In this document: positions 1 to 64,000 of the stretch, piece by piece
Layout of the letters: each line of letters starts with the position of its first letter
Numbering within the stretch: the first letter of the stretch is position 1
NCBI GenBank assembly: GCA_030605795.1
Contig: JAUWHR010000014.1
Span: 1-64,000, forward strand
Reading direction: 5' to 3'
Source of the DNA: Anaerolineae bacterium
Lineage (GTDB): Bacteria > Chloroflexota > Anaerolineae > Anaerolineales > E44-bin32
Length of the DNA: 64,000 bases
Translations under genes and position numbers: made by a program
Notes under the pieces: generated by a model
What the model saw: the letters and a program-made list of their open reading frames with translations, nothing else
What the model was told of the DNA's origin: nothing
The model's database searches: none

Positions 1-827
1 CCCACCATACTAGGACCAGTATGGGCGCCTAGCACCAGAGACATAGGACCAACTGGTCGCCAAGTGCAATCAAATCGTTGATCTACTAGCTCGCGCAGCA
101 TAGCCGCCCCTTCGAGATTGTATGAATGGAGCACCTGCACCCGCAATGCACTGCCAGGCGCATGCTGTTTAGCCATCAGATCCACTAACCCTTTTACCGC
201 TCCCTTGAATGTTCGTACCTGACCAAGTTGCACATAAGTACCGTTCACTTTTTCCACCCCGATTAGCGGCTTGATATTCAGCACCGAGGCGATTAACCCT
301 TTCATGTGACTGATGCGTCCGCCGTGAATCAAGTACTTGAGTTCTTTCAGTGTGTACATGCTGTCGCTGGCAGCACCGATACGCTCCATCAAAGCCAGAA
401 TTTGCTCTTTCGGCCAACCAGCTTTCGCTGCTCGGGCCGCCGCCTCCACCTGCCACCCCGCTGCAGCTGACAGTGTCTTGGTATCTACGATGGTGATGTT
501 CGCCTTTTCCACTAGCGCCGCTCCTGCCTGAGCGGCGTTGAATGTGCCGCTTAGACCTGAAGTCAAATGAATGGACAGAATGTCTGGGTCGGCGACTGCC
601 AACTGCCGATAAGTCTCGGCAAAATCGCCCGCCGAGGGCTGCGACGTGATAGGGAGGCTGTCAGTCGCTGCCAACAAGCGATAGAATTCGTCCGGTTGGA
701 TGTCCACGCCTTCGCGGTAGGATTTGTCTTCAAGGGTAACGATGAGAGGCACAACGTGAATACCTAATTCGGATATTTGCTCAGGGGATAGGCTTATGTC
801 TGTTCCACTATCAGTTACTATTTGCAT
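1..827 (-). CDS. DegV family fatty-acid-binding protein (FakB-like), 3' end outside window
   Basis: Read directly on the minus strand; the ORF track omits it because the stop lies beyond base 1. ATG at 827 has an AAAGGAG Shine-Dalgarno 6 nt upstream. The 275 visible residues run from MQIVTDSGTD to GAHTGPSMVG, so only a few C-terminal residues are missing (DegV proteins are about 280 aa). All canonical motifs are present: N-terminal TDSGTD, ITSQPS near residue 78, LTSGLSGT near 105, the GGRIS turn, and the C-terminal HTGP motif. The family binds one fatty acid and presents it to the kinase FakA. It stands apart from the fakA locus at 33.5 kb and is the most canonical of the three DegV paralogues here. 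Confident family call; the bound lipid is unknown. Confidence 0.93.
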   Translation of the reverse strand, partial: MQIVTDSGTDISLSPEQISELGIHVVPLIVTLEDKSYREGVDIQPDEFYRLLAATDSLPITSQPSAGDFAETYRQLAVADPDILSIHLTSGLSGTFNAAQAGAALVEKANITIVDTKTLSAAAGWQVEAAARAAKAGWPKEQILALMERIGAASDSMYTLKELKYLIHGGRISHMKGLIASVLNIKPLIGVEKVNGTYVQLGQVRTFKGAVKGLVDLMAKQHAPGSALRVQVLHSYNLEGAAMLRELVDQRFDCTWRPVGPMSLVLGAHTGPSMV

Positions 828-977
828 CTTTACTCTCCTTTGCGAGCTAATCTCAGTTCCAACTGTCACTGTTCAAGAATGACATCCAAGTGTAGCAGCT
901 TTTCCGACAACAGACGCCTGCCAACGTCGATGCGCCCTTCACTCTTAATTAAAATTCCTAACTACAAACGACTAAAT

Positions 978-3668
978 CTACTCCTTCAACACCGCATGCG
1001 CCGCAGCCAACCTGGCCACCGGCACCCGGAAAGGTGAACAGGACACATAATTAAGCCCAATCATATGGCAGAACTCGACCGAGCTGGGCTCACCGCCGTG
1101 CTCACCACAAATGCCTATCTCCAGATCAGGCTTAACGCTACGCCCTTTCTCCACGGTCATCTTCATTAAGACACCTACGCCATCTCGGTCCACAACCTCA
1201 AAGGGGTTCTTTGGCAAAATCCCCCGTTCCACATAGTCAAGCAGGAATTTTCCCTCGGCATCATCCCGGGAGACACCGTAAGTCATTTGGGTCAAATCGT
1301 TGGTGCCAAAAGAGAAGAAATCAGCGTATTCGGCGATCTCGTTGGCAGTGATGGCCGCTCGTGGGATCTCGATCATTGTGCCAAATTTGTAGGTCACTTC
1401 TATGCCCTTCTCGGCCATTACATCCTTGGCTACCCTCTCCAACTTCTCCCGCTCTAGTTTCAGTTCGTTGACATGACTCGTCAAGGGGATCATGATCTCA
1501 GGATGAACCTTTATCCCCTCTTCGGTCATGTTGCATGCCGCCTCAAAAATGGCGCGCACCTGCATCTCGGTGAGTCCCTTGTACATGATCCCCGCTCGAC
1601 AACCACGCAGACCCATCATGGGGTTGACTTCCCACATGCTGTTGACTACCTGGAGCATATTTTCTTTCTCTGCCAGTTCATCAGGATCATCTTTGCTGAA
1701 GCGCAATCGAGCTACCTCCTCAATCAGCTCCTCTCGCGGTGGTAGGAACTCGTGCATTGGTGGGTCAATAAGACGGATGATTACCGGCAGGCCAGACATG
1801 GCTCGGAAGATGCCCTCGAAATCCTCCCGCTGGAATGGCAGCAGTTTGTCCAGGCAGGCTTGACGTTCTTCATCGTTCTCAGCCATGATCATCTTTACAA
1901 CAATGGGCCGCCGTTCCTCCTCAAAGAACATGTGCTCAGTGCGGCACAAACCAATCCCTTCCGCACCGAAAGCCCGACCTTTAGCCGCGTCTTTAGGGTA
2001 GTCGGCATTGGTCCACACCCCCAATCGCCGCACCTCATCAGCCCAACCGAGAAGTGTGATCAACTCTCGCTCCTCCTCAAAACTAGCTTCTATGGTGGGG
2101 AGGCTGCCGGTGAAGACCTCGCCTGTAGCGCCGTCTATGGATACTAACTCACCTTCCTGGATTTCTTTGTCGTCGACGCTGAACATACGGGCATCCAGAT
2201 CGATCTTGATGGCTTCGCAACCCGCCACACAGGGCTTGCCCCACCCTCGGGCTACTACTGCCGCATGGGAGGTCATGCCTCCATGCTGGGTGAGGACTCC
2301 CCTAGCCTGTTCCATGCCGTGTATATCATCGGGGTTGGTTTCCGGCCGGATTAAAATTACCGCCTCCCCAGACTTGCCTCGTTCTGCAGCTGTGTCGGCA
2401 TCGAAGATGGCAATACCAGTGGCCGCTCCAGGTGAAGCGTTCAGTCCTGTTGCCAGTAGTTTGCCCGCCTTCCTAGCTTTCTCTACTTCGTCTGGATCGA
2501 ACCGGGGGTGAAGAAATTGGTTAACATGCTCTGGAGCAACCCGCATCAGAGCTTCTTCTTTGGTGATCAGACCTTCGTTTACCATGTCCACAGCTATTTT
2601 TGCCGCGGCTGCTGCGGTGCGCTTGCCAGTACGAGTCTGGAGCATCCACAATTTACCTCGCTCAACTGTGAACTCCACATCCTGTACATCCCGGTAGTGC
2701 TGTTCCAACAGGTCGCATATCCTTAGGAATTCTCTATGCTGCTCTGGCATGTCTTCAGCCATGTCAGCAATGGGGCTTGGGGTACGAATGCCTGCCACCA
2801 CGTCCTCACCTTGGGCATTCAGCAGATACTCGCCGTAAACCTCTTCCTCTCCAGTAGCAGGATTGCGAGTAAAAGCAACACCAGTTCCACTGTCCTTGCC
2901 CATGTTGCCAAAGACCATGGTCACTACGTTAACCGCGGTACCCAAATCGTGAGCTAAGCCTTCGACATTCCGATAAGTTGTGGCCGGCGCGCCGAACCAC
3001 GAATCGAAGACGGCGGCAATGGCCTGACGCATTTGTTCGTAGGGATCATCAGGGAATGCCTCTCCAAGCTCTTTTTTGTACAACGCTTTGAAATCCTTAA
3101 CCACGTCTTTTAACATATTGGCGGTAAGGTCAACGTCTTGACCACCTTCGGTCTTGGTCTTGTATTCATCCAGAATGCGTTCGAAGGCATGACGATCCAT
3201 GCCTTTAACAATATCGCCGAACATCTGGATGAGACGGCGATAAGCATCCAAGGCAAAGCGTTCGTTGTCAGTCAGCTTAATAATGGACTTGAGCGTTTCA
3301 GGGTTGAGTCCAATATTCAGCACGGTATCCATCATGCCCGGCATGGAAACCCGTGCCCCAGAGCGGCAAGATACGAGCAAAGGATCGGATGGATCGCCGA
3401 ACTTCTTGCCGGATTGCTTTTCAACTTCCTTCATCGCCTCCAGCACCTGATCCCACAATCCTTCAGGTAGCTTCTTGCCTGCGTCGAAATAAGCATTACA
3501 TGCCTCTGTCGTCACTGTGAAGCCCGGAGGCACCGGCACTCCGATGCGGGTCATCTCGGCAAGATTGGCGCCCTTGCCTCCCAATAACGACCTGACCCCG
3601 TCCCAAGACCCGGCTTTCTCTTCAGCCTGATCGATTTCATCGAACAGATAAACCCATTTCTGTGACAT
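978..3668 (-). CDS. ppdK: pyruvate, phosphate dikinase
   Basis: An 896-aa protein of the usual PPDK length. It interconverts pyruvate, ATP and phosphate with phosphoenolpyruvate, AMP and pyrophosphate in the cytosol. The N-terminal ATP-grasp domain starts with the LLGGKGANLAEMTRIGVPVP signature. The central swivelling domain carries the catalytic histidine in GGMTSHAAVVARGWGKPCVAG. The C-terminal TIM barrel has GTNDLTQMTYG and the CGEHGGEPSS motif. The ATG at 3668 is preceded by TTGGGAGG about 9 nt upstream. It follows the Rieske gene on the same strand after 117 bp, which contain an imperfect GC-rich hairpin without a T-run, so it may be its own unit. PPDK of this type usually signals PPi-linked glycolysis/gluconeogenesis. 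Confidence 0.98.
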   Translation of the reverse strand: MSQKWVYLFDEIDQAEEKAGSWDGVRSLLGGKGANLAEMTRIGVPVPPGFTVTTEACNAYFDAGKKLPEGLWDQVLEAMKEVEKQSGKKFGDPSDPLLVSCRSGARVSMPGMMDTVLNIGLNPETLKSIIKLTDNERFALDAYRRLIQMFGDIVKGMDRHAFERILDEYKTKTEGGQDVDLTANMLKDVVKDFKALYKKELGEAFPDDPYEQMRQAIAAVFDSWFGAPATTYRNVEGLAHDLGTAVNVVTMVFGNMGKDSGTGVAFTRNPATGEEEVYGEYLLNAQGEDVVAGIRTPSPIADMAEDMPEQHREFLRICDLLEQHYRDVQDVEFTVERGKLWMLQTRTGKRTAAAAAKIAVDMVNEGLITKEEALMRVAPEHVNQFLHPRFDPDEVEKARKAGKLLATGLNASPGAATGIAIFDADTAAERGKSGEAVILIRPETNPDDIHGMEQARGVLTQHGGMTSHAAVVARGWGKPCVAGCEAIKIDLDARMFSVDDKEIQEGELVSIDGATGEVFTGSLPTIEASFEEERELITLLGWADEVRRLGVWTNADYPKDAAKGRAFGAEGIGLCRTEHMFFEEERRPIVVKMIMAENDEERQACLDKLLPFQREDFEGIFRAMSGLPVIIRLIDPPMHEFLPPREELIEEVARLRFSKDDPDELAEKENMLQVVNSMWEVNPMMGLRGCRAGIMYKGLTEMQVRAIFEAACNMTEEGIKVHPEIMIPLTSHVNELKLEREKLERVAKDVMAEKGIEVTYKFGTMIEIPRAAITANEIAEYADFFSFGTNDLTQMTYGVSRDDAEGKFLLDYVERGILPKNPFEVVDRDGVGVLMKMTVEKGRSVKPDLEIGICGEHGGEPSSVEFCHMIGLNYVSCSPFRVPVARLAAAHAVLKE

Positions 3669-3785
3669 TATTCAAATCCTCCCAAGGAGAAATCATTTCC
3701 AGGATTCAGGATGTGCGCCGCGTCCGTCACGACTGCGGGCACGGCGCAAAGCATCCGCTAATAATACATCAAAATTGTTGTGATG

Positions 3786-4136
3786 TCAGGATATTATCGG
3801 AAGGCCAATCCGGATCTCGTCCCCCTCCACCCGCACCGGATAGGCCGGTATATCAACCACCGCCGGTAGTGTCAACGCTTGGCCGGTCTCCAGGTCAAAG
3901 CGGGCTCCATGACGAGGACATTCGATACCCTGCCCGTCTATCTCCCCCTCAGCCACTGGCCCATCATCATGGGAGCAGATGTCGGCGATGGCATAATACC
4001 GCCCGGCAATGTTGAATACCGCGATTAGATTACCAGCAACATCAAAGATCAGTCGCTCACCGTTCCTGATCTCATCCGTCGAAGCGATAGTCACATACTC
4101 TAATCGATCGTCGTCAAGCTGCCGATAGTTGAACAT
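3786..4136 (-). CDS. Rieske [2Fe-2S] ferredoxin-like protein, last gene of the suf operon
   Basis: A small soluble Rieske protein of 116 aa, counted from the ATG at 4136. The upstream GTG at 4145 overlaps the AGGTGAGAGG ribosome-binding sequence, so the ATG is preferred. Two cluster-binding boxes are visible: CSHDDG (C-x-H) and CPRHGARFDLETG (C-x2-H). The order of box 1, a short acidic spacer with GxGIECP, then box 2 is that of non-haem dioxygenase ferredoxin components and NirD-like proteins. No membrane segment. It lies 66 bp after sufU on the same strand, and Rieske genes often sit with SUF genes, so an electron-transfer role in Fe-S assembly is plausible but inferred. Confidence 0.88.
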   Translation of the reverse strand: MFNYRQLDDDRLEYVTIASTDEIRNGERLIFDVAGNLIAVFNIAGRYYAIADICSHDDGPVAEGEIDGQGIECPRHGARFDLETGQALTLPAVVDIPAYPVRVEGDEIRIGLPIIS

Positions 4137-4202
4137 ACCTCTCACCTAAAAAACGCCGTACAATGCCAGCGAAAAATATACATCCCATTCAAGCTCTCTA
4201 TT

Positions 4203-4598
4203 TCAGGCCCATTCCTCTTCGAGCTCTTCAATCCCATAGACGCCAGCTTTCAGAACTTTTAGCGAAAGCAGCGCACACTTGAGACGGGCCGGTCCTAATT
4301 CAATTCCCAGCATCTCCAGGATGTCTTCTTTGCCCAACCCCTTGATCTCATCCAGTGTCTTTCCAACCACCGATTCAACCAGTAGATCCGCTGAAGCCTG
4401 CGCGATGGCACAGCCAACACCGGAGAAGGCGGCTTCAGTGATGCGGTCATCGTCACCCACCCGCAGATCGATCCGGATCCGATCACCACAGAGTGGGTTG
4501 TCATCTTCATAGGAATAATCATGCGGGTCGAGAGTGCCCCGCATGAGGGGATGCTTATATCGATCAATAATCTGTTCCCGATAAAGGTCTTCCATCAT
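4203..4598 (-). CDS. sufU: SufU-type iron-sulfur cluster scaffold / sulfur acceptor
   Basis: A SufU/NifU-N family protein of 131 aa that accepts sulfur from SufS. Conserved features: MMEDLYREQIIDRYKHP at the N terminus, DNPLCGDRIRIDL (first Cys plus Asp), GVGCAIAQASADLL (second Cys) and RLKCALLSL (third Cys), which together are the Zn/sulfur-binding site. The ORF track extends it to 4847, but the extra 83 codons are an in-frame translation of intergenic repeats (RDERSR, LDERSR). The true start is the ATG at 4598, or the adjacent one at 4595, behind GTAGGAG. The repeats separate it from sufS by 274 bp, unusual within an operon. Confidence 0.93.
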   Translation of the reverse strand: MMEDLYREQIIDRYKHPLMRGTLDPHDYSYEDDNPLCGDRIRIDLRVGDDDRITEAAFSGVGCAIAQASADLLVESVVGKTLDEIKGLGKEDILEMLGIELGPARLKCALLSLKVLKAGVYGIEELEEEWA

Positions 4599-4611
4599 CA
4601 AACTCCTACCC

Positions 4612-4850
4612 CCGACCGCTCGTCCCGCGAGCGGAGCGAGACGGGACCGTTCGTCCCGCGAGCGTCGCGTAGCACCGTTCGTCCAGCTTGACTGGATCCC
4701 GTAGCCCCTCGACGGAGCCTGTCCTGAGCTTGACGAAGGGCTCGGGACCTTCGGCATAGCGGAGGGGTAGCGAGATCGTTCATCAAGCTTGACTTGACGG
4801 GACCGCTCGTCCCGCGAGCTGAGCGAGACGGGATTACTGATCTCCATCCC
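4612..4850. repeat. Cluster of short palindromic repeats between sufS and sufU
   Basis: About 240 bp of head-to-tail short inverted repeats. CGTCCCGCGAGC with its inverse GCGAGACGGGA occurs near 4619-4650 and again near 4807-4832. CCGTTCGTCCAGCTTGACTG lies near 4675, with a related ATCAAGCTTGACTTGACGGG near 4782. GTCCTGAGCTTGACGAAGGG at 4721-4740 belongs to the same family as the repeat near 49.57 kb. The block has no stop codon in the sufU frame, which produces the false N-terminal extension in the ORF track. Families are defined by eye only. Confidence 0.8.
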
Positions 4851-4872
4851 CCTCTCCCCCCAATTCTACCAG

Positions 4873-6120
4873 CTAACTAAAAATCTCCTTCACCTTATAC
4901 AAGCCATCGACCAACTGGTCAATCTCCTCCAGTGTGTTGTACAGGTAGAACGAAGCGCGGGTGGTCGCAAGCAAGTTGAACTTTTCGTGGATCGGCATGG
5001 CACAGTGGTGACCGGCGCGCACCGCGATCCCCCGATCATCGAGGATCTGGGCCACATCATGTGGGTGCACACCCTCTAACGTGAAAGAGGCCACACCGCC
5101 ACGATGCTCTGCGCTGGGTCCATAGACTCGCACACCAGGGATCTCTTCCAGCCGATCCAAGGCTCTCGCGATCAGATGTTGTTCGTGTTGGCGTACGGCC
5201 TGCATACCGAGTGAACTTAAATAATCGACTGCCGCACCAAGACCGATGCCTTGAGCGATGGGCGGCGTGCCCGCTTCGAACTTATAGGGGAGATCATTAA
5301 CCGTGAAGGAGTCCAGCCGGACTCGCTTGATCATATCACCGCCCCCCTGGAAAGGAGGCATTGCGTCCAACAACTCCTCACGACCGTATAGGATACCGAT
5401 ACCGGTTGGACCACACATCTTATGACTGGAGAACGCGAAAAAATCAACCCCAAGATTCGAGATATCCACCGGTAAGTGAGGGACGGACTGCGCCGCATCA
5501 ATCAGAACTACCGCCCCCGCCTGGTGGGCCATTTGGGTCATCTCGGTCACCGGGTTGATCGTCCCCAGCATATTGGACATATGGGTGAAGGCGACCAGCT
5601 GGGGACAGCCCTCGAGTAAGTCCTTATAGACTTCTAGATCGAGTAATCCGTCCTCGGTGACGGGGATGAAAGCCAGACGCAGTTCACGCTCCGCCGCCAG
5701 CATCTGCCATGGCACTAGATTAGAGTGGTGCTCCATTTCGGTCAGTATGATCAGGTCGCCCCGCTTTAGGTTGGCTCGACCCCAGGAGTAAGCCACCAGG
5801 TTGATCGCTTCTGTGGCGTTGCGGGTGAAGATCACCTGGCGGGGCGATGGCGCGCCGATGAAATCAGCCACTCGCTGCCGAGCATCCTCGAAGGCTTCAG
5901 TGGCTTCCTCCGCCAGACGGTGGATCCCACGGTGGATGTTGGCGTTCTGATGTTGGTAAAAAGAAGTCACCGCCTCAATCACCTGGCTCGGTTTCTGTGT
6001 GGTCGCGGCTGAGTCGAGGTAGACCAAGGGTACCCCAGGATGTATCTCCCGCGATATCACCGGAAAATCAGCTCGAATACTATCAACATCCAATACAGCA
6101 ATTTCAGAACCATTAGGCAT
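4873..6120 (-). CDS. sufS: SufS-type cysteine desulfurase
   Basis: A group II PLP-dependent cysteine desulfurase of 415 aa that takes sulfur from cysteine for Fe-S assembly. Motifs: YLDSAATTQKP at the N terminus, NIHRGIH, TEMEHHSNLVPW (PLP-stacking His), VVLIDAAQSVPH (PLP Asp), FFAFSSHKMCGPTGIGILYG (PLP lysine in SHK) and RAGHHCAMP, which contains the catalytic Cys. The ATG at 6120 is chosen because GGAG lies 6 nt upstream; the ATG at 6132 would start 4 nt after the preceding stop. It is downstream of sufD and an unknown small gene and upstream of sufU, its expected sulfur acceptor. Confidence 0.97.
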   Translation of the reverse strand: MPNGSEIAVLDVDSIRADFPVISREIHPGVPLVYLDSAATTQKPSQVIEAVTSFYQHQNANIHRGIHRLAEEATEAFEDARQRVADFIGAPSPRQVIFTRNATEAINLVAYSWGRANLKRGDLIILTEMEHHSNLVPWQMLAAERELRLAFIPVTEDGLLDLEVYKDLLEGCPQLVAFTHMSNMLGTINPVTEMTQMAHQAGAVVLIDAAQSVPHLPVDISNLGVDFFAFSSHKMCGPTGIGILYGREELLDAMPPFQGGGDMIKRVRLDSFTVNDLPYKFEAGTPPIAQGIGLGAAVDYLSSLGMQAVRQHEQHLIARALDRLEEIPGVRVYGPSAEHRGGVASFTLEGVHPHDVAQILDDRGIAVRAGHHCAMPIHEKFNLLATTRASFYLYNTLEEIDQLVDGLYKVKEIFS

Positions 6121-6135
6121 TACTAGCTCCATCCC

Positions 6136-6429
6136 TTATTTCCGTCGTGATCGGGAACGGCGTCTGGTCGCCGGTCGTATTTTATCGCTATTTTGTAGAT
6201 ACCAAAGAACTCGATCCGGGACCATCCAGCCGTTTGTGAGGTAAATATCCTCGACAAACTGAACGGCGACCATCTTCCTGTCCGCTTGTACGACCACCCC
6301 CCTAAGCCAGTCGCGAACGCGCTCGCCCTCACGGTTATGATCACAGTAGACTTCAACCCGGTCACCCACCTTGTAGGGTTTTTTCTGGATTCGGCTCACT
6401 TCCATCGGATTGATACTAATTTTCGTCAC
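6136..6429 (-). CDS. Unknown small basic protein inside the suf operon (SH3-like barrel suspected)
   Basis: About 97 aa. The sequence KVGDRVEVYCDHN...LRGVVVQADRKMVAVQF alternates short beta strands in the way of KOW/Tudor/SH3-like barrels. The C terminus is strongly basic (RPATRRRSRSRRK), suggesting nucleic-acid or ribosome contact. No cysteines that would suggest an Fe-S carrier apart from one. It sits between sufD (48 bp upstream) and sufS (15 bp downstream) on the same strand, so it is very probably co-transcribed. The start is uncertain: TTG at 6441, GTG at 6429 behind GGGGGAG, or ATG near 6405. I do not recognise a named family. Reality as a gene is supported mainly by tight operon packing. 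Confidence 0.65.
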   Translation of the reverse strand: MTKISINPMEVSRIQKKPYKVGDRVEVYCDHNREGERVRDWLRGVVVQADRKMVAVQFVEDIYLTNGWMVPDRVLWYLQNSDKIRPATRRRSRSRRK

Positions 6430-6477
6430 TATCTCCCCCAAGGAGAATATAAGGCAAGCCCGTTCGCCTGCCGACGG

Positions 6478-7830
6478 TTACATCTTCGCTAGCTTTTTGT
6501 CGATCATGCGCTGAAAGCGATCTCGCACACTTTCGAAGGGAATGCGCTCCATGATTGGCGTGAAGAAGCCATCAATGACCATCCGTTCCGCTTCTCTACG
6601 TGGCAGACCACGCGACATGAGGTAGAAAATCGGTTCATCCTCTAACTGCCCAACCGTCGCACCGTGGGTACAACGGACATCGTCAGCTAGGATCTCAAGA
6701 CCTGGGATCGAATCAGCTCGAGCCTGTTTACTTAAGATCAAATTGCGGTTAGCCTGGTAGCCATCCGTTTGCTGCGCACCAGGCGCGACGTAAATCATCC
6801 CTTGCCACACCGAACGGCTTCGATCCAACAGCGCCCCCTTGAAAAGCAAGTCGCTGGTGGTGCGCGGCGCCGAGTGGTTCTGCTGGGTATCGTGATCCAG
6901 GTGTTGAACCCCGTCGGCGAAGTAGAAGGCTGACATGCGGCTCTCGGCCCCCTCACCTAAGAGGTTAATCTCACTGAAATTTTTTGTCAAATGGCTACCC
7001 ACACCACCATAGATCCAATCCAGGCGAGCATCGCGGCCTACATGCGCCCGTTCATGGGTGAAATTCCACACATGCTGGCCAAGACTTTGTACTTCGATGA
7101 AAGTCAAACTGGCGCCATCTCCGACGCCAATCTCGACAATTCCTGCATGCGCCGATTGTCCACTAGGCGCCGTTGGCGAAGCTGTTTCGTGCATGTAGGT
7201 TACCGATGCCCCCTCCCCAACAATCAACAGCACGCGGCTGAAATACGCCGCCTGCGATCCTGGAGCCCAAAAGATCGAGTGCAACGGCTGCTTAACCTCG
7301 ACCCCTGGAGGCACATAGAGTAGAACCCCATGCTCACTCATGGTTGCTGCCAGGGCTGAAAATTTTCCCTCCTCGTCAGGGACTATCGCTCCTAGGTGGG
7401 CTTTCAGCAGGTCATCGTGCTCCCGCACAGCGGTAGCCCAATCCACCGCGATCACACTATTTTCTGCCAGCTCTTGGCCACCCTCTACAATGGAAGGGAA
7501 TCCAGGGCGCAAAACAAGCAACCAACCGTGCGGGTCGTTGGTCAATGGCTTGAGCAGCTCCGGATCCACCGAGATATCTTCCGCCGGCTTTAGCACCAAT
7601 TCGTCAGCCGGCAGATTACGGATATCGGTACGTCGCCAGGGCTCATCCTTCAGGTTTGGCATTGGCATTGAGCGATATGCCTGCCAAGCATCCCAGCGAC
7701 GTTCCGCCAACCATGTGGGTTCTTCCAAACGTTTAGATACGCTTATCACGTCGGCTTCTGTGAAGGGAAATTCAGGCGCGACTGTTGGGCGAACCTTGTG
7801 CTTCCGACGGATAATGGTGCTAGTACTCAT
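6478..7830 (-). CDS. sufD: SufD, Fe-S assembly scaffold subunit
   Basis: A 450-aa member of the SufB/SufD beta-helix family, partner of SufB and SufC in the cytosolic SufBCD complex. Indicative segments: YRSMPMPNLKDEPWRRTDI at the N terminus, GVLLYVPPGVEV, EGASVTYMHETASP, the HLDHDTQQNHSAP stretch before the C-terminal core, and [20 protein letters not shown] near the end. The last motif is shared with SufB here ([14 protein letters not shown]). Start ATG at 7830 has GAGGAAG about 10 nt upstream. Position directly after sufB supports SufD rather than a second SufB, and it is less similar to SufB consensus in the cluster-binding region. Confidence 0.95.
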   Translation of the reverse strand: MSTSTIIRRKHKVRPTVAPEFPFTEADVISVSKRLEEPTWLAERRWDAWQAYRSMPMPNLKDEPWRRTDIRNLPADELVLKPAEDISVDPELLKPLTNDPHGWLLVLRPGFPSIVEGGQELAENSVIAVDWATAVREHDDLLKAHLGAIVPDEEGKFSALAATMSEHGVLLYVPPGVEVKQPLHSIFWAPGSQAAYFSRVLLIVGEGASVTYMHETASPTAPSGQSAHAGIVEIGVGDGASLTFIEVQSLGQHVWNFTHERAHVGRDARLDWIYGGVGSHLTKNFSEINLLGEGAESRMSAFYFADGVQHLDHDTQQNHSAPRTTSDLLFKGALLDRSRSVWQGMIYVAPGAQQTDGYQANRNLILSKQARADSIPGLEILADDVRCTHGATVGQLEDEPIFYLMSRGLPRREAERMVIDGFFTPIMERIPFESVRDRFQRMIDKKLAKM

Positions 7831-7898
7831 TCCGGTGTCTTCCTCAATTGACCGCTTAAAAAATACGGCCGGTCCCTGTCGGCTTGCAGGGACAACGG

Positions 7899-9311
7899 CT
7901 AACCGATCGAACCTTCCATCTGTATCTGAATCAAACGGTTCATTTCAACCGCATACTCCATTGGCAACTCTTTCACCAATGGCTCGATGAATCCCGAGAC
8001 AACCATCGTGGTCGCCTCTCCCACACTCAAACCACGGCTCATCAGATAAAACAATTGCTCCTCGCCCACCCTGCTCACCGAAGCCTCATGGCCGATGTTC
8101 ACCTCGTCCACGTCAATTTCGATGTAGGGATAGGTATCAGAACGCGATTGTGGGTCGAGCAACAGAGCGTCACAGACTACTTTAGAGCGCGATCCCACTG
8201 CGTTCTTCTGAACCTTGAGCAGACCGCGGTAAGAAGCCCTCCCACCGCCTTGGCTGATTGACTTGGAGGTAATCTTGCTCGATGTGTTAGCCGCGGCATG
8301 GATAACCTTACCCCCGGTGTCCTGATGCTGCCCATTTGTGGCGAAGGCCATTGAAAGGATCTCGCCATGTGCCCCTTCACCCACCAAATAGCAAGATGGA
8401 TACTTCATCGTCAGCTTACTGCCGATGTTGGCGTCAATCCATTCCATCGTGGCATCTTCGTGGACTATCGCCCGTTGGGTAACCAGGTTGTAAACATTGG
8501 TCGACCAGTTCTGGATCGTGGTATAGCGACAGCGAGCACCTTTCTTGACCACGATCTCAATCACACCGCTGTGAAAAGAGTTGGTAGTATAAGTCGGCGC
8601 CGTGCAACCCTCTACGTAGTGTACCCGCGCACCCTCATCGACGATGATCAGTGTGCGTTCAAATTGACCGATGTTGGCTACATTAAGCCGGAAGTAAGCC
8701 TGCAGCGGAAGTTCGACATTCACTCCCGGCGGCACGTAGACGAAGGAACCTCCTGACCACACGGCGCTATTCAGGGCCGCAAATTTGTTGTCGCTGATCG
8801 GGACCACTTTGCTGAAGTACTCTCGGAACAGGTCCTCATGTTGTTGCAGGCCTTCTTCGATCCTGACGAAGATTACCCCCTGCTCCTGGAGGTGCTCCTG
8901 TATGCTGTGGTAAACCATCTCCGACTCGTATTGAGCTCCCACCCCCGCCAGGAACTTCTGTTCCGCTTCTGGGATCCCCAACCTGTCGAAGGTCTCTTTG
9001 ATCGTATCGGGCACATCATCCCAGGATCGACTCTCCTGCTCGGCTGGCCGAACGTAATAATAAATATCGTCCAGGTCGAGCTTGGAGATGTCCCCACCCC
9101 AGACGGGCATCGGACGGGATTGATAGTGCTCAAGTGCCTTGAGCCGGAACTCAAGCATCCAATCTGGTTCACCCTTTATCCGTGATATTTGCTCCACCAC
9201 CCCACGGTCGAGCCCTTTGCCGGTTTTAAAGACCGAAACATCTGGATCACTAAAACCGTACTTATTTCGATCGATCCCTTCTAAGTACTCTAGATCCGTA
9301 TCTGCCGGCAT
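7899..9311 (-). CDS. sufB: SufB, Fe-S cluster scaffold
   Basis: A 470-aa SufB, the subunit on which the nascent cluster is built. Diagnostic stretches are [53 protein letters not shown] (conserved Cys), [21 protein letters not shown], and [20 protein letters not shown] near the C terminus. Length matches the family (about 470). It is separated from sufC by only 3 bp, so the two are translationally close, and is followed by sufD. Expression should follow the SufR-like operator region upstream of sufC. Confidence 0.98.
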
Positions 9312-9314
9312 TTA

Positions 9315-10094
9315 TTACTCCACCACGCTACCGTTGTGTCTCTCACGAATCCAATCGTAACCATGTTCTTCTAAGTGCTCAGCCAGATCTGCGCCTCCGG
9401 ATTCAACGATCCGTCCATCGAGCATGATATGGACATGGTCAGGCTTGATATAGTTTAATATCCGCTGGTAGTGGGTGATAATCAGCACGCCCAACTCGGG
9501 ACCGGCAAGCGCATCTACACCTGAGGCTACAATACGCAGCGCATCGATGTCAAGTCCCGAATCGGTTTCGTCCAGAACGGCGATTTCCGGTTCCAGGACC
9601 GCCATCTGCAGGATCTCGGCCCGCTTCTTCTCGCCTCCCGAAAAACCCTCATTCAGATAGCGACCGGCAAACTCATGAGGCATTTGGAGCAGATCCATCT
9701 TCTCCTTTAACATCTTGCGGAACTTGGGGATGGAAATACCTTTCTCGTCTGGGTTATCAGCCCTGAGTCGGGCGTTGATTGCCGATCGCAGAAAGTTGGC
9801 CAGCGATACGCCGGGGATCGCCACTGGATATTGAAAAGCTAGGAAAAGACCCAACCGAGCACGTTCATCAGGCTCCAGGTCTTCCAGGTCTCGACCATTG
9901 AAAAGCATCTGTCCCTGAGTTACGTCGTACTTGGGGTGCCCCATCAAGGCGTAAGCGAGAGTGGATTTTCCTGTACCGTTCGGGCCCATCAAGGCATGGA
10001 TTTCACCTTGACCTACCATAAGATCAACCCCCTTTAATATCTTGGTATCCTCGACAGCAACGTGAAGATCACGTATCTCCAGAGTGGCAGCCAT
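9315..10094 (-). CDS. sufC: SufC, ATPase of the SufBCD complex
   Basis: A 259-aa ABC-type ATPase without membrane segments. Walker A is ALMGPNGTGKSTL near residue 35, the ABC signature is NEGFSGGEKKRAEIL and Walker B is PEIAVLDETDSGLDIDAL, where LDETDSGLDIDAL is the usual SufC form. It powers cluster assembly on SufB/SufD. ATG at 10094 follows GGAGG with 7-nt spacing. First gene of the minus-strand suf operon, directly behind a consensus promoter, with a candidate SufR operator just upstream of the -35 box. Confidence 0.98.
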   Translation of the reverse strand: MAATLEIRDLHVAVEDTKILKGVDLMVGQGEIHALMGPNGTGKSTLAYALMGHPKYDVTQGQMLFNGRDLEDLEPDERARLGLFLAFQYPVAIPGVSLANFLRSAINARLRADNPDEKGISIPKFRKMLKEKMDLLQMPHEFAGRYLNEGFSGGEKKRAEILQMAVLEPEIAVLDETDSGLDIDALRIVASGVDALAGPELGVLIITHYQRILNYIKPDHVHIMLDGRIVESGGADLAEHLEEHGYDWIRERHNGSVVE

Positions 10095-10147
10095 TCACAA
10101 ACCTCCAGCCGCGGCTCGCGCGGCTTATTGCCTGGGTATTAGGGCGG

Positions 10148-10176
10148 ATTATAGCACGTCGATTCCAACGTGTCAA
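10148..10176 (-). promoter_or_regulatory. sufC operon promoter, perfect sigma70-type consensus
   Basis: On the minus strand TTGACA (10176-10171), a 17-nt spacer and TATAAT (10153-10148) match the housekeeping consensus exactly. Transcription would begin near 10141, leaving a roughly 46-nt leader with GGAGG before sufC. Such a strong core promoter fits a gene set held down by a repressor. Confidence 0.9.
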
Positions 10177-10183
10177 TAATTGT

Positions 10184-10206
10184 GATAAATATCATAAATA
10201 TTCATC
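10184..10206. promoter_or_regulatory. Candidate SufR operator 1 (palindrome)
   Basis: GATAAATAT-N5-ATATTCATC is a near-perfect inverted repeat lying 7 bp upstream of the sufC -35 hexamer. A closely related copy occurs at 10254-10276. Two copies of one AT-rich palindrome between divergent suf genes are best explained as regulator sites. Binding by the SufR-like protein is inferred. Confidence 0.6.
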
Positions 10207-10253
10207 CTTTGGTGTCCTGTTAGTGTATAAATAAGCCTCAATTGTATATAAAT

Positions 10254-10276
10254 GATAAATATCTGAAATATTGACG
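10254..10276. promoter_or_regulatory. Candidate SufR operator 2, overlapping the sufR -35 box
   Basis: GATAAATATCTGAAATATTGACG shares the GATAAATATC-N2-AAATATT core with the site at 10184, exactly 70 bp apart. Its right arm runs into the TTGACG -35 hexamer of the sufR promoter, so occupancy would block RNA polymerase and give autoregulation. Confidence 0.6.
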
Positions 10277-10299
10277 TTTCATGATCATCCGGTTATACT
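10271..10299 (+). promoter_or_regulatory. sufR promoter, probably giving a leaderless mRNA
   Basis: TTGACG (10271-10276), 17-nt spacer, TATACT (10294-10299). The start codon is at 10309, so transcription starting 6-8 nt after the -10 box would begin within about 0-4 nt of the ATG. There is no Shine-Dalgarno. Confidence 0.75.
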
Positions 10300-10308
10300 G
10301 CTAAGTAT

Positions 10309-10935
10309 ATGGCATCGACAACGCGTGAGACCATCCTGCGCTCACTACGGGAGCAGGGTCAGTGTACGGTAAAAGAGTTGGCTGAAATCGTGGGGATCTC
10401 ACCGGTTTCCGTGCGTCATCACCTGTCTCACCTCCAGGTAGATAGGCTGGTGATCGCTGAGGAGATTCGGCATGGTGTAGGCCGACCACACCACATGTTT
10501 TCGTTAACCGAAGAGGCCCTCGAGCTGTTCCCCACCCGCTATTTCCGATTAATCAGCCGCCTACTTGAAGAAATCAAGGATGGTCTATCGCAGAAGCAAG
10601 TAGAGACGATTTTCAAAAGAATAGCGAAGTCGATCACCGAGAATTACGATGAGTCGTTTGAAAATCTTCCGATGGAAGAGCGGTTTCAACGCCTAGTAAG
10701 CCTACTTTCCAACGAGGGCTTCGATGCTAAATACGAGAAGCAAAAGGGGCAGATTATCATTCACATGTTCAGTTGCCCGTATCTCAAGCTCGTCCAGCAG
10801 CACCCTGAGATCTGCTTAGTCGGCCAGGCCCTCATCTCCGAGGCGCTCGCTCTTCCGTCTGAGCGTATCACTTGCATTTATGATGGCGATGCCCACTGCA
10901 CCTTTTCCGTACCACTGAATGCCGGAGATTGGTAA
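10309..10935 (+). CDS. SufR-like Fe-S-sensing transcriptional regulator
   Basis: A 208-aa protein. The N-terminal winged helix-turn-helix (residues 5-70, with VKELAEIVGISPVSVRHHLS and GRPHHMFSLTEEA) resembles the DeoR/ArsR-like domain of SufR. A linker helix region follows, then a C-terminal sensor domain with four cysteines, C156, C169, C189 and C197. The first pair has the C-x12-C spacing typical of SufR proteins that carry a 4Fe-4S cluster. Divergently transcribed from sufC, with paired palindromes in the shared promoter region. Expected role: repress suf when its cluster is intact. The mechanism is inferred from the family. Confidence 0.88.
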   Translation: MASTTRETILRSLREQGQCTVKELAEIVGISPVSVRHHLSHLQVDRLVIAEEIRHGVGRPHHMFSLTEEALELFPTRYFRLISRLLEEIKDGLSQKQVETIFKRIAKSITENYDESFENLPMEERFQRLVSLLSNEGFDAKYEKQKGQIIIHMFSCPYLKLVQQHPEICLVGQALISEALALPSERITCIYDGDAHCTFSVPLNAGDW

Positions 10936-10937
10936 GT

Positions 10938-11279
10938 GTGACCGAAGAAACCCCGGAACTACTGTGGGAAGCTGATTCGACCCACCCCCAGCAAGCCAAG
11001 AACATCCGCCAAATGTTGCGCCAGGTTATGGATCCTGAGATCAGGATGAATATCATTGAGCTGGGTCTGGTACGTGAGGTCTCATTAAGCGACGCAGGAC
11101 TTCACTTGAGAATGATCCTGACTACACCCTTTTGCCCCTATGGACCCGCCATTCTCGAAATGGCCCGCGCCAAGGCGGAAGAGACCGCCGGGGTGCCGAC
11201 TACGATCGAACTCGGGATGGAAATGTGGGAACCGAGCATGATGGAGAACGGTTCCGCAGCTGATTGGGGCCTCTTATGA
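10938..11279 (+). CDS. SufT / MIP18-family (DUF59) Fe-S maturation protein
   Basis: 113 aa from GTG at 10938, which has GGAG 10 nt upstream; the TTG at 10929 shown in the ORF track is only 1 nt from that GGAG and is unlikely. The MIP18 signature is visible as QVMDPEIRMNIIELGLV and the conserved Cys segment LTTPFCPYGPAI. The family helps insert Fe-S clusters (SufT, PaaD, eukaryotic CIA2). The start codon lies 2 nt after the SufR-like stop, implying co-transcription and a shared role in Fe-S homeostasis. The C-terminal MEMWEPSMM ending resembles PaaD/SufT-type proteins. Confidence 0.88.
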   Translation: MTEETPELLWEADSTHPQQAKNIRQMLRQVMDPEIRMNIIELGLVREVSLSDAGLHLRMILTTPFCPYGPAILEMARAKAEETAGVPTTIELGMEMWEPSMMENGSAADWGLL

Positions 11280-11305
11280 ACTTCCCTGCGTTGAATTATG
11301 TAGCG

Positions 11306-11562
11306 CACGGATCGGGAACTACACCCCCGATAAATTCACCGGGACGAACGGTCCAGTCAAGCTGGACGAACGGCCGGCATCTGTGACCGTGCACACTTAC
11401 GATATCAACATGATTATTACGGGTTAATGTCATTCCGAGGCGTGAAACGCCGAGGAATCTAGTTTTTTGTTGAATAACATTCTGCAATTGAAGCAACGAG
11501 ATTCCACGTAGGGGCGTACGGTCACAGATGCCGGGTGTAGTTCCCGGTCCGTACGCCCCTAC
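11306..11562. repeat. Gene-free stretch with nested palindromic repeats
   Basis: The 337-bp gap between the SufT-like gene and the membrane protein gene holds three elements. First, 11508-11562 is a palindromic unit, GTAGGGGCGTACGG...CCGTACGCCCCTAC. Second, an inverted second copy of its core is split: CGGGAACTACACCC at 11313-11326 and CCGGCATCTGTGACCGT at 11374-11390 are interrupted by 47 bp. That insert contains CCAGTCAAGCTGGACGAACGG, the same family as the repeat near 4675. Third, 11429-11460 is CATTCCGAGGCGTGAAACGCCGAGGAATCT, a common intergenic repeat type. No gene is seen. Confidence 0.8.
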
Positions 11563-11616
11563 TATGGGTTATTGTCATTTTAATGCCTGTACCATGAGAC
11601 ATTAAAGCCAAGGGGG

Positions 11617-11934
11617 TCACCTAGTTGTTACCGTTACTGTCTGTGGATCTACAGATCCTCGCTTTTTTCGCCCAATCATGCCAATTAGATTAAGCCAACC
11701 AAGAAGAAGCCGAAGAAGCAGCCCAACCATAGTAATCGCCAACAGCAGGGCTGTAGCCAGGACGACCACCATCATCCAGCCCGAAAACAACCCTCCACCC
11801 TGGTAGGTCACCAAACGAGCACGCAGGCGCCGGAGGAAGCGGGGATTAGGCTCGACCGGGACTAGGACCTGAGCCAGCCATGCCTCCAACTGTTTCTTTT
11901 CCAATCTTTTTCCCCCTCGTCCGGCTTCCATCAT
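11617..11934 (-). CDS. Small membrane protein downstream of the ECF sigma factor
   Basis: 105 aa. The N-terminal 45 residues are basic and cytoplasmic in character (KRLEKKQLEAWLAQVLVPVEPNP, FLRRLRARLV). They are followed by one long or two close hydrophobic segments (about residues 52-85), then a short tail GRKKRGSVDPQTV. It lies about 110 bp after the sigma gene on the same strand. Anti-sigma factors often occupy this position and have a single membrane span, but no HxxxCxxC zinc motif is present, so an anti-sigma role is only suggested by context. Confidence 0.7.
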   Translation of the reverse strand: MMEAGRGGKRLEKKQLEAWLAQVLVPVEPNPRFLRRLRARLVTYQGGGLFSGWMMVVVLATALLLAITMVGLLLRLLLGWLNLIGMIGRKKRGSVDPQTVTVTTR

Positions 11935-12045
11935 TCACCCTCCATAATCCCGTATTTACCTGACAGAACCCATCACCGATTACATCAAAGGGTGGGTCGA
12001 TTTATTCCGAAATTACTTTACGCTACCACCACAAAAGCGTGATAC

Positions 12046-12600
12046 TTAATTCCCCGAAGGTATTATCTCCTCCCTTAAAGTATTGAGCGTCCGGTGATAG
12101 AGGCTTTTAATAGCACCTTCCGTTCGACCCATGATTTCACCAATCTGCGCATTCGACAGCCGCTCAACGAACTTAAGAATAAGCAATTGCTGACGATCTG
12201 GCGGCAACTGGCTAACAGCGGCTAACATCATCCGTTGCTCCTCCTCAGCGATGGCCTCAGATTCGGGATGTTCACTCTCCCGGATGTTAGCTAGATGGAA
12301 TTCCAGAGGGACGACTGGGCGGCGACTTCGGTCGCGATGCCAGTTAGCCACTAGATTATGCGCAATGCGATATAACCACGCGGAGAAGGGTACGCCTTGA
12401 TCCTCAAAGTTAATCACATGGCTCATCGCCCTCTGGAACACCCGCGCCGTTAGGTCCTCGGCGTCGTGGTGGTTCCCGGTGCGATAGTAAATATAGTTGT
12501 AGATCCGGAGGACATGCCTCTCATATAATTCGCCGAAAGCTTCAGGATCCGATGCCGTTCTTCGGACGAGTTCCATGTCACCTACGTCTGGCTTGGTCAT
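12046..12600 (-). CDS. ECF-type RNA polymerase sigma factor
   Basis: 184 aa, the typical ECF length. Region 2 covers about residues 20-85, with FGELYERHVLRIYNYIYYRT and the FSAWLYRIAHNLVANWHRD block that binds core polymerase and the -10 element. A short acidic linker follows. Region 4 covers about residues 125-178, with LPPDRQQLLILKFVERLSNAQIGEIMGRTEGAIKSLYHR, a helix-turn-helix for the -35 element. Divergent from the DnaQ-DinG gene and followed by a small membrane protein that may control it. The target promoters cannot be told from this window. Confidence 0.95.
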   Translation of the reverse strand: MTKPDVGDMELVRRTASDPEAFGELYERHVLRIYNYIYYRTGNHHDAEDLTARVFQRAMSHVINFEDQGVPFSAWLYRIAHNLVANWHRDRSRRPVVPLEFHLANIRESEHPESEAIAEEEQRMMLAAVSQLPPDRQQLLILKFVERLSNAQIGEIMGRTEGAIKSLYHRTLNTLREEIIPSGN

Positions 12601-12724
12601 CGGACCCGATTCACCGGGATATGCCTTTCATTACGGAAAACCCCACTGTTTATGGATCGTTACCCTATCGAGAGTACCTCTGATCCCTCACAATTTGGAG
12701 TATAGCATGGATGATCCGGCTTGA

Positions 12725-12733
12725 TGCTATAAT
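12725..12733 (+). promoter_or_regulatory. Extended -10 promoter for the DnaQ-DinG gene
   Basis: TGCTATAAT is an extended -10 element; no good -35 hexamer is found 16-18 nt upstream. The start codon is at 12746, only 12 nt after TATAAT, and no Shine-Dalgarno is present, so the transcript would have a leader of roughly 5 nt or none. Confidence 0.6.
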
Positions 12734-12745
12734 GCCTCCACCCCT

Positions 12746-15538
12746 ATGATGCAAACACTGGTCGCACTTGATCTAGAAACTACTGGATTGGACCCAGAAC
12801 GAGATACGGTAATTGAAATCGGTGCCGTTCGGTTTCGCCAATCCCGTATTGAGGACACATGGTCCACGTTAGTCAATCCAGGCCGCCCGCTCAATCCATC
12901 GATCATCGCGCTCACCGGAATCAATGACGATATGCTCTCCAACGCCCCTCGATTGTCGAAGGTGTTGGGCGAATTAAGTTCCTTCGTCGGTGACCTGCCT
13001 CTCTTGGGCCACAGCATCAGCTTCGACATGGCTTTTCTCCAACCCAAAGGGCTATTCAGGTACAACCAGACACTGGACACCCTTGACCTGGCCTCTGTTT
13101 TGCTTCCTAATGCTGGTCGATACGGTTTAACATCTCTGGCACACGCGCTAGGAGTCCCGGTTCGAACCGCCCACCGCGCTCTGGATGATGCACACACCAC
13201 CCATCAAATTTTCCTTAGGTTATACGAAAGAGCCCTTAATCTCCCCCCGATCTTAGTGGAGGAGATCAGCCGCCTTAGCGCTGAAATTGAATGGGGTGCG
13301 GGATGGGTATTTGACTCAATCCAGCGCCATCCCTCCCGAACAGAAGACCCTGAAGCTTATCCGCTTCAGAGCCCCTACCACTACTTTCCACCCTTAGATA
13401 AGCAACCTGAACCCCTCATGCCAACTAGAGATATTAGCCCCCTGGATGTGGAGGAAATCGCCGCCACCCTCGAACCGGGAGGCCCCTTTGCCCACCAGTT
13501 TCCCGCGTATGAACATCGCCCACAACAGATCACCATGCTGCGTGCGGTGGCCGAAGCCCTTTCCAATGAACGTCACCTGCTGGTTGAAGCAGGCACAGGA
13601 ACGGGAAAATCTATAGCTTATCTAGTGCCCGCCTTCGCCTGGGCAGCCCAAAACGGTGAACGGGTGGTCATCTCCACTAACACCATCAACCTGCAAGACC
13701 AATTAATCCATAAAGATATCCCTGACCTCTGCCGGACCTTAAAGACAGACTACCGGGCAGCTGTTTTAAAAGGGCGTTCCAACTACCTCTGCCCACGCCA
13801 CCTTGCGAGTTTACGCCAGTTAGGACCACGATCTGCTGATGAGATGCGCCTGCTCGCTAAAGTCCTGGTTTGGCTGCATAGTGGAGGCACAGGTGACCGC
13901 GGGGAGATTAATCTCCTACCGAGAGAAAAGGCTACCTGGTCCCGTCTATCCGCGGACAATGAAGGCTGCTCCCTGGAAGCTTGCCTCGAACACACCGCAG
14001 GCGGTTGCCCATATTACAAAGCCCGCGTAGCAGCTGAGAACGCCCATGTTGTCATCGTCAATCACGCCTTGCTGCTGGCCGACATCGCAACCGGTAACCG
14101 TGTAATCCCGAAGTATCGTTACCTGATCGTCGACGAAGCTCACCATTTAGAAGCGGCTACCACAAACGGTTTAAGTTTTCATGTCAGCCAACGTGAAGTA
14201 ATGCATCTCTTGAGAGACCTCGGTGGACGGTCAGGTGGGCTGCTCGGTCAGATGCTTGTTGTAGCTCGGGCTCAACTTACTCCTGATGTATTCTCTCAAG
14301 TCGAACGGGCAGTGGCCACTATTTCTGATCGAACGCTTGATTGCATCCATTTGGCGCGGCGCACATTCGAAGCCCTTTCAGAATTCATGACCCATCATCG
14401 CGAGGGGAAACCGATTGGGCCTTATGGTCATCGGCTGCGCATTGTCCCAGCCACGCGTACGTTGCCCGAATGGTCGGAGGTCGAAATTGTCTGGGAGGAT
14501 CTTCGCCGCCCACTCTCAACCGTGGTTGAATCGCTGGCTGAGATAAGTGAAGGCCTGGAAGAGCTCGCCCTGGCCGGCTCGGCGTCAACTGAAAACCTGG
14601 CCATCGCCGCCAGAATCGCTTCGCGGAGCCTGAGCGAGGCTTTCACCAACCTCGATCGGATGATCTTCGAGCCGGATCCTCAGACGATTTATTGGCTCTA
14701 CGCACAGATAGGCCAGGGCAGGCTATCCATGCACGCGGCACCTCTTGAGGTGGGCCCCCTCATCGAGCGATATCTGTGGCATGAAAAAGAATCGGTCGTG
14801 ATGACCTCAGCTACATTGACGACTGGCGGTGAATTCGATTACATCCGTCGCAGACTCAACGCTGAAGATGCGGAAGAAATCGCCCTTGGCTCTCCATTTG
14901 ACTACGAGACCTCCACCCTGCTCTACCTGGTCAACGACATTCCCGAACCGACCAATCGGCAGGCATACCAACGAGCGGTCGAAAGAGGTTTATTGGCCCT
15001 TTGCCGCGAGACGGGTGGGCGAACTTTAGTCCTCTTTACCTCTAATGACCAATTGCGACGCACGGCTCGAGCTATTGCTGAGCCCTTGGCAATGGAGGGT
15101 ATTCAGACCTTCGAGCAGAGCTCGGGTGCATCACGGCACACGTTGCTTAAAGATTTCCGCTCCACAGAGCAAGCGGTGTTGCTAGGAACGCGATCCTTTT
15201 GGGAGGGAGTGGATGTCCCTGGAGAGGCGCTCTCGGTCCTGGTCATCGTCCGCCTCCCCTTCAGTGTCCCCAGCGACCCAATCGTCGCTGCACGATCTGA
15301 GACGTACGAATCTCCGTTTTACGAATACACCGTACCAGAAGCCATCTTACCCTTCCGTCAAGGCTTCGGACGCCTGATCCGCACCAAGTCCGATCGAGGG
15401 ATTGTGGTCGTACTCGATCGCCGCATACTTACCAAGCCCTATGGGCGCGCCTTTGTAGATTCACTCCCCCAATGCACCGTTCGTCTCGGGAAACTAGCGG
15501 ATCTGCCCACTTCCGCTGCTCGCTGGCTGGGCGTGTAA
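12746..15538 (+). CDS. dinG: DnaQ-like exonuclease fused to DinG/XPD-family helicase
   Basis: 930 aa. The N-terminal DEDDh 3'-5' exonuclease spans about residues 1-165, with VALDLETTGLDPERDTVIEIG and the closing HRALDDAHTT. The helicase part has Walker A EAGTGTGKSIAYLVP near 285 and the DEAH box LIVDEAHHLE near 467. An iron-sulfur domain lies between them, with four cysteines in NYLCPR, GCSLEAC and GGCPYY. Motif VI is FRQGFGRLIRTKSDRGIVV near the end. This exonuclease-helicase arrangement is that of Firmicutes/Chloroflexi DinG proteins, acting in DNA repair or single-strand processing. The Fe-S cluster makes it a likely client of the SUF system nearby. Confidence 0.95.
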   Translation: MMQTLVALDLETTGLDPERDTVIEIGAVRFRQSRIEDTWSTLVNPGRPLNPSIIALTGINDDMLSNAPRLSKVLGELSSFVGDLPLLGHSISFDMAFLQPKGLFRYNQTLDTLDLASVLLPNAGRYGLTSLAHALGVPVRTAHRALDDAHTTHQIFLRLYERALNLPPILVEEISRLSAEIEWGAGWVFDSIQRHPSRTEDPEAYPLQSPYHYFPPLDKQPEPLMPTRDISPLDVEEIAATLEPGGPFAHQFPAYEHRPQQITMLRAVAEALSNERHLLVEAGTGTGKSIAYLVPAFAWAAQNGERVVISTNTINLQDQLIHKDIPDLCRTLKTDYRAAVLKGRSNYLCPRHLASLRQLGPRSADEMRLLAKVLVWLHSGGTGDRGEINLLPREKATWSRLSADNEGCSLEACLEHTAGGCPYYKARVAAENAHVVIVNHALLLADIATGNRVIPKYRYLIVDEAHHLEAATTNGLSFHVSQREVMHLLRDLGGRSGGLLGQMLVVARAQLTPDVFSQVERAVATISDRTLDCIHLARRTFEALSEFMTHHREGKPIGPYGHRLRIVPATRTLPEWSEVEIVWEDLRRPLSTVVESLAEISEGLEELALAGSASTENLAIAARIASRSLSEAFTNLDRMIFEPDPQTIYWLYAQIGQGRLSMHAAPLEVGPLIERYLWHEKESVVMTSATLTTGGEFDYIRRRLNAEDAEEIALGSPFDYETSTLLYLVNDIPEPTNRQAYQRAVERGLLALCRETGGRTLVLFTSNDQLRRTARAIAEPLAMEGIQTFEQSSGASRHTLLKDFRSTEQAVLLGTRSFWEGVDVPGEALSVLVIVRLPFSVPSDPIVAARSETYESPFYEYTVPEAILPFRQGFGRLIRTKSDRGIVVVLDRRILTKPYGRAFVDSLPQCTVRLGKLADLPTSAARWLGV

Positions 15539-15723
15539 TCCTTTATAGATCACTCCCCACCTTTCAGTGAACCGGTGGATTACCACCTTTACCACCCCAC
15601 ATATAGTCCCTTTTCCTGCTGGCGGCTGCTTTCATAGCAGACTTAATTGATGTAATATAAACCGCAACGTATTCGAGTCGAAATGGTTAAGGAGACACAT
15701 CATCCACGGAGGTCTACCTTACA

Positions 15724-16344
15724 ATGACTGAGGTCTTCTACGGATATGTTTATGTCGCAGGACGTCACGATGGCCCAAAACGGCTGGAGGGCATCGAGAG
15801 CTTGGTGCCTTTTGTGACGAAATATCTGTTCAGCGAAGAATTGCGTATCACCGATTCTTCCGATAACTTGATCCTGCACGTTTTGGATGGGGTGGACCTT
15901 TTCTCCACCCTTCACGAGTATGACGTGGACCTTCCTCAAATTTATCAAAGCCTCCGAAGGGATATCTTGGGCGTGGGCTTAAATATGGACGACCAGTGGG
16001 GCGACTGGCAGGATGATTACGACAGAATCAGCCCCTCCCCGAGTGAAGTAAGAACGCGTTTAGCTATAAAGAAAGCTTGCAAAGCCGCTCAAACCGTAGC
16101 TGATGTGGCCAAACTGCTGGAGGACAATTGCTTCATCGCATTCTTCGAAAGCCAGGATGGAAGCCGAGCTTGGGGCGATTTCGACCCCATCGATCATTCT
16201 GTTGTGGAGATGAACGAGACGGGAAAGTGGGGCTCGCAAAAGAAGTTGGGCAGAGTAACCCTGGAGCCTGCGGCAAAAGTGCACCATGATGGTTCTGGGG
16301 AGGACATCCACGTCTTTATCCTTCTTGATCCACCCCCCGATTGA
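15724..16344 (+). CDS. Unrecognised 206-aa protein
   Basis: A soluble, acidic protein with no signal peptide or membrane span. The middle contains GVGLNMDDQWGDWQDDYDRISPSP, rich in Asp and Trp. The last third reads DGSRAWGDFDPIDHSVVEM and ends in a hydrophobic strand, IHVFILLDPPPD. Start ATG has GGAGG 11 nt upstream. It stands alone between the DinG-type helicase (185 bp away) and efp (about 100 bp). Codon use and base composition are like those of its neighbours, so it looks resident rather than recently acquired. No function is proposed. Confidence 0.7.
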   Translation: MTEVFYGYVYVAGRHDGPKRLEGIESLVPFVTKYLFSEELRITDSSDNLILHVLDGVDLFSTLHEYDVDLPQIYQSLRRDILGVGLNMDDQWGDWQDDYDRISPSPSEVRTRLAIKKACKAAQTVADVAKLLEDNCFIAFFESQDGSRAWGDFDPIDHSVVEMNETGKWGSQKKLGRVTLEPAAKVHHDGSGEDIHVFILLDPPPD

Positions 16345-16386
16345 CGGCCAGGGCTAAGGTGAAGATCAAATGATCCCTCCGGCCGG

Positions 16387-16416
16387 TTGACGTACCCGGT
16401 TCGGCAGGGCTATAAT
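16387..16416 (+). promoter_or_regulatory. efp promoter
   Basis: TTGACG (16387-16392), 18-nt spacer, TATAAT (16411-16416). A start near 16423 leaves about 24 nt of leader including the GGAAGGA ribosome-binding site at 16431-16437. The ORF track wrongly takes the TTG of the -35 box as the start codon. Confidence 0.85.
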
Positions 16417-16446
16417 CTCATCACTCCATTGGAAGGACGGACTTTC

Positions 16447-17004
16447 ATGATCGACGTCAACGAATTGCGCAACGGCGTTACATTTATGTTGGAGGGGGAT
16501 CTCTACAAGGTATTGGATTATTCCCATCATAAACCTGGACGCGGCAAGGCCACGATCCGGACTAAGGTACGCAATCTGCGTAGTGGCGCTGTACTGGAAA
16601 AGTCGTTCAATTCCGGTGATCGGGTTCAGGACATCCGGCTCGACCACCATATTGTTCAATTCCTTTACCAGGACGGCGAACTTTTCCACTTCATGGATAC
16701 AGAAACTTACGAGCAACCAGCGTTAAATGCCTCTATGCTCGGCGAGACGATTAATTACTTGACCGAAGGCCTTGAAGTGAAACTAACTTTCTACCAGGAT
16801 GAAACATTGGATATCGAGCTTCCCACCGCGGTTGATCTCAAAATCGAGGAATCCGAGCTCGCTATTAAAGGCGATACCGCTACCGGTGCCAACAAGACTG
16901 TCACCACCCAAACTGGCCTTAAGGTCCAAGTGCCCCTGTTTGTCGAAGCCGGCGACACGATTCGTGTTGATACTCGCACCGGCAACTACCTAACCCGAGT
17001 TTAA
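16447..17004 (+). CDS. efp: Translation elongation factor P
   Basis: 185 aa from ATG at 16447, with GGAAGGA 9 nt upstream. EF-P binds the ribosome E site and relieves stalling at polyproline. All three beta-barrel domains are present: the KOW-like N-terminal domain, the RTKVRNLRSGAVLEKSFNSGD segment, and the C-terminal OB domain ending VPLFVEAGDTIRVDTRTGNYLTRV. The tip of the domain I loop reads HKPGRGKA, with arginine (R32) where the lysine-modified type has lysine. No modification enzyme gene is visible nearby. First gene of a plus-strand run with the Cys-rich protein and the HAD-DinB fusion. Confidence 0.97.
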   Translation: MIDVNELRNGVTFMLEGDLYKVLDYSHHKPGRGKATIRTKVRNLRSGAVLEKSFNSGDRVQDIRLDHHIVQFLYQDGELFHFMDTETYEQPALNASMLGETINYLTEGLEVKLTFYQDETLDIELPTAVDLKIEESELAIKGDTATGANKTVTTQTGLKVQVPLFVEAGDTIRVDTRTGNYLTRV

Positions 17005-17026
17005 AGATACCCCAACCCTATTGGCT

Positions 17027-17368
17027 ATGCGCAACCCGTCCGGCACTGTATGCCCCTTTTACTACCAAGACTTCCATCGCGGCCGCTCTCGGCAGGAGTG
17101 CCGACTCATCGACCGCACCCCAGGTGGAGGCACCTATACTCCTGACCTTTGCACCAAATGCCGAGTACCGCGCATCTTAATGGCCAACGCCTGCCCCAAT
17201 ATGGTGCTTGAGGCTAAGGTTGCCTCGAGTTTTTTCGGTCTCCGCAAGCGGATACAAGTCGCTGCCTATTGCACTCGCTCATTGCAAATCGTTAAGGAAC
17301 CTGAAATCGGCTGTGGTCAGTGTCACCTTGCCTTTGCCCCATTAGATCCATCTAAGGAAGAAATATGA
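17027..17368 (+). CDS. Cysteine-rich protein of unknown function (metal-binding predicted)
   Basis: 113 aa from ATG at 17027, 22 nt after the efp stop. Eight or so cysteines are spread in pairs: VCPFYYQDF, RQECRLI, LCTKCRVPRI, NACPNMV, AAYCTRS and the closing CGQCHLAF. The pattern of two CxxC pairs plus single cysteines suggests Zn or an Fe-S cluster. No family is recognised. It overlaps the following HAD-DinB gene by 4 nt (ATGA), so the two are translationally coupled and probably functionally linked. Confidence 0.75.
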   Translation: MRNPSGTVCPFYYQDFHRGRSRQECRLIDRTPGGGTYTPDLCTKCRVPRILMANACPNMVLEAKVASSFFGLRKRIQVAAYCTRSLQIVKEPEIGCGQCHLAFAPLDPSKEEI

Positions 17369-18552
17369 TCACTGCCCTGCTAATAGACCTTGATAATACG
17401 CTGCTCGGGAACAACATGGAAGATTTCATCCCAACCTACCTCAACCGGCTGGGAGCCTACATGGCCGATATGGTGCCGCCTGATCGTTTCATTACCGAAT
17501 TACTGCACGGCACACGAGCGATGATGGAGAACCTCGATCCAACTGTCAGTATGGAACAAGCCTTTGCCGAGGCTTTCTACCCTGCTTTAGGCTTACCCGA
17601 GTCGGCTGTTAGGTCTCAAATCGGTGATTTCTACGCGACAGTCTTCCCAACCCTTCAGACAATTACCACCCATCTTCCTGAAGCCGAACAGCTTGTCCAA
17701 AGTGCGCTAGAGGCCGGACTTGAAGTTGCCATCGCTACAAGCCCACTCTTTCCACGTACAGCTATTGAACAACGCCTCGACTGGGCTGGTGTACCTGTAG
17801 AGCGCTATAACTATGCCTTGATCACCAGCTATGAATACTTCCATTTCTCCAAACCCCACCCGGAGTTCTATGCTGAAATCCTGGGAAGATTGGGTATATC
17901 CCCCCACGAAGCCGTTATGATCGGCAACGACCCTGAAAACGATATCGCTCCTGCTCAAACCATGGGGATGTCCGTCTTCCACGTAAGCCGTTCCCCACTC
18001 GATGCCTTTCCTGGAGGTCAGTTAATCGATGTTATTCCATGGCTGGAACGGGTCACAAATCAAAACCGCCCAGAAGCGGCTAACCACTCGAAAATACTCA
18101 TAGCACGACTCCGCGGCTACCTAGCCGCCTTGATCGGTATGGTCACTTCTCTCGATGAAAAAATTTGGACCCGACGACCGGCGGAGGATGAATGGGCACC
18201 CATCGAAATCGTTTGCCACCTGAGGGATGTCGAAAAGGAAGTCACTCTCCCCCGGGTTAAGACGATCTTGACCGAAACCGACCCTCACCTTCCCCCCTTC
18301 GACACAGATCGTTGGGCAGAAGAGCGGGATTACATCCACCAATCAAGTCCTGATGTGTTGGCTGATTTCATCCAAGTTCGAAAACAAACTATCTCCCTGC
18401 TAACAACGCTCAATATGGAGGATTGGTCTCGCTCAGCCCGTCATTCTTTATTCGGACCGACGGCTTTGGCAGAGATCGTTAACATTGCCACCGAACATGA
18501 TCTGATCCATTTGGGTCAAATGCGATCGGCTTTGGAGAGTAAGGTGGTCTGA
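17365..18552 (+). CDS. HAD phosphatase fused to a DinB-like metal-binding domain
   Basis: 395 aa. Residues 1-225 form a HAD hydrolase: LLIDLDNTLLG (motif I with nucleophile Asp and general acid), VAIATSPLF (motif II region), SKPHPEFYAEIL (motif III Lys) and GNDPENDIAPAQTMGM (motif IV). Residues about 245-393 form a DinB/YfiT-like four-helix bundle. It opens with LRGYLAALIGMVTSLDE, has the first ligand His in VCHLRDVE and the last pair in EHDLIHLGQMR (HxxxH). DinB-type bundles include thiol-dependent transferases and metal-dependent hydrolases. The substrate is unknown. It looks like a bifunctional detoxification or metabolite-repair enzyme, by inference. Confidence 0.88.
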   Translation: MITALLIDLDNTLLGNNMEDFIPTYLNRLGAYMADMVPPDRFITELLHGTRAMMENLDPTVSMEQAFAEAFYPALGLPESAVRSQIGDFYATVFPTLQTITTHLPEAEQLVQSALEAGLEVAIATSPLFPRTAIEQRLDWAGVPVERYNYALITSYEYFHFSKPHPEFYAEILGRLGISPHEAVMIGNDPENDIAPAQTMGMSVFHVSRSPLDAFPGGQLIDVIPWLERVTNQNRPEAANHSKILIARLRGYLAALIGMVTSLDEKIWTRRPAEDEWAPIEIVCHLRDVEKEVTLPRVKTILTETDPHLPPFDTDRWAEERDYIHQSSPDVLADFIQVRKQTISLLTTLNMEDWSRSARHSLFGPTALAEIVNIATEHDLIHLGQMRSALESKVV

Positions 18553-18878
18553 TAGCAATCCCTTTTTCGCCCCCCCAACCATTCCATAAAAATCGCCTCA
18601 ATATTCTTGGGTGGGGTGTGGTGTGTAGTGGAGGGACGTGAGGATATTTCGAGGAGATGTTATCGGTAAGATTGGGGAAATCTATTGAGAGCCAATGTGG
18701 ACAATTGTTTAATCTCATTAGACCAATATTGATAGGTTATCTGACCAATGATTTCACTTGAATTTTGTATAGGCCACGAGATGACCATTTCTCGATTTAT
18801 AAATTCGTTATCGGACATTTATTTATATAGTTATAAATCTCAACCATCTTCTTGATAAATCTGTGAATAGTCTCATTG
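18553..18878. other. Gene-free stretch at the left edge of the accessory island
   Basis: About 326 bp between the HAD-DinB gene and the phosphoesterase-NTPase gene. Composition changes here from about half GC to clearly AT-rich (for example TTATTTATATAGTTATAAAT near 18820-18838). I see no tRNA fragment, no obvious attachment repeat matching the tRNA-Leu end and no credible ORF. Confidence 0.6.
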
Positions 18879-21800
18879 TCATTGTGTACCTCGACGTGAT
18901 AATAACCTGCGAAGGTCACCAAGCAAACTAGTCTTCTTTCTAGGTGGTATTCTTTTATCTTTGGCGATAATATTTACCATGATATTCTCTAACCTTCGTT
19001 GTTCACGAATTGTGAAGCTACGAGTACCGTATAGGTATCTCAGCCGAAAATAGATGATCTCTCGCAAAAACCGAATATCGATAATCTCTTTAGTCAAAGC
19101 ATCCATCTTATCTAAGTATCGAGGAAGACGTAGTTCTGTATAAATAGCTAAATAAAATACTTTTAGGTATATTGGTAAATCGCCACTGTCAATTTCCTCT
19201 TCAAGTATTAGTGCAAGTTTCGGAGTACCCAACGAAAAGCTTAAAAGCGACTGCACAAGCATTGTTGGAACTATTTTCATAAACCAAAGGAAGGTTTCCA
19301 CAACTACTTCGGAATCAACAGCTTGTTCTTGTATGTCATCTCCCGTAACCTCCTTTACCCTCTCTTCGAACTTTCGCATGTCCTCTTCGTCAAAGGACTC
19401 GCTAAATGATTCAACCGTAAGGATTAGTAGGTAAAGTAGTTCTATGCTAGTTTCCAAGCAAAATCTAATATGCTCCTTTTTCAGTTGCTTACTATCAATC
19501 AATTCGCAATTTCTTATTAGCCGTGCATATAGTACAAGAATTTCGAGTGCGTTTGACTGAGAAGCAACAGCATCATCCGTTAATTCTTCCGAAGTTCGTA
19601 GGTCATCCTCTTCTTCGCTATCAAGTATCTGGGCTTCGATTACTCTGTCATATATAGCATCCTTAATTTCTTCAGTTAGTCTAGATGCTCGAAGCTTTTC
19701 AACGAAGTTTTCTTTCTCATCTTCTGGAATTGATTCTATAAGACTTTTGTTAAGTTCGATTTCACCAAACTTGGAGATACTAATTTCATGTAAACCCAAT
19801 CTCTCATATAACATTTCAATGTTCTTTTTGAGCCTTTCCATGATAAGCGACAGGAGGTCTTCATTTTTACGGACTAATCCTGTGAGATAATCTATTGAAT
19901 TTGCATATTTCAGGTATCCATCCTCTCCGATAATTACTTCATAAAACTCGGTGTCCTCAATCATCTGCTTTGCCACGAAATATTCAAAGAACGCAATCGA
20001 CCTAAATGAAACCAAATCACCTTGTTGTACAAGTACACCTCTCTGGATTAGAAAATCAAGGATTGTTTGAACTCCTCCTCTAATTGGTAGGCCACGACTT
20101 GAAAAGTAGTCATTCAAGTGCATAAGAGCATCATCGAGAGATATCCTAATTTCGCTGGTTTCTACAAGGTATTTAGCCATATTCGCAAGAAGATCTTCAA
20201 TATTTCTGAAGTCAATGCCACCTGGAAGTAATTCCTCTTGGGGGGATTTGCTTATTAGGATTTCAATGAAATCTTGGATAAGCGTTGCTTTATTTATAGG
20301 TTGGTATTCTCTTTCATGCTCAATTACAAATAGGATAATAGAGATGATAAATGGTGTGCGAGGTAAATTTAAATCGATTAGCTGGTAAAGAATAGTATCT
20401 GCAACTTCACTTGGAGTAAAATCAAGCGTGCTCTTCTCATACCATTTCTTAGCTAATAGCCGAATCTGCTTTCGTCCAAACGAATGTATATAAATCTGGT
20501 TTACCTCAATGCCTAAATCTGGAATCTTATCAACTTGCAATTCAAGCAGTAGATCTTCATTGAGAGTAAACATGTATTGTTGATTTGGATATTCCTCAAT
20601 GAAAGAAACTAATAACACTAATCCCTTTTTATCGTGCAAATCGAAGTCATCAATAAGCAATATCCATTTCTCGTTGCTAAGAAAATCGTTCACATCGATT
20701 TCAATTCCGTAATTATGAAGGTAGTTATTGATTGCGTGTCGGATGCTATCACTGCTTTTTGGTAGATCTCTCCAATTCAATAATAATGGCACCTTTGCTG
20801 CACTCATATTCGCAGGCTCTAGATACCTTGAACTAATGAAGTTCAATAAAGTAGTTTTTCCACTCTCCTGATCTCCAATAAATACGACATTCTTTTCTTC
20901 CTCAATAAGTTCATCGAGAGTTATGGCTACGTCATCTGCCTTCTTCGTTTGTTCTGACCTCAATGAAAGAGGGGGTTCGACAAATACCTCTTCTAATTCT
21001 CTTGGCAAGCTATATGGATGAGTAGAAGGTAGAAGGATGCTGTTGATACCTTTTACAGCAATTTCACGAATTCTTGTTATTATGCTTAGATTAACAGGTA
21101 TTGGTGTAGTGCTTGATTTTGACAATTCGAAACTTACCTGACCGGATGTTTGATCATAAGCTAGAGCCGGCACAAAGCTCCGACTTCGGTCAATGTACTC
21201 TCTAAGATTAACAGTGCCATTATTCTCGTCAAGGGAGTAGTTGATTATCGAATAGCCATTGAAATACTCTCTCCTGAAAAATAATGAGCCACCACTGATG
21301 AGTATTATCTTGTTATTATCAATTGGTTGAACTAAGTCGATGTCAGGTTCATGTGAATGTCCAGTTAGCAAAAAGCTGAATGCGCCATAGACTCTTCGCT
21401 TGATTTCATTCCGCTCAAAATCTCGTAAGTAACTAATAGGATGATGCATGGTCAATATTCGCAAGTCGCAATCTGACAACTCTTCTATGCATCTATCAAC
21501 TACCCTTTCACCAACAATTAATTGACCGTAGTCTTCGTCCCCTCCGTAAGCTCGCCAAGCAGTATTAATACATGCAATTCCGATTTTCCTCTCTCCGTGA
21601 GAGAATTCATATGTGTAGTGAAATACATCCCTGGTCAGTAAATGTTCATTTGGTATGCTGTTAAGAAAATTATCAAAATTCGTCATTCTTTCGAAGAATT
21701 CAGGGTATTCTGAATAATTATCGATTAGTGTATTAACCTTGTCACGATCTGTTAAGTATGATGTCATTCCTTCTTCATGAATTGTTTTGATTTTAGATCT

Positions 21801-22097
21801 TTGGATATCGTGATTGCCTGGACAAAAGAAGATGTTGTTTAAATCCAATCCAAGATGATCGAGGAGGGGGTTAATAAATTGCTCTAGAACCTCCTCATAA
21901 TCAGATCGACCTTTTGTATATCCAAAATCTCCGTTAATTATTAAATCACCAGAAAAAACTACAATGTCAGGTGAAAGTCCTTGATTCTTATGGAGTAACA
22001 AATCATTGAATAATGCTTCAGTAACTATCTTAAATTCCTCAATACCTTCTAATTTGAAGTGCAAGTCTGATAGGTGGAGAATCCTTAAATATGCCAT
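18879..22097 (-). CDS. Calcineurin-like metallophosphoesterase fused to a STAND/NACHT-like NTPase (predicted defence protein)
   Basis: 1072 aa from ATG at 22097, with GAGGAG 7 nt upstream; the track's start 12 codons earlier lacks one. Residues 1-290 are a complete metallophosphoesterase domain: HLSDLHF (D11, H13), VVFSGDLIINGD, FCPGNHDIQ, LTMHHPIS and LLTGHSHEPDID. Residues about 395-560 are a P-loop NTPase with Walker A IGDQESGKTTLLNF near 407 and Walker B WILLIDDFDLHD near 480. Around 700, SFRSIAFFEYFVAKQMIED resembles the conserved end of NACHT modules. The last 350 residues are helical and highly charged, likely the sensor. The effector-NTPase-sensor order is that of STAND antiviral proteins (Avs, bNACHT). 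Strongly AT-rich DNA and a neighbouring integrase indicate transfer. Confidence 0.85.
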   Translation of the reverse strand: MAYLRILHLSDLHFKLEGIEEFKIVTEALFNDLLLHKNQGLSPDIVVFSGDLIINGDFGYTKGRSDYEEVLEQFINPLLDHLGLDLNNIFFCPGNHDIQRSKIKTIHEEGMTSYLTDRDKVNTLIDNYSEYPEFFERMTNFDNFLNSIPNEHLLTRDVFHYTYEFSHGERKIGIACINTAWRAYGGDEDYGQLIVGERVVDRCIEELSDCDLRILTMHHPISYLRDFERNEIKRRVYGAFSFLLTGHSHEPDIDLVQPIDNNKIILISGGSLFFRREYFNGYSIINYSLDENNGTVNLREYIDRSRSFVPALAYDQTSGQVSFELSKSSTTPIPVNLSIITRIREIAVKGINSILLPSTHPYSLPRELEEVFVEPPLSLRSEQTKKADDVAITLDELIEEEKNVVFIGDQESGKTTLLNFISSRYLEPANMSAAKVPLLLNWRDLPKSSDSIRHAINNYLHNYGIEIDVNDFLSNEKWILLIDDFDLHDKKGLVLLVSFIEEYPNQQYMFTLNEDLLLELQVDKIPDLGIEVNQIYIHSFGRKQIRLLAKKWYEKSTLDFTPSEVADTILYQLIDLNLPRTPFIISIILFVIEHEREYQPINKATLIQDFIEILISKSPQEELLPGGIDFRNIEDLLANMAKYLVETSEIRISLDDALMHLNDYFSSRGLPIRGGVQTILDFLIQRGVLVQQGDLVSFRSIAFFEYFVAKQMIEDTEFYEVIIGEDGYLKYANSIDYLTGLVRKNEDLLSLIMERLKKNIEMLYERLGLHEISISKFGEIELNKSLIESIPEDEKENFVEKLRASRLTEEIKDAIYDRVIEAQILDSEEEDDLRTSEELTDDAVASQSNALEILVLYARLIRNCELIDSKQLKKEHIRFCLETSIELLYLLILTVESFSESFDEEDMRKFEERVKEVTGDDIQEQAVDSEVVVETFLWFMKIVPTMLVQSLLSFSLGTPKLALILEEEIDSGDLPIYLKVFYLAIYTELRLPRYLDKMDALTKEIIDIRFLREIIYFRLRYLYGTRSFTIREQRRLENIMVNIIAKDKRIPPRKKTSLLGDLRRLLSRRGTQ

Positions 22098-22517
22098 TGA
22101 TAGTCTCCTCTTTAAATATTTTGAAGATTGCAAGCCTGTTTCTCTTAGATATTATCGTTAGATCTATTTGCCTCTTGGCTCTCTGTTTTTAAGATATACC
22201 CGACCTCAATCGAAGTCGGGCTTAGTTTTGCGATGTAAGTGCCTGGCACCCCACTACGCCGAGGCTGAACTGTGTAGATATAGATTACATCAGGTGAAAA
22301 CCTGATTCAAGGAGAAAACAATTCTCCATCTGAATACATGATACACAAACCAACCTTAGGAAACCCTCAAGATAATATTACTAGTTCTCAATTGAATTAA
22401 TCACTAGGAAAAGATACCGCCCCAGCACACCGGAGGGGGGCCGGCTGGGGCTTTGGCGTGCTCGCAAAGCCACGCCTTGGTCATTTTATTTACAGAGATA
22501 GGTTATGTCAAACGGAT
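22098..22517. other. Gene-free stretch with three hairpins upstream of the phosphoesterase-NTPase
   Basis: 420 bp between the NTPase start and the DUF4145-like stop. It contains CCCGACCTCAATCGAAGTCGGG (22199-22220), ATCAGGTGAAAACCTGAT (22289-22306), GGAGAAAACAATTCTCC (22311-22327), an AAGTGCCTGGCAC motif near 22237, and the GC-rich repeat at 22417. Any of the hairpins could end minus-strand transcription from the DUF4145-like gene, but none has a clean T-run in that direction. No credible ORF or consensus promoter is seen. Confidence 0.55.
22417..22475. repeat. GC-rich imperfect palindrome A
   Basis: GCCCCAGC at 22419 pairs with GGCTGGGGC ending at 22451 across an ACACCGGAGGGGGGCC centre, followed by TTTGGCGTGCTCGC. 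It stands out as a GC-rich island in AT-rich DNA. It resembles the element at 23351 in the run CCKGAGGGGG...GGCTGRGGGCTT..GGCGT. Either a terminator for the DUF4145-like gene or a small dispersed repeat. Confidence 0.55.
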
Positions 22518-23231
22518 TTATTGCGTTTGTGGTGGTGTTTGTGATTGCGCTTTGTTGTTAGTCGGATGCGGCATTTCTTTTATATATTTATCCGAAATCT
22601 TAATGGACACGATAAAATTCACAACCAAACCTATCAAATCCTTAAGTTCGTCCAATCCCATCTCTTCCCATTTTCTAGTATAGTGTGTCTCATCATTTCC
22701 AAGCCAGGTTGCCCTTTCTGCTAATGCTTTAATTCTACGGTCCTCAATATGATCTGATATAACCTTTCCAAGTGGTACCTTCCTTGCAATCTTCTCCTTC
22801 AGTTCTTCATCTTCCACCTGATCAATCACAAAGTCCTTTACTAAGAATTCAAGCGCCTTACGATAGCCACAACCACAAACCTGTTCTAATCCTCTCGCTT
22901 CAGCTGCTTCAGCATCGTTATAAATTCCTTGAAATTTGGGCGAGATTTTATTTATCTCATCAGAAAAGGATGTCCCAATATAAGCCTTTGGTGCAGAATT
23001 CAAATATATATATGAAGTTCTACCAAGACAGCTGTAATAGGCGATAAATAGCTTTTGACACTTTAATCTTGTGCAGCGGCAAACCAATTGCAGGTCATAA
23101 TAAGTATCATAAGCATATATCACCACCGGATCGATTCCATGGTTGCACAAGGGACACGTATCTGGTTTATGCTCAATCATTCTTGAATTTTTTTCGCCTT
23201 CGACGTCTACTGATGGTATAGAAATCGTCAT
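22518..23231 (-). CDS. DUF4145-like protein with zinc ribbon
   Basis: 237 aa. The N-terminal half has a zinc-ribbon-like arrangement, TCPLCNHG and later CRCTRLKCQKLF. The C-terminal half carries the DUF4145 core: IYNDAEAAEARGLEQVCGCGYRKALEFLVKDFV, a helical linker, then WLGNDETHYTRKWEEM. DUF4145 proteins occur next to restriction and other defence genes and in mobile regions. Their biochemical function is not established. ATG at 23231 has GGAAG 6 nt upstream. The Pro/Thr/Gln-rich tail KAQSQTPPQTQ is probably disordered. Placed on the same strand as the phosphoesterase-NTPase, 420 bp upstream of it. Confidence 0.8.
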   Translation of the reverse strand: MTISIPSVDVEGEKNSRMIEHKPDTCPLCNHGIDPVVIYAYDTYYDLQLVCRCTRLKCQKLFIAYYSCLGRTSYIYLNSAPKAYIGTSFSDEINKISPKFQGIYNDAEAAEARGLEQVCGCGYRKALEFLVKDFVIDQVEDEELKEKIARKVPLGKVISDHIEDRRIKALAERATWLGNDETHYTRKWEEMGLDELKDLIGLVVNFIVSIKISDKYIKEMPHPTNNKAQSQTPPQTQ

Positions 23232-23350
23232 TATTCACTTCCTAGAAATACTCATGATGACTACGCAAATAAGAGTCTATCCCACATTAGAGCAAGTGCA
23301 AAGTACTTCAATGCACCTCATAGTGATAAGCACACAGGGATGAAAATAAG

Positions 23351-23400
23351 TTGCCCCCAACCTGAGGGGGAACAGGCTGAGGGCTTCAGGCGTACTTGCT
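23351..23400. repeat. GC-rich imperfect palindrome B
   Basis: GCCCCCAACCTGAGGGGGAACAGGCTGAGGGCTTCAGGCG lies in the roughly 280-bp gap after the zinc-ribbon gene starts and before the DUF4145-like gene. By eye it is a diverged relative of the element at 22417, so the DUF4145-like gene is bracketed by two related palindromes. The rest of the 23232-23512 gap holds no credible gene. Confidence 0.5.
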
Positions 23401-23512
23401 TATGCTCGCTTGTTAAAGAGTAAAAAGGTCAGTCACAAATCTAGGGGATTGTTCTGAAGGTCTATGCTTGGAATTATGCGGACAATGAAGGTGCCTACAC
23501 GATGCTGCCAAC

Positions 23513-24301
23513 TCAGCCAATCGCTTCTTCGAAAGCCACAGCTTCCAATTCCGCCATTCCTATTTTAAGTAGGAACATTTCGATCGACTCTTCTTTAGGT
23601 AGCTTTCTTTTTCTCCTTGATAGGAACCTGGCAAACGTCGCTGCTGGACTAACCAGTGAAATCAAATCATCGATTCTTCGAGCTTTGTATAACCCTCTAA
23701 GTTGATCAATCCAGCTTCTTGGTTTTCTCACATTGACAGTCCCAAACTTGACCCCTCTGACCATCACACGTGCAATAGCTGTAACCCATTCATCATACGT
23801 TGGATAGTCTGAAGCTCCTTTCTCATAACCGAGGTCGCCCAATAATATCTGATGGCCCTCGCTTCTATTATTATCAAACATCTTTGGATGATTCCACCAA
23901 TTTAAGAGTAAATAATTCATAAAGATTTCCTTCTTTTCACTTCTTCGGATTATTTCACCGATAACTTCAGGTCGCCTATCTTTTAACGGGTATCTTTCTC
24001 GCACTTCATTATCGGATTCATTTATGGCATTAATATAGGTTCGATATTGTTGGACAATTTTATCAATCTCGTTATCAGTTGATTGGAATGTTCTACTAGA
24101 ATCGCTTTCCAAACTCTCCTTTGCACTCAACTCCCTCCCACAATATCGGCATTTAATAGCATCCGATCGAATCCACTCAGCACAGTAAGGACATTTTTTA
24201 CGGTCTTCTGAGGGCAACTCTGTTTCTAACTCACGACCGCAATAACGACAAACAATTGCTTCATTTTGGATTTCTTCAGCACAGAAGGGGCATTTCTTCA
24301 T
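23513..24301 (-). CDS. Double zinc-ribbon protein of unknown function
   Basis: 262 aa. Two successive zinc ribbons occupy residues 1-60: CPFCAEEIQNEAIVCRYCGREL and CPYCAEWIRSDAIKCRYCGREL. A helical domain of about 190 residues follows, with LLLNWWNHPKMFDNNRSEGH and SRRKRKLPKEESIEMFLLKIG. The ribbons resemble those found N-terminal in many membrane or regulatory proteins, while the C-terminal part is unrecognised. The gene precedes the DUF4145-like gene on the same strand, 281 bp apart. The second ribbon looks like a duplication of the first. A role in the same island function is possible but unsupported by any named domain. Confidence 0.72.
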   Translation of the reverse strand: MKKCPFCAEEIQNEAIVCRYCGRELETELPSEDRKKCPYCAEWIRSDAIKCRYCGRELSAKESLESDSSRTFQSTDNEIDKIVQQYRTYINAINESDNEVRERYPLKDRRPEVIGEIIRRSEKKEIFMNYLLLNWWNHPKMFDNNRSEGHQILLGDLGYEKGASDYPTYDEWVTAIARVMVRGVKFGTVNVRKPRSWIDQLRGLYKARRIDDLISLVSPAATFARFLSRRKRKLPKEESIEMFLLKIGMAELEAVAFEEAIG

Positions 24302-24373
24302 TGGAGGTCCCCTGGAGGTCGAGCAACTACAGTCTATAATCCTTGGTCGGAAGGAGTCTGGCTGAGGTCTGAG

Positions 24374-24727
24374 TTACTTCGGCGTTGAACTAGAGCCTTC
24401 TTCTACTGGTAGTTCCCGGCCACAATAGCGACACACAATAGCTTTAGCTTTTATTATTTCTGCACAAAATGGACATTCTTTTATTTCTGGGAGTTTTGGT
24501 CCAGGTTCAGAATATCCACTCCTAAGAGTTTGTCTAGTAATTCTATTAATCTCGGTATCTCTTTTATTTTTTTGCCGACGAATTACTACTGTTTTAAATA
24601 CCCAAAACCCCAACATAAATAGAATCCCGAAAATCCCGTTACTGTAATCCCCTTCAAACATTAGAATGATGCTGAAAATTATAACCAATGCGAAAATGCC
24701 CACTTCTCTTGCTGTCCATCCTGACAT
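24374..24727 (-). CDS. Membrane protein with C-terminal zinc ribbon
   Basis: 117 aa from ATG at 24727, which has AAGGAGGAG just upstream; the TTG at 24742 in the track lies within that ribosome-binding region. Two hydrophobic segments (EVGIFALVIIFSIILMF and IFGILFMLGFWVFKTVVI) form a short hairpin. A charged linker follows, then a zinc ribbon, CPFCAEIIKAKAIVCRYCGREL. This ribbon is nearly the same as the first ribbon of the following gene, so the two share a module and probably an origin. Likely inner-membrane with the ribbon in the cytosol. Function unknown. Confidence 0.7.
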   Translation of the reverse strand: MSGWTAREVGIFALVIIFSIILMFEGDYSNGIFGILFMLGFWVFKTVVIRRQKNKRDTEINRITRQTLRSGYSEPGPKLPEIKECPFCAEIIKAKAIVCRYCGRELPVEEGSSSTPK

Positions 24728-24966
24728 TGGCTCCTCCTTCAATTTAAACGAGTAACGCTACGAATATCGCAATTCCAGCCCACTTCCCCTTGATGTACCA
24801 ATGGCTGCCCCTATAATAAAATATTCTTCCTACTGTTCTGTAATGCCAGGGTGTCACTCGTGAGTACAATAGTCACAAATCGCCACTCGATCTAAGGGGG
24901 GCACGCCAATGAGTTGAACGTCCTACTTTCCCCTTTGGTACTAGTTGGACGCCTGATTTCATTCTA

Positions 24967-25233
24967 CTACAGGAATCTATCAATTGGGCCATGCTCCCTA
25001 TGAGCCTCTGACAAATCATCCTTCACCATTTCCACATACCGTCTGGTCATTTCCAGGGTTGAATGACCCAATAAACTCTGAAGGTGAAGGACATTCATTC
25101 CTGCTTTCAAACTTAGTATAGCAAGGTGTGTGAGGTCACTATTGATTGTAGAGCCCTTAGAAGCCCTCCTGGTTCTTTGTGGGTGAAGTATAGGGGCATT
25201 CTCATTTATTGAGAAAAGTGTCAATAGGTCCAT
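24967..25233 (-). pseudogene. Tyrosine recombinase remnant 1 (C-terminal fragment)
   Basis: Only about the last 55 residues look like a recombinase: LTHLAILSLKAGMNVLHLQSLLGHST, then TRRYVEMVKDDLSEAHREHGPIDRFL. This contains the box II region and the catalytic Tyr, but the catalytic domain upstream is missing. The first 30 codons of the ORF (LHPQRTRRASKG) do not look like integrase. Its ending closely resembles those of the intact integrase and of remnant 2, so this is the 3' stub of a related recombinase gene. Confidence 0.8.
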
Positions 25234-25291
25234 GTAACCTATGAGCCTCTACCAAATCATCATCCAACATTTGGACATACCGACGAGTCAT
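25202..25291 (-). pseudogene. Tyrosine recombinase remnant 2 (last ~30 codons)
   Basis: Too short for the ORF track. The frame from 25291 reads MTRRYVQMLDDDLVEAHRLH then GPIDTFLNK and stop. It holds the catalytic-Tyr segment RRYV and the characteristic AHRxHGPID ending. It begins 8 bp after the stop of the intact integrase, and in remnant 1 the same ending appears once more, giving three integrase 3' ends in tandem. Confidence 0.8.
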
Positions 25292-25298
25292 CAAAACT

Positions 25299-26120
25299 TC
25301 AATTCAAGAATCGGTCCACTGGTGAATGATCCCTATGTGCTTGAAGCAAGTCCTCATCAACTTGGGCGACGTAGACACGAACCATATCCAAGGTACGGTG
25401 ACCGAGTAGCCTCTGTAAAGCTATCAGATTAATTCCACTCCGAAGCGCCATAGTAGCAAAGCTTCGTCGACATTTGTGGCAACTTATTTTCACCCCTGAA
25501 CTCTTGCTGATCCTTTCCATTGCGGAGGCTAACCCAGAACCGGTTAGATTGAAGATTCGTCCATTGTCATCAGGAGCTTTCATTCTCCACTTCAAGAGAG
25601 CACGGCGGGCTTTGACCCCAATTACTGCTGTACGGGCTTTACCACCCTTCCCGTTGCGTACAAGTATGCTTCCTGTCTTTATGTCAACATCATCCCAAGT
25701 CAGGTCCAATAGCTCAGCCCTCCTTAGCCCACTATCAATCAAAACAAGGATGATTGCCTTATCTCTAAAATTACAGACTGTCAAGACCTTCTTGATCTCA
25801 GCGGGGGTAAGAACTTCCATCCGCTTTTCGTGTACCTTGGGCATATCAACCGTGAAGATGTTAGCAAGATACCCCTCAGCATGTGCAAAGCGTACGAATG
25901 CTCTAATTGCCCTTGCATGGGCGTGAACGGTGGCGCTTGAAACTCCCCGTTTTGCCACACTAGCCAGAAACCTTCGCACATCCTGTGATGTGATATCATC
26001 TGTCTGCAAGCTCTCAATGAAAGGGGTCAGCATTCGTTGGTAAAAGTCTAGGGTGTCTTCACTGCACAGCTTCGCTTCTCTACTTAGTAAGAAGTCTGTC
26101 AGAATCACGTGCCCGTTCAT
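25299..26120 (-). CDS. Tyrosine recombinase / phage-type integrase, intact
   Basis: 273 aa from ATG at 26120 behind AGGAGG (8 nt); the GTG at 26141 is upstream of that site. The N-terminal SAM-like core-binding domain covers residues 1-95. The catalytic domain has Arg in DSGLRRAELLDLTWDD, Lys in RNGKGGKARTA, the HxxR box in SCHKCRRSFATMALRSG (HKCRR in place of the usual HxLRH), GH in LQRLLGHRTLDM and the nucleophile Tyr in VRVYVAQVDED. All catalytic residues are therefore present. It lies at the right edge of the AT-rich island, 118 bp from the start of tRNA-Leu, and is the probable mover of the island. XerC/D-like length. Confidence 0.93.
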   Translation of the reverse strand: MNGHVILTDFLLSREAKLCSEDTLDFYQRMLTPFIESLQTDDITSQDVRRFLASVAKRGVSSATVHAHARAIRAFVRFAHAEGYLANIFTVDMPKVHEKRMEVLTPAEIKKVLTVCNFRDKAIILVLIDSGLRRAELLDLTWDDVDIKTGSILVRNGKGGKARTAVIGVKARRALLKWRMKAPDDNGRIFNLTGSGLASAMERISKSSGVKISCHKCRRSFATMALRSGINLIALQRLLGHRTLDMVRVYVAQVDEDLLQAHRDHSPVDRFLN

Positions 26121-26200
26121 GCTGGTAGCCTCCTGTTCCACCAGCGACGAGGCTCAAATTTCCTGTCCCTCACTTTTTCAACCCCCCGACATAAGTCTAC

Positions 26201-26229
26201 TTTACATCACTAGTAGCGCCAGATATAAT
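26201..26229 (+). promoter_or_regulatory. tRNA-Leu promoter
   Basis: TTTACA (26201-26206), 17-nt spacer, TATAAT (26224-26229). The tRNA begins 10 nt after the -10 box. The element therefore ends upstream of this promoter and leaves tRNA expression intact. Confidence 0.8.
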
Positions 26230-26238
26230 CAATTGAGC

Positions 26239-26320
26239 GGGGAAGTGCTGGAATTGGCAGACAGGCGTGACTTAGGATCACGTGCCGTAAGGCGTGAGGG
26301 TTCAAATCCCTCCTTCCCCA
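26239..26320 (+). tRNA. tRNA-Leu (anticodon UAG)
   Basis: GGGGAAG at the 5' end pairs with CTTCCCC (26313-26319), with discriminator A at 26320. The D-arm has the tRNA-Leu sequence GGAATTGGCAGAC. The anticodon stem-loop GTGACTTAGGATCAC gives anticodon TAG. A long variable arm (class II, GTGCCGTAAGGCGT) and a T-arm GAGGGTTCAAATCCCTC follow. CCA is not encoded. It decodes CUA and probably other CUN codons. Confidence 0.95.
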
Positions 26321-26408
26321 TTCATGCGCTTGGACTGGATACCACCCCTACACCAGTACAAACGACAGTCCGTGCCCACCAAAGGCGCGCTCTTGGAGGA
26401 TAGACACG

Positions 26409-27797
26409 TTGAAAATTAATACCGAGACCCTGGAAGACCGCCAAGTACAGCTCACCGTGGAGATCCCCGGCGAACGTCTGCAGGCGGCGATGCGTTCCAC
26501 AGCTCGACGCTTGAGCCGCGAGACTCGCATCCCTGGTTTCCGCCCAGGTAAGGCGCCATACAACATAATCATTAACAAATTTGGCGAACAGGTTGTATTC
26601 GAAGAGACGTTAGACGACCTCGGCAAGGAAATCTATCATCAGGCGCTGGAGGAAACAGAGCTCGACCCCTATGGCCCTGGCTCGCTTGATGAAGTGGTCA
26701 GTCGTGATCCGCTCGTAATACGCTATACCGTACCGCTCCCTCCCGAAGTTAACCTAGGAAACTACCGAGAGATACGTATCCCGTACGAAGACCCCCAGGT
26801 CACCGATGACACCTTAGAGGCGGTCTTGGAGGATCTACAACAGAGACAGGCCCTGATCGAACCAGCTGATCGCCCAGCTCAACTCTCCGACGTAGTAGTT
26901 CTGGATATCCGTGGCGAGCTTCGTGAACCACCGGATGAAGAAGACGCCATTCTACTTGATAAAAAAGGAGTGGGGGTATTGATTGCTGAAGAATCTGACT
27001 GGCCCGTTCCTGGGATAGCCGAGCATCTCATAGGACTTGAGGTCGGAGACGACCGCCACTTTGAGTATATCTTTCCGGAGGACTATCCCTCAGAGGACTT
27101 ACACAATCTCACCGCTGATTTCCATCTCACTTGCCTCGAAGTCAAATCTCGAATCGTCCCCGATTGGTCGGATGACCTAGCTCGAAACGTTGGGGACTAC
27201 AACGACCTTCTCGATCTACGCTTGAAAATCCGTGGGGAGTTGCTTGAACGAGCCCAACGCCAGGCCGATGCGGAGTACGCCCAACGGGTAATCGAAGCTA
27301 CGATTGAAGGCGCCACAATCAGCTACCCACCAATGCTGCTGCAAGACGAAGTGAACGAAATGCTGACAGAGTTGGGACGACGTTTGATGAGACAGAACCT
27401 CAATCTGGAAGACTACTTAAAGATCGAGAAAAAAACCAAAGAGGAACTTCGCTCCGAGCTTGAACCGCGAGCCCTAGAACGCCTCACTCAAGCTCTCGCC
27501 CTGGGGAAATTAGTCGAGGTCGAGGAACTTGAGGTGGGGGAGGAGGAAGTTAGTACCGAAATCGATCGAATCATCGCACCTTTCAAAGACCAGTCGGAAG
27601 AGATCCGGAAGTCGTTTGACGACCCGATGAGTCGCCGTCACCTCACCCTTGATCTGCTTACTAATAAAGCCATTAAAAAAATTGTCGCTATCGCTAAGGG
27701 TGAGCTAAACTCTGCCGAAGAGACCTCTGCCGAAGAGACCTCTGAGGTACCCAAGCAGGAAAGTATACCTGATGAGGGTAACCCAAATAAGGAGTAA
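26409..27797 (+). CDS. tig: Trigger factor, ribosome-associated chaperone
   Basis: 462 aa. Trigger factor binds ribosomal protein uL23 and folds nascent chains. The N-terminal ribosome-binding domain has the signature [22 protein letters not shown] divergent PPIase-like middle domain (about 155-245) and the helical C-terminal arms follow. Start is TTG at 26409, 9 nt behind a strong GGAGG; no ATG or GTG fits the conserved N terminus. The tail contains a small tandem repeat ([12 protein letters not shown]). It leads a tig-clpP-clpX operon, the common arrangement of chaperone and protease. Confidence 0.96.
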
Positions 27798-27808
27798 ATG
27801 AAAATATC

Positions 27809-28441
27809 ATGTCAGATATAAACCCTCAATTTCTCGTCCCCATGGTCATCGAAACCAGCGGCCGAGGGGAACGAGCATACGATATCTATTCTTTACTTCT
27901 CCGAGAGCGTATCATCTTTCTCGGAACACCGATAAACGACCAAGTCTCTAATTTGATCATTGCCCAATTGCTTTATCTCGACCGTGAGGACGCAGATAAG
28001 CAAATCTACATGTACATCAACTGTCCTGGCGGCGGTATTTATTCCGGTTTGGCAATCTATGATACGATGCAGCAGCTTAGTGCCCCAATTTCAACCGTTG
28101 CCGTAGGGGTCACAGCATCTTTTGGGACTGTACTCTTGGCCGCGGGCACCAAGGATATGCGCTACGCGCTGCCTCACGCGACTATCCACCTTCACCAACC
28201 AATGGGTGGAACACAAGGTCAGGCGACCGATATTGAGATTCAGGCCAAAGAGATATTGCGCCTTCGTGAAAAATTGAATATTATTATTGCCAAACATACC
28301 GAGCAGTCGCTGGAAACAATTGAACGTGACACCGAGCGGGATTTCTACATGGATGGCGAAGCTGCCAAGGAGTACGGCCTGATCGATCACGTTCTCTACC
28401 CCTCCGACGAGAAGAAGAGTAAAGAAGAGGGAGACGAGTAG
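27809..28441 (+). CDS. clpP: ClpP serine protease subunit
   Basis: 210 aa. The catalytic serine lies in [14 protein letters not shown] (commonly ASMGA), the histidine in [11 protein letters not shown], and the aspartate in the [19 protein letters not shown] segment. [22 protein letters not shown] is the typical handle/oxyanion region. It forms the tetradecameric protease fed by ClpX, whose gene starts 5 nt after its stop. The start ATG at 27809 is 11 nt after tig; AAGGAG at the end of tig is about 14 nt upstream. Confidence 0.97.
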
Positions 28442-28446
28442 TTAAA

Positions 28447-29748
28447 ATGTCGGTTAAGCACCCTACCTCACCGGAGACGCGCCGGTGCTCATTCTGCAAT
28501 CGGGATGAAGGCGAGGTCCAGCGCCTGATCGCTGGACCCGAAGGCGTTTTCATCTGCAATGAGTGTGTCGACCTTTGTCGGGACATCCTCGAAGGTGAAA
28601 CTCCATGGCCTGCTACTGCAGGAACTCCCTCCGACCGGCCACCACTACCCCCCCAAGAGATTTACGGCCGATTGGATGAGTACGTTGTCGGTCAGGATAA
28701 TGCTAAACGCGTGCTTTCCGTTGCCGTTTACAATCACTATAAACGGATCGCACACCGGGGCCGCACGGATGTTGAGTTGGAGAAGGCTAATATCCTTCTC
28801 ATGGGCCCCACCGGCTGTGGCAAGACCTTGCTTGCCCAGACCTTAGCAAAGAGTCTCGATGTTCCCTTTTGCATCGCCGATGCGACCGCCTTAACCGAGG
28901 CCGGCTATGTGGGTGAGGACGTTGAGAACATCCTGCTACGATTACTGCAAGCTGCTGATTTTATTGTCCCGCGTGCCGAACGGGGGATTGTCTATATTGA
29001 TGAGATCGATAAGACCGCGCGCAAAACGGGCCACAATCCGAGCATCACCCGCGATGTTTCTGGTGAAGGCGTGCAGCAGGCTCTTCTGAAGATCATCGAA
29101 GGCGCCGTGGTTAATGTGCCCCCTCAGGGCGGTCGAAAGCACCCTCAACAGGAGTTTATCCAGGTCGACACTAAAGATATCCTCTTCATCTGCGGCGGCA
29201 CCTTCAATAGCTTGCCCGACATCATCGCCGAACGAATCGGTCGTCGAGGCAAACTGGGCTTCTCCGGCACGGTGGAAGACCGGGCAGTGAGCAGTGCGGA
29301 CGACAGTCTCTTGTTGCGCCTGGTCACCCCCGACGATTTGATGCGCTTTGGCATGATACCCGAACTCGTCGGACGACTGCCGATGGCGATTAGTGTGGAC
29401 CCCCTCGATTTTACCGCCCTGCGTACCATTCTCACCAGACCGCGTAATGCCCTAGTGCGCCAATACCAGCGCCTGTTCGAGATGGACAACGTCGAGCTCC
29501 ACTTTACCACTGAGGCTTTGGATTCGGCGGCTGAATTAGCGTTAGACCGAGAAACCGGTGCCCGTGGTCTGCGGGCCATCATTGAAACCACCCTGCTCGA
29601 CGTGATGTACGAGATCCCCTCACGCCCCGAGATCCATAAGGTTACAGTGGGCGAAGACGCGATTACTGGCACTGGTCGACCCCGGCTGCTCGACGCCCAA
29701 GGTAAGCAACTCCCCTTCGGAGACGAAATTCTGTCAGACGCTGCCTGA
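28447..29748 (+). CDS. clpX: ClpX, AAA+ unfoldase of ClpXP
   Basis: 433 aa. The N-terminal zinc-binding domain has [10 protein letters not shown] and [10 protein letters not shown]. The AAA+ module has Walker [16 protein letters not shown] near 120, Walker [14 protein letters not shown], the pore loop [11 protein letters not shown] and the [13 protein letters not shown] segment, where the usual IGF loop follows. C-terminal sensor II is [13 protein letters not shown]. It recognises tagged proteins, unfolds them and hands them to ClpP. Confidence 0.97.
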
Positions 29749-29994
29749 TCCCACCTTTGCCAGCCAAAGGATGGCTCGGTTGTATGAATAGCTTATCTTC
29801 TGATTTTATCTTGCCGCGTTATAGAGCTATCAAGAGAATCGCTGTCGTTATCTGCCCCCCGTTCACAGCACTGCCTTTCCCTAGAGCACCCAGGCCATAA
29901 AGTTCTAGGTGAAACCTATGTTCAGATCCCCTAGCCAAGGGCGGAAGTGAGCATTATCCTCTCACCCCACCCTAGGCCACGAGCTGGAGTATGT

Positions 29995-30798
29995 ATGGGT
30001 GAACTAAACCAAATACAGGCCATGATCATCGATCTTGACGGAGTCTTATGGCTCGGCGATACTCCTCTTCCAGGTGTTGTGGATCTATTTAACTTGCTCC
30101 ACCGAAAATCGATCCAATACATTTTAGCGACAAACAATGCCACCGCCGACCCCAATAGCGTATGCAACCGCTTAGCAACGTTAGGGGTTAATGTAGAGCC
30201 CGACAGGATCCTTACCTCCGGTCAGGCATCTGCCCAATTCCTCCAACTGCAATTGCCTCAGGGAGCTCTTGTATACACCATTGGCGAGTCAGCCCTTAGG
30301 ATAGCCCTAACCCAAGTGGGTTTTACTCTCACCGATGCTGCAGACGGCGCGCAGGCTGTCGTGGTTGGCCTTGATCGCCAGTTATCATGGAACACAATGT
30401 CTGAGGCTGCCCTGGCGATCCAAGCAGGCGCCATTTTCATAGGTACCAATCCTGATGTTTCCTTCCCCATGGAACGCGGTCAGGTGCCAGGCGTCGGCGC
30501 CACACTGGCCGCGCTGAAAGCGGCTACTGGAGTCCAGCCAACAATTGTCGGTAAGCCAGAACCACATCTCTACCTCCAAGCGCTGCAGCGCCTAGACACC
30601 GAACCCGAACGAGCCCTCATGCTTGGCGACCGTCTTGAAACGGACATCCTCGGTGGCCAACATGCTGGGATGGTGACCTGTCTCGTCCTGACCGGCATTA
30701 CCCAGCGCCAAGATCTGGTCGACTCCTCAATCCAACCTGATTATGTCTTCGAGGACTTGCCCCAGCTGTGCCGCGCGCTGGTAGGCGAAATGCCTTGA
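29995..30798 (+). CDS. HAD-IIA family sugar phosphatase (NagD-like)
   Basis: 267 aa from ATG at 29995, with GGAG 6 nt upstream; the GTG at 29947 of the track has no support. Motif I is MIIDLDGVLWLGDTPLPG, the cap begins with ATNNATADPN (motif II Thr), motif III Lys is in IVGKPEPHLY, and motif IV is LMLGDRLETDILGGQHAGM. This is the NagD/AraL/p-nitrophenyl phosphatase subfamily, whose members act on sugar or glycolysis-side-product phosphates. The exact substrate cannot be read from sequence. Its stop overlaps the start of rlmN, so the two are co-translated. Confidence 0.92.
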   Translation: MGELNQIQAMIIDLDGVLWLGDTPLPGVVDLFNLLHRKSIQYILATNNATADPNSVCNRLATLGVNVEPDRILTSGQASAQFLQLQLPQGALVYTIGESALRIALTQVGFTLTDAADGAQAVVVGLDRQLSWNTMSEAALAIQAGAIFIGTNPDVSFPMERGQVPGVGATLAALKAATGVQPTIVGKPEPHLYLQALQRLDTEPERALMLGDRLETDILGGQHAGMVTCLVLTGITQRQDLVDSSIQPDYVFEDLPQLCRALVGEMP

Positions 30799-31859
30799 AC
30801 AAGCGTCCATTATTCTACGACCTGACCCCCGAGGACCTCACACAACGCATGTTGACCTGGGGTGAACCGGCTTACCGGGGTCGTCAACTTTGGCGCGGCG
30901 TCTACCGGCAATTAGCTGGGGGGCCAGAAGCGATAACTAACCTGCCACACAATCTTCAACACCGCCTTTCCGAAGCCTTTTCCTTCTGTTCTATGAAAGT
31001 TAAAACAACGGTGCGTTCGACCGATAACAACACCCAAAAGGTTCTTCTCGGTCTCACCGACGGTCAATCGATCGAGGTGGTTCTTATGCGCTATGAACGA
31101 CGCCGAACAGTCTGCATCTCCACCCAGGTCGGATGCGCGCTGGGCTGCGTCTTCTGCGCCACCGGTCAAATGGGCTTCGTGCGCGATCTCACCGCTGGGG
31201 AGATCGTTGAACAGGTTATATACTTCGCACGAAAACTTGCCCGGAACGGAGAGCGCCTGACCAACATTGTTGTCATGGGTATGGGCGAGCCGTTCCTCAA
31301 CTACCAGGCAACTATCCAGGCGATCGACACGCTCAATAATCCTGATGGGTTCAACTTCGGGGCTCGACGATTCACAATCTCTACTATCGGCCTGACGCCG
31401 ATGATCGAACGCTTCACTCAAGAGCGACGGCAAGTTAACCTCGCTGTTTCTCTCCACGCCGCTACAGACGAGTTACGCCAACAGTTGCTGCCGATCAACC
31501 GCCGCTATCCATTAGAAAGCCTCATCCCTGCTTGCCGTAATTATGTCGAGCAAACCGGCCGTCGGATAACATTCGAATGGGCACTCATTCACCAAGTCAA
31601 CGATGGATTAGACCAAGCGGAGGCGCTGGCAGACCTGATCCAAGGTTTAAACTGTCATATCAACATAATCCCCCTCAACCCAACCAATGGCTACGCAGGT
31701 GAAACCACACCCCAGCAACAAGTGAAAACCTTTTACCACTACCTCACCGGCCGAAAGATCCATTGCACGATTCGGATGCGGCGGGGGATTAGTATTAACG
31801 CAGGCTGTGGCCAGCTGGTGACCGAACGAAAGGCTGATACTAAACCAAGTATCGTTTAG
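30795..31859 (+). CDS. rlmN: RlmN, dual-specificity 23S rRNA/tRNA adenine-C2 methyltransferase
   Basis: 354 aa from TTG at 30795, overlapping the previous stop as TTGA; the track's GTG at 30768 adds an implausible extension. A radical SAM enzyme that methylates A2503 of 23S rRNA and A37 of some tRNAs. The radical SAM motif is CALGCVFCATGQMGF (CxxxCxxC). GMGEPFLNY is the SAM-binding GGE-like motif. The two catalytic cysteines are in this region and near the end in SINAGCGQL. The Fe-S cluster makes it a client of the SUF system. Confidence 0.95.
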   Translation: MNKRPLFYDLTPEDLTQRMLTWGEPAYRGRQLWRGVYRQLAGGPEAITNLPHNLQHRLSEAFSFCSMKVKTTVRSTDNNTQKVLLGLTDGQSIEVVLMRYERRRTVCISTQVGCALGCVFCATGQMGFVRDLTAGEIVEQVIYFARKLARNGERLTNIVVMGMGEPFLNYQATIQAIDTLNNPDGFNFGARRFTISTIGLTPMIERFTQERRQVNLAVSLHAATDELRQQLLPINRRYPLESLIPACRNYVEQTGRRITFEWALIHQVNDGLDQAEALADLIQGLNCHINIIPLNPTNGYAGETTPQQQVKTFYHYLTGRKIHCTIRMRRGISINAGCGQLVTERKADTKPSIV

Positions 31860-32045
31860 CACCGAGCCTGATCGATTCCCCTCTAATCTACTATTAGGTG
31901 AAGTTGGGTAAAGAGTATCAGATCCGCCTGTCCCTAGAACTGAGTTACGATCCAGTTCCTGATAGCGGTGCGTTTCAAGTGCGCCTGCTTTTTTTATTTC
32001 ATGAGCCATTTGAACGTCGTACTGGCAACCATCAAACCCTTTACC

Positions 32046-32074
32046 TTGTCAATTACCCCCTGGAAAGGTATCAT
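32046..32074 (+). promoter_or_regulatory. rpe promoter, probably leaderless
   Basis: TTGTCA (32046-32051), 17-nt spacer, TATCAT (32069-32074). The ATG of rpe is at 32082, 7 nt after the -10 box, so the transcript should start at or next to the A of ATG. The nearest purine-rich run, GGAAAGG at 32062-32068, lies in the spacer and would not be transcribed. Confidence 0.65.
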
Positions 32075-32081
32075 TGCCAAG

Positions 32082-32759
32082 ATGATAAAAGAATACATTC
32101 TTGCTCCATCGATTCTGATGGCAGACCTCACATGCTTAAGCGAGATGATCCAAGAAGTAGAAGCTGCGGGAGCCGATTGGATTCACATCGATGTTATGGA
32201 TGGGCATTTCGTCCCTAATATCACCATGGGGCCTGTGTTGGTAAAAGTTTTTCGGCAGGTCACCAAGCTCCCGTTAGACGTCCAGCTGATGATTGAGAAG
32301 CCGGAAAGGTACCTCCAGGCATTTGCCGATGCTGGTGCTGACTCACTTACCGTCCACGTCGAGGCCTCCACTCATCTACACTCCACTCTTCATATGATCG
32401 GTGAACTCGGTTTGCGTGCAGGGGTTGCTCTGAATCCTGGAACACCGGTTGAAGCCATTACGGAGGTTTTATCGCTGGTGGATTTGGTTCTTGTGATGAC
32501 GGTCAATCCTGGCTTCGCCGGGCAAACCTTTATTCACTCCACCCTGGGCAAAATACGCCGGGTACGCGCACTATTAGATGAGTTGGATCTGGGAGCCAGG
32601 ATTCAGGTCGACGGAGGGATAACGGCGAAGACGGCACCACTGGCAGCAGCCGAAGGCGCAGATGTGTTCGTTGCCTCAAAGGCCATATTCAACCATCCGG
32701 AAGGGATAAGTGGCGGGATAGCTGCTCTCAGGATTTCACTCTCAACCACGCCTGAATAA
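32082..32759 (+). CDS. rpe: Ribulose-phosphate 3-epimerase
   Basis: 225 aa from ATG at 32082; the 38 extra N-terminal residues of the track (CACFFYFMSHL) are not part of the family. A TIM-barrel metalloenzyme that interconverts ribulose-5-phosphate and xylulose-5-phosphate. Signatures: LAPSILMADLTCL, WIHIDVMDGHFVPNITMGP, LDVQLMIEKPERY, VMTVNPGFAGQTF, IQVDGGIT and the phosphate-binding end. A hairpin terminator follows 8 bp after the stop. It appears monocistronic. Confidence 0.96.
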   Translation: MIKEYILAPSILMADLTCLSEMIQEVEAAGADWIHIDVMDGHFVPNITMGPVLVKVFRQVTKLPLDVQLMIEKPERYLQAFADAGADSLTVHVEASTHLHSTLHMIGELGLRAGVALNPGTPVEAITEVLSLVDLVLVMTVNPGFAGQTFIHSTLGKIRRVRALLDELDLGARIQVDGGITAKTAPLAAAEGADVFVASKAIFNHPEGISGGIAALRISLSTTPE

Positions 32760-32766
32760 TTCGCCG

Positions 32767-32791
32767 AATGGCCGCCGAGGCGGCGGCCATT
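32767..32791. terminator. Bidirectional hairpin between rpe and rpmB
   Basis: AATGGCCGCC-GAGGC-GGCGGCCATT is a strong GC hairpin between two convergent genes, with A/T runs on both sides though no long T-tract. Position and symmetry suit a shared terminator. Confidence 0.65.
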
Positions 32792-32826
32792 TATGGTGTT
32801 AATACAAATAGGAGATAAAACCAGTG

Positions 32827-33006
32827 CTATACGCGTGTCAGCCGTTTAATACATTTAGTGCAGAGTGTCTTCTGGACCAAACGGCCATGTTCCATAACCC
32901 GTACTTTCTGAAGGTTGGGTCGAAATTTGCGCTTGGTCGCATTCATCGAGAAACTTCGTCTATGTCCGAACGAAGTCGTCTTACCACAATTCTCACACCT
33001 AGCCAT
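32827..33006 (-). CDS. rpmB: Ribosomal protein bL28 (zinc-ribbon form)
   Basis: 59 aa, too short for the ORF track, where only its antisense shadow (32824-33033) appears. ATG at 33006 opens MARCENCGKTTSFGHRRSFS, the typical L28 N terminus. NATKRKFRPNLQKVRV follows, then KTLCTKCIKRLTRV at the end. The two CxxC pairs make this the zinc-binding (C+) form. AAAGGA lies about 10 nt upstream. It is divergent from the asp23-fakA operon and convergent with rpe. Confidence 0.97.
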   Translation of the reverse strand: MARCENCGKTTSFGHRRSFSMNATKRKFRPNLQKVRVMEHGRLVQKTLCTKCIKRLTRV

Positions 33007-33119
33007 CGGGCGATAATCCTTTCCAGGAAGTAATTAATTTCATTATTCAGATGGAATCTTACCACATGTCAGAAAGCTCATCAAACCTACTCGGAAAACG
33101 TTTTTAAAGGCAAATATAA

Positions 33120-33476
33120 ATGACTGACGAGATTACATCAATTGGTCGCATCACAATCTCACCTCGGGCGATTTCCACCATCGCATGTCAGGCAGCGATG
33201 CAATCCTACGGGGTTGTTGGTATGACCAGTAAGAATTTGGCCGATGGCATTGTCCATGTATTTGCCCGTGATCCTCGGCATGGTGTGCAGATCAATTCCC
33301 TTGGTGATCAAATCGCAATCGACCTGTTTGTCATCATCGAATATGGCACCCGCATCTCATCTGTGGCTGCCAGTGTTGCCAATTCGGTGCGCTACCAGGT
33401 CGAGCGAGCGATTGGTCTACCTGTGGCTGCGGTGAATGTACATGTACAAGACTTGCGGGTTAGCGATATCGATTGA
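33120..33476 (+). CDS. Asp23/Gls24 family envelope stress-type protein
   Basis: 118 aa of the Asp23/Gls24 (DUF322) family: GRITISPRAISTIACQAAMQSYGVVGM, a central acidic-hydrophobic strand set (GDQIAIDLFVIIEYG) and the final helix ISSVAASVANSVRYQVERAIG. Its position directly before a DAK2/FakA gene is a widely conserved pairing in Gram-positive and Chloroflexi genomes (YloU-YloV). AAAGG lies about 10 nt before the ATG. Probably membrane-associated through partners. The biochemical function of the family is not settled. Confidence 0.92.
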   Translation: MTDEITSIGRITISPRAISTIACQAAMQSYGVVGMTSKNLADGIVHVFARDPRHGVQINSLGDQIAIDLFVIIEYGTRISSVAASVANSVRYQVERAIGLPVAAVNVHVQDLRVSDID

Positions 33477-33496
33477 AAGATAATAGGCTATCAGGT

Positions 33497-35191
33497 ATGG
33501 ACGAGGCACGAATCCAATCCGAAGGCGAGATGCGCCAACGATTAATCGAAAGGTACCGCGAGATCGATGGTCGAACGCTGCGTCGAGTCGCCGGCGCTGG
33601 TTTGAGTTGGTTAAGAACCAATCAGCAGTTGGTCAATTCGCTCAACGTATTTCCAGTTCCCGACGGTGATACTGGGACCAACATGGTGCTGACAATGCAA
33701 GCAGCCATAGACGAGATCGCTCCTTTAGGGGAACGCTCAATCAGCCAAGTCGCCCAAGCCATCGCCCACGGCACCTTGATGGGTGCTCGAGGGAACTCGG
33801 GCGTGATCCTGTCACAAATCTGGCGCGGCTTTGCTCGCGCGCTAGATGGACATGAGACGATGGACGCTGAAACCCTGGCAATTGCCCTGGATGAAGCTCG
33901 GGAAACAGCCTATAAAGGTGTGGTCCGGCCGGTGGAAGGCACCATCCTGACCGTCTCAAAAGATATCGCTCTAGCCGCGGAAGAGGCGGTCCGCGACGGC
34001 GTCCAATCTACCTTTGAAATGCTTGAGCGCATCGTGGAAGCGGCGGAAAAGTCTGTCCAACGAACTCCTGACCTTCTTCCAGTACTCAAAGAAGCGGGAG
34101 TGGTGGATAGTGGCGGCAAAGGCTTATTATTATTGTTCGAAGGTATTTTGCGAGCTATCTATCGCCTTCCCTTAGATCAGCCACTGACGGCTGTCCAACC
34201 GCTCAGCGCCCTTGTTCTGGACCGCGCTTCCGAGGCAATCGAACCCGGCCAGGATTGGGAGGTTATCGTCGATTTCCGGCCCCATACACCGCTTGATGTG
34301 ACCGACTTCTATCAACGCCTAGATGAGATGGGAACTTCCATCCAAGTTGGCGAAGGAGACGGGATGTACCGGATGCACATCCACGTTCCCGACGAAGTAA
34401 GGTTTGAGCCCATTGAATATATTGATCAGCTTGGGACAGTTACCAACGTCTCCCTCGAAAACCTGATGGTGCAAATGGCAGATAAGGCCAGTCAAGCAGA
34501 CATGCAGAGCATACTCCTGGAAACCGTCGAACCGGGCCAGATCGCCATTATTACGGTTGCGCCTGGTCCCGGTATTGCGCGTGTTTTCGCAAGTCTGGGA
34601 GTTGCGGCGATCGTCGAGGGTGGCCAAACAATGAACCCGAGCACACAAGAGATTCTCGACGCCTTCGAGAACTTACCCACCAATAAAATCATTATCCTAC
34701 CCAATAACAAGAACGTCATTTTAGCCGCGGAGCAGGCCACCGAACTAACCGTTAAACAAGTGGCAGTTGTCCCCTCGATCTCTGTCCCTCAGGGCATCAG
34801 TGCGATGTTTGCCCTGAATCACGAAGGTGACTTCGATGAAACCGTAGCCGCCATGACCAACGCTCTCGACGACGTCCAGTACGCGGAACTAACCACCGCA
34901 ACCCGCTCGATCGATATTGATGGGGTATCGGTAAGCCAAGGGCAGGTGATCTGCATGCTGAATGGGCGCCTTGTCGCTGCCAGTGACAATCTAGAGGAAA
35001 TTCTACATGAAACGCTCCGGCAAGCGAACACAGATCAGACCGAATTATTCACTCTATACTATGGTGCTGGCCTCACCGCGATGCAGGCAAACCAATTAGC
35101 TGACAACATACGCCAAAATTGGCCGCAACAAGAGGTCGAGGTCGTCGAAGGCGGACAACCTCACTATCAATTAATCCTATCCATCGAGTAA
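33497..35191 (+). CDS. fakA: FakA-type fatty acid kinase (DAK2 / YloV family)
   Basis: 564 aa from ATG at 33497; TTG at 33473, overlapping the previous stop, is the alternative. The N-terminal DAK2 kinase domain has INSLNVFPVPDGDTGTNM-like sequence with the Mg/ATP aspartates (reads VNSLNVFPVPDGDTGTNM) and HGTLMGARGNSGVILSQIWRG. DSGGKGLLLLFEG closes it. The C-terminal two-thirds has the FakA middle and DegV-like domains (IIILPNNKNVILAAEQA). FakA phosphorylates fatty acids held by DegV/FakB proteins, and two such genes follow immediately, so a complete fatty acid kinase system for membrane lipid synthesis is encoded. Confidence 0.93.
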   Translation: MDEARIQSEGEMRQRLIERYREIDGRTLRRVAGAGLSWLRTNQQLVNSLNVFPVPDGDTGTNMVLTMQAAIDEIAPLGERSISQVAQAIAHGTLMGARGNSGVILSQIWRGFARALDGHETMDAETLAIALDEARETAYKGVVRPVEGTILTVSKDIALAAEEAVRDGVQSTFEMLERIVEAAEKSVQRTPDLLPVLKEAGVVDSGGKGLLLLFEGILRAIYRLPLDQPLTAVQPLSALVLDRASEAIEPGQDWEVIVDFRPHTPLDVTDFYQRLDEMGTSIQVGEGDGMYRMHIHVPDEVRFEPIEYIDQLGTVTNVSLENLMVQMADKASQADMQSILLETVEPGQIAIITVAPGPGIARVFASLGVAAIVEGGQTMNPSTQEILDAFENLPTNKIIILPNNKNVILAAEQATELTVKQVAVVPSISVPQGISAMFALNHEGDFDETVAAMTNALDDVQYAELTTATRSIDIDGVSVSQGQVICMLNGRLVAASDNLEEILHETLRQANTDQTELFTLYYGAGLTAMQANQLADNIRQNWPQQEVEVVEGGQPHYQLILSIE

Positions 35192-35193
35192 TC

Positions 35194-36057
35194 ATGTCCC
35201 GGGTGCGAATTGTCACCGACAGCACAACCCGCTTCTCAACCCCCAGCTTTATCGAACACTATCTGGTTACCATCGCCCCAACGATAGTTCGCTGTGGGCC
35301 TGTAAGGATACAGGACGGTCCACAGGTGGATTTAGCGATGATGCATCGCCTACTTGAGGATTGCCAGACCAATCTCACGACCGAAGCACCAACTCAGGCG
35401 CAATTGGCGCAAATTTATGCTCAGCTCCAATCGAGCGCTGATCAGATTCTCTCTATCCACACCTCCGCCGGGTTGAGCGACGCGGTCGCCAATGCGCATG
35501 CTGCCAGTCAACAATTCCTCGGTCGATTAGACATCCAGGTGATCGACTCTCAGTCGGCGTCGATCGGGCTCGGATTGCTTGTCCAGGCTGCTGCTGAGGC
35601 AGCCTCACGCGGCGAAGAGTTCGATACCCTGGTCCACATTGTTCGCGGGATGATCCCCCGCCTTTATATGATTTTTTTCCTCAGCGACCTGTATTACCTG
35701 GTCCGATACGGTCTAATCAGCCGCTCGCAAGCCATATTAGGCAACATGCTGGGGATCGTTTCCTTTCTGACTATGGAAGAAGGGCGGATGATCCCGATGG
35801 AAAAGGTTCGTTCAAGATCGCGAGCAATTGATAAACTGATTGAATTTGTATGCGAATTTTCCGATGTTGAGCACCTGGCGATCCTACAGGCTAATTCCCG
35901 CCCGAGCCAGGAGAGCATGTCGATAAAAGATCGATTGCGGGTGTACCACCCGAGCACCCCCATTACGACCGTCAGCTATGGCCCCACCATCTCAACCATA
36001 GTTGGACTTGACAGCTTGGGGGTCGTTGTCTTGGAAGCAGAAAGGAGTACCCCTTGA
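35194..36057 (+). CDS. Divergent DegV-family protein (FakB-like) 1
   Basis: 287 aa from ATG at 35194, 2 nt after the fakA stop; the track start at 35119 lies inside fakA. DegV fold is evident from RVRIVTDSTTRFSTP and QVIDSQSASIGLGLLVQAA. Several canonical lipid-binding motifs are changed: TTEAPT in place of TSQPS, TSAGLSDAV for SSGLSGT, VRYGLISRSQ for KKGGRIS, and no HTGPG at the C terminus. It may bind a different lipid or serve a regulatory role. Placement in the fak operon still ties it to FakA. Confidence 0.88.
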   Translation: MSRVRIVTDSTTRFSTPSFIEHYLVTIAPTIVRCGPVRIQDGPQVDLAMMHRLLEDCQTNLTTEAPTQAQLAQIYAQLQSSADQILSIHTSAGLSDAVANAHAASQQFLGRLDIQVIDSQSASIGLGLLVQAAAEAASRGEEFDTLVHIVRGMIPRLYMIFFLSDLYYLVRYGLISRSQAILGNMLGIVSFLTMEEGRMIPMEKVRSRSRAIDKLIEFVCEFSDVEHLAILQANSRPSQESMSIKDRLRVYHPSTPITTVSYGPTISTIVGLDSLGVVVLEAERSTP

Positions 36058-36899
36058 TGGTACTTAAACGTTCCGTCGCCGTCGTCACCGACAGCATCGC
36101 CGACATTCCGCCCGAGGAGGCGGAAGCCTTACACATCACTGTTGTGCCAGCACTGGTCACGGTCGAGGGGGTATCATACCTGGATGGGGAAGAGCTCTCG
36201 CGGGATGAATTTTATCACCGGATGCCGTCCCTATCGGAACCAGCAACCACCGCTGCTCCATCCCCGTTAGCCTTCGAAAATGTATATCGGCGGTTATTAA
36301 GCTCAGGTGTCGAACGGATTCTTTCCATCCATGTTGCCGCTAACTTAAGCGGAATGCTCAACACCGTCCACCAGGCAGCCCAGGCTTTCGGCGATCGTAT
36401 TTATTTATTCGATAGTAAACAGCTTTCATTGGGCCAAGGCTTCCAGGTGATGGAAGCCGCAGCTGCCGCGCTTAAGGGCATGCCCTTCGAATCCGTGCTC
36501 GAAACCACCCACTTCGCTCGTAGGAAAGTACATTTTGTCGCTATGATCAACACCCTTGAATACCTGAAACGCAGCGGACGTATAGGTTGGCTGAGTGCAG
36601 GTATGGGTAATTTACTGCACCTTAAGCTCCTGGTCAGGGTCGTCGATGGGGTTATTGAACGGCTGGGGATTACCCGAACCCGGAGCAAAGCCATCAGCCA
36701 ACTTCTATCTCTAACCAATTCCTGGGGACCGCTAAAGCGACTGGCTGTCCTTCACTCAGCCGCCCCTGAAGAAGCAGCGAATGTGGCTGATAAAATCCGC
36801 CACCAGTCCTCATCTCCGCCGTTGGTTGTGGGTATCACTACGGCGCTCGGTGTCCATGTCGGACCCAACGCCATCGGCCTGGTGGGGTTGAGCAAGTAG
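36057..36899 (+). CDS. DegV-family protein (FakB-like) 2
   Basis: 280 aa. ATG at 36057 overlaps the previous stop (TGATG) and has AAAGGAG 9 nt upstream. VAVVTDSIADIP opens the protein, the strand after it is ITVVPALVTVEGVSY, and VAANLSGMLNT replaces SSGLSGT. FDSKQLSLGQGFQV, LKRSGRIGWLSAGMGNLL and the end GVHVGPNAIGLVGL are the remaining family motifs. It is closer to canonical DegV than its upstream neighbour. Likely a lipid carrier for the adjacent kinase. Confidence 0.9.
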   Translation: MVLKRSVAVVTDSIADIPPEEAEALHITVVPALVTVEGVSYLDGEELSRDEFYHRMPSLSEPATTAAPSPLAFENVYRRLLSSGVERILSIHVAANLSGMLNTVHQAAQAFGDRIYLFDSKQLSLGQGFQVMEAAAAALKGMPFESVLETTHFARRKVHFVAMINTLEYLKRSGRIGWLSAGMGNLLHLKLLVRVVDGVIERLGITRTRSKAISQLLSLTNSWGPLKRLAVLHSAAPEEAANVADKIRHQSSSPPLVVGITTALGVHVGPNAIGLVGLSK

Positions 36900-36939
36900 C
36901 CTCTGGCACATTTCCGCCTTCCCTTTTATAGTTAACCTT

Positions 36940-39495
36940 ATGAACCCAGCCCTGAAAAAGTTGACCAAGTACCTGCGCCTGGAGGCCGATCGCGGTTATG
37001 ACAATCGTGCCGTGGTGGGTGGACTCCAACGTATGCTCGATCCATGGGAAGCGGAAGCACGCAAAACCGACCTACCAGAGAAGATCATTGAAGTTGTAAT
37101 TACCCACCTACAAGATTACTCTCATCTCACTCCAAACTCACGCCAAGAGACGCTGAAGGACTTGTGGAGCAGTTTGGGAGCCGAACTCCCAAACCTTTCA
37201 ATACATGATGCCCCTGCGCTAGTGAAGCCAAACGCACTAACCAAGGAAATTGCTGAATCAAAAGATCGAGCATCCTCTACTTTGGTCGCTGCCGAGGCTC
37301 AACCAATTAGTGAAACAACTGGAATAGAAGCTCAGAAACCACCCAGCCAACTACCCTCAACCCACCTTCCCCAGCCCGAGACGATCCGAGCACCAAAGAG
37401 TGATCAACTGGCTGAGCCTAAAGAACCACCAGCCGCCTTGGAAGCGCCACTGACCACCATTGCCGGGATCGGCCCAAAATCAGCTAAGACTCTGCGCAAG
37501 CTTAACCTTGAAACGCTGGGCGATCTCTTGTGGCACCTTCCTCGCCGGTATGACGACTACTCCCAGCTAAAAACCATCAACCGGCTTTGGTACGGCGAGG
37601 AAGTCACTGTGATCGGCACAGTAGAGGATGTTCAGGTCCGTACTGTTCGCAGCGGCCGGATGAAACTGGTCGAGGCGGTCATCAGCGATGGTACCGGGGC
37701 TCTTCGTGTTACCTGGTTCAACCAACCCTGGATCAATGATCGACTCCGCCCTGGTCGGCCCATAGTTCTCTCCGGCAAGGTGGACCAATACCTGGGTCGG
37801 CTAACAATGAACAACCCCGAATGGGAGGCGCTCGAACGTAAGCAATTGCACACTAACCGCATCGTCCCCGTTTACCCACTCACCTCTGGTGTGACCTCGA
37901 AATGGCTACGACGTGTGATCCATTCCGTAGTCACCCGACTGGCACCCCGGGTTCCTGATCCGCTGCCGAAATCTGTACAGGACTCAGCGGATCTGTTACC
38001 GCTGAACATCGCCTTACAGCAGATCCATTTTCCAGACAACTGGGAACGCCTCCGCTTGGCGCAGCATCGCTTAGCCTTTGACGAGATGTTCCTGCTTCAA
38101 CTCGGCGTCTTGCGCCAGAAGAGCGAGTGGGGGCAACTGAGTTGTCCGTCATTGACAATCGATGATACATGGATCACCCACTTCACCGAATCTCTTCCCT
38201 ACGAACTCACTAATTCTCAGCAGGCTGCTTTCAGAGATGTTCGTGAGGATCTAGCTGCTCCACATCCAATGAACCGCCTATTGCAGGGAGACGTGGGTTC
38301 TGGTAAAACGGTTATCGCGGCTGCGGCCATTGGTCTAGCAGCCGCCAACAACGCGCAATCAGCCGTCATGGCTCCAACCAGCATTCTGGCGGAGCAGCAC
38401 TACCAAACAATGTTGGATCTCTTGCCTCCCGCGACCGGTATCCCTGCAGAAGCGATCCAACTGCTGATAGGAGCAACGCCTGAAGCGGAGAAACAAGTGA
38501 TCCGTGAGGGATTGGCAAACGGGCGGATCCAAGTCGTCTTGGGAACACATGCCCTGCTGGAGGATCCGATAACCTTCGTTAACTTGGGCTTTGTGGTTAT
38601 CGACGAACAGCACCGTTTTGGTGTCGAACAGCGAGCTACATTACGCAACAAAGGCAAGAACCCTAACCTACTAGTCATGACCGCCACCCCCATTCCCCGC
38701 TCTTTGGCACTTACGATCTACGGCGATCTAGATCTCACCGTGATAGATGAGATGCCTCCTGGTCGTATACCGATCGAAACGCGTGTGTTACGACCCATCG
38801 AGAGATCACGAGCCCACAGCTTCATCACCGGCCAATTGGAGGCTGGTCACCAGGCTTTCATCATCTATCCCCTTGTGGAGGGCTCCGAGAAGATCCAGGC
38901 CAAGGCTGCAGTTGACGAACACCAACACCTACAGGAGAAAGTGTTCGTAGGCTATAAAGTGGGACTGTTGCACGGTCGTATGCGTCCAGATGAAAAAGAG
39001 ACCACCATGGCAAGTTTCAGAGCCGGTGAGTATGAGGTAATTGTCTCCACCTCAGTACTTGAGGTTGGGGTTGATATCCCCAATGCTACTGTGATGCTGA
39101 TTGAAGGCGCTAACCGCTTTGGCCTAACCCAGCTCCATCAGTTTCGAGGTCGTGTAGGACGCGGGGAGCACAAATCGTATTGCTTACTAATTCCTGATAG
39201 TGAGGATGAAGCTGACAACCAGCGTCTATCCGCTATGGAATCGACTAATGACGGTTTTGAATTAGCCGAACTTGATCTAAGTCAACGTGGGCCAGGTGAT
39301 TTCCTAGGAACGCGCCAGTCGGGCTTTGCTGAGTTACGAACTGCTCGACTAACAGACATCCATCTGATCGAGAAAGCCCGTCGAGAAGCAGTCCGCTTTT
39401 TTAACGCGGATCCTACATTGACCCAGTCGGAACACGCTCTGTTATCAAAGGAGATGAGCCGATTCTGGACAATCGGAAAAGGAGAGATCAGCTGA
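36940..39495 (+). CDS. recG: ATP-dependent DNA helicase RecG with N-terminal extension
   Basis: 851 aa, about 150 longer than E. coli RecG. Residues 1-85 form an extra helical domain and 85-165 a low-complexity linker. The wedge domain starts at TTIAGIGPKSAKTLRKLNLE, followed by LPRRYDDYSQLKTI. The helicase has Walker A LLQGDVGSGKTVIAA, DEQH box VVIDEQHRFGVEQR, TATPIPRSLALT, and motif VI FRGRVGRGEHKSYC. The TRG region is GPGDFLGTRQSGF. It remodels stalled forks and Holliday junctions. Overlaps coaD by one codon (TGATG). Confidence 0.96.
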   Translation: MNPALKKLTKYLRLEADRGYDNRAVVGGLQRMLDPWEAEARKTDLPEKIIEVVITHLQDYSHLTPNSRQETLKDLWSSLGAELPNLSIHDAPALVKPNALTKEIAESKDRASSTLVAAEAQPISETTGIEAQKPPSQLPSTHLPQPETIRAPKSDQLAEPKEPPAALEAPLTTIAGIGPKSAKTLRKLNLETLGDLLWHLPRRYDDYSQLKTINRLWYGEEVTVIGTVEDVQVRTVRSGRMKLVEAVISDGTGALRVTWFNQPWINDRLRPGRPIVLSGKVDQYLGRLTMNNPEWEALERKQLHTNRIVPVYPLTSGVTSKWLRRVIHSVVTRLAPRVPDPLPKSVQDSADLLPLNIALQQIHFPDNWERLRLAQHRLAFDEMFLLQLGVLRQKSEWGQLSCPSLTIDDTWITHFTESLPYELTNSQQAAFRDVREDLAAPHPMNRLLQGDVGSGKTVIAAAAIGLAAANNAQSAVMAPTSILAEQHYQTMLDLLPPATGIPAEAIQLLIGATPEAEKQVIREGLANGRIQVVLGTHALLEDPITFVNLGFVVIDEQHRFGVEQRATLRNKGKNPNLLVMTATPIPRSLALTIYGDLDLTVIDEMPPGRIPIETRVLRPIERSRAHSFITGQLEAGHQAFIIYPLVEGSEKIQAKAAVDEHQHLQEKVFVGYKVGLLHGRMRPDEKETTMASFRAGEYEVIVSTSVLEVGVDIPNATVMLIEGANRFGLTQLHQFRGRVGRGEHKSYCLLIPDSEDEADNQRLSAMESTNDGFELAELDLSQRGPGDFLGTRQSGFAELRTARLTDIHLIEKARREAVRFFNADPTLTQSEHALLSKEMSRFWTIGKGEIS

Positions 39496-40022
39496 TGGTA
39501 CGAGCCGTTTTTCCTGGCACTTTCGATCCTATCCACAACGGTCACATCGACATCGCCCGACGGGCGATGCGGCTCTTCGACGAATTGATCATCGCCGTGT
39601 ATGATAAACCCTCAAAGAGCTTGCTGCTTTCACCACCGGAGCGACTTAAACTTGTGCACCAGACCTTCGCAGACGATGACCGCGTGCGGGTTACTTTGTT
39701 CAGCGGATTGATCGTTAAATTCTGCCGGGAGGTAGAAGCCCAAGTGATTGTCCGCGGGCTGCGAGTCTTCTCAGACTTCGAGCTTGAATTTCGCATGGCC
39801 TTAGCTAACCATCGGCTGGCGCCTGAGATTGATGCCATTGCGTTGATCACCAGTGAAGAGAATAGCTTCCTGAGCGGTTCCACCGTAAAGGAGATCGCTT
39901 CACTCGGCGGAGACATCAGCAGCTTCGTGCCTGAATACGTTGCCGTAGCACTTAAAGAACGATTTAAAGAACTCGGCGAGGATGGACCCAATATGGTACC
40001 CATGACCTCGTTAAGGGATTGA
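39495..40022 (+). CDS. coaD: Phosphopantetheine adenylyltransferase
   Basis: 175 aa. It makes dephospho-CoA from phosphopantetheine and ATP. The nucleotidyltransferase signature is FPGTFDPIHNGHIDIARRA (T/HxGH). Further motifs are IVRGLRVFSDFELEFRMALANHRL and SFLSGSTVKEIASLGGDIS (ISSTxVK motif). Co-translated with recG by a TGATG overlap. It is the last clear member of the asp23-fakA-degV-degV-recG-coaD run. Confidence 0.97.
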   Translation: MVRAVFPGTFDPIHNGHIDIARRAMRLFDELIIAVYDKPSKSLLLSPPERLKLVHQTFADDDRVRVTLFSGLIVKFCREVEAQVIVRGLRVFSDFELEFRMALANHRLAPEIDAIALITSEENSFLSGSTVKEIASLGGDISSFVPEYVAVALKERFKELGEDGPNMVPMTSLRD

Positions 40023-40122
40023 ACTGGGTTGACCACAATCGATGTATGGTGTACGCTTCGGCCTAAACCTTGCACCCTAGAAATGCGGTCCAATTAGTCG
40101 GAGCGGTGGACCGGAGGGAAAT

Positions 40123-40620
40123 ATGGATATCATGCACCTGGTGGATCGGCTAGAGGAGCTTTTCAACGAGAGCCGATTGATTCCTCTCACCCATAATGTG
40201 ATCGTGGATGAGGATCGCATGCTGGAGATCATCGACCAGATGCGTATATCGATCCCGGAGGAGGTCAAAAAAGCCCAGCAGGTGTTGGCCCAACGCGACC
40301 GGGTTCTCGCCCAATCTCAGGAAGAAGGCAACCGGACAATCGCCCTCTCCAAGAAAAAGGCTGAGGAGTTGGTGGCACGTGATGCTATCGTTGAGGCGGC
40401 GCAGGTTAGGGCCGAGCAAATCCTGGTTCAGGCTCGTGCGGACACAGAGGTTATTCGTCGTGACGCCGACGACTACATCATTGAGACGCTGGGGTCTTTG
40501 GAAGCAGAACTAACCCGCTTAATCGACCAAGCGCGGAACGGAATCGCCAAACTGACCGCCGAAAAGGAGCTATTACTTCAAGTTCAAGGGGATGTATCTG
40601 AAAACCCTGAAGAGGAATGA
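40123..40620 (+). CDS. Coiled-coil protein, SepIVA/DivIVA-like
   Basis: 165 aa. The conserved N terminus is MDIMHLVDRLEELFNESRLI, then IVDEDRMLEIIDQMRISIPEEVKKAQQVL. The rest (about 50-150) is one long helical coiled coil rich in Ala, Glu, Arg and Gln (ARDAIVEAAQVRAEQILVQA), with an acidic tail. This pattern matches the actinobacterial/Chloroflexi coiled-coil proteins related to SepIVA, which act in envelope growth or division. GGAGGG lies about 12 nt before the ATG. It sits 100 bp after coaD. The division role is by resemblance only. Confidence 0.75.
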   Translation: MDIMHLVDRLEELFNESRLIPLTHNVIVDEDRMLEIIDQMRISIPEEVKKAQQVLAQRDRVLAQSQEEGNRTIALSKKKAEELVARDAIVEAAQVRAEQILVQARADTEVIRRDADDYIIETLGSLEAELTRLIDQARNGIAKLTAEKELLLQVQGDVSENPEEE

Positions 40621-40631
40621 CAACTGTCACC

Positions 40632-40651
40632 ATTCAGGTTGTTCCCTGAAT
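40632..40651. terminator. Small hairpin between convergent genes
   Basis: ATTCAGG-TTGTTC-CCTGAAT lies in the 52-bp gap between the coiled-coil gene and pyrG, which point towards each other. The stem is 7 bp with no long T-run, so a terminator role is only plausible. Confidence 0.4.
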
Positions 40652-40672
40652 TTGGGTAGTAATCGACCCTTG

Positions 40673-42322
40673 CTATTCCGCTGCCTCGGTCACTTCATTT
40701 GGTACTGCTTGAGTCAGGACCTTTGCCTTCACCGCAACTCTCTCTAGGAAGGCTCGGAACAACGGGTGAGGTTTATTCGGCCGTGAGAGGAACTCCGGGT
40801 GGAACTGACATCCCAGCATAAAGGGGTGGTCTGAGATTTCTACAATCTCGACCAGTCTTCCATCAGGTGAAAGACCTGAGAACACCATCCCGTGTTCACC
40901 CATGATTTCTAGGTAGGAGTTCTTGAATTCAAAGCGGTGACGATGGCGTTCCTCAACCAACGACTTATGGTAAGCTTTTTTAGCTAGTGTCCCAGGCACC
41001 AACTGGCATGGGTAGAGCCCCAGCCGCATCGTCCCTCCCTTTTCTGAGACGCTCACCTGCTCTGGAAGCAAGTCAATCACTGGATGAGGTGTATTACGGT
41101 CAAATTCAGTTGAATTGACACTTTCTGAGCCGAGTACATGACGGCCGAATTCGATCACCATGACATGCATCCCCAAACAGAGCCCTAAGTAAGGTACTTT
41201 CTCCTGCCGGGCAAATCGGGCGGCGGCGATTTTACCCTCAATACCCCGAGAGCCGAAGCCACCCGGTACGATCACTCCGTGGGCTGACTCAAGTTTCTTC
41301 CAACCCTTACCCTTTTCCAACTCAGCTGAGTGCAACCAAAGAATTTCAACCTCGACACCCACAGCGAGCGCTGCGTGCCGGAGGGCTTCCCGCACGCTCA
41401 TGTAGGCATCCTGAAGCTCAACATACTTCCCAACCAACGCAATGCGAACATTGGGACGCGCGCTGCGTTCGATGGCAATAAGACGCTCCAGATCCAGCCA
41501 ATCTGGTCTTTGCCGCTGCTTGAGCCCCAACCGATCGAGGATAATTCCACCCAGCCCTTCCTGTTCTAATATGAGTGGAATCTCATAAAGAATCGAACAT
41601 GTCGTGAGAGGGATCACAGCCCGAGCATCCACATCACAGAATAAGGCAATCTTATCGCACAAGTTTTTATCGATAACATAGTCGGACCGAGCGATGATGA
41701 CATCTGGTTGGATACCAATCGAACGTAGTTCGCGTACCGAATGTTGAGTTGGCTTGGTTTTCAACTCTCCAGTTGCACCAATGCGTGGCAACCACGTCAC
41801 ATGTACGTACATCGTATTCTCACGACCGACATCAGAGCGCATCTGACGCAGCGCCTCCAGGAAAGGGAGCGACTCTATATCACCCACCGTACCGCCGACC
41901 TCGACGATGATAATTTCCGCCTTGGTTGTGTGAGGGACGAGTCCAATACAACGCTTGATCTCATTGGTTATATGCGGGACGACCTGAATAGTACCGCCCA
42001 GAAAATCACCCCGTCTTTCCTGTGAGATCACCTCAGAGTAGATCTGGCCCGTGGTTACATTACATACTGCATTCAGGCTTGTATCGATAAACCGCTCGTA
42101 ATGGCCAAGATCGAGGTCGGTCTCTGAGCCATCGTCGAGGACAAACACCTCACCATGTTGATAAGGGCTCATTGTCCCCGGATCGACGTTGATATAGGGA
42201 TCCAGCTTCTGGATCGAAACGCTGAAGCCTCGCTCCTTGAGCAGTTTCCCAATTGCTGCTGCTGACACCCCCTTGCCTACCGAGCTAACGACCCCGCCAG
42301 TGATAAAGATATATTTGATCAT
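40673..42322 (-). CDS. pyrG: CTP synthase
   Basis: 549 aa from ATG at 42322, which has GGAGG 5 nt upstream; the track start at 42346 precedes that site. It converts UTP and glutamine to CTP. The amidoligase domain starts [20 protein letters not shown] and has [15 protein letters not shown] and the regulatory [15 protein letters not shown]. The glutaminase domain (about 295-545) has the nucleophile Cys in [15 protein letters not shown], where the residue after GM is His rather than the common Gln. The His/Glu pair is in [16 protein letters not shown]. Monocistronic by position. Confidence 0.97.
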
Positions 42323-42440
42323 CACCACCTCCATAACCAGACTCACCGTGGCAACAAAAGGGCGATGGGGAGGGCCGATTTACGGCGACCTCCCCACCAA
42401 ATGCTGGAATAATCCAGATCATCTATAGGTGTTGTCCGCA

Positions 42441-42815
42441 TTAACCCACCAATTGCTCTAAGTCCTCCGCCGCACGACGTATCTCCAAGAAGACCAAGCC
42501 AAGCTTGGCCTGTCGGCGTGTCAAGACAGTAAGAACGGCGTCTGAACCCACGGAGGTGAGAAGAACGTACCCTTGTTCACCGTGAATGTAGATCTCACTC
42601 AGCCCACCCCGCGCAAGCTCTCCTGCTATCCGCTCGCCCAGACTGAGCATGGCTGCCGCCATGGCTGCAACCCGATCTTCCTCAAGCTCCACTGGCAACG
42701 CGGAAGCTATAGTCAATCCATCCATGCTGACCACCGCAGAAGCTTCAATGTCTGGGGTCCTTGACTGCAGATCACGTAGGCGATCAACCATTAAATCGGT
42801 TCGCGATTTCTCCAT
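42441..42815 (-). CDS. Roadblock/LC7 domain protein (MglB-like)
   Basis: 124 aa from ATG at 42815; the upstream 34 codons of the track are outside the family. Core: SRTPDIEASAVVSMDGLTIASALP, then EEDRVAAMAAAMLSLGERIA, and the strand LSEIYIHGEQGYVLLTSVG. These domains dimerise and act with small Ras-like GTPases (MglA), as activators or scaffolds. No GTPase gene is adjacent here, so the partner must lie elsewhere. Stands between pyrG and rimM on the same strand. Confidence 0.9.
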   Translation of the reverse strand: MEKSRTDLMVDRLRDLQSRTPDIEASAVVSMDGLTIASALPVELEEDRVAAMAAAMLSLGERIAGELARGGLSEIYIHGEQGYVLLTSVGSDAVLTVLTRRQAKLGLVFLEIRRAAEDLEQLVG

Positions 42816-42966
42816 CGTGGTTTTTTTTCCATGCCGGATGCTTAATATTTGGAGTTTACCATAGGCGTGAGGGGCGAGCAAGCACCATGGTTGGAAGTAA
42901 AAGGAATGTAACCTCATTGAGAGAGATGGGATATTTATCTACTGGATCAAACCTGACCGGCAAGAT

Positions 42967-43527
42967 TCAACGGGGAGAATCAGGACGCAGGCCTGGAAGC
43001 AGGTTCACTACCATCCGAGACAACTCCAGGTCCACTTCCAAGATGACTGCCTCGATGGCCGGGAGTAAAAGTTCAGCGCCGTTTTGGTCCTGGACTATAT
43101 AGACATCGTTAGCGCCAGTCTCAATGATTTGTACGACCTTGCCGAGGGGTTCGCCCTCTGATGTGACAACGTGCAAATCAAGGATTTGCCAGTGGTAATA
43201 AACATCTGCAGTGAGCGGCCCGGCTTCATCGAAGCGGATATGCACAATCTCACCCCGCCAGCGTTCTGCCGCGTCGTAATCCTCGCATCCCTCTATGGCA
43301 AGTAGGAAGCGAGCCTTATGAGATTGGAAGTTACGGATAACAACCGGAATTCGCTTAGATCCAATGTAGACCGTGTTCGAAGGAACTAGGTTTTGGACGA
43401 GATCGGAAAAGGGGTAAACAACCATCACCCCACGTAAACCGTGAGGACGCACAATACGCCCGACAGCCAGATATTCTGGTGGCTGTCGGGCGTCAGATTT
43501 CCTTCTCGAAGAATCAGATGAACCCAT
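42967..43527 (-). CDS. rimM: 16S rRNA processing protein RimM
   Basis: 186 aa. RimM helps mature the 30S subunit head and binds uS19. The N-terminal domain has YLAVGRIVRPHGLRGVMVVYPFSD. The PRC-barrel domain has VYYHWQILDLHVVTSEGEPLGKV and ANDVYIVQDQNGAELLLPAIE. It lies 5 nt after khpA in the rpsP-khpA-rimM order found across bacteria. The tail LPGLRPDSPR is typical in length. Confidence 0.96.
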   Translation of the reverse strand: MGSSDSSRRKSDARQPPEYLAVGRIVRPHGLRGVMVVYPFSDLVQNLVPSNTVYIGSKRIPVVIRNFQSHKARFLLAIEGCEDYDAAERWRGEIVHIRFDEAGPLTADVYYHWQILDLHVVTSEGEPLGKVVQIIETGANDVYIVQDQNGAELLLPAIEAVILEVDLELSRMVVNLLPGLRPDSPR

Positions 43528-43532
43528 AAGCG

Positions 43533-43760
43533 CTAAATGATATCAAGGTCAGCGCGGATCCCTTTGCGGGAAGCGACGACTCGCAATAATGTGCGCATTG
43601 CATTCGCCACCCGGCCATTACGTCCGATTACTCGACCCATATCCTCATCGGCGACACTCAGTTGCAGGTGCACAACTCTCTGCCGATGCTGCTCGGTTAC
43701 TACCACTTCCATGGGATCATCCACTAGCGATTTGGCGATGAACTCAATCAGGGTCTTCAT
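43533..43760 (-). CDS. khpA: KH-domain RNA-binding protein KhpA
   Basis: 75 aa, essentially one type-II KH domain. The GxxG loop is RVIGRNGRVANAMRTLLRVV, preceded by MKTLIEFIAKSLVDDPMEV. KhpA binds RNA, often with KhpB, and influences division and translation. It stands between rpsP and rimM, its conserved position. Confidence 0.95.
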   Translation of the reverse strand: MKTLIEFIAKSLVDDPMEVVVTEQHRQRVVHLQLSVADEDMGRVIGRNGRVANAMRTLLRVVASRKGIRADLDII

Positions 43761-43900
43761 GATTACATACCCTTTTTATTACTAGAGAAAACCTGTCTCA
43801 TGCTGCGTCATTTGGAAATTAACGGCTTGAGTCTGCTGAAAAAAGCAGCCGCCAGCAGGAAATTCTCTGTATTGAGTGTCCGGCTCTCCAGCGTAGGCGT

Positions 43901-44671
43901 CTAAGCTGTTTCTTCCTCTGAGGTTGTAACCTCTGAGGCATCCTCGTCCGAACTTGCTTCGGCTTCATCATCCTCTGCCTCGACTTCGTGGGCCTCTTCC
44001 TCGACGCTTTCCTTGGAGGTTTCTACCTCAAGAGACTCCTCGGGGGTTATTTCGGTATCAGGTTCTTCTGAGGGTTCATCGGCAGCGACCTCCACTGCGG
44101 GTTCTTCCTCGGGAGCTTCCTCTGATTCCCCTTCAGCAACGGTGTCTTCAGTAGGCTCCTCCGTGGGGACATCTTCCGAGGCTTCAATCTCAGCCGTCGC
44201 CTCTGAAATCTCCTCCGGTAGGTCGTCCTCAGGTGCCTCCTCTTCCGGAGTTGGTTTTACCTCTGGGGGCGGTTTAGCAGGAACCTTTTCTTTCTTAGCA
44301 GAGGTCTGCTTAGCACGTCGTTTTTGAATTAGGTCATCTCGCCGAGTGCGTGGGTCTACTTCGGGCATGGCAGCTTGGGCCTCTGCAAGCAGGTTCTCCA
44401 GCGGCTCACCCCCTTTATAACGCTCCCAACGATCCAAGGTGCCAAGCGGTTTGAGGATCTTCATTACCGCATCGGAGGGTTGCGCACCATGCTGAAGCCA
44501 ATGAAACAGGCGGGCCTCGTCGATCTTTACCGTCGACGGCTCCGTGCGTGGATTGTAATGACCCAGGATCTCAAGGAAGCGACCATCACGCGGGCTCTCC
44601 TTGTCGGCAGCTACAATGCGATAGCTAGGTTGATGCCGGGCGCCAACCCGGCGTAATCGTATCCGAACCAT
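43901..44671 (-). CDS. rpsP: Ribosomal protein bS16 with a long acidic C-terminal extension
   Basis: 256 aa against about 80-90 for normal bS16. Residues 1-85 are a good S16: MVRIRLRRVGARHQPSYRIV, DGRFLEILGHYNPR and GAQPSDAVMKILKPLGTL. Residues 86-125 continue with a basic stretch, DDLIQKRRAKQTSAKKEK. Residues 126-256 are almost entirely Glu, Asp, Ala, Ser, Thr and Pro (EDDLPEEISEATAEIEASED), so disordered and very acidic. No stop separates core and tail and the frame is open throughout. First complete gene of the rpsP-khpA-rimM operon. Confidence 0.95.
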   Translation of the reverse strand: MVRIRLRRVGARHQPSYRIVAADKESPRDGRFLEILGHYNPRTEPSTVKIDEARLFHWLQHGAQPSDAVMKILKPLGTLDRWERYKGGEPLENLLAEAQAAMPEVDPRTRRDDLIQKRRAKQTSAKKEKVPAKPPPEVKPTPEEEAPEDDLPEEISEATAEIEASEDVPTEEPTEDTVAEGESEEAPEEEPAVEVAADEPSEEPDTEITPEESLEVETSKESVEEEAHEVEAEDDEAEASSDEDASEVTTSEEETA

Positions 44672-44784
44672 AATTTTTGTCTCTCTCCTATCTTTCCTCG
44701 AGTTGTCTGTCGGGGCGCTAGGTGGAGAGGGTCGTGCCTAGAAGGAAAGCACAGTCCATCCGGCGCACAGCCGATTGGCCAGGG

Positions 44785-45069
44785 TCACCGCGGCCAGGAT
44801 GGAAGCCCGGCCACACCGCGTGTCCCCATTTTCTTGAATATCCTGCGTATTTGCCTATATTGTCGCAGGAGCTGATTAACTTCTTGCACCGATGTTCCTG
44901 AACCAGCGGCGATACGACGCTTTCTATTTGCGTTGAGTACCTTGGGTTTGCGGCGCTCGACTGCTGTCATTGATTGAATTATAGCCTGAGTTCGAATTAA
45001 TTGGCCTTCGGCGATTTCTTCATCCAATTGCCTCTGCGCGGCTGCTCCGTCCAAACCGACCGGTAACAT
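44785..45069 (-). pseudogene. ffh: 3' remnant of ffh (signal recognition particle M domain only)
   Basis: The 94 codons match only the end of the Ffh M domain: TQAIIQSMTAVERRKPKVLN and RRIAAGSGTSVQEVNQLLRQ, then a KKMG end. The NG GTPase domain and the first half of the M domain (about 350 residues) are absent. In frame, TGA lies only 9 nt upstream of the ATG, and the DNA beyond shows no GTPase motifs on any frame that I could find. It lies just upstream of rpsP, the normal place of ffh, so this is a truncated relic. A short stand-alone M-domain protein is the alternative. Confidence 0.8.
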
Positions 45070-45479
45070 TTCCGCTAATCACCGCCGACACACAAGCCGC
45101 CGAACGGGCTGTTTGAAGCAGCTACCGGCCGGCGGAATACGATGTCGCACAATGCCATAGACCATAATCATTGTAGCCTCTAATAGAAGGACGGTCAAGG
45201 GAAGCGGGTAAAGGACTTTACTGCGTAGTTCAGTCATCAAACTTTATACAGTAGAATATTAGCCACTTCACTGAAAATGACCCAAATGCGAGAAAGAGAA
45301 CATACCCTTTTACTAATGGCGGCTGGTATAAATTTAAGCAAACGTATTAATGCACTGAAAAAACTACCTTCGATGAGTAGGGAGGGGTATATGTGGGAGT
45401 GCGGGCGCAGCCCGCACCCCCACATATACCGGTCATCTTCTCGCGGTTGACCTTTTTTCAGTGGAGTCATTAATAGACG
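45070..45479. other. Gene-free stretch upstream of the ffh remnant
   Basis: 410 bp. The part next to the remnant (45070-45240) is unlike ffh and has no credible ORF. The part 45352-45468 is a MITE-like repeat, listed separately. A loss of the ffh 5' part and insertion of a mobile repeat in the same gap suggest a rearranged site. Confidence 0.6.
45352..45468. mobile_element. MITE-like palindromic repeat, copy 1
   Basis: About 117 bp with ends GCACTGAAAAAA and TTTTTTCAGTGGAGTC. The core is a long palindrome, TATATGTGGGAGTGCGGGC-GCAG-CCCGCACCCCCACATATA. It is non-coding; the ORF 45237-45470 of the track is a by-product. ATTAAT lies directly on both sides, consistent with a short target duplication. 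A second copy is at 62191. No transposase in the window. Confidence 0.85.
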
Positions 45480-46346
45480 TCAAGATAGATATCGATCAAC
45501 TAGAAGCGAGAGCTTGTCGCGTGTCTCTGAGGGGATCATCCCTGGGTTGGTTATGAACGCACCCTCGAGAGCCTGCCCACAGTCACAACTACGTTCGTCG
45601 GGGAGATTTATTACCAGGTGTGCAATCGATTTCTGCGCCAATTGGTTGTTGGCTTTTAGGATACGAACGACCATTTCAACCGTAACCGGCTCTTCCGCCA
45701 AATGCCAGACATCATAGTCCGTCACATGAGCCATGACTGCATAGCACATTTCAGCTTCGCGGGCCAGGAATGCTTCCGGCGAGGTTGTCATCCCGATGAT
45801 CGACATACCCCAGGCACGATAGGTGTTCGATTCAGCGCGTGTTGAGAAGCGAGGGCCTTCGATGGTGATATATGCTCCACCCAAATGGAACTTGCCACCG
45901 ACAGTAGAGACACTTTCTGATAAATGACGGGAAAGATCAGCACAGAGGGGATCTCCGACGCTGATATGCGCCACCAGACCGTTACCGAAAAACGACCGCC
46001 TCCGACCATGGGTGTGGTCAAACAGCTGGTCTGGAATTACAATTTCCCCCGGTGCGTAATCCTCGCGTAGAGATCCACAAGCGCTCACCGAGACGATCCG
46101 CTCGACACCTAACATCTTGAGCGCATAAATGTTCGCATGATAATTAACCTCACCAGGGGTGTATATGTGACCAATGCCATGCCGTGCGAGGAAAGCAATG
46201 CCCCGACCCTCAAGTTCGCCTAACATGACTGGCGAACTGGGCTTTCCGAAAGGTGTATCCAACTCACGGACCTCAACCCTCTCTAAACCTTCCATTTCAT
46301 ACAGCCCCGAGCCACCGATCACCCCTAATACGGGTCTTGCATCCAT
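45480..46346 (-). CDS. mtnP: S-methyl-5'-thioadenosine phosphorylase
   Basis: 288 aa of the trimeric PNP/MTAP family. It splits methylthioadenosine into adenine and methylthioribose-1-phosphate for methionine salvage. Motifs: VIGGSGLYEMEGLE, FLARHGIGHIYTPGEVNYHANIYAL (HRIPP-type region), SACGSLREDYAPGEIVIPDQL, YITIEGPRFSTRAES and GMTTSPEAFLAREAEMCYA. The TDYDVWH segment marks methylthioadenosine rather than inosine preference. ATG at 46346 has GGGAGGAG upstream. Confidence 0.95.
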   Translation of the reverse strand: MDARPVLGVIGGSGLYEMEGLERVEVRELDTPFGKPSSPVMLGELEGRGIAFLARHGIGHIYTPGEVNYHANIYALKMLGVERIVSVSACGSLREDYAPGEIVIPDQLFDHTHGRRRSFFGNGLVAHISVGDPLCADLSRHLSESVSTVGGKFHLGGAYITIEGPRFSTRAESNTYRAWGMSIIGMTTSPEAFLAREAEMCYAVMAHVTDYDVWHLAEEPVTVEMVVRILKANNQLAQKSIAHLVINLPDERSCDCGQALEGAFITNPGMIPSETRDKLSLLVDRYLS

Positions 46347-46581
46347 GCGATCTCCTCCCAGCGGGAATGGCGTTATCTTAGCATAGGTGGAATGACTTGT
46401 CAGGAAACTAATTTCTCAACGAATTCTCACTACTTGCCTCGACATGTGTCAAAGAGTGCTAGTAGTCAATCAAGATGATTGTGATTATTAGTTAGATATT
46501 TTAGGGGCGGACCCTCTAAAGTCACCCAGGCATGGGGTTTAAACCAAGCCCGCGTGGAGGGTGTTATGAATCATTTTGATC

Positions 46582-47421
46582 TTAGCTATCGAGAATAGCA
46601 GTCTCTTCTTCAGGCACCGTCTTCAGATCTAGCGGGGTTACTCTATGACGATCTTTTACTGGTTTGAATGGAGGCGCGTACGGAGGGGTCACGTCCGGTG
46701 GACCACTTGGATCCTGCCCATAGATGAGTTCAACCTTGGCGATCAAGATCACATCCCCCGGGCGAAGGAAATGTTTCTTAATCAGGCGCCTATTAACTTG
46801 TGTCCCCGCGCTTGATTTTAGATCGACAATCACATAACCATTTTCCCTAGCACGCAATTGGGCATGACGCCTGGAGACATGGCGGTCGTTGAGAACCAGA
46901 TCGTTGTCGGGTAAGCGACCGATGTTGACAACCTCTTTGTTCAGCGGAAAGTGACGCTTACCTTCAACAACGAGAAAGGCGTTGGCAAGCGGTCTTCTTT
47001 CAACTTCTTTAGCTGGTTCTTTATGTTCTTTAGTGAACTCCAGGGGATCGCTACTATGCCAGGCGATGACCCGGATATCTCCAATTGATAAGGTTGGATC
47101 GGTGGCAAGGGTGATATGCGGCTCCCGGGCAAGAATAAACCCGGTATTCTGTAGGACTTTTTGCATGTCGAGAGCTAATTGCCTCTGTACCTCGGGAGGG
47201 GCTCTTTGCAACTCCCCTGTCTCACGTGGATGGATGCTCAAAGTATATTGATCTGGAGCGTAAGCACGACCGTCTTCGTCTATACGCGAGCATTCAATAA
47301 CCTCTTTAGCGAGGTGACGGGCGACGGCGCTAACCGAAAAGGTGCGCCACGGCAGTCCCTCCAAACTACCTCGTATAGAGGCTTTGAGAGCCCGTTCAAG
47401 CGAATCCGCCCGAATTTCCAT
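46582..47421 (-). CDS. FHA-domain protein with DUF3662-type N terminus (FhaA-like)
   Basis: 279 aa. Residues 1-110 resemble the DUF3662/FhaA N-terminal domain (RTFSVSAVARHLAKEVIECS, APDQYTLSIHP). Residues 150-225 are a complete FHA domain with VNIGRLPDNDLVLNDRHVSRRHAQL and DLKSSAGTQVNRRLI, which binds phosphothreonine. A Pro-rich linker and tail follow. In Actinobacteria FhaA links Ser/Thr kinases to cell-wall synthesis. Here a kinase-phosphatase cluster lies 9 kb away at 53-59 kb. The start codon lies 7 nt after a TATAAT box, without Shine-Dalgarno. Confidence 0.9.
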   Translation of the reverse strand: MEIRADSLERALKASIRGSLEGLPWRTFSVSAVARHLAKEVIECSRIDEDGRAYAPDQYTLSIHPRETGELQRAPPEVQRQLALDMQKVLQNTGFILAREPHITLATDPTLSIGDIRVIAWHSSDPLEFTKEHKEPAKEVERRPLANAFLVVEGKRHFPLNKEVVNIGRLPDNDLVLNDRHVSRRHAQLRARENGYVIVDLKSSAGTQVNRRLIKKHFLRPGDVILIAKVELIYGQDPSGPPDVTPPYAPPFKPVKDRHRVTPLDLKTVPEEETAILDS

Positions 47422-47428
47422 GAACTAC

Positions 47429-47456
47429 ATTATACGCTAGTGTATAAGGACTACAA
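47429..47456 (-). promoter_or_regulatory. Promoter of the FHA gene, probably leaderless
   Basis: Minus strand: TTGTAG (47456-47451), 16-nt spacer, TATAAT (47434-47429). Seven nucleotides separate TATAAT from the ATG at 47421, so transcription would begin at or beside the start codon. Confidence 0.65.
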
Positions 47457-47470
47457 GCAGTAATTCGTAC

Positions 47471-47476
47471 TATACT
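47471..47476 (+). promoter_or_regulatory. -10 box of the archease-rtcB operon, probably leaderless
   Basis: TATACT (47471-47476) lies 7 nt before the archease ATG at 47484; no clear -35 hexamer and no Shine-Dalgarno. It is only 36 bp from the divergent FHA -10 box, so the two promoters overlap back to back. Confidence 0.5.
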
Positions 47477-47483
47477 AGATAAT

Positions 47484-47894
47484 ATGAAGGGACCATATTT
47501 CGAAGAGGTCGAACATACCGCTGATCGGGCACTCCTGGTGCGAGGGGCGGACCTCAAAGAGTTGCTACACAACGCCGCTCTGGGGATGCTCCAATTAATC
47601 GGCGCCATACCTCGTTCTGGCCCTTCACGGGAGCGGGAAATCGAGGTTCAAGCGCCAGACCGTGAAAGCTTGCTCGTCACTTGGCTAGAAGAATTACTCT
47701 TTGCAATGGAAACCCGCGGGGTGACGTACACAAAGTTTGAACTTCAAATCACTGGCGACACCCATCTGTTCGCCAAGGTACAAGAGATGCCCATTATGGT
47801 AATTACCAGACATATCAAGGCCGTGACCTATCATGACCTTGAGATTGAAAAAACCGAAGATGGCTTGGTGACAACCGTGGTGTTTGATGTATGA
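47484..47894 (+). CDS. Archease, activator of the RtcB RNA ligase
   Basis: 136 aa. The archease fold is recognisable from YFEEVEHTADRALLVRGADLKELLHNAALG, where the conserved HTAD carries a metal-binding Asp, and from DRESLLVTWLEELLFAMETRG and AVTYHDLEIEK near the end. Archease speeds guanylylation of RtcB and lets it turn over many times. It stands 14 bp before rtcB, its usual partner. Translation probably starts at the 5' end of the mRNA. Confidence 0.95.
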   Translation: MKGPYFEEVEHTADRALLVRGADLKELLHNAALGMLQLIGAIPRSGPSREREIEVQAPDRESLLVTWLEELLFAMETRGVTYTKFELQITGDTHLFAKVQEMPIMVITRHIKAVTYHDLEIEKTEDGLVTTVVFDV

Positions 47895-47908
47895 GAGCGA
47901 GGTGAAAG

Positions 47909-49360
47909 ATGATTCAAAAACAAGATTTCCACAAATTGGGACCGGTTCTTTGGGAAATTCCCACCTCCTACCGACAGGATATGAGAGTACCGGTACGCAT
48001 CATCGCCGACGACCGCTTATTGGAAGCCGCTCTTAGCGATAAATCTATGCTGCAAGCCGTTAATGCATCCACCCTTCCAGGTTTAGTGAGCTACATCATA
48101 GTGATGCCAGATGTCCATCAGGGGTATGGCTTCCCGATTGGCGGTGTGGCAGCAACCCGCTTACCCCACGGGGTGATTTCCCCCGGTGGTATCGGATACG
48201 ACATCAATTGCGGGGTTCGGCTTCTTTCCAGCCACATCTCAGCCAAAGTGGCTGAACCCCACTTGGGGGATCTAGCCAACGCGCTCTATGCTAATTGCCC
48301 CAGCGGCGTGGGGGTCGGGGGCAGCTTGCGTCTTAGTATCAAACAACTTGATCAGATCTGTCGCCAAGGCGCTGAGTGGACGCTCAAGAACGGGTACGCC
48401 CGGCAAAAAGACCTGGAACGCACGGAGGGAGGCGGCCGCATCGAAGGCGCCAACCCCGCTCATGTGAGCCCCCGCGCCAAGCAACGTGGCCGCCCGCAAC
48501 TGGGGACCTTGGGAGCAGGGAACCACTTTATTGAGGTTGATGTCGTAGAGCAGGTATTTCACCCGGAAGCTGCCCAAGCCATGGGACTCGAAGAAGGCAT
48601 GCTATCGCTTCAGATCCACTGTGGCTCACGTGGCTTCGGCCATCAGATTTGTTCCGACTATGTGCGGGAACTTCAGGGCGCCGTCAAGCGCTATCAGATT
48701 CAGCTTCCGGACCGTGAGTTAGTATGTGCACCGTTGGATTCACCTGAAGGTAAGCGTTATCTTTCAGCCATGACTTGCGCAGCAAACTACGCATTCGCTA
48801 ACCGGCAAGTCCTCGTCCATCATGCCCGTAGGGCCTTCGAACAGGCTTTGGCTGGCAAAGTTAGCGACTGGGAGCTACATCAGGTCTATGATATCGCACA
48901 CAATATCGGAAAGATCGAAGAGCATGTAGTAGATGGGGAGAAAGTCCGCGTCTGTGTGCACCGTAAGGGAGCGACACGCGCCTTCGGGCCTGGTTTCGAG
49001 GAGTTGCCAGATGAGTATCGAGATCTTGGTCAACCGGTCCTAGTTCCAGGGAGCATGGCGACTTCCTCATGGGTTCTCCTCGGCACGGAAGGCAGCATGG
49101 CGCTCTCTTTTGGCTCCACTTGCCACGGCGCGGGACGGACGATGAGCCGCAAACGAGCGAAACGAATGGTGCGTGGTGATCGGTTGCGGGAGGAAATGGA
49201 AAGCAGTGGCATTCACGTTCGTGCCCGTTCAATGCCAGGCTTGGCAGAGGAGGCTCCGCAAGCCTACAAGGATGTAGATGCGGTTGTTGAAGTAGTCGTA
49301 CGCGCCGGAATTGCCAAAAAGGTTGCTCGTTTACGACCTTTAGCTGTAATTAAAGGGTAA
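47909..49360 (+). CDS. rtcB: RNA-splicing ligase RtcB
   Basis: 483 aa, normal for RtcB. It joins RNA 3'-phosphate or 2',3'-cyclic phosphate ends to 5'-OH ends using GTP and Mn. Metal and active-site motifs: [32 protein letters not shown] (Cys ligand), [13 protein letters not shown] (His), [12 protein letters not shown] (His), [25 protein letters not shown] (guanylylated His in HRKG) and [15 protein letters not shown]. Operon partner archease lies directly upstream. Role: RNA repair or tRNA splicing-like reactions. Confidence 0.97.
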
Positions 49361-49731
49361 CTATCAGCTAATATTCGAGGCCTATGCTCAGAAACCAAAT
49401 TTGACTGTACCGAAAAAGCCCGAGCGCGTGAAAACCCTTTTCCTTCTATTGCTTTATCAAACATCAATAGGCATGTTTGTGAAGCTTTGATTCCACTAGA
49501 TTGGTATTCAACCTAACGGTGTAAGAGCGGTAGCGTCCTTCGACTACACTTGCCACTTCGTGGCTCGTGGAGTTTATCCTGAGTGTAGTCGAAGGGCTCA
49601 GGATGCTCACCGCTTACTATTTGCATCCTGAGCGGAGGCCTGAGAGAAGCTCAGGCCGAAGTTGAAGGATAGCTAAAGACACCAATCAGAATTGATAAAA
49701 CAATAACGGCTGCTTTTTCAACAGACTCATA
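49361..49731. repeat. Gene-free gap with CTTCGACTACACT-type inverted repeats
   Basis: 370 bp between convergent rtcB and tyrS. CCTTCGACTACACTT (49537-49551) is inverted at GAGTGTAGTCGAAGG (49580-49594), and CTCAGGATG (49597) is inverted at CATCCTGAG (49624-49632). TCCTGAGTGTAGTCGAAGGGCTCAGGA resembles the repeat at 4717-4747. A further inverted pair, AGGCCTGAG/CTCAGGCC, lies at about 49636-49657. No gene is seen. Confidence 0.75.
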
Positions 49732-50970
49732 TTACTCTTCGGGCGGTAGCAACCTCAGGAAATGTCGCTTGCCAACACGCAGCACCTTTGGTTCATCCAA
49801 TTCGAGAATTTCCTTTGGGTCCTCGACAACCACACCGTCCAGTCGCACACCTCTTTGATCCACTAACCGTCGGGCTTCACTCTTGCTCTTTGTCAATCCC
49901 GCTTCAACTATGATTTCGACTAGCTTTATACCATGTCGTGTATGGAAATCCGGCATCTCCTCCGGTTTTTCCCGCTCCTGAAACACTCGCCGGAAGGCTG
50001 CCTCCGCCGGCTCGACGGATTCCTCCCCATAGTAGATACCGACAATCTCACGTGCCATGCGCATCTTGACATCCCGGGGATGAAGTTCACCCGATTCCAA
50101 TCCGGCTTCGATCTCGTCGATCTCGGTCGGCGTCAAACGGGTCACCAAACGGAAGTAGTCTCCCATTGCGATGTCGGGTACGCTCATAACCTTACCATAC
50201 ATGTCTTCCGGATCGGTTTGGAGCGGGATATGGTTCCCTAACGACTTGCTCATTTTCACCACCCCATCGGTCCCAGGGAGGATACCGAGGATAATGGCAA
50301 TGTTAGGCTTCTCACCCAGGGCTTCCATAAGCTTTCGCGCGGCGGTGACGATGTTGAACAATTGATCTGTTCCCCCGATCTGAACGTCAGTCTTCAAGTG
50401 ATACGCGTCGTACCCTTGCATCAGGGTATAGAAGAACTCGTGCAGATAGATCGGATCCTCTGCCTTCCATCGCTTACGGAAAGCCTCCCGGGTGAGGAAT
50501 TGCTGCAGGGTGAAATGCGAGGCCAACTCAATCAGATCCTGAAAAGTCAGCTTTGAGAGCCAAGTATCATTGTATGCAATACGGGTCTGATTCGGGTCCA
50601 GGATCTTAAATGCCTGCTCGGCATAAGTCTCAGCGTTGAGGGTTGCATCTTCCATGCTGATTTGAGCTCGGACACTATTTTTATCGGAGGGATCGCCGAC
50701 AAGCGAGGTAAACCGACCGATGACAAAGGTCACATCGTGCCCCAATTCCTGGAACTGGCGCATTTTGCGTATCGGGACGGTGTGTCCCAAATGCAGATCA
50801 GAGGTGCGGGGGTCGAAGCCACAATATACCCGCAACTTACGCCCCTCCTTCTCTACCTCAAGCAGGCGCATGCGAAGTTCCTGCGCCATGGCTTGTTTAA
50901 GGGTCTCATCGCCATACTTGGTGCCCTGCATTAGCAGGGAAACTTGTGTATCAAGTTCTGTTTTATTCAC
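49732..50970 (-). CDS. tyrS: Tyrosyl-tRNA synthetase
   Basis: 412 aa, class I TyrRS. It charges tRNA-Tyr in the cytosol. The Rossmann core has RVYCGFDPRTSDLHLGHTVP (HIGH motif as HLGH), QIGGTDQLFNIV and GVVKMSKSLGNHIPL (KMSKS). The C-terminal S4 domain spans about 345-410 (IIVEAGLTKSKSEARRLVDQRGV). The start is GTG at 50970, with GAGGAG 8 nt upstream. It has a leader of about 200 nt with its own promoter and an intrinsic terminator just before the ribosome-binding site, so its expression is probably set by attenuation. Confidence 0.97.
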   Translation of the reverse strand: MNKTELDTQVSLLMQGTKYGDETLKQAMAQELRMRLLEVEKEGRKLRVYCGFDPRTSDLHLGHTVPIRKMRQFQELGHDVTFVIGRFTSLVGDPSDKNSVRAQISMEDATLNAETYAEQAFKILDPNQTRIAYNDTWLSKLTFQDLIELASHFTLQQFLTREAFRKRWKAEDPIYLHEFFYTLMQGYDAYHLKTDVQIGGTDQLFNIVTAARKLMEALGEKPNIAIILGILPGTDGVVKMSKSLGNHIPLQTDPEDMYGKVMSVPDIAMGDYFRLVTRLTPTEIDEIEAGLESGELHPRDVKMRMAREIVGIYYGEESVEPAEAAFRRVFQEREKPEEMPDFHTRHGIKLVEIIVEAGLTKSKSEARRLVDQRGVRLDGVVVEDPKEILELDEPKVLRVGKRHFLRLLPPEE

Positions 50971-51000
50971 CGGCTATGCTCCTCTATTAGAGTGGAGGAT

Positions 51001-51039
51001 TAAAAAAAGTAATCAGCGTTGGCTGCGCAGCCCACGCTG
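51001..51039 (-). terminator. Intrinsic terminator/attenuator in the tyrS leader
   Basis: On the minus strand AGCGTGGGCT-GCGC-AGCCAACGCT forms a 10-bp stem with one G-A mismatch, followed by GATTACTTTTTTTA. It ends about 30 nt before the tyrS start, so it would stop transcription inside the tyrS leader. An upstream segment, CTGCGCGCTCAACGC (51093-51079), can pair with the 5' half of this stem. Confidence 0.8.
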
Positions 51040-51071
51040 GTTTCATCAGAAAAACGGTGACAATGGACAAC

Positions 51072-51158
51072 TCACTCGGCGTTGAGCGCGCAGCAGACTC
51101 CGGAGGTGGGGCGGCAACCGCCCCTGGTATAGATATACCGTCGTGCGCCTAGGACCAT
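51072..51158 (-). CDS. Candidate tyrS leader peptide (28 codons, two Tyr codons)
   Basis: Open frame from ATG 51158 to TGA 51072: MVLGARRYIYTRGGCRPTSG then VCCALNAE. The Tyr codons (TAT at 51137-51135 and 51131-51129) lie about 40 nt before the possible antiterminator strand, and the stop directly follows that strand. This is the geometry of ribosome-mediated attenuation. The ribosome-binding site is weak (GGATTTCCTC). Could be chance within a palindromic repeat. Confidence 0.4.
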   Translation of the reverse strand: MVLGARRYIYTRGGCRPTSGVCCALNAE

Positions 51159-51179
51159 GAGGAAATCCAAATCGATACA

Positions 51180-51209
51180 ATCATATCACATTGATTTTAA
51201 TACCTGCAA
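51180..51209 (-). promoter_or_regulatory. tyrS promoter
   Basis: Minus strand TTGCAG (51209-51204), 18-nt spacer, TATGAT (51185-51180). A start near 51173 gives a leader of about 200 nt in front of tyrS and places the leader ORF about 15 nt from the 5' end. Confidence 0.65.
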
Positions 51210-51263
51210 ACGAAAACAACAACGATTGTAGGTCACGAAAAAGGACAAAACGGGTGATCCTTA

Positions 51264-52871
51264 TTACCGTACCCATAATACTATTTCATCCGAGACGATT
51301 TCTGTTGAGAGGGTAACTGCTTCATAGCCATGTTGGATCGCAAAACGAGTAAGTGGTTTTTCAAGTCCACCACGATCTCCAAAGCCAAATCCATCATTTT
51401 TACTCTCAAATCCAACCAGTATCGCGTCTGGCGGATTATTCTCCAAGTAACCGTCTAAGTCCAGATACGAAATTACACCGTACTCCTCTCTCTTTTCCTC
51501 AGATAACAAGAAAGCAGTCCTCCAGGTGAAGGGACCTGTAGCAAAAGCCTCATAAATATCCAACCCCCCTTCCAGAGGCATAATAGGTGCGAGTGTTAAA
51601 ATTTTTCCTTCACCCAACAAGGATTTAATATCCATTCCAAAATTGTGTACTTGAATAGTGAGCAATTGATTGGGGTGGTTCATCAGTTTAATATCATCAA
51701 AACTAACGATACGAGCACTGCCAATAATTATGGCTGGAAGAAGAGGAATAATAATCAGAAACCAGCTCAACTGCCTCCGTTTACCAAATAAGGTACTGAA
51801 ACCAAAGAATATTCCCAGGATGAGGAATGGGATTGGCGCATAATAATATTGATACCATGAGGGGGTAGGACCAAATGACCCGATTAAAAGGAACAAGCTT
51901 AACCCAAAGGCAAACACAAGCGACATTTTAGTGCTCGTTTTCGTCACCATGCTCTTCACGGTAGCGGTGACCATAATGACGAACAAACCCAGGTAAAGGA
52001 GCATATTCAGGGGAGAGGAAATCACATCAGTAAGAAAGTAGATTATTTTCCCCGCAATTGTCATACCAGTTCGGTGTCTCAATAATTTCCGATAGACAGG
52101 ATTTAGTTTTGGATAAATAACATTTCCGAAGATAAAGAATTTTGGATTAGCGATGAATAATACAATAGCTGGTAATAACCCCAGAAACACCCCAATAGAA
52201 AATGCAATGATATGCAAGTGCTTTGAAGTTCTCGACCGTTGGGAAGGAAAAATAAGAAAAGCCCCGAGATATGGGATTATTACCGTTGCATAAGACAGAC
52301 GAGCCCCAATTGCCAGCCCTAAGAAAATCCCGCTCAAGAAGACCTTTCGCGTTGAAATATCTTGATTATCGTAACGATAGAGGAATGCAAACGATAATAG
52401 GACAAACAAGGTTGGAAGATCATGGTTCCATGCCTTACCACTGACACTGTCAAAGAGTGGGTTCGTTATTAGTAGGACTACACAAGCAACTGCTAGTAGG
52501 TTTCGGATAAGTGAACCTTGACCATAAAAATGCTGATACGTGATATAGAAGAGTATCCCTGCACTTATAGTTGCACAAACTACGGAAAAAACTCGGGCAC
52601 CTAATAGACAATAATTTGTTAGTTTAAATAATAATGCGTAGATTAAAACCAGATTAGGCATATGATGAAATGGATAATCTATGTAAGGAAAAGAAAACTG
52701 ATCTGCAAGTAGTTTCCCACCGGCTACAAATTGATGCTCATCATGATTTATTTCCGCGTTCAGGGATTTGCTGAGAAGTAGAATGAAAATAGCTAAAAAG
52801 AACAACGAAACACCGATAAATTGAAGTACTCTTGATGAGATTCGTAGTCCGGGTTTCCACTTCTTACTCAT
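51264..52871 (-). CDS. GT-C-type membrane glycosyltransferase (ArnT/PMT-like), AT-rich
   Basis: 535 aa with about 10-12 membrane segments and a soluble C-terminal part of about 120 residues. After the first span comes AEINHDEHQFVAGGKLLAD, the acidic loop 1 motif typical of GT-C enzymes that use polyprenyl-phosphate sugars. The spacing to YIDYPFHHMPNL is also characteristic. The soluble end contains FESKNDGFGFGDRGG, with no named domain. Base composition is lower in GC than the flanking genes, so acquisition is possible. Likely adds sugars to lipid or protein outside the membrane; substrate unknown. Confidence 0.72.
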   Translation of the reverse strand: MSKKWKPGLRISSRVLQFIGVSLFFLAIFILLLSKSLNAEINHDEHQFVAGGKLLADQFSFPYIDYPFHHMPNLVLIYALLFKLTNYCLLGARVFSVVCATISAGILFYITYQHFYGQGSLIRNLLAVACVVLLITNPLFDSVSGKAWNHDLPTLFVLLSFAFLYRYDNQDISTRKVFLSGIFLGLAIGARLSYATVIIPYLGAFLIFPSQRSRTSKHLHIIAFSIGVFLGLLPAIVLFIANPKFFIFGNVIYPKLNPVYRKLLRHRTGMTIAGKIIYFLTDVISSPLNMLLYLGLFVIMVTATVKSMVTKTSTKMSLVFAFGLSLFLLIGSFGPTPSWYQYYYAPIPFLILGIFFGFSTLFGKRRQLSWFLIIIPLLPAIIIGSARIVSFDDIKLMNHPNQLLTIQVHNFGMDIKSLLGEGKILTLAPIMPLEGGLDIYEAFATGPFTWRTAFLLSEEKREEYGVISYLDLDGYLENNPPDAILVGFESKNDGFGFGDRGGLEKPLTRFAIQHGYEAVTLSTEIVSDEIVLWVR

Positions 52872-52956
52872 CTTTAGCTCTTATCAAGAAATGGTCAGGA
52901 AAAACTGATGATCGTATGGGTCTCTATAGTATGTAGCTTATTATGATCAGCTCGAC

Positions 52957-54396
52957 TTATGGTTCCGATAAGCATAATCCACATAATTTATCCCACCCCT
53001 GCAATATACCTTCACTGATCACCTCGACATCCTCTTGTTTAGCCTCAACCAGAGGCTGCCTCTGTCCACCTATGAGTTCGATTGGGTCTCCATGCACGAC
53101 GGAGACCAGGCACCGACCAAGAAGGCAATCCACAGCATAGGTACCATCCTCCGCGATGAATCCCATCACCCCGGCACCGAAACCGATGAGCGAAATAGTC
53201 TTTCCCTCCACGGTGACCTGGATCTCGCGATCCCCCTCACCGCGCACGACAAGTAGTCTCCCAGATATCAAATCTAAAACGGTACACATCGTCAGCGATA
53301 GCTGGTCCCCACTCGACGTTTCAGGATGTGGATCAAGGATCGTAAGCAGAGTTCGGCTCCCACCAGTCAGGTAGAAGGATGTGGCTGAGAGATCGAATGA
53401 GCCCTCATAGGTTGTCTGCAAGGCCAAACGGGACTCATTTAATGCGGTTAAAGTCGCTCCAGCTGGAATTGTCCCCAGGTTACTTACCATGCCGATAGAT
53501 TCCCCCTCCACGGCTTTGTCCACCCTCACCGAACCATGTATCAGAACCGCATAGCCATAGTCTACCGGTGGGGGAGGAATCCGACTTTCCCGGAGCCAAT
53601 TGATCCCCACCACGCTTAAGGCGAGGACCAACAGAACTCCAACAATGGCGGCTGAGATTGTAACTGGTCCTCGACCCCCTCGCGCCCGACCTCCTGGCAA
53701 CTGCACAACCACTACAGATACATTGTCGTCTACGTCCCGCCCCATGGCGATGCTGAGCAAGTGACGGGCTGCCTCTAATGGCGTGTTTCCTTCGACATAG
53801 TCTGCGATGTCCTCCGGATGAACGAAAGGTTTCCCATCCTCCGGGCTGACCCGGGTCAGGCCATCTGAAGCGAGCACGACACTATCGCCAGGATTGAGGG
53901 CCATTCCCTGTGGATCCCCAGTTTGAATAACCGGTGGATCTAAGGAGCCCAGCAGTTGATCCCCCACACCAGTTAATGGGATGGCTCGTCCCTCTCGCAC
54001 CAAGACAGCCATGGTGTGGCCCACCTGTGCGTAGAAAAGTCGATCTCTCCATATAGCGATGGCAGTTAGGGCGACCTCCCCCAACCCTTCTCCGCTTATG
54101 CTGGCATCCATCAAGAACCGACCGCTATCTTCCAATTGACCACGCAGCACAGAATTCAGATCACGATCGCGCGAGCGGGTTACTCCTTCAAACAGCTGCG
54201 CTACCACCATCTCGGCTGACTCACCTGCTTGGGGGTGTCCTTCGCCATCGGCCACAACCGCCAAGATAAGGTCCTGGCCAACACCCGTGCGTACAGTCTC
54301 AACCCTTACTCTGTCCTGTTGTGGGAGTTCAGGTGAAACCGCCCCTGGGCTTCGTTCGCTTGCATATGATCCCCGTTGGCGGCGAATGGACATCAT
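52957..54396 (-). CDS. PP2C-like protein with membrane span and extracytoplasmic FecR-like domain (divergent phosphatase)
   Basis: 479 aa. The cytosolic PP2C-like domain (about 30-235) has VVADGEGHPQAGESAE, QVGHTMAVL, VVLASDGLTRVS and DVDDNVSVVVVQLP. Compared with active PP2Cs the first metal motif is altered: no clear RxxNED, DGEGH for DGMGG, and GHTM in place of GDSR. A membrane span follows (ISAAIVGVLLVLALSVVGI). The outer part (about 280-450) is beta-rich and FecR-like, with the pair VDCLLGRCLV and a final CGLC. Paralogue of the next gene. Activity may be lost or weakened. Confidence 0.85.
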   Translation of the reverse strand: MMSIRRQRGSYASERSPGAVSPELPQQDRVRVETVRTGVGQDLILAVVADGEGHPQAGESAEMVVAQLFEGVTRSRDRDLNSVLRGQLEDSGRFLMDASISGEGLGEVALTAIAIWRDRLFYAQVGHTMAVLVREGRAIPLTGVGDQLLGSLDPPVIQTGDPQGMALNPGDSVVLASDGLTRVSPEDGKPFVHPEDIADYVEGNTPLEAARHLLSIAMGRDVDDNVSVVVVQLPGGRARGGRGPVTISAAIVGVLLVLALSVVGINWLRESRIPPPPVDYGYAVLIHGSVRVDKAVEGESIGMVSNLGTIPAGATLTALNESRLALQTTYEGSFDLSATSFYLTGGSRTLLTILDPHPETSSGDQLSLTMCTVLDLISGRLLVVRGEGDREIQVTVEGKTISLIGFGAGVMGFIAEDGTYAVDCLLGRCLVSVVHGDPIELIGGQRQPLVEAKQEDVEVISEGILQGWDKLCGLCLSEP

Positions 54397-54503
54397 TTCT
54401 CTATCCTCAACCCTCTTCTAAGTTGTGTATCCCAACAAAGTTCGAGACAAATGCATAATGACTCGTCTGACTCGATCATCCATTTATTACCCAAGCAAGG
54501 CGG

Positions 54504-56351
54504 TCACTCCTCTGTGGGGGCTACCGTAATCTCGGTTGGCGGCGGTGGCTCGGTTGACGGCGGCGGTTCGGTTGACGGCGGTTCGGTTGGCGGTTTTGTC
54601 GGTATTGGCGTATCCGTCGGCACTGGAGCCTGAGTCGCAGTCGGGATTGGAGGTGGCTGAGGTATCTCCGTATCGCGTGGTGGGGGGGAAGTGCGGGTAG
54701 CAGATGGGGGGACGAAGAGCGGGCCGAGCTGCGTTCGGGTCGGGGTTGCCGGCATGCTGGCAGAAGTTGAGGTGGCCAACGCAACCGTCGGTGTCAGCAC
54801 CAACCCCCCTCCATACCCCCCAAAGGCATACAGCTGGTTACGCGTCGCATCCGGCGGGCTAAACTCTCCTGCTGTATTCACCCAGATATGTTGCCCACCC
54901 TCCAATACATGACCAAGCCCACCCGAAATTTCATCAACCACCTCACACAAACCACTGAAACAATCCAGGTCAAAGCGCTGCTCGCCAGAATTGAAGGTCA
55001 ACCCCATAACGGCTGACTTCGATCTCGCCAACGTCCCTGCTGGAGATCTGACGATCAATGTTGACATCCCACCCACATCACACGCGACCAGGATTACTCC
55101 TTCTTCAATTACGAGGATCGTCTGTTGAGTGTCGATCCCATCGGCGATAGCCATCAATTCCACTTGCGTGTCAGGTCCAATGTATACGATGTTCCCATCC
55201 GCTAAACCCAACCGAGCATACGAATCCGATCCATAAACGACGACATAGACTCCCTCACCGGAGGCGATTAAATCCTCCGCATGCAGAGGACGCCTGCCTC
55301 CTCCAGGGCTCACCACCTCAGCTCTCCCTTCGAGTTCCGACACAAAAGAAACACCCGAGGGCAGAGAAGGGATGGTCGGTCCTGCAGATGGACCAGCAGT
55401 CGGATTTATAAGCCTCGGCAGGAGCCAAACACCAGCGACGACCAGGAGAAGCACGCTTGCAGCCACACCGAAGGCTGGCAGGAGTGTTCGAGGTATACGC
55501 AACCCACCGGGAACCGCCAGGACGACCACCGAAACGTTATCATCCACTTTTCGATCGAGAGCTCGTTTCACAAGTAAATCAGCAGCCTGCTTCGGCGACC
55601 GACCTACGGTCAGGTTGGCAAACTCGCGTTCCTCAACGTAGTGCTCCAATGGATGGTCGTGGCGAGCCTTCGTCAGACCATCCGAGCAAATCACAACCCG
55701 ATCCCCCGGCTTAAGTGGAAGTCCTTGAGCCGCTCGCGCTTCCGCCTCATCCTCCTTCCCACCCTGCAACCACATTCCGAGGTCCACATTCAAGATGGCA
55801 TCGTATCCAATTGAGCGGACAATTTCATCTTTTCGAGGATGGCGGGCAACTTCCTCGGCGGTTAGCTTTCCTGATCGTAGGATTTCGTTTTCCCATGTGT
55901 GATCCATTGTCAATCGCAGCACCTGCTTGCCGCGTATGAGATAGATACGGCTGTCGCCAACATTGGCGACATACAAGTGGTTATCAACAATGGCGGCGAC
56001 AGCTGCAGTTGAGCCCATGTTCATCTTCCGTCGGCTGCGTCTGGCATCGGTGAATACTTGCTGGTTGGCAACCTTCATCGCCCCCTCGAGTATCAAGGGG
56101 AGGTTCCTCCCAACCGAGTGAGTACAATGCTCAATGACGGCGTTGACAGTTATCTCTGCAGCCCGTTCCCCTGCGTTTTCACCTCCGATGCCGTCAGCTA
56201 CAACACCCAGCGTCATCACCAAGCCACCTGCAGTGGTTATTGACTCAGCCCGACATCGATCTTCAAGCAGGGTCCGTCTGGTAGATGCACCGATATGGGA
56301 GACAGCTGCCACACGAACCTCACCCACCGTTTGTGTTGAGGAAGCCGCCAT
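54504..56351 (-). CDS. PP2C-family Ser/Thr phosphatase with membrane span, FecR-like domain and Pro/Thr-rich tail
   Basis: 615 aa. The PP2C domain (about 10-260) is canonical: LLEDRCRAES, GVVADGIGGENAGERAAE, VANVGDSRIYLIRG, VICSDGLTKARHDHPLE and KVDDNVSVVVLAVPGG. One membrane span (about 270-292: LPAFGVAASVLLLVVAGVWLL). Outside, a FecR-like domain (about 315-490) has YARLGLADGNIVYIGPDTQV and a Cys pair LDCFSGLCEVV. The last 85 residues are Pro/Thr-rich (TEPPSTEPPPSTEPPPPTE), encoded by tandem 12-15-nt DNA repeats. It should reverse the action of the kinase encoded directly upstream. Confidence 0.92.
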   Translation of the reverse strand: MAASSTQTVGEVRVAAVSHIGASTRRTLLEDRCRAESITTAGGLVMTLGVVADGIGGENAGERAAEITVNAVIEHCTHSVGRNLPLILEGAMKVANQQVFTDARRSRRKMNMGSTAAVAAIVDNHLYVANVGDSRIYLIRGKQVLRLTMDHTWENEILRSGKLTAEEVARHPRKDEIVRSIGYDAILNVDLGMWLQGGKEDEAEARAAQGLPLKPGDRVVICSDGLTKARHDHPLEHYVEEREFANLTVGRSPKQAADLLVKRALDRKVDDNVSVVVLAVPGGLRIPRTLLPAFGVAASVLLLVVAGVWLLPRLINPTAGPSAGPTIPSLPSGVSFVSELEGRAEVVSPGGGRRPLHAEDLIASGEGVYVVVYGSDSYARLGLADGNIVYIGPDTQVELMAIADGIDTQQTILVIEEGVILVACDVGGMSTLIVRSPAGTLARSKSAVMGLTFNSGEQRFDLDCFSGLCEVVDEISGGLGHVLEGGQHIWVNTAGEFSPPDATRNQLYAFGGYGGGLVLTPTVALATSTSASMPATPTRTQLGPLFVPPSATRTSPPPRDTEIPQPPPIPTATQAPVPTDTPIPTKPPTEPPSTEPPPSTEPPPPTEITVAPTEE

Positions 56352-56398
56352 TAGTTGAGTTCCTGATACCCAGACCTAATTTGTCCGTCGATTCAAGA

Positions 56399-57370
56399 TT
56401 AACGTTGCCAGGGAAACCGTCGCTTCGACTTAGCTACTCTCAACACTCGACGATTTCCGCCATAATACTTGATGATACGGTTGAATTGCTCCATCGTCAC
56501 CCTCAATTGAGGGTCCTTAGAGAGACATCCCTCAATGATATATTCATCCAGCTCTTTGGGAACATCGCTGCGCTCACTAGCAATAGGCGCCGGCATCGCG
56601 CGCAGAATGGCGGAGGTTATACTCCGATCGGTGACGCCCATGAAAGGTTCTCTACCGACCAGCAAACGATAGAGTAAAATCCCCATACTCCATACATCAG
56701 CTTTTGCCGGGTCATACCTCTGCACAACTTCAGGTGCGCTAGGATCACGTGTTTCCTGTAGCCTCTCCGGCGCCATGTAGACCACCGAGCCATCCAGTTG
56801 TTGTTTGATAAGCTTGGCGGCGACGCCGAAGTCAATGAGCACCGGATCATACTGTTGGCCAACTTTAAGCGAACTGCGGAAGAGGATATTATCAGGCTTG
56901 ACATCGTTATGGGCAAAGCCCCGACGATGGATATGGGCAAGCGTGACCCCCACCTGGTGACAAATGGCAGCGGCCTCATCCAACCGCAAAGGACCCAGCG
57001 CGCGTATATAACTCTCTAGCGATCCACCTCGTAGACATTCCATCCCGAAAAACCACGGACCGCCTTCGATCTCGACAGCCCGTTCCTTATACGGGTTCTT
57101 GCCACTTGATACAGGCACTAGACGGACCACGCCCGGGTGGTCTAATTTCTGGAGAATCTCAACTTCCTTCTGAATCGCAGCGAAAAAGAATTGCTGGTTG
57201 GGACCGCCAACCCGGCTAATTTTTAATGCGACATCAGATCCGCCTCCCCCTTTGGGCGCTGCCCTTACGACACGCGCCATACCGCCCCGCCCTTCCGGAT
57301 AAACCTCACTTACCTTATAGGCGCCAATGGGATACCCGGGTTTCACGTTAGGCAATCGATAAAGTGCCAA
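56399..57370 (-). CDS. Soluble Ser/Thr protein kinase
   Basis: 323 aa, Hanks-type. Kinase subdomains: GRGGMARVVRA (P-loop), DVALKISRV (Lys), IQKEVEIL (helix C Glu), FAHNDVKPDNILF (catalytic loop HND where HRD is common), PVLIDFGVAAKL (DFG), VVYMAPERL (APE) and ADVWSMGILLYRLLVG. No membrane span or sensor domain follows; the protein ends with a basic KSKRRFPWQR. Soluble kinase, PP2C phosphatases and an FHA protein in one run form a phospho-signalling module. Confidence 0.95.
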   Translation of the reverse strand: MALYRLPNVKPGYPIGAYKVSEVYPEGRGGMARVVRAAPKGGGGSDVALKISRVGGPNQQFFFAAIQKEVEILQKLDHPGVVRLVPVSSGKNPYKERAVEIEGGPWFFGMECLRGGSLESYIRALGPLRLDEAAAICHQVGVTLAHIHRRGFAHNDVKPDNILFRSSLKVGQQYDPVLIDFGVAAKLIKQQLDGSVVYMAPERLQETRDPSAPEVVQRYDPAKADVWSMGILLYRLLVGREPFMGVTDRSITSAILRAMPAPIASERSDVPKELDEYIIEGCLSKDPQLRVTMEQFNRIIKYYGGNRRVLRVAKSKRRFPWQR

Positions 57371-57406
57371 GAATCCTCTCCCAATGCGACATCGCTCAAT
57401 TACAAA

Positions 57407-59353
57407 CTAAGAGCTTTGCTCTATTATGCGCCGTGGCTTTGTGCGGCGAATATCGTCATCCATACCTGGTGGCTGACCATCCGGTCTGGCCAATTGGAAC
57501 AAGAAGCGAAGGCCACCCCGTTCAAGTGGTGCGACATCGATGACATCGCCATCTTGAAGCATCAGAGGCTCTAAAGGGGGCAACTTCTCGTCATTGACTA
57601 GGGTCCCATTGGTACTATCTTCATCGCGAATGGTGAAGTGATCATCTTCATCGAGGATGGTGCAATGAAGCCGGCTGATGGGGCTGTCTTCGTCATTAAT
57701 ATGGAAAAGTAGATCAGCATGACGACGCGAACGACCAATAGCCGTCGTGCCATAAATTTCGTAGGGCTTGGACGGAAGCTTGTCAAATCCTTCAAGTGGA
57801 ACCAGGTAGGCTCTAGCGATAAGTGCTGTCCTTCTACCGGTCACCCTCTCGACAAAATCAATAATGTTTTCTCCTGCCTGTTGGATGGCAGGTACCAGTC
57901 GCGAGCGGTTGAAGAAGAGAAATACGGCCAGTGCAACCGCGACCAGCGCTACACCCAAAGCGACATAGACTAGCATCGATTCTGTGGGTTTAAAGCCGGT
58001 AGCAGGGGGAGGGATATATTCAATCGCAATCGTGACCGATGATGAGATGCCCGGCATACCGAGTTCATCCTCAACCCGCACTTTCAACTCCGCCGGCACC
58101 TGTCCTTCGATCTGATAAGAACGAATGTCCCAAGCGAACTCCACCCGTCCATCCACCACCTGAGATTGGGCGACAGTGATGTCGTCCACCAGCAACCGAG
58201 CTTGTCCTAAACTCCTGGGGTATTCATCCCCCCAGCTCACCTCCGCTTCAACTATGATGAACGTCGGGACAGCTTCAGTCGGTGTCCCGGGTTCTTCCTG
58301 TCCTTGGCGGGTGATCAGAGTTCCCACGCTAGGGGAAATAATTTCAACCTGTGGGTTTTCCAGTTCGACGCTGTATTGGCTGAATGCCTGATAAATTTGG
58401 CCGGCTTGATTCAATTCTAGAGCCACCTCACGCATGCTCGGGGAAGAAGAAGTAGAGCGAAAGGACACAAGATACTCGCCTCTTGGTGCTGTTAAGGACT
58501 CGAACAGCTGCTCCAAACCCTCTACCTCGTAAAGGGCGATGAACTTCCCTCCGGTTACCTCAGCCAATGGGCGCAAGGCTTCGTCCCAATAATGCGTTTC
58601 TTTTGGTCGGGTAAGGATGACGTGAATCGGAATACCAACATTGATTGCCCGCTCTGCCACGTCTGCGAGATCGGCCCTTACGCCCGGTGTGAAGATAACC
58701 AGGGCTTGTGGTTTTAATTCCCCTCCTGCTGAATATAGCAATTCATCCAGCCCATGCTCCAAGGCAGCTCTGGTGAAGTCGCCATACTTTGGGGATCTCG
58801 AAAAGCCGTAGTCAGGAGGCGGTATGTACCCGGTAAGGATCTCTCCTATCTCCTGCGGGTCATCCCCCATCGGCGCGAGGATGATAGTCGAAGTGCCTTC
58901 TTGAACCAGGATTGTGACCTCGTCGACGCCGGCGACCATCCATGGTCGGCCTAAGATGAAGGTCTGAATATGTTCCCGAGCGGCATCATAGACTGATGCC
59001 AAGCTGACGCCGGTATGTAACACACCATCGCCGGGATCAATAACGAATGCCAGTCGAACACCCGCCTCAACCGATTCAACCGAAATAACTGAAAGTTCAA
59101 CGCCATCTTCAAGAACAATAAAGCTAACATCTGACAATATATCTACCGAAGCACCCGACCTCTCCCGGGCAGCCACCTGCAATCGAACCAATGGAAATTC
59201 CTCTGTATTCACGTCTGTGATAGTAAATACCTCAACCTCCCCCTGCGACATGACGACTATAGGAAGAAAGATCAATGTTCCAGCCAAAATAAAGATCAGT
59301 CCGATCCGCCAAATTTTCCTATTACCTTTTATAAAGGCTGGAGCTATATACAT
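57407..59353 (-). CDS. Membrane protein with extracytoplasmic VWA domain and cytosolic FHA domain
   Basis: 648 aa. An N-terminal signal anchor (IGLIFILAGTLIFLPIVVM) is followed by a VWA-like domain (about 60-320; RLAFVIDPGDGVLHTGVSLA, ALVIFTPGVRADL, IPIHVILTRPKETHY). A beta-sandwich stretch leads to a second span near residue 470 (MLVYVALGVALVAVALAVFLFF). The C-terminal cytosolic FHA domain (about 525-625) has TTAIGRSRRHADLLFHIND, SPISRLHCTI and RDEDSTNGTLVN. It can bind a phosphothreonine partner inside while sensing something outside. ATG at 59353 follows GGGAGG. First gene of the four-gene signalling unit. Confidence 0.9.
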   Translation of the reverse strand: MYIAPAFIKGNRKIWRIGLIFILAGTLIFLPIVVMSQGEVEVFTITDVNTEEFPLVRLQVAARERSGASVDILSDVSFIVLEDGVELSVISVESVEAGVRLAFVIDPGDGVLHTGVSLASVYDAAREHIQTFILGRPWMVAGVDEVTILVQEGTSTIILAPMGDDPQEIGEILTGYIPPPDYGFSRSPKYGDFTRAALEHGLDELLYSAGGELKPQALVIFTPGVRADLADVAERAINVGIPIHVILTRPKETHYWDEALRPLAEVTGGKFIALYEVEGLEQLFESLTAPRGEYLVSFRSTSSSPSMREVALELNQAGQIYQAFSQYSVELENPQVEIISPSVGTLITRQGQEEPGTPTEAVPTFIIVEAEVSWGDEYPRSLGQARLLVDDITVAQSQVVDGRVEFAWDIRSYQIEGQVPAELKVRVEDELGMPGISSSVTIAIEYIPPPATGFKPTESMLVYVALGVALVAVALAVFLFFNRSRLVPAIQQAGENIIDFVERVTGRRTALIARAYLVPLEGFDKLPSKPYEIYGTTAIGRSRRHADLLFHINDEDSPISRLHCTILDEDDHFTIRDEDSTNGTLVNDEKLPPLEPLMLQDGDVIDVAPLERGGLRFLFQLARPDGQPPGMDDDIRRTKPRRIIEQSS

Positions 59354-59565
59354 TCACAACCTCCCCAAATGTTCTGCATGAATAAGTCGCCGAGTCTCGC
59401 AATTCTCATTATCACGACCTTCGGGCAGGAACAAAATAGGCTACGCGCCGGGTTTTGTGAACATGCATTTGTGAATTCATCTGCCCCTTGCTACTGCTAG
59501 AACAGGTATGGTTCCATCTTATATTAAACCTCACTTCAGTTGCAAGCATTGCGACATGACCGACG

Positions 59566-60609
59566 TCAATCACTACTCAAAGCTTGACGAAAAGACTCAA
59601 CTGTATATTCAACCGCTTGGTCGTCGATCCAGTAATGCACGACAAGCCGCATGCGATTAGTCCCGATTGAACTGACCTTAATCCCTTTATGCGCCAGCGC
59701 ATCCACAAGCATGGGAGCATTGAGGGGAGCCTGTGGCGTAAGTTGGATATAGACCATATTGGTCGGTGGTATCGCGGTCTCCAGAGACAGTGCCCGGATC
59801 TCTCGCAAGCCATCCGCTAGCAACCTGGCGCGGGCGTGATCATCAGCTAAGCGATCGACCATACTCTCCAGCGCTACAATCCCCGCCGCAGCCAAGACGC
59901 CCGCTTGACGCATACCGCCACCCAATTGCTTGCGCATGCGGCGCGCACGCTGGATAAATTCCTCGTCACCGCATAACATCGATCCCACTGGGGCGCAGAG
60001 TGCTTTGGAAAAGCAGATCATCACCGAATCCGCCGGAGCGACCAGCTCAGCAGTTGACACCCCAAGCGCTACAGCAGCGTTAAAAATGCGTGCCCCGTCG
60101 ATGTGCAGTCTCAGCGAATTGCGCTGCGCCAGCTCGCCAACCTGCCGGGTGTATGCAACGGTTAGTGGAATACCGCCACAGCGGTTATGGGTGTTTTCCA
60201 GGCATATCAAACGGCTGATGGGAAAATGAGGATTGTCCGGGCGGATTGCAGCGGCTATATCCTCTAGCGCGAGCGTGCCATCGGTTTGGTTCGGAACGGT
60301 ATGGGGATGAACACCACCCAACGCCGCCATACCGCCGGCTTCGTAGAGAAAGGTATGCGAGAGATCTCCGAGGATCACTTCGTCCCCTCGCCCACAATGC
60401 GCCAGCACAGCCGCCAGGTTGCCCATCGTTCCAGAAGGAACGAACAAACCGGCTTGCTTGCCGAGATGCTCGGCGACTAAAGCTTCAAGACGGTTGACGG
60501 TTGGGTCCTCACCATAGACATCATCACCAAGTTCAGCGTTGGCCATCGCCTGGCGCATCTCCGGTGTAGGCAGGGTGATAGTGTCGGAGCGTAGATCAAT
60601 CCAATCCAT
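59566..60609 (-). CDS. ltaE: Low-specificity L-threonine aldolase
   Basis: 347 aa, PLP-dependent. It splits threonine or allo-threonine into glycine and acetaldehyde. Motifs: DLRSDTITLPTPEMRQAMANAELGDDVYGEDPT at the N terminus, LFVPSGTMGNLAAVLAH, CLENTHNRCGG, RLHIDGARIFNAAVALG (PLP Asp) and MICFSKALCAPVGSMLCG (PLP Lys). Length and motif order fit LtaE. It lies 12 nt after the rluD-type gene on the same strand. Confidence 0.96.
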   Translation of the reverse strand: MDWIDLRSDTITLPTPEMRQAMANAELGDDVYGEDPTVNRLEALVAEHLGKQAGLFVPSGTMGNLAAVLAHCGRGDEVILGDLSHTFLYEAGGMAALGGVHPHTVPNQTDGTLALEDIAAAIRPDNPHFPISRLICLENTHNRCGGIPLTVAYTRQVGELAQRNSLRLHIDGARIFNAAVALGVSTAELVAPADSVMICFSKALCAPVGSMLCGDEEFIQRARRMRKQLGGGMRQAGVLAAAGIVALESMVDRLADDHARARLLADGLREIRALSLETAIPPTNMVYIQLTPQAPLNAPMLVDALAHKGIKVSSIGTNRMRLVVHYWIDDQAVEYTVESFRQALSSD

Positions 60610-60621
60610 CGAAACCCTCGC

Positions 60622-61542
60622 TTAACGTCTGCGTAAATCGTCCAAGACCGCTTCCAGCTCAGATGGTAATGAAGTTTCAAAGCTGCTAGAGGTCGCTTCT
60701 CCGGGCAGCCTGACAGTAAGACTAGCAGCGTGAAGGAACTGCCGCTCAATCGGCAACGTCGGACGCCTCCGCCCATACTCCCGATCCCCCACCACCGGGC
60801 AATTAATAAAAGCCAGATGGACGCGAATCTGATGGGTACGCCCGGTCTTGGGATGCACCTCAAGCAAGCTGTGTTCACTGAACGACTCTATTGTATGGTA
60901 GATCGTAATTGCCTCACGCCCCTTTTCTACATTTACAACTGCCATCCGCTTGCGATGTCGTGGGTCGCGCCCAATGGGAGCTTCAATGCGCCCGGAAGGG
61001 GTTGGCGGCCGTCCATCCACTAACGCCAAATAAACCTTCTCCACTGAGCGGTCCTTAAATTGCCGCTGGAGCTGCTGATGAGCGGCGTCGTTCTTGGCCA
61101 GCAAGATCAAACCGGAGGTGTCTTTATCCAGGCGATGGACGACGCCAGGTCGGACCTCTCCCCCAACGCCCTCCATGTCCGGTGAATGCCCCAGCGCGGC
61201 GTGGACCAAGGTGCCAGTATAATGTCCAACCGAGGGGTGAACGACCATCCCCGCTGGTTTGTTTACTAGCAAGAGATCATCGTTCTCAAAAATGATGTCT
61301 AGTGGAATTTGCTCCGCTTGCAGCTTAGGCAGTGTTGGAGCAGGGATTATGACCTCCACCACCTCCCCACCATCGAGACGCAACCCGGGTTTAGTGATAA
61401 CTACACCATCGATTTTCACCAAACCCGAGCGGATAAGTTGCTGCAGGCGGGTGCGGGATAGATCGGGGACATGCACCACCAGGGCTAGATCAAGCCTACC
61501 CCCTGGTAGCGGAACCTCAAATCGAACCTGTCGTTCGCTCAC
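60622..61542 (-). CDS. rluD: RluD-family rRNA/tRNA pseudouridine synthase
   Basis: 306 aa. An N-terminal S4 domain (GGRLDLALVVHVPDLSRTRLQQLI) precedes the catalytic domain. IIFENDDLLLVNKPAGMVVHPSVG and VVHRLDKDTSGLILLAKND hold the catalytic Asp (HRLDKDTSG). KTGRTHQIRVHLAFINCPVVGDREYG closes the core. The family isomerises uridines in 23S rRNA helix 69 or elsewhere, and the exact target is not certain from sequence. Overlaps lspA by 4 nt, the common lspA-rluD arrangement. Confidence 0.94.
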   Translation of the reverse strand: MSERQVRFEVPLPGGRLDLALVVHVPDLSRTRLQQLIRSGLVKIDGVVITKPGLRLDGGEVVEVIIPAPTLPKLQAEQIPLDIIFENDDLLLVNKPAGMVVHPSVGHYTGTLVHAALGHSPDMEGVGGEVRPGVVHRLDKDTSGLILLAKNDAAHQQLQRQFKDRSVEKVYLALVDGRPPTPSGRIEAPIGRDPRHRKRMAVVNVEKGREAITIYHTIESFSEHSLLEVHPKTGRTHQIRVHLAFINCPVVGDREYGRRRPTLPIERQFLHAASLTVRLPGEATSSSFETSLPSELEAVLDDLRRR

Positions 61543-62102
61543 TCAACCAGGCGCTCTCCTTCCGATGCGCCTTCTCCTGCATCACTCTGCATGGATGTGT
61601 GCTCTTTAACTTCCTCAAACCGACCACGCCTTTCCTCGACCCACATCGCGGCTATGAGGATAGCGACGCCAATCGAGATGCATGCATCAGCCACATTGAA
61701 GACCGGAAAAGATCCCACAGAGATGAAATCGGTTACTGTGCCATGGATTAGTCGATCAATCAAATTCCCCACCGCCCCGCCTAATTGCATCGCTAATGCG
61801 GATCGCAACGCCACTTGCGCAGCGGGCACCCGTGGAAAGTAGTACAGGATTGCCAGGGAGACCAAGATCGCAATAACCGTTATAACCAGACCTCCTGATT
61901 TGAACAATCCGAAAGCCGCTCCGGTGTTGGTCCAATGAATAATTCTCGCGTAGGGCATCAGCCAATTAAAAGGCGACCAAGAGGCCCCCTGCTCTAGATT
62001 AAACCGCACCAGATATTTGGTCCACTGATCCAGTGCGATCACTATTCCTGCGATGCCAAGCAAGGTGAAGTAATCACGTACTTTAGACAAAATTGCCTCC
62101 AT
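61539..62102 (-). CDS. lspA: Lipoprotein signal peptidase (signal peptidase II)
   Basis: 187 aa from ATG at 62102; ATGs at 62117 and 62144 are also possible and none has a clear Shine-Dalgarno. Four membrane segments are visible. Catalytic motifs: ALDQWTKYLV, NTGAAFGLF, GGAVGNLIDRLIHGTVTDFI (first catalytic Asp near DR) and FPVFNVADACISIGVAIL (second catalytic Asp). It removes signal peptides from prolipoproteins in the membrane. The C terminus continues 30 residues past the core as a charged tail (EVKEHTSMQSDAGEGASEGE). Confidence 0.95.
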   Translation of the reverse strand: MEAILSKVRDYFTLLGIAGIVIALDQWTKYLVRFNLEQGASWSPFNWLMPYARIIHWTNTGAAFGLFKSGGLVITVIAILVSLAILYYFPRVPAAQVALRSALAMQLGGAVGNLIDRLIHGTVTDFISVGSFPVFNVADACISIGVAILIAAMWVEERRGRFEEVKEHTSMQSDAGEGASEGERLVE

Positions 62103-62190
62103 GAGACCAATATTCATCAGCGAGGTAGGATTGTACCTTATCATTTCATTCTTGCGAAACGTAATCCGTTGGACTGATCCACAAATGAGT

Positions 62191-62306
62191 GCACTGAAAA
62201 ACTACCCTCGAGGAGTGGGGAGGGGTATATGTGGGGGTGCGGGCGCAGCCCGCACCCCCACATATACCGGTTCCCGTCTCGCGGTTGACCTTTTTTCAGT
62301 GGAGTC
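62191..62306. mobile_element. MITE-like palindromic repeat, copy 2
   Basis: About 116 bp, nearly identical to the element at 45352: ends GCACTGAAAAA and TTTTTTCAGTGGAGTC, core TATATGTGGGGGTGCGGGC-GCAG-CCCGCACCCCCACATATA. ACAAATGA lies on both sides (62181-62188 and 62307-62314), which looks like a target duplication. It fills the gap between lspA and ileS. Confidence 0.88.
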
Positions 62307-62330
62307 ACAAATGAATTTATCGTAATCGCG

Positions 62331-64000
62331 TTAGCACTCGACCAGAACTAACCACACCTCCAACTTCTCTCCATCAAATGTGTGCTTGGCAGAGGCTTGG
62401 CCGGTAGGATGATCGACCTGTTCCAATGCCAGAGCGAGTGTTTCCCCCATGATGTATTCGCGATGCTTCGCAACCGCCGTAATCAGTCGTTCACTGGCGG
62501 TGAATTGGACATTAATCCGGTCATCCACCATTAGATCTGCCGTCTTGCGCAGCTCCTGCACTCGACGGACAAACTCACGCGCTAAGCCTTCATGCTCTAG
62601 TTCAGGTGTCAAATCGGTTGCCAACGCGGCTAAGTAGACTCCTTCAGCTACAGCAGAGAACCCCTCGTGGGCTTCTACCTGGACTTCTACCTCATCAGAT
62701 AGAATCTGGTGGTGCCCACTCTCGATTTGTACCTCGATTGATGAACCACCGGAAAGCAAGTGTGCTGCTGCTTCTTGTGTCTCTGTAGGATCCATGTCGA
62801 GGATCGCTTTACGCAGCGCCGGGAAACGTTCCTTGTACTTCTGGCCCAGTTGTTTCGGTAATGGATGAAGCCGGAAGTCGGCTGCTTCAGAAACGGCGTC
62901 CAGCAGACGGACCTTCTTGACATTAAGCTCATTTCCGATCAGATTGGCGTAGCGATTGACGACCTTCCGCTCATGAGCGGTTCCGACAGCGAAAGCCGCT
63001 TCTGCCAAGGGCTGGCGCAACTTTCGGTTGGCTTTATTGCGCGCCGCGTGTCCCATCGAGACCAGACGCATCACCAGCGCCATATCCTTGGTTAGATCCA
63101 TATCCATTGCCGAGAGGTCAACAGTCGGCCAATCGCAGTGGTGCACACTCTCCGGCGCTTGTGAATCGACGGTGCGAACCAGGTTCTGGTACATGATTTC
63201 AGTCACAAAGGGGACAAAAGGCGCCAGTAAACGGGAGAGCGTCACTAGAACGCGGTGGAGTGTGCTATAGGCGGCATGTTTATCAGCATCGGAAGCCTTA
63301 CTGGCACCAGCCTTGACCCAGAAGCGACGTCGACTGCGCCTCAGATACCAATTGCTTAGATCGTCCAGCAGACGGTTCACCGCGGCGGTCGCCTTGTCGG
63401 GCTCGAAGGTTTCCAACCGGAGGGTGACTTCTTCCACTACTTGATTCAACCGCGAGAGGACCCAACGATCAAGATCGCTGAACGTTACCGGCTTGTTCTC
63501 GTTGGGCACCCAACCATCGATATTAGCGTAGGTCACAAAGAACGAGTAAACGTTCCAAAGCGGAAGCAGAAACTGACGACGGACCTCATCGGCTCGATGG
63601 TAGCCGAAAAGTAGGTCTTTCTCCGGTTTGTGGTTGCAATATAACCAACGCATCACGTCAACACCCATTTTATCAGCTGCCTCATTGAAATCGATCGAAT
63701 TTCCCCAAGACTTGTGCATCGGTCGACCATCCTCAGCCAGCAAGGTCGAATAGGTGAAAACGTGCTTAAACGGCGCTCGCCGCTCAAGTATCGTACTCAT
63801 TGCAAGTAGACTGTAGAACCAATTGCGGAACTGCCCGGGAAAGCTCTCACTGATCATGTCCGCTGGAAACCACTTTCTCCAATATTCCCGATCCGTGTTG
63901 TAGCGCATTGTGCTCATCCCTACGATGCCTGCATCAAGCCAGGGATCGCCCACATCTGGGATGCGGCTCACCCGTCCGCCGCACTGGCTGCATTCGATCT
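62331..64000 (-). CDS. ileS: Isoleucyl-tRNA synthetase, type 2 (3' part; 5' end outside window)
   Basis: About 556 C-terminal residues; the frame stays open to base 64000, and the GTG at 63971 shown by the track is internal. The start of the visible part is IECSQCGGRVSRIPDVGDPW, followed by WLDAGIVGMSTMRY of the catalytic domain. The KMSKS-equivalent reads RPMHKSWGNSIDFNEAADKM, the eukaryote-like form of IleS2. Then come LLDDLSNWYLRRSRRRFW (anticodon-binding domain) and the DUF5915-like end. IleS2 enzymes are typically insensitive to mupirocin. Located 229 bp upstream of lspA with a MITE in between. Confidence 0.96.
   Translation of the reverse strand, partial: IECSQCGGRVSRIPDVGDPWLDAGIVGMSTMRYNTDREYWRKWFPADMISESFPGQFRNWFYSLLAMSTILERRAPFKHVFTYSTLLAEDGRPMHKSWGNSIDFNEAADKMGVDVMRWLYCNHKPEKDLLFGYHRADEVRRQFLLPLWNVYSFFVTYANIDGWVPNENKPVTFSDLDRWVLSRLNQVVEEVTLRLETFEPDKATAAVNRLLDDLSNWYLRRSRRRFWVKAGASKASDADKHAAYSTLHRVLVTLSRLLAPFVPFVTEIMYQNLVRTVDSQAPESVHHCDWPTVDLSAMDMDLTKDMALVMRLVSMGHAARNKANRKLRQPLAEAAFAVGTAHERKVVNRYANLIGNELNVKKVRLLDAVSEAADFRLHPLPKQLGQKYKERFPALRKAILDMDPTETQEAAAHLLSGGSSIEVQIESGHHQILSDEVEVQVEAHEGFSAVAEGVYLAALATDLTPELEHEGLAREFVRRVQELRKTADLMVDDRINVQFTASERLITAVAKHREYIMGETLALALEQVDHPTGQASAKHTFDGEKLEVWLVLVEC

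Follow-up and report, generated by a model that had tools for sequence, protein, structure and literature searches.

The textbook cases of classical transcription attenuators come from Proteobacteria, and further ones occur in Actinobacteria and Firmicutes. A survey devoted to the attenuators of synthetase genes was reportedly published by Lopatovskaya et al. in 2010 (Mol Biol 44:128). Streptomyces trpS and leuS and gamma-proteobacterial pheST are controlled by attenuators, and tyrosine genes are under T-boxes (PMC1262725). His leader peptides have been described at hisS/hisZ in bacilli, in a 2010 paper to which no earlier leader-peptide systems were known outside Proteobacteria and Actinobacteria (PMC2965389). 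The amino-acid attenuators catalogued in a comparative survey of 2013 respond to His, Leu, Thr, and Trp, as well as to Ile/Val and Phe, but Tyr is absent; the survey suggested that such attenuators originated in gamma-proteobacteria (PMC3766115). No leader-peptide attenuator of the trp/his style from Chloroflexota was found in the open-access literature searched, and no tyrS attenuator was found either there or in Rfam.

The locus described here lies in a 64,000-nucleotide stretch of DNA (the window) from a draft genome, 80% complete, of a member of the Chloroflexota order Anaerolineales. As judged from its leader and those of its relatives, the tyrS gene is very probably governed by a Tyr-specific, ribosome-mediated transcription attenuator of the trp/his type. 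The logic is the same as in the trp/his attenuators; what is new is the amino acid, the gene, and the phylum, with a possible gene-tail form. As at E. coli trp and his (trpL, hisL), a leader peptide with cognate codons, segments that could pair as 1:2, 2:3, and 3:4, and a terminator precede the first gene, and the E. coli trp leader behaves similarly in a nascent folding test. Unlike those operons, this locus has a synthetase target, Tyr as its amino acid, and no sequence relation to them; the Tyr codons come early in the ORF and are separated from segment 2 by a stable hairpin, and in most relatives the transcript appears to be leaderless, or nearly so. Leader-peptide attenuation of aminoacyl-tRNA synthetase genes is shared with gamma-proteobacterial pheMST and Streptomyces leuS/trpS, although these concern Phe, Leu, and Trp in other phyla and have no homologous leader (PMC1262725). 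The His leaders of bacilli hisS/hisZ likewise place a leader peptide where a T-box would stand before a synthetase gene or its paralogue, but for histidine and in Firmicutes (PMC2965389). The Firmicutes tyrS T-box (RF00230) acts on the same gene with the same signal (tRNA-Tyr charging) and output (transcription readthrough); it reads the tRNA directly, however, and none was found at tyrS here. Finally, S. meliloti trpL also has a leader ORF that begins at the transcript 5' end, but it is a Trp leader of an alpha-proteobacterium (PMC7298713), and the leaderless start proposed here derives from the -10 box only.

All parts of the locus lie on the minus strand. The regulated gene, tyrS (49732-50970), encodes tyrosyl-tRNA synthetase (TIGR00234, 347 bits; Pfam tRNA-synt_1b, 3e-68, and S4), starts with GTG at 50970, and has its nearest named relative in an Anaerolineae MAG at 87% identity; Thermanaerothrix is among the named members of the order that were surveyed. 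Farther upstream lie genes for a PMT_2 glycosyltransferase-like protein (51264-52871) and a SpoIIE/PP2C-like phosphatase (52957-54396). The preliminary description had proposed a promoter, TTGCAG-N18-TATGAT, and this sequence is present as given, with the -10 hexamer at 51180-51185 and the -35-like hexamer at 51204-51209; the latter, however, matches TTGACA at only 3/6 positions, and the nearest relative (L003) has TTGCTG in its place. Transcription is predicted to start near 51173. The 28-codon ORF reported earlier, MVLGARRYIYTRGGCRPTSGVCCALNAE, runs from ATG 51158 to TGA 51072 (51072-51158), has homologues in 16 more family genomes, and indeed carries two Tyr codons near its start, both TAT, at codon 8 (51135-51137) and codon 10 (51129-51131). 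Upstream of the ATG, an in-frame TTG at 51170 occupies the position at which the leader of the nearest relative starts with ATG, so the peptide may begin there and comprise 32 aa.

Two elements absent from the preliminary description flank the Tyr codons. Segment 1 (51140-51148), upstream of them, can pair in folds with segment 2 when the Tyr codons are free of ribosomes. The internal hairpin GGGGCGG-TTG-CCGCCCC (51108-51124), seen in folds and in the family alignment, lies within the ORF between the Tyr codons and segment 2; this GC-rich element is kept in most family leaders and is possibly a polymerase pause hairpin or a spacer. Segment 2, the antiterminator strand (51078-51101), ends immediately ahead of the leader stop codon. 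It includes the stretch CTGCGCGCTCAACGC (51079-51093), to which pairing with the terminator had been ascribed; that stretch is present and pairs, but the best pairing is longer, joining 51101-51078 to nearly the whole terminator hairpin at -28.6 kcal/mol (p = 0.025 versus shuffles). The terminator hairpin CAGCGTGGGCTGCGCAGCCAACGCTG provides segments 3 and 4 (51014-51039). The claim of a strong terminator 30 nt ahead of tyrS holds for its stability (-14.8 kcal/mol) and for its T7 tract, which ends about 30 nt ahead of tyrS, but the tract begins 5 nt past the stem. A strict consensus scan of the window calls neither promoter nor terminator, because the -35 box scores only 3/6 and the T tract is displaced from the stem, and the case for an attenuator is therefore comparative. 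Taken alone, the window leader is unremarkable in folding energy (MFE z -1.54), and a permissive Rfam search of it returns chance matches only. A dispersed repeat was considered and ruled out, because the leader is single copy in its genome.

Comparison across genomes reveals a conserved ORF with its Tyr codons, a conserved terminator, an alternative pairing, linkage to tyrS, and absence of a T-box. A leader of the same design is found at 17 of the 23 family tyrS loci with readable upstream DNA (13 genera), with peptides such as MPSRTFFPQARRYIYVRGDRAPALMMPRALGAL, MSRRHFPRARQYIYVGGLLPPTTRRARGEG, and MRKNGLKGRCSYIYHWGVDRPLCTFGCMFPG; the Tyr codons are kept, as expected of the attenuator proposed earlier. 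At the other six loci (L008, L010-L013, L020) the leader is absent, and this minority of the family has no partial version of the device but lacks it altogether. For codon counts, the 17 family leaders were aligned with three from other classes, giving 20 YIY-type leaders. The second Tyr position is Tyr in 20/20, varying only between TAT and TAC, and the first is TAT or TAC in 18/20, the two exceptions reading MIY and TIY. The residue between them (51132-51134 in the window) is Ile, or Val in two cases, across all 20 leaders, including those of other classes; codon sensing, which needs Tyr alone, does not require this retention. Outside the Tyr codons, a codon-position substitution test (15/13/16) detects no coding signature in the leader, and such drift of the remaining peptide is as expected if the regulatory codons alone matter.

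The flanking elements are also conserved. In each of the 16 remaining family leaders, a TATGAT/TATCAT/TATAAT-like hexamer lies 6-9 nt ahead of the start codon, a spacing that would imply transcripts that are leaderless or nearly so. In the window, the -10 box is 21 nt from the ATG and 9 nt from the in-frame TTG. The terminator hairpin is conserved in 17/17 family leaders, with an imperfect T tract in several, the window included, and poor tracts in L003, L004, and L029. On the terminator 5' arm, GCGTGG (51030-51037 in the window) does not change across the 15 family leaders of the alignment, whereas the 3' arm varies by G-U and other changes.

The alternative pairing is kept in relatives with changed sequences. 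Segment 2 aligns with gaps, and conservation of the 2:3 pairing was judged by swap, shuffle, and state tests. Over the family set, native 2:3 pairing exceeds swapped 2:3 pairs (p = 0.008) and native 1:2 pairing exceeds swapped pairs (p = 0.006); plain shuffles give p values of 0.015 and 0.003, respectively, placing the 1:2 hairpin at p = 0.003-0.006. This hairpin, which in trp/his attenuators gives termination when the leader is untranslated, is thus supported over the set but not for the window. Single-leader p values for pairing are mostly above 0.05 in the family, as such tests are weak when the regions are short and GC-rich. The antiterminator and the terminator exclude each other, and the 5' strand of the antiterminator lies close to the end of the leader ORF, although the antiterminator is weak or missing in some relatives (L006, L014).

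Folding with defined ribosome positions suggests how the choice could be made. In these computations, the leader is folded with the ribosome footprint masked at the first Tyr codon (Tyr1), the second (Tyr2), or the stop codon. For the window leader by itself, readthrough is predicted when no ribosome is present (terminator probability 0.10), and the probability is 0.00 at Tyr1, 0.00 at Tyr2, and 0.96 at the stop codon, a switch between stalled and completed translation that agrees with the trp/his logic put forward in the preliminary description. In the stalled state, the terminator 5' arm pairs better with native than with shuffled segment 2 in 15 leaders (Fisher 1.6e-4, a value that leaves phylogeny in by treating related leaders as independent). 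In nascent RNA of 15 non-redundant leaders, folded before the terminator 3' arm exists, the 5' arm is paired with segment 2 at a mean of 0.39 with no ribosome, 0.66 at Tyr1, 0.54 at Tyr2, and 0.14 at the stop codon. For the E. coli trp leader, a near-identical test whose pairing window differs slightly yields 0.00, 0.28, 0.53, and 0.00 from no ribosome through to the stop codon. Part of the drop at the stop codon follows from the method itself, since a ribosome footprint there hides segment 2; the informative controls are the shuffles and swaps. When the full leader is folded to equilibrium, 16/17 family leaders retain the terminator at almost all ribosome positions. The E. coli trp control likewise returns a terminator probability of 0.95 in all ribosome states; equilibrium dominance of the terminator in relatives is therefore non-discriminating, and this probability was dropped as a criterion across relatives.

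The device extends well beyond the family. A survey of the order covered 80 further genomes from 13 other families, in which 57 tyrS upstream regions contain a terminator hairpin of -10 kcal/mol or better. In 41 of these 57, an ORF that ends no more than 60 nt before the terminator has Tyr-Tyr or Tyr-x-Tyr among its last 14 codons, where shuffles lead one to expect 2.8 (range 0-5), and matches come from 8 of the 13 sampled families, besides the window's own. Tyr is by far the strongest signal, the next excesses being small (Glu, 8 versus 2.0 expected; Ile, 11 versus 5.8), and three Tyr in four codons are found in 16/47 regions versus 0.03 expected. Examples include MNALAYSYYPLP, MNTCTHAYYYLP, MFIHRPFSYYYSRA, and MNAGFTSLYYYSHP; most leaders elsewhere in the order carry YYY, YY, YFY, or YxYY with no common peptide context. 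Their stop codon is usually 18-29 nt from the terminator, and in most members of the order a clean T tract directly follows the hairpin. The order survey and the named genomes together provide 72 distinct Tyr leaders. In 42/72, the stretch that spans the stop codon and continues past it pairs with the terminator better than a shuffled spacer does at p < 0.05 (Fisher 2.5e-36, again with related leaders counted as independent). Named loci such as L054, L055, L057, and L065 are plain cases, with a short 5' UTR only at tyrS. Directly upstream of tyrS, L102, L114, and L200 have tRNA genes; in L102 and L114 these form a run of three.

Many Anaerolineales have no free-standing leader, and in these the preceding gene ends in YY(Y)[AS]R-stop just ahead of the tyrS terminator; such fused loci include L091, L104, L100, and L113. 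The gene in question, noted upstream of tyrS in L051 and L052 as well, has no Pfam match and encodes a putative membrane protein of roughly 170 residues. Where a separate leader is present, the homologous protein has another C terminus (WVCS, WVCRR, ILYSRP, TIYKRS), and this distribution suggests that the tail of a protein-coding gene may double as an attenuator leader. A broader proposal, that the C-terminal tail of the membrane protein is a Tyr sensor for tyrS and that free-standing YIY/YYY leaders replace tails without a Tyr run, seems to us evenly balanced between true and false.

Elsewhere in the phylum and class, a YIY/YVY leader with a terminator is present in 3 of 40 tyrS upstream regions surveyed. 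Two of these (G136 and G148) share the leader MDFLSTRGFKY[VI]YRRRAQGPGV[EG]A, and the third (G144) has MRGHAPLTHNRATHRVRQYIYLWRARGWGAIS, with AGGAG ahead of its start. The three fall in two lineages with the motifs KYIY/KYVY and QYIY, and their full-length folds give terminator probabilities of 0.00 at Tyr1 and 0.92-0.99 at the stop codon. Searches centered on these two other-class lineages found no further relatives among the genomes covered. Both common descent and convergence are compatible with the leaders outside the class.

T-boxes are used by the same organism at other genes. Seven T-box matches are found in the window's genome, two above the Rfam cut-off and five below it at about E 1e-9 or better, on contigs C86, C60, C6 (66563-66830, just past the window), C94, C89, C84, and C59. 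Judged by eye from the neighboring ORFs, the genes that follow them are pheS, valS, serS, thrS, leuS, an ileS/alaX-like pair, and a creatininase-like gene. Upstream of tyrS, no T-box model (RF00230) was matched at any locus tested, in agreement with the earlier remark that no T-box signature is seen; nor did the Rfam amino-acid leader families (Trp, His, Leu, Thr, Phe) give a gathering-score match there in any scan. Trp leader peptides were found ahead of trpS at none of four loci. In one family relative (L030), trpS is preceded by a T-box-like GGTGGCACCGCG and a terminator, as read by eye; on this basis, the role that a leader peptide has for Tyr seems to fall to a T-box for Trp.

From these features we infer translation of the leader, ribosome stalling, termination, and a response to tyrosine, which would be connected as follows. 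The leader ORF would start at or very near the transcript 5' end and be translated while RNA polymerase is making the leader. With ample charged tRNA-Tyr, the ribosome would pass the Tyr-Ile-Tyr codons to the stop codon and cover segment 2; the terminator (3:4) could then form, and tyrS expression would go down. When charged tRNA-Tyr is scarce, the ribosome would stall on the Tyr codons, disrupting segment 1 and freeing segment 2, which could pair with the emerging terminator 5' arm. The terminator would thereby be prevented, tyrS transcribed, and TyrRS raised.

Several other readings of the same features have to be weighed. The YIY sequence could act as a nascent peptide that, like TnaC with tryptophan, arrests the ribosome when free tyrosine or some other ligand is present, so that stalling would not simply reflect a shortage of charged tRNA. 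The retention of Ile or Val between the Tyr residues of every YIY-type leader and the recurrence of YIY outside the class would suit a peptide motif, but the varied Tyr runs of most order leaders, which lack a common context, point to codons rather than a motif, and both the MIY and TIY variants and the drift of the remaining peptide speak against arrest, which we regard as quite unlikely. It is very unlikely, too, that the leader acts on tyrS translation or mRNA processing, through sequestration of the ribosome-binding site or an RNase site, instead of on termination. The window hairpin lies at some distance ahead of the tyrS start, a clean T tract directly follows the hairpin in most of the order, and folds show no pairing with the tyrS ribosome-binding site, although the poor T tracts of several family leaders and the failure of the strict terminator scan on the window would fit such a mode.

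A more skeptical reading holds that the terminator is constitutive or belongs to the upstream gene, that the small ORF is a chance or unrelated one, and that tyrS is unregulated here. Such a reading could draw on the dominance of the terminator at equilibrium in most relatives and on the lack of a coding signature by the codon-position test. It is made highly improbable by the 15-fold to hundreds-fold enrichment of Tyr clusters with no comparable excess for other amino acids, by the conserved antiterminator pairing, and by the leader's own -10 box at a fixed distance. A T-box or another tRNA-binding riboswitch at tyrS might be anticipated, given the T-boxes at other genes of this genome, most of which encode synthetases, and the classic status of tyrS as a T-box target in Firmicutes (PMC1262725). 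A T-box would not fit into so short a leader, however, and at none of the tyrS loci tested does an Rfam regulatory family score above threshold, leaving this possibility with almost no probability.

Ribosome-mediated attenuation at tyrS across a Chloroflexota order, beside T-boxes in the same genome, would add an amino acid and a phylum to those served by leader peptides, and it would argue for repeated emergence of the device. The dozens of differing leaders form a natural set for studying how leaderless and gene-tail leaders sense tRNA charging. If the membrane-protein tail is indeed a sensor, Tyr-specific attenuation of tyrS would be an old and repeatedly re-formed Chloroflexota device.
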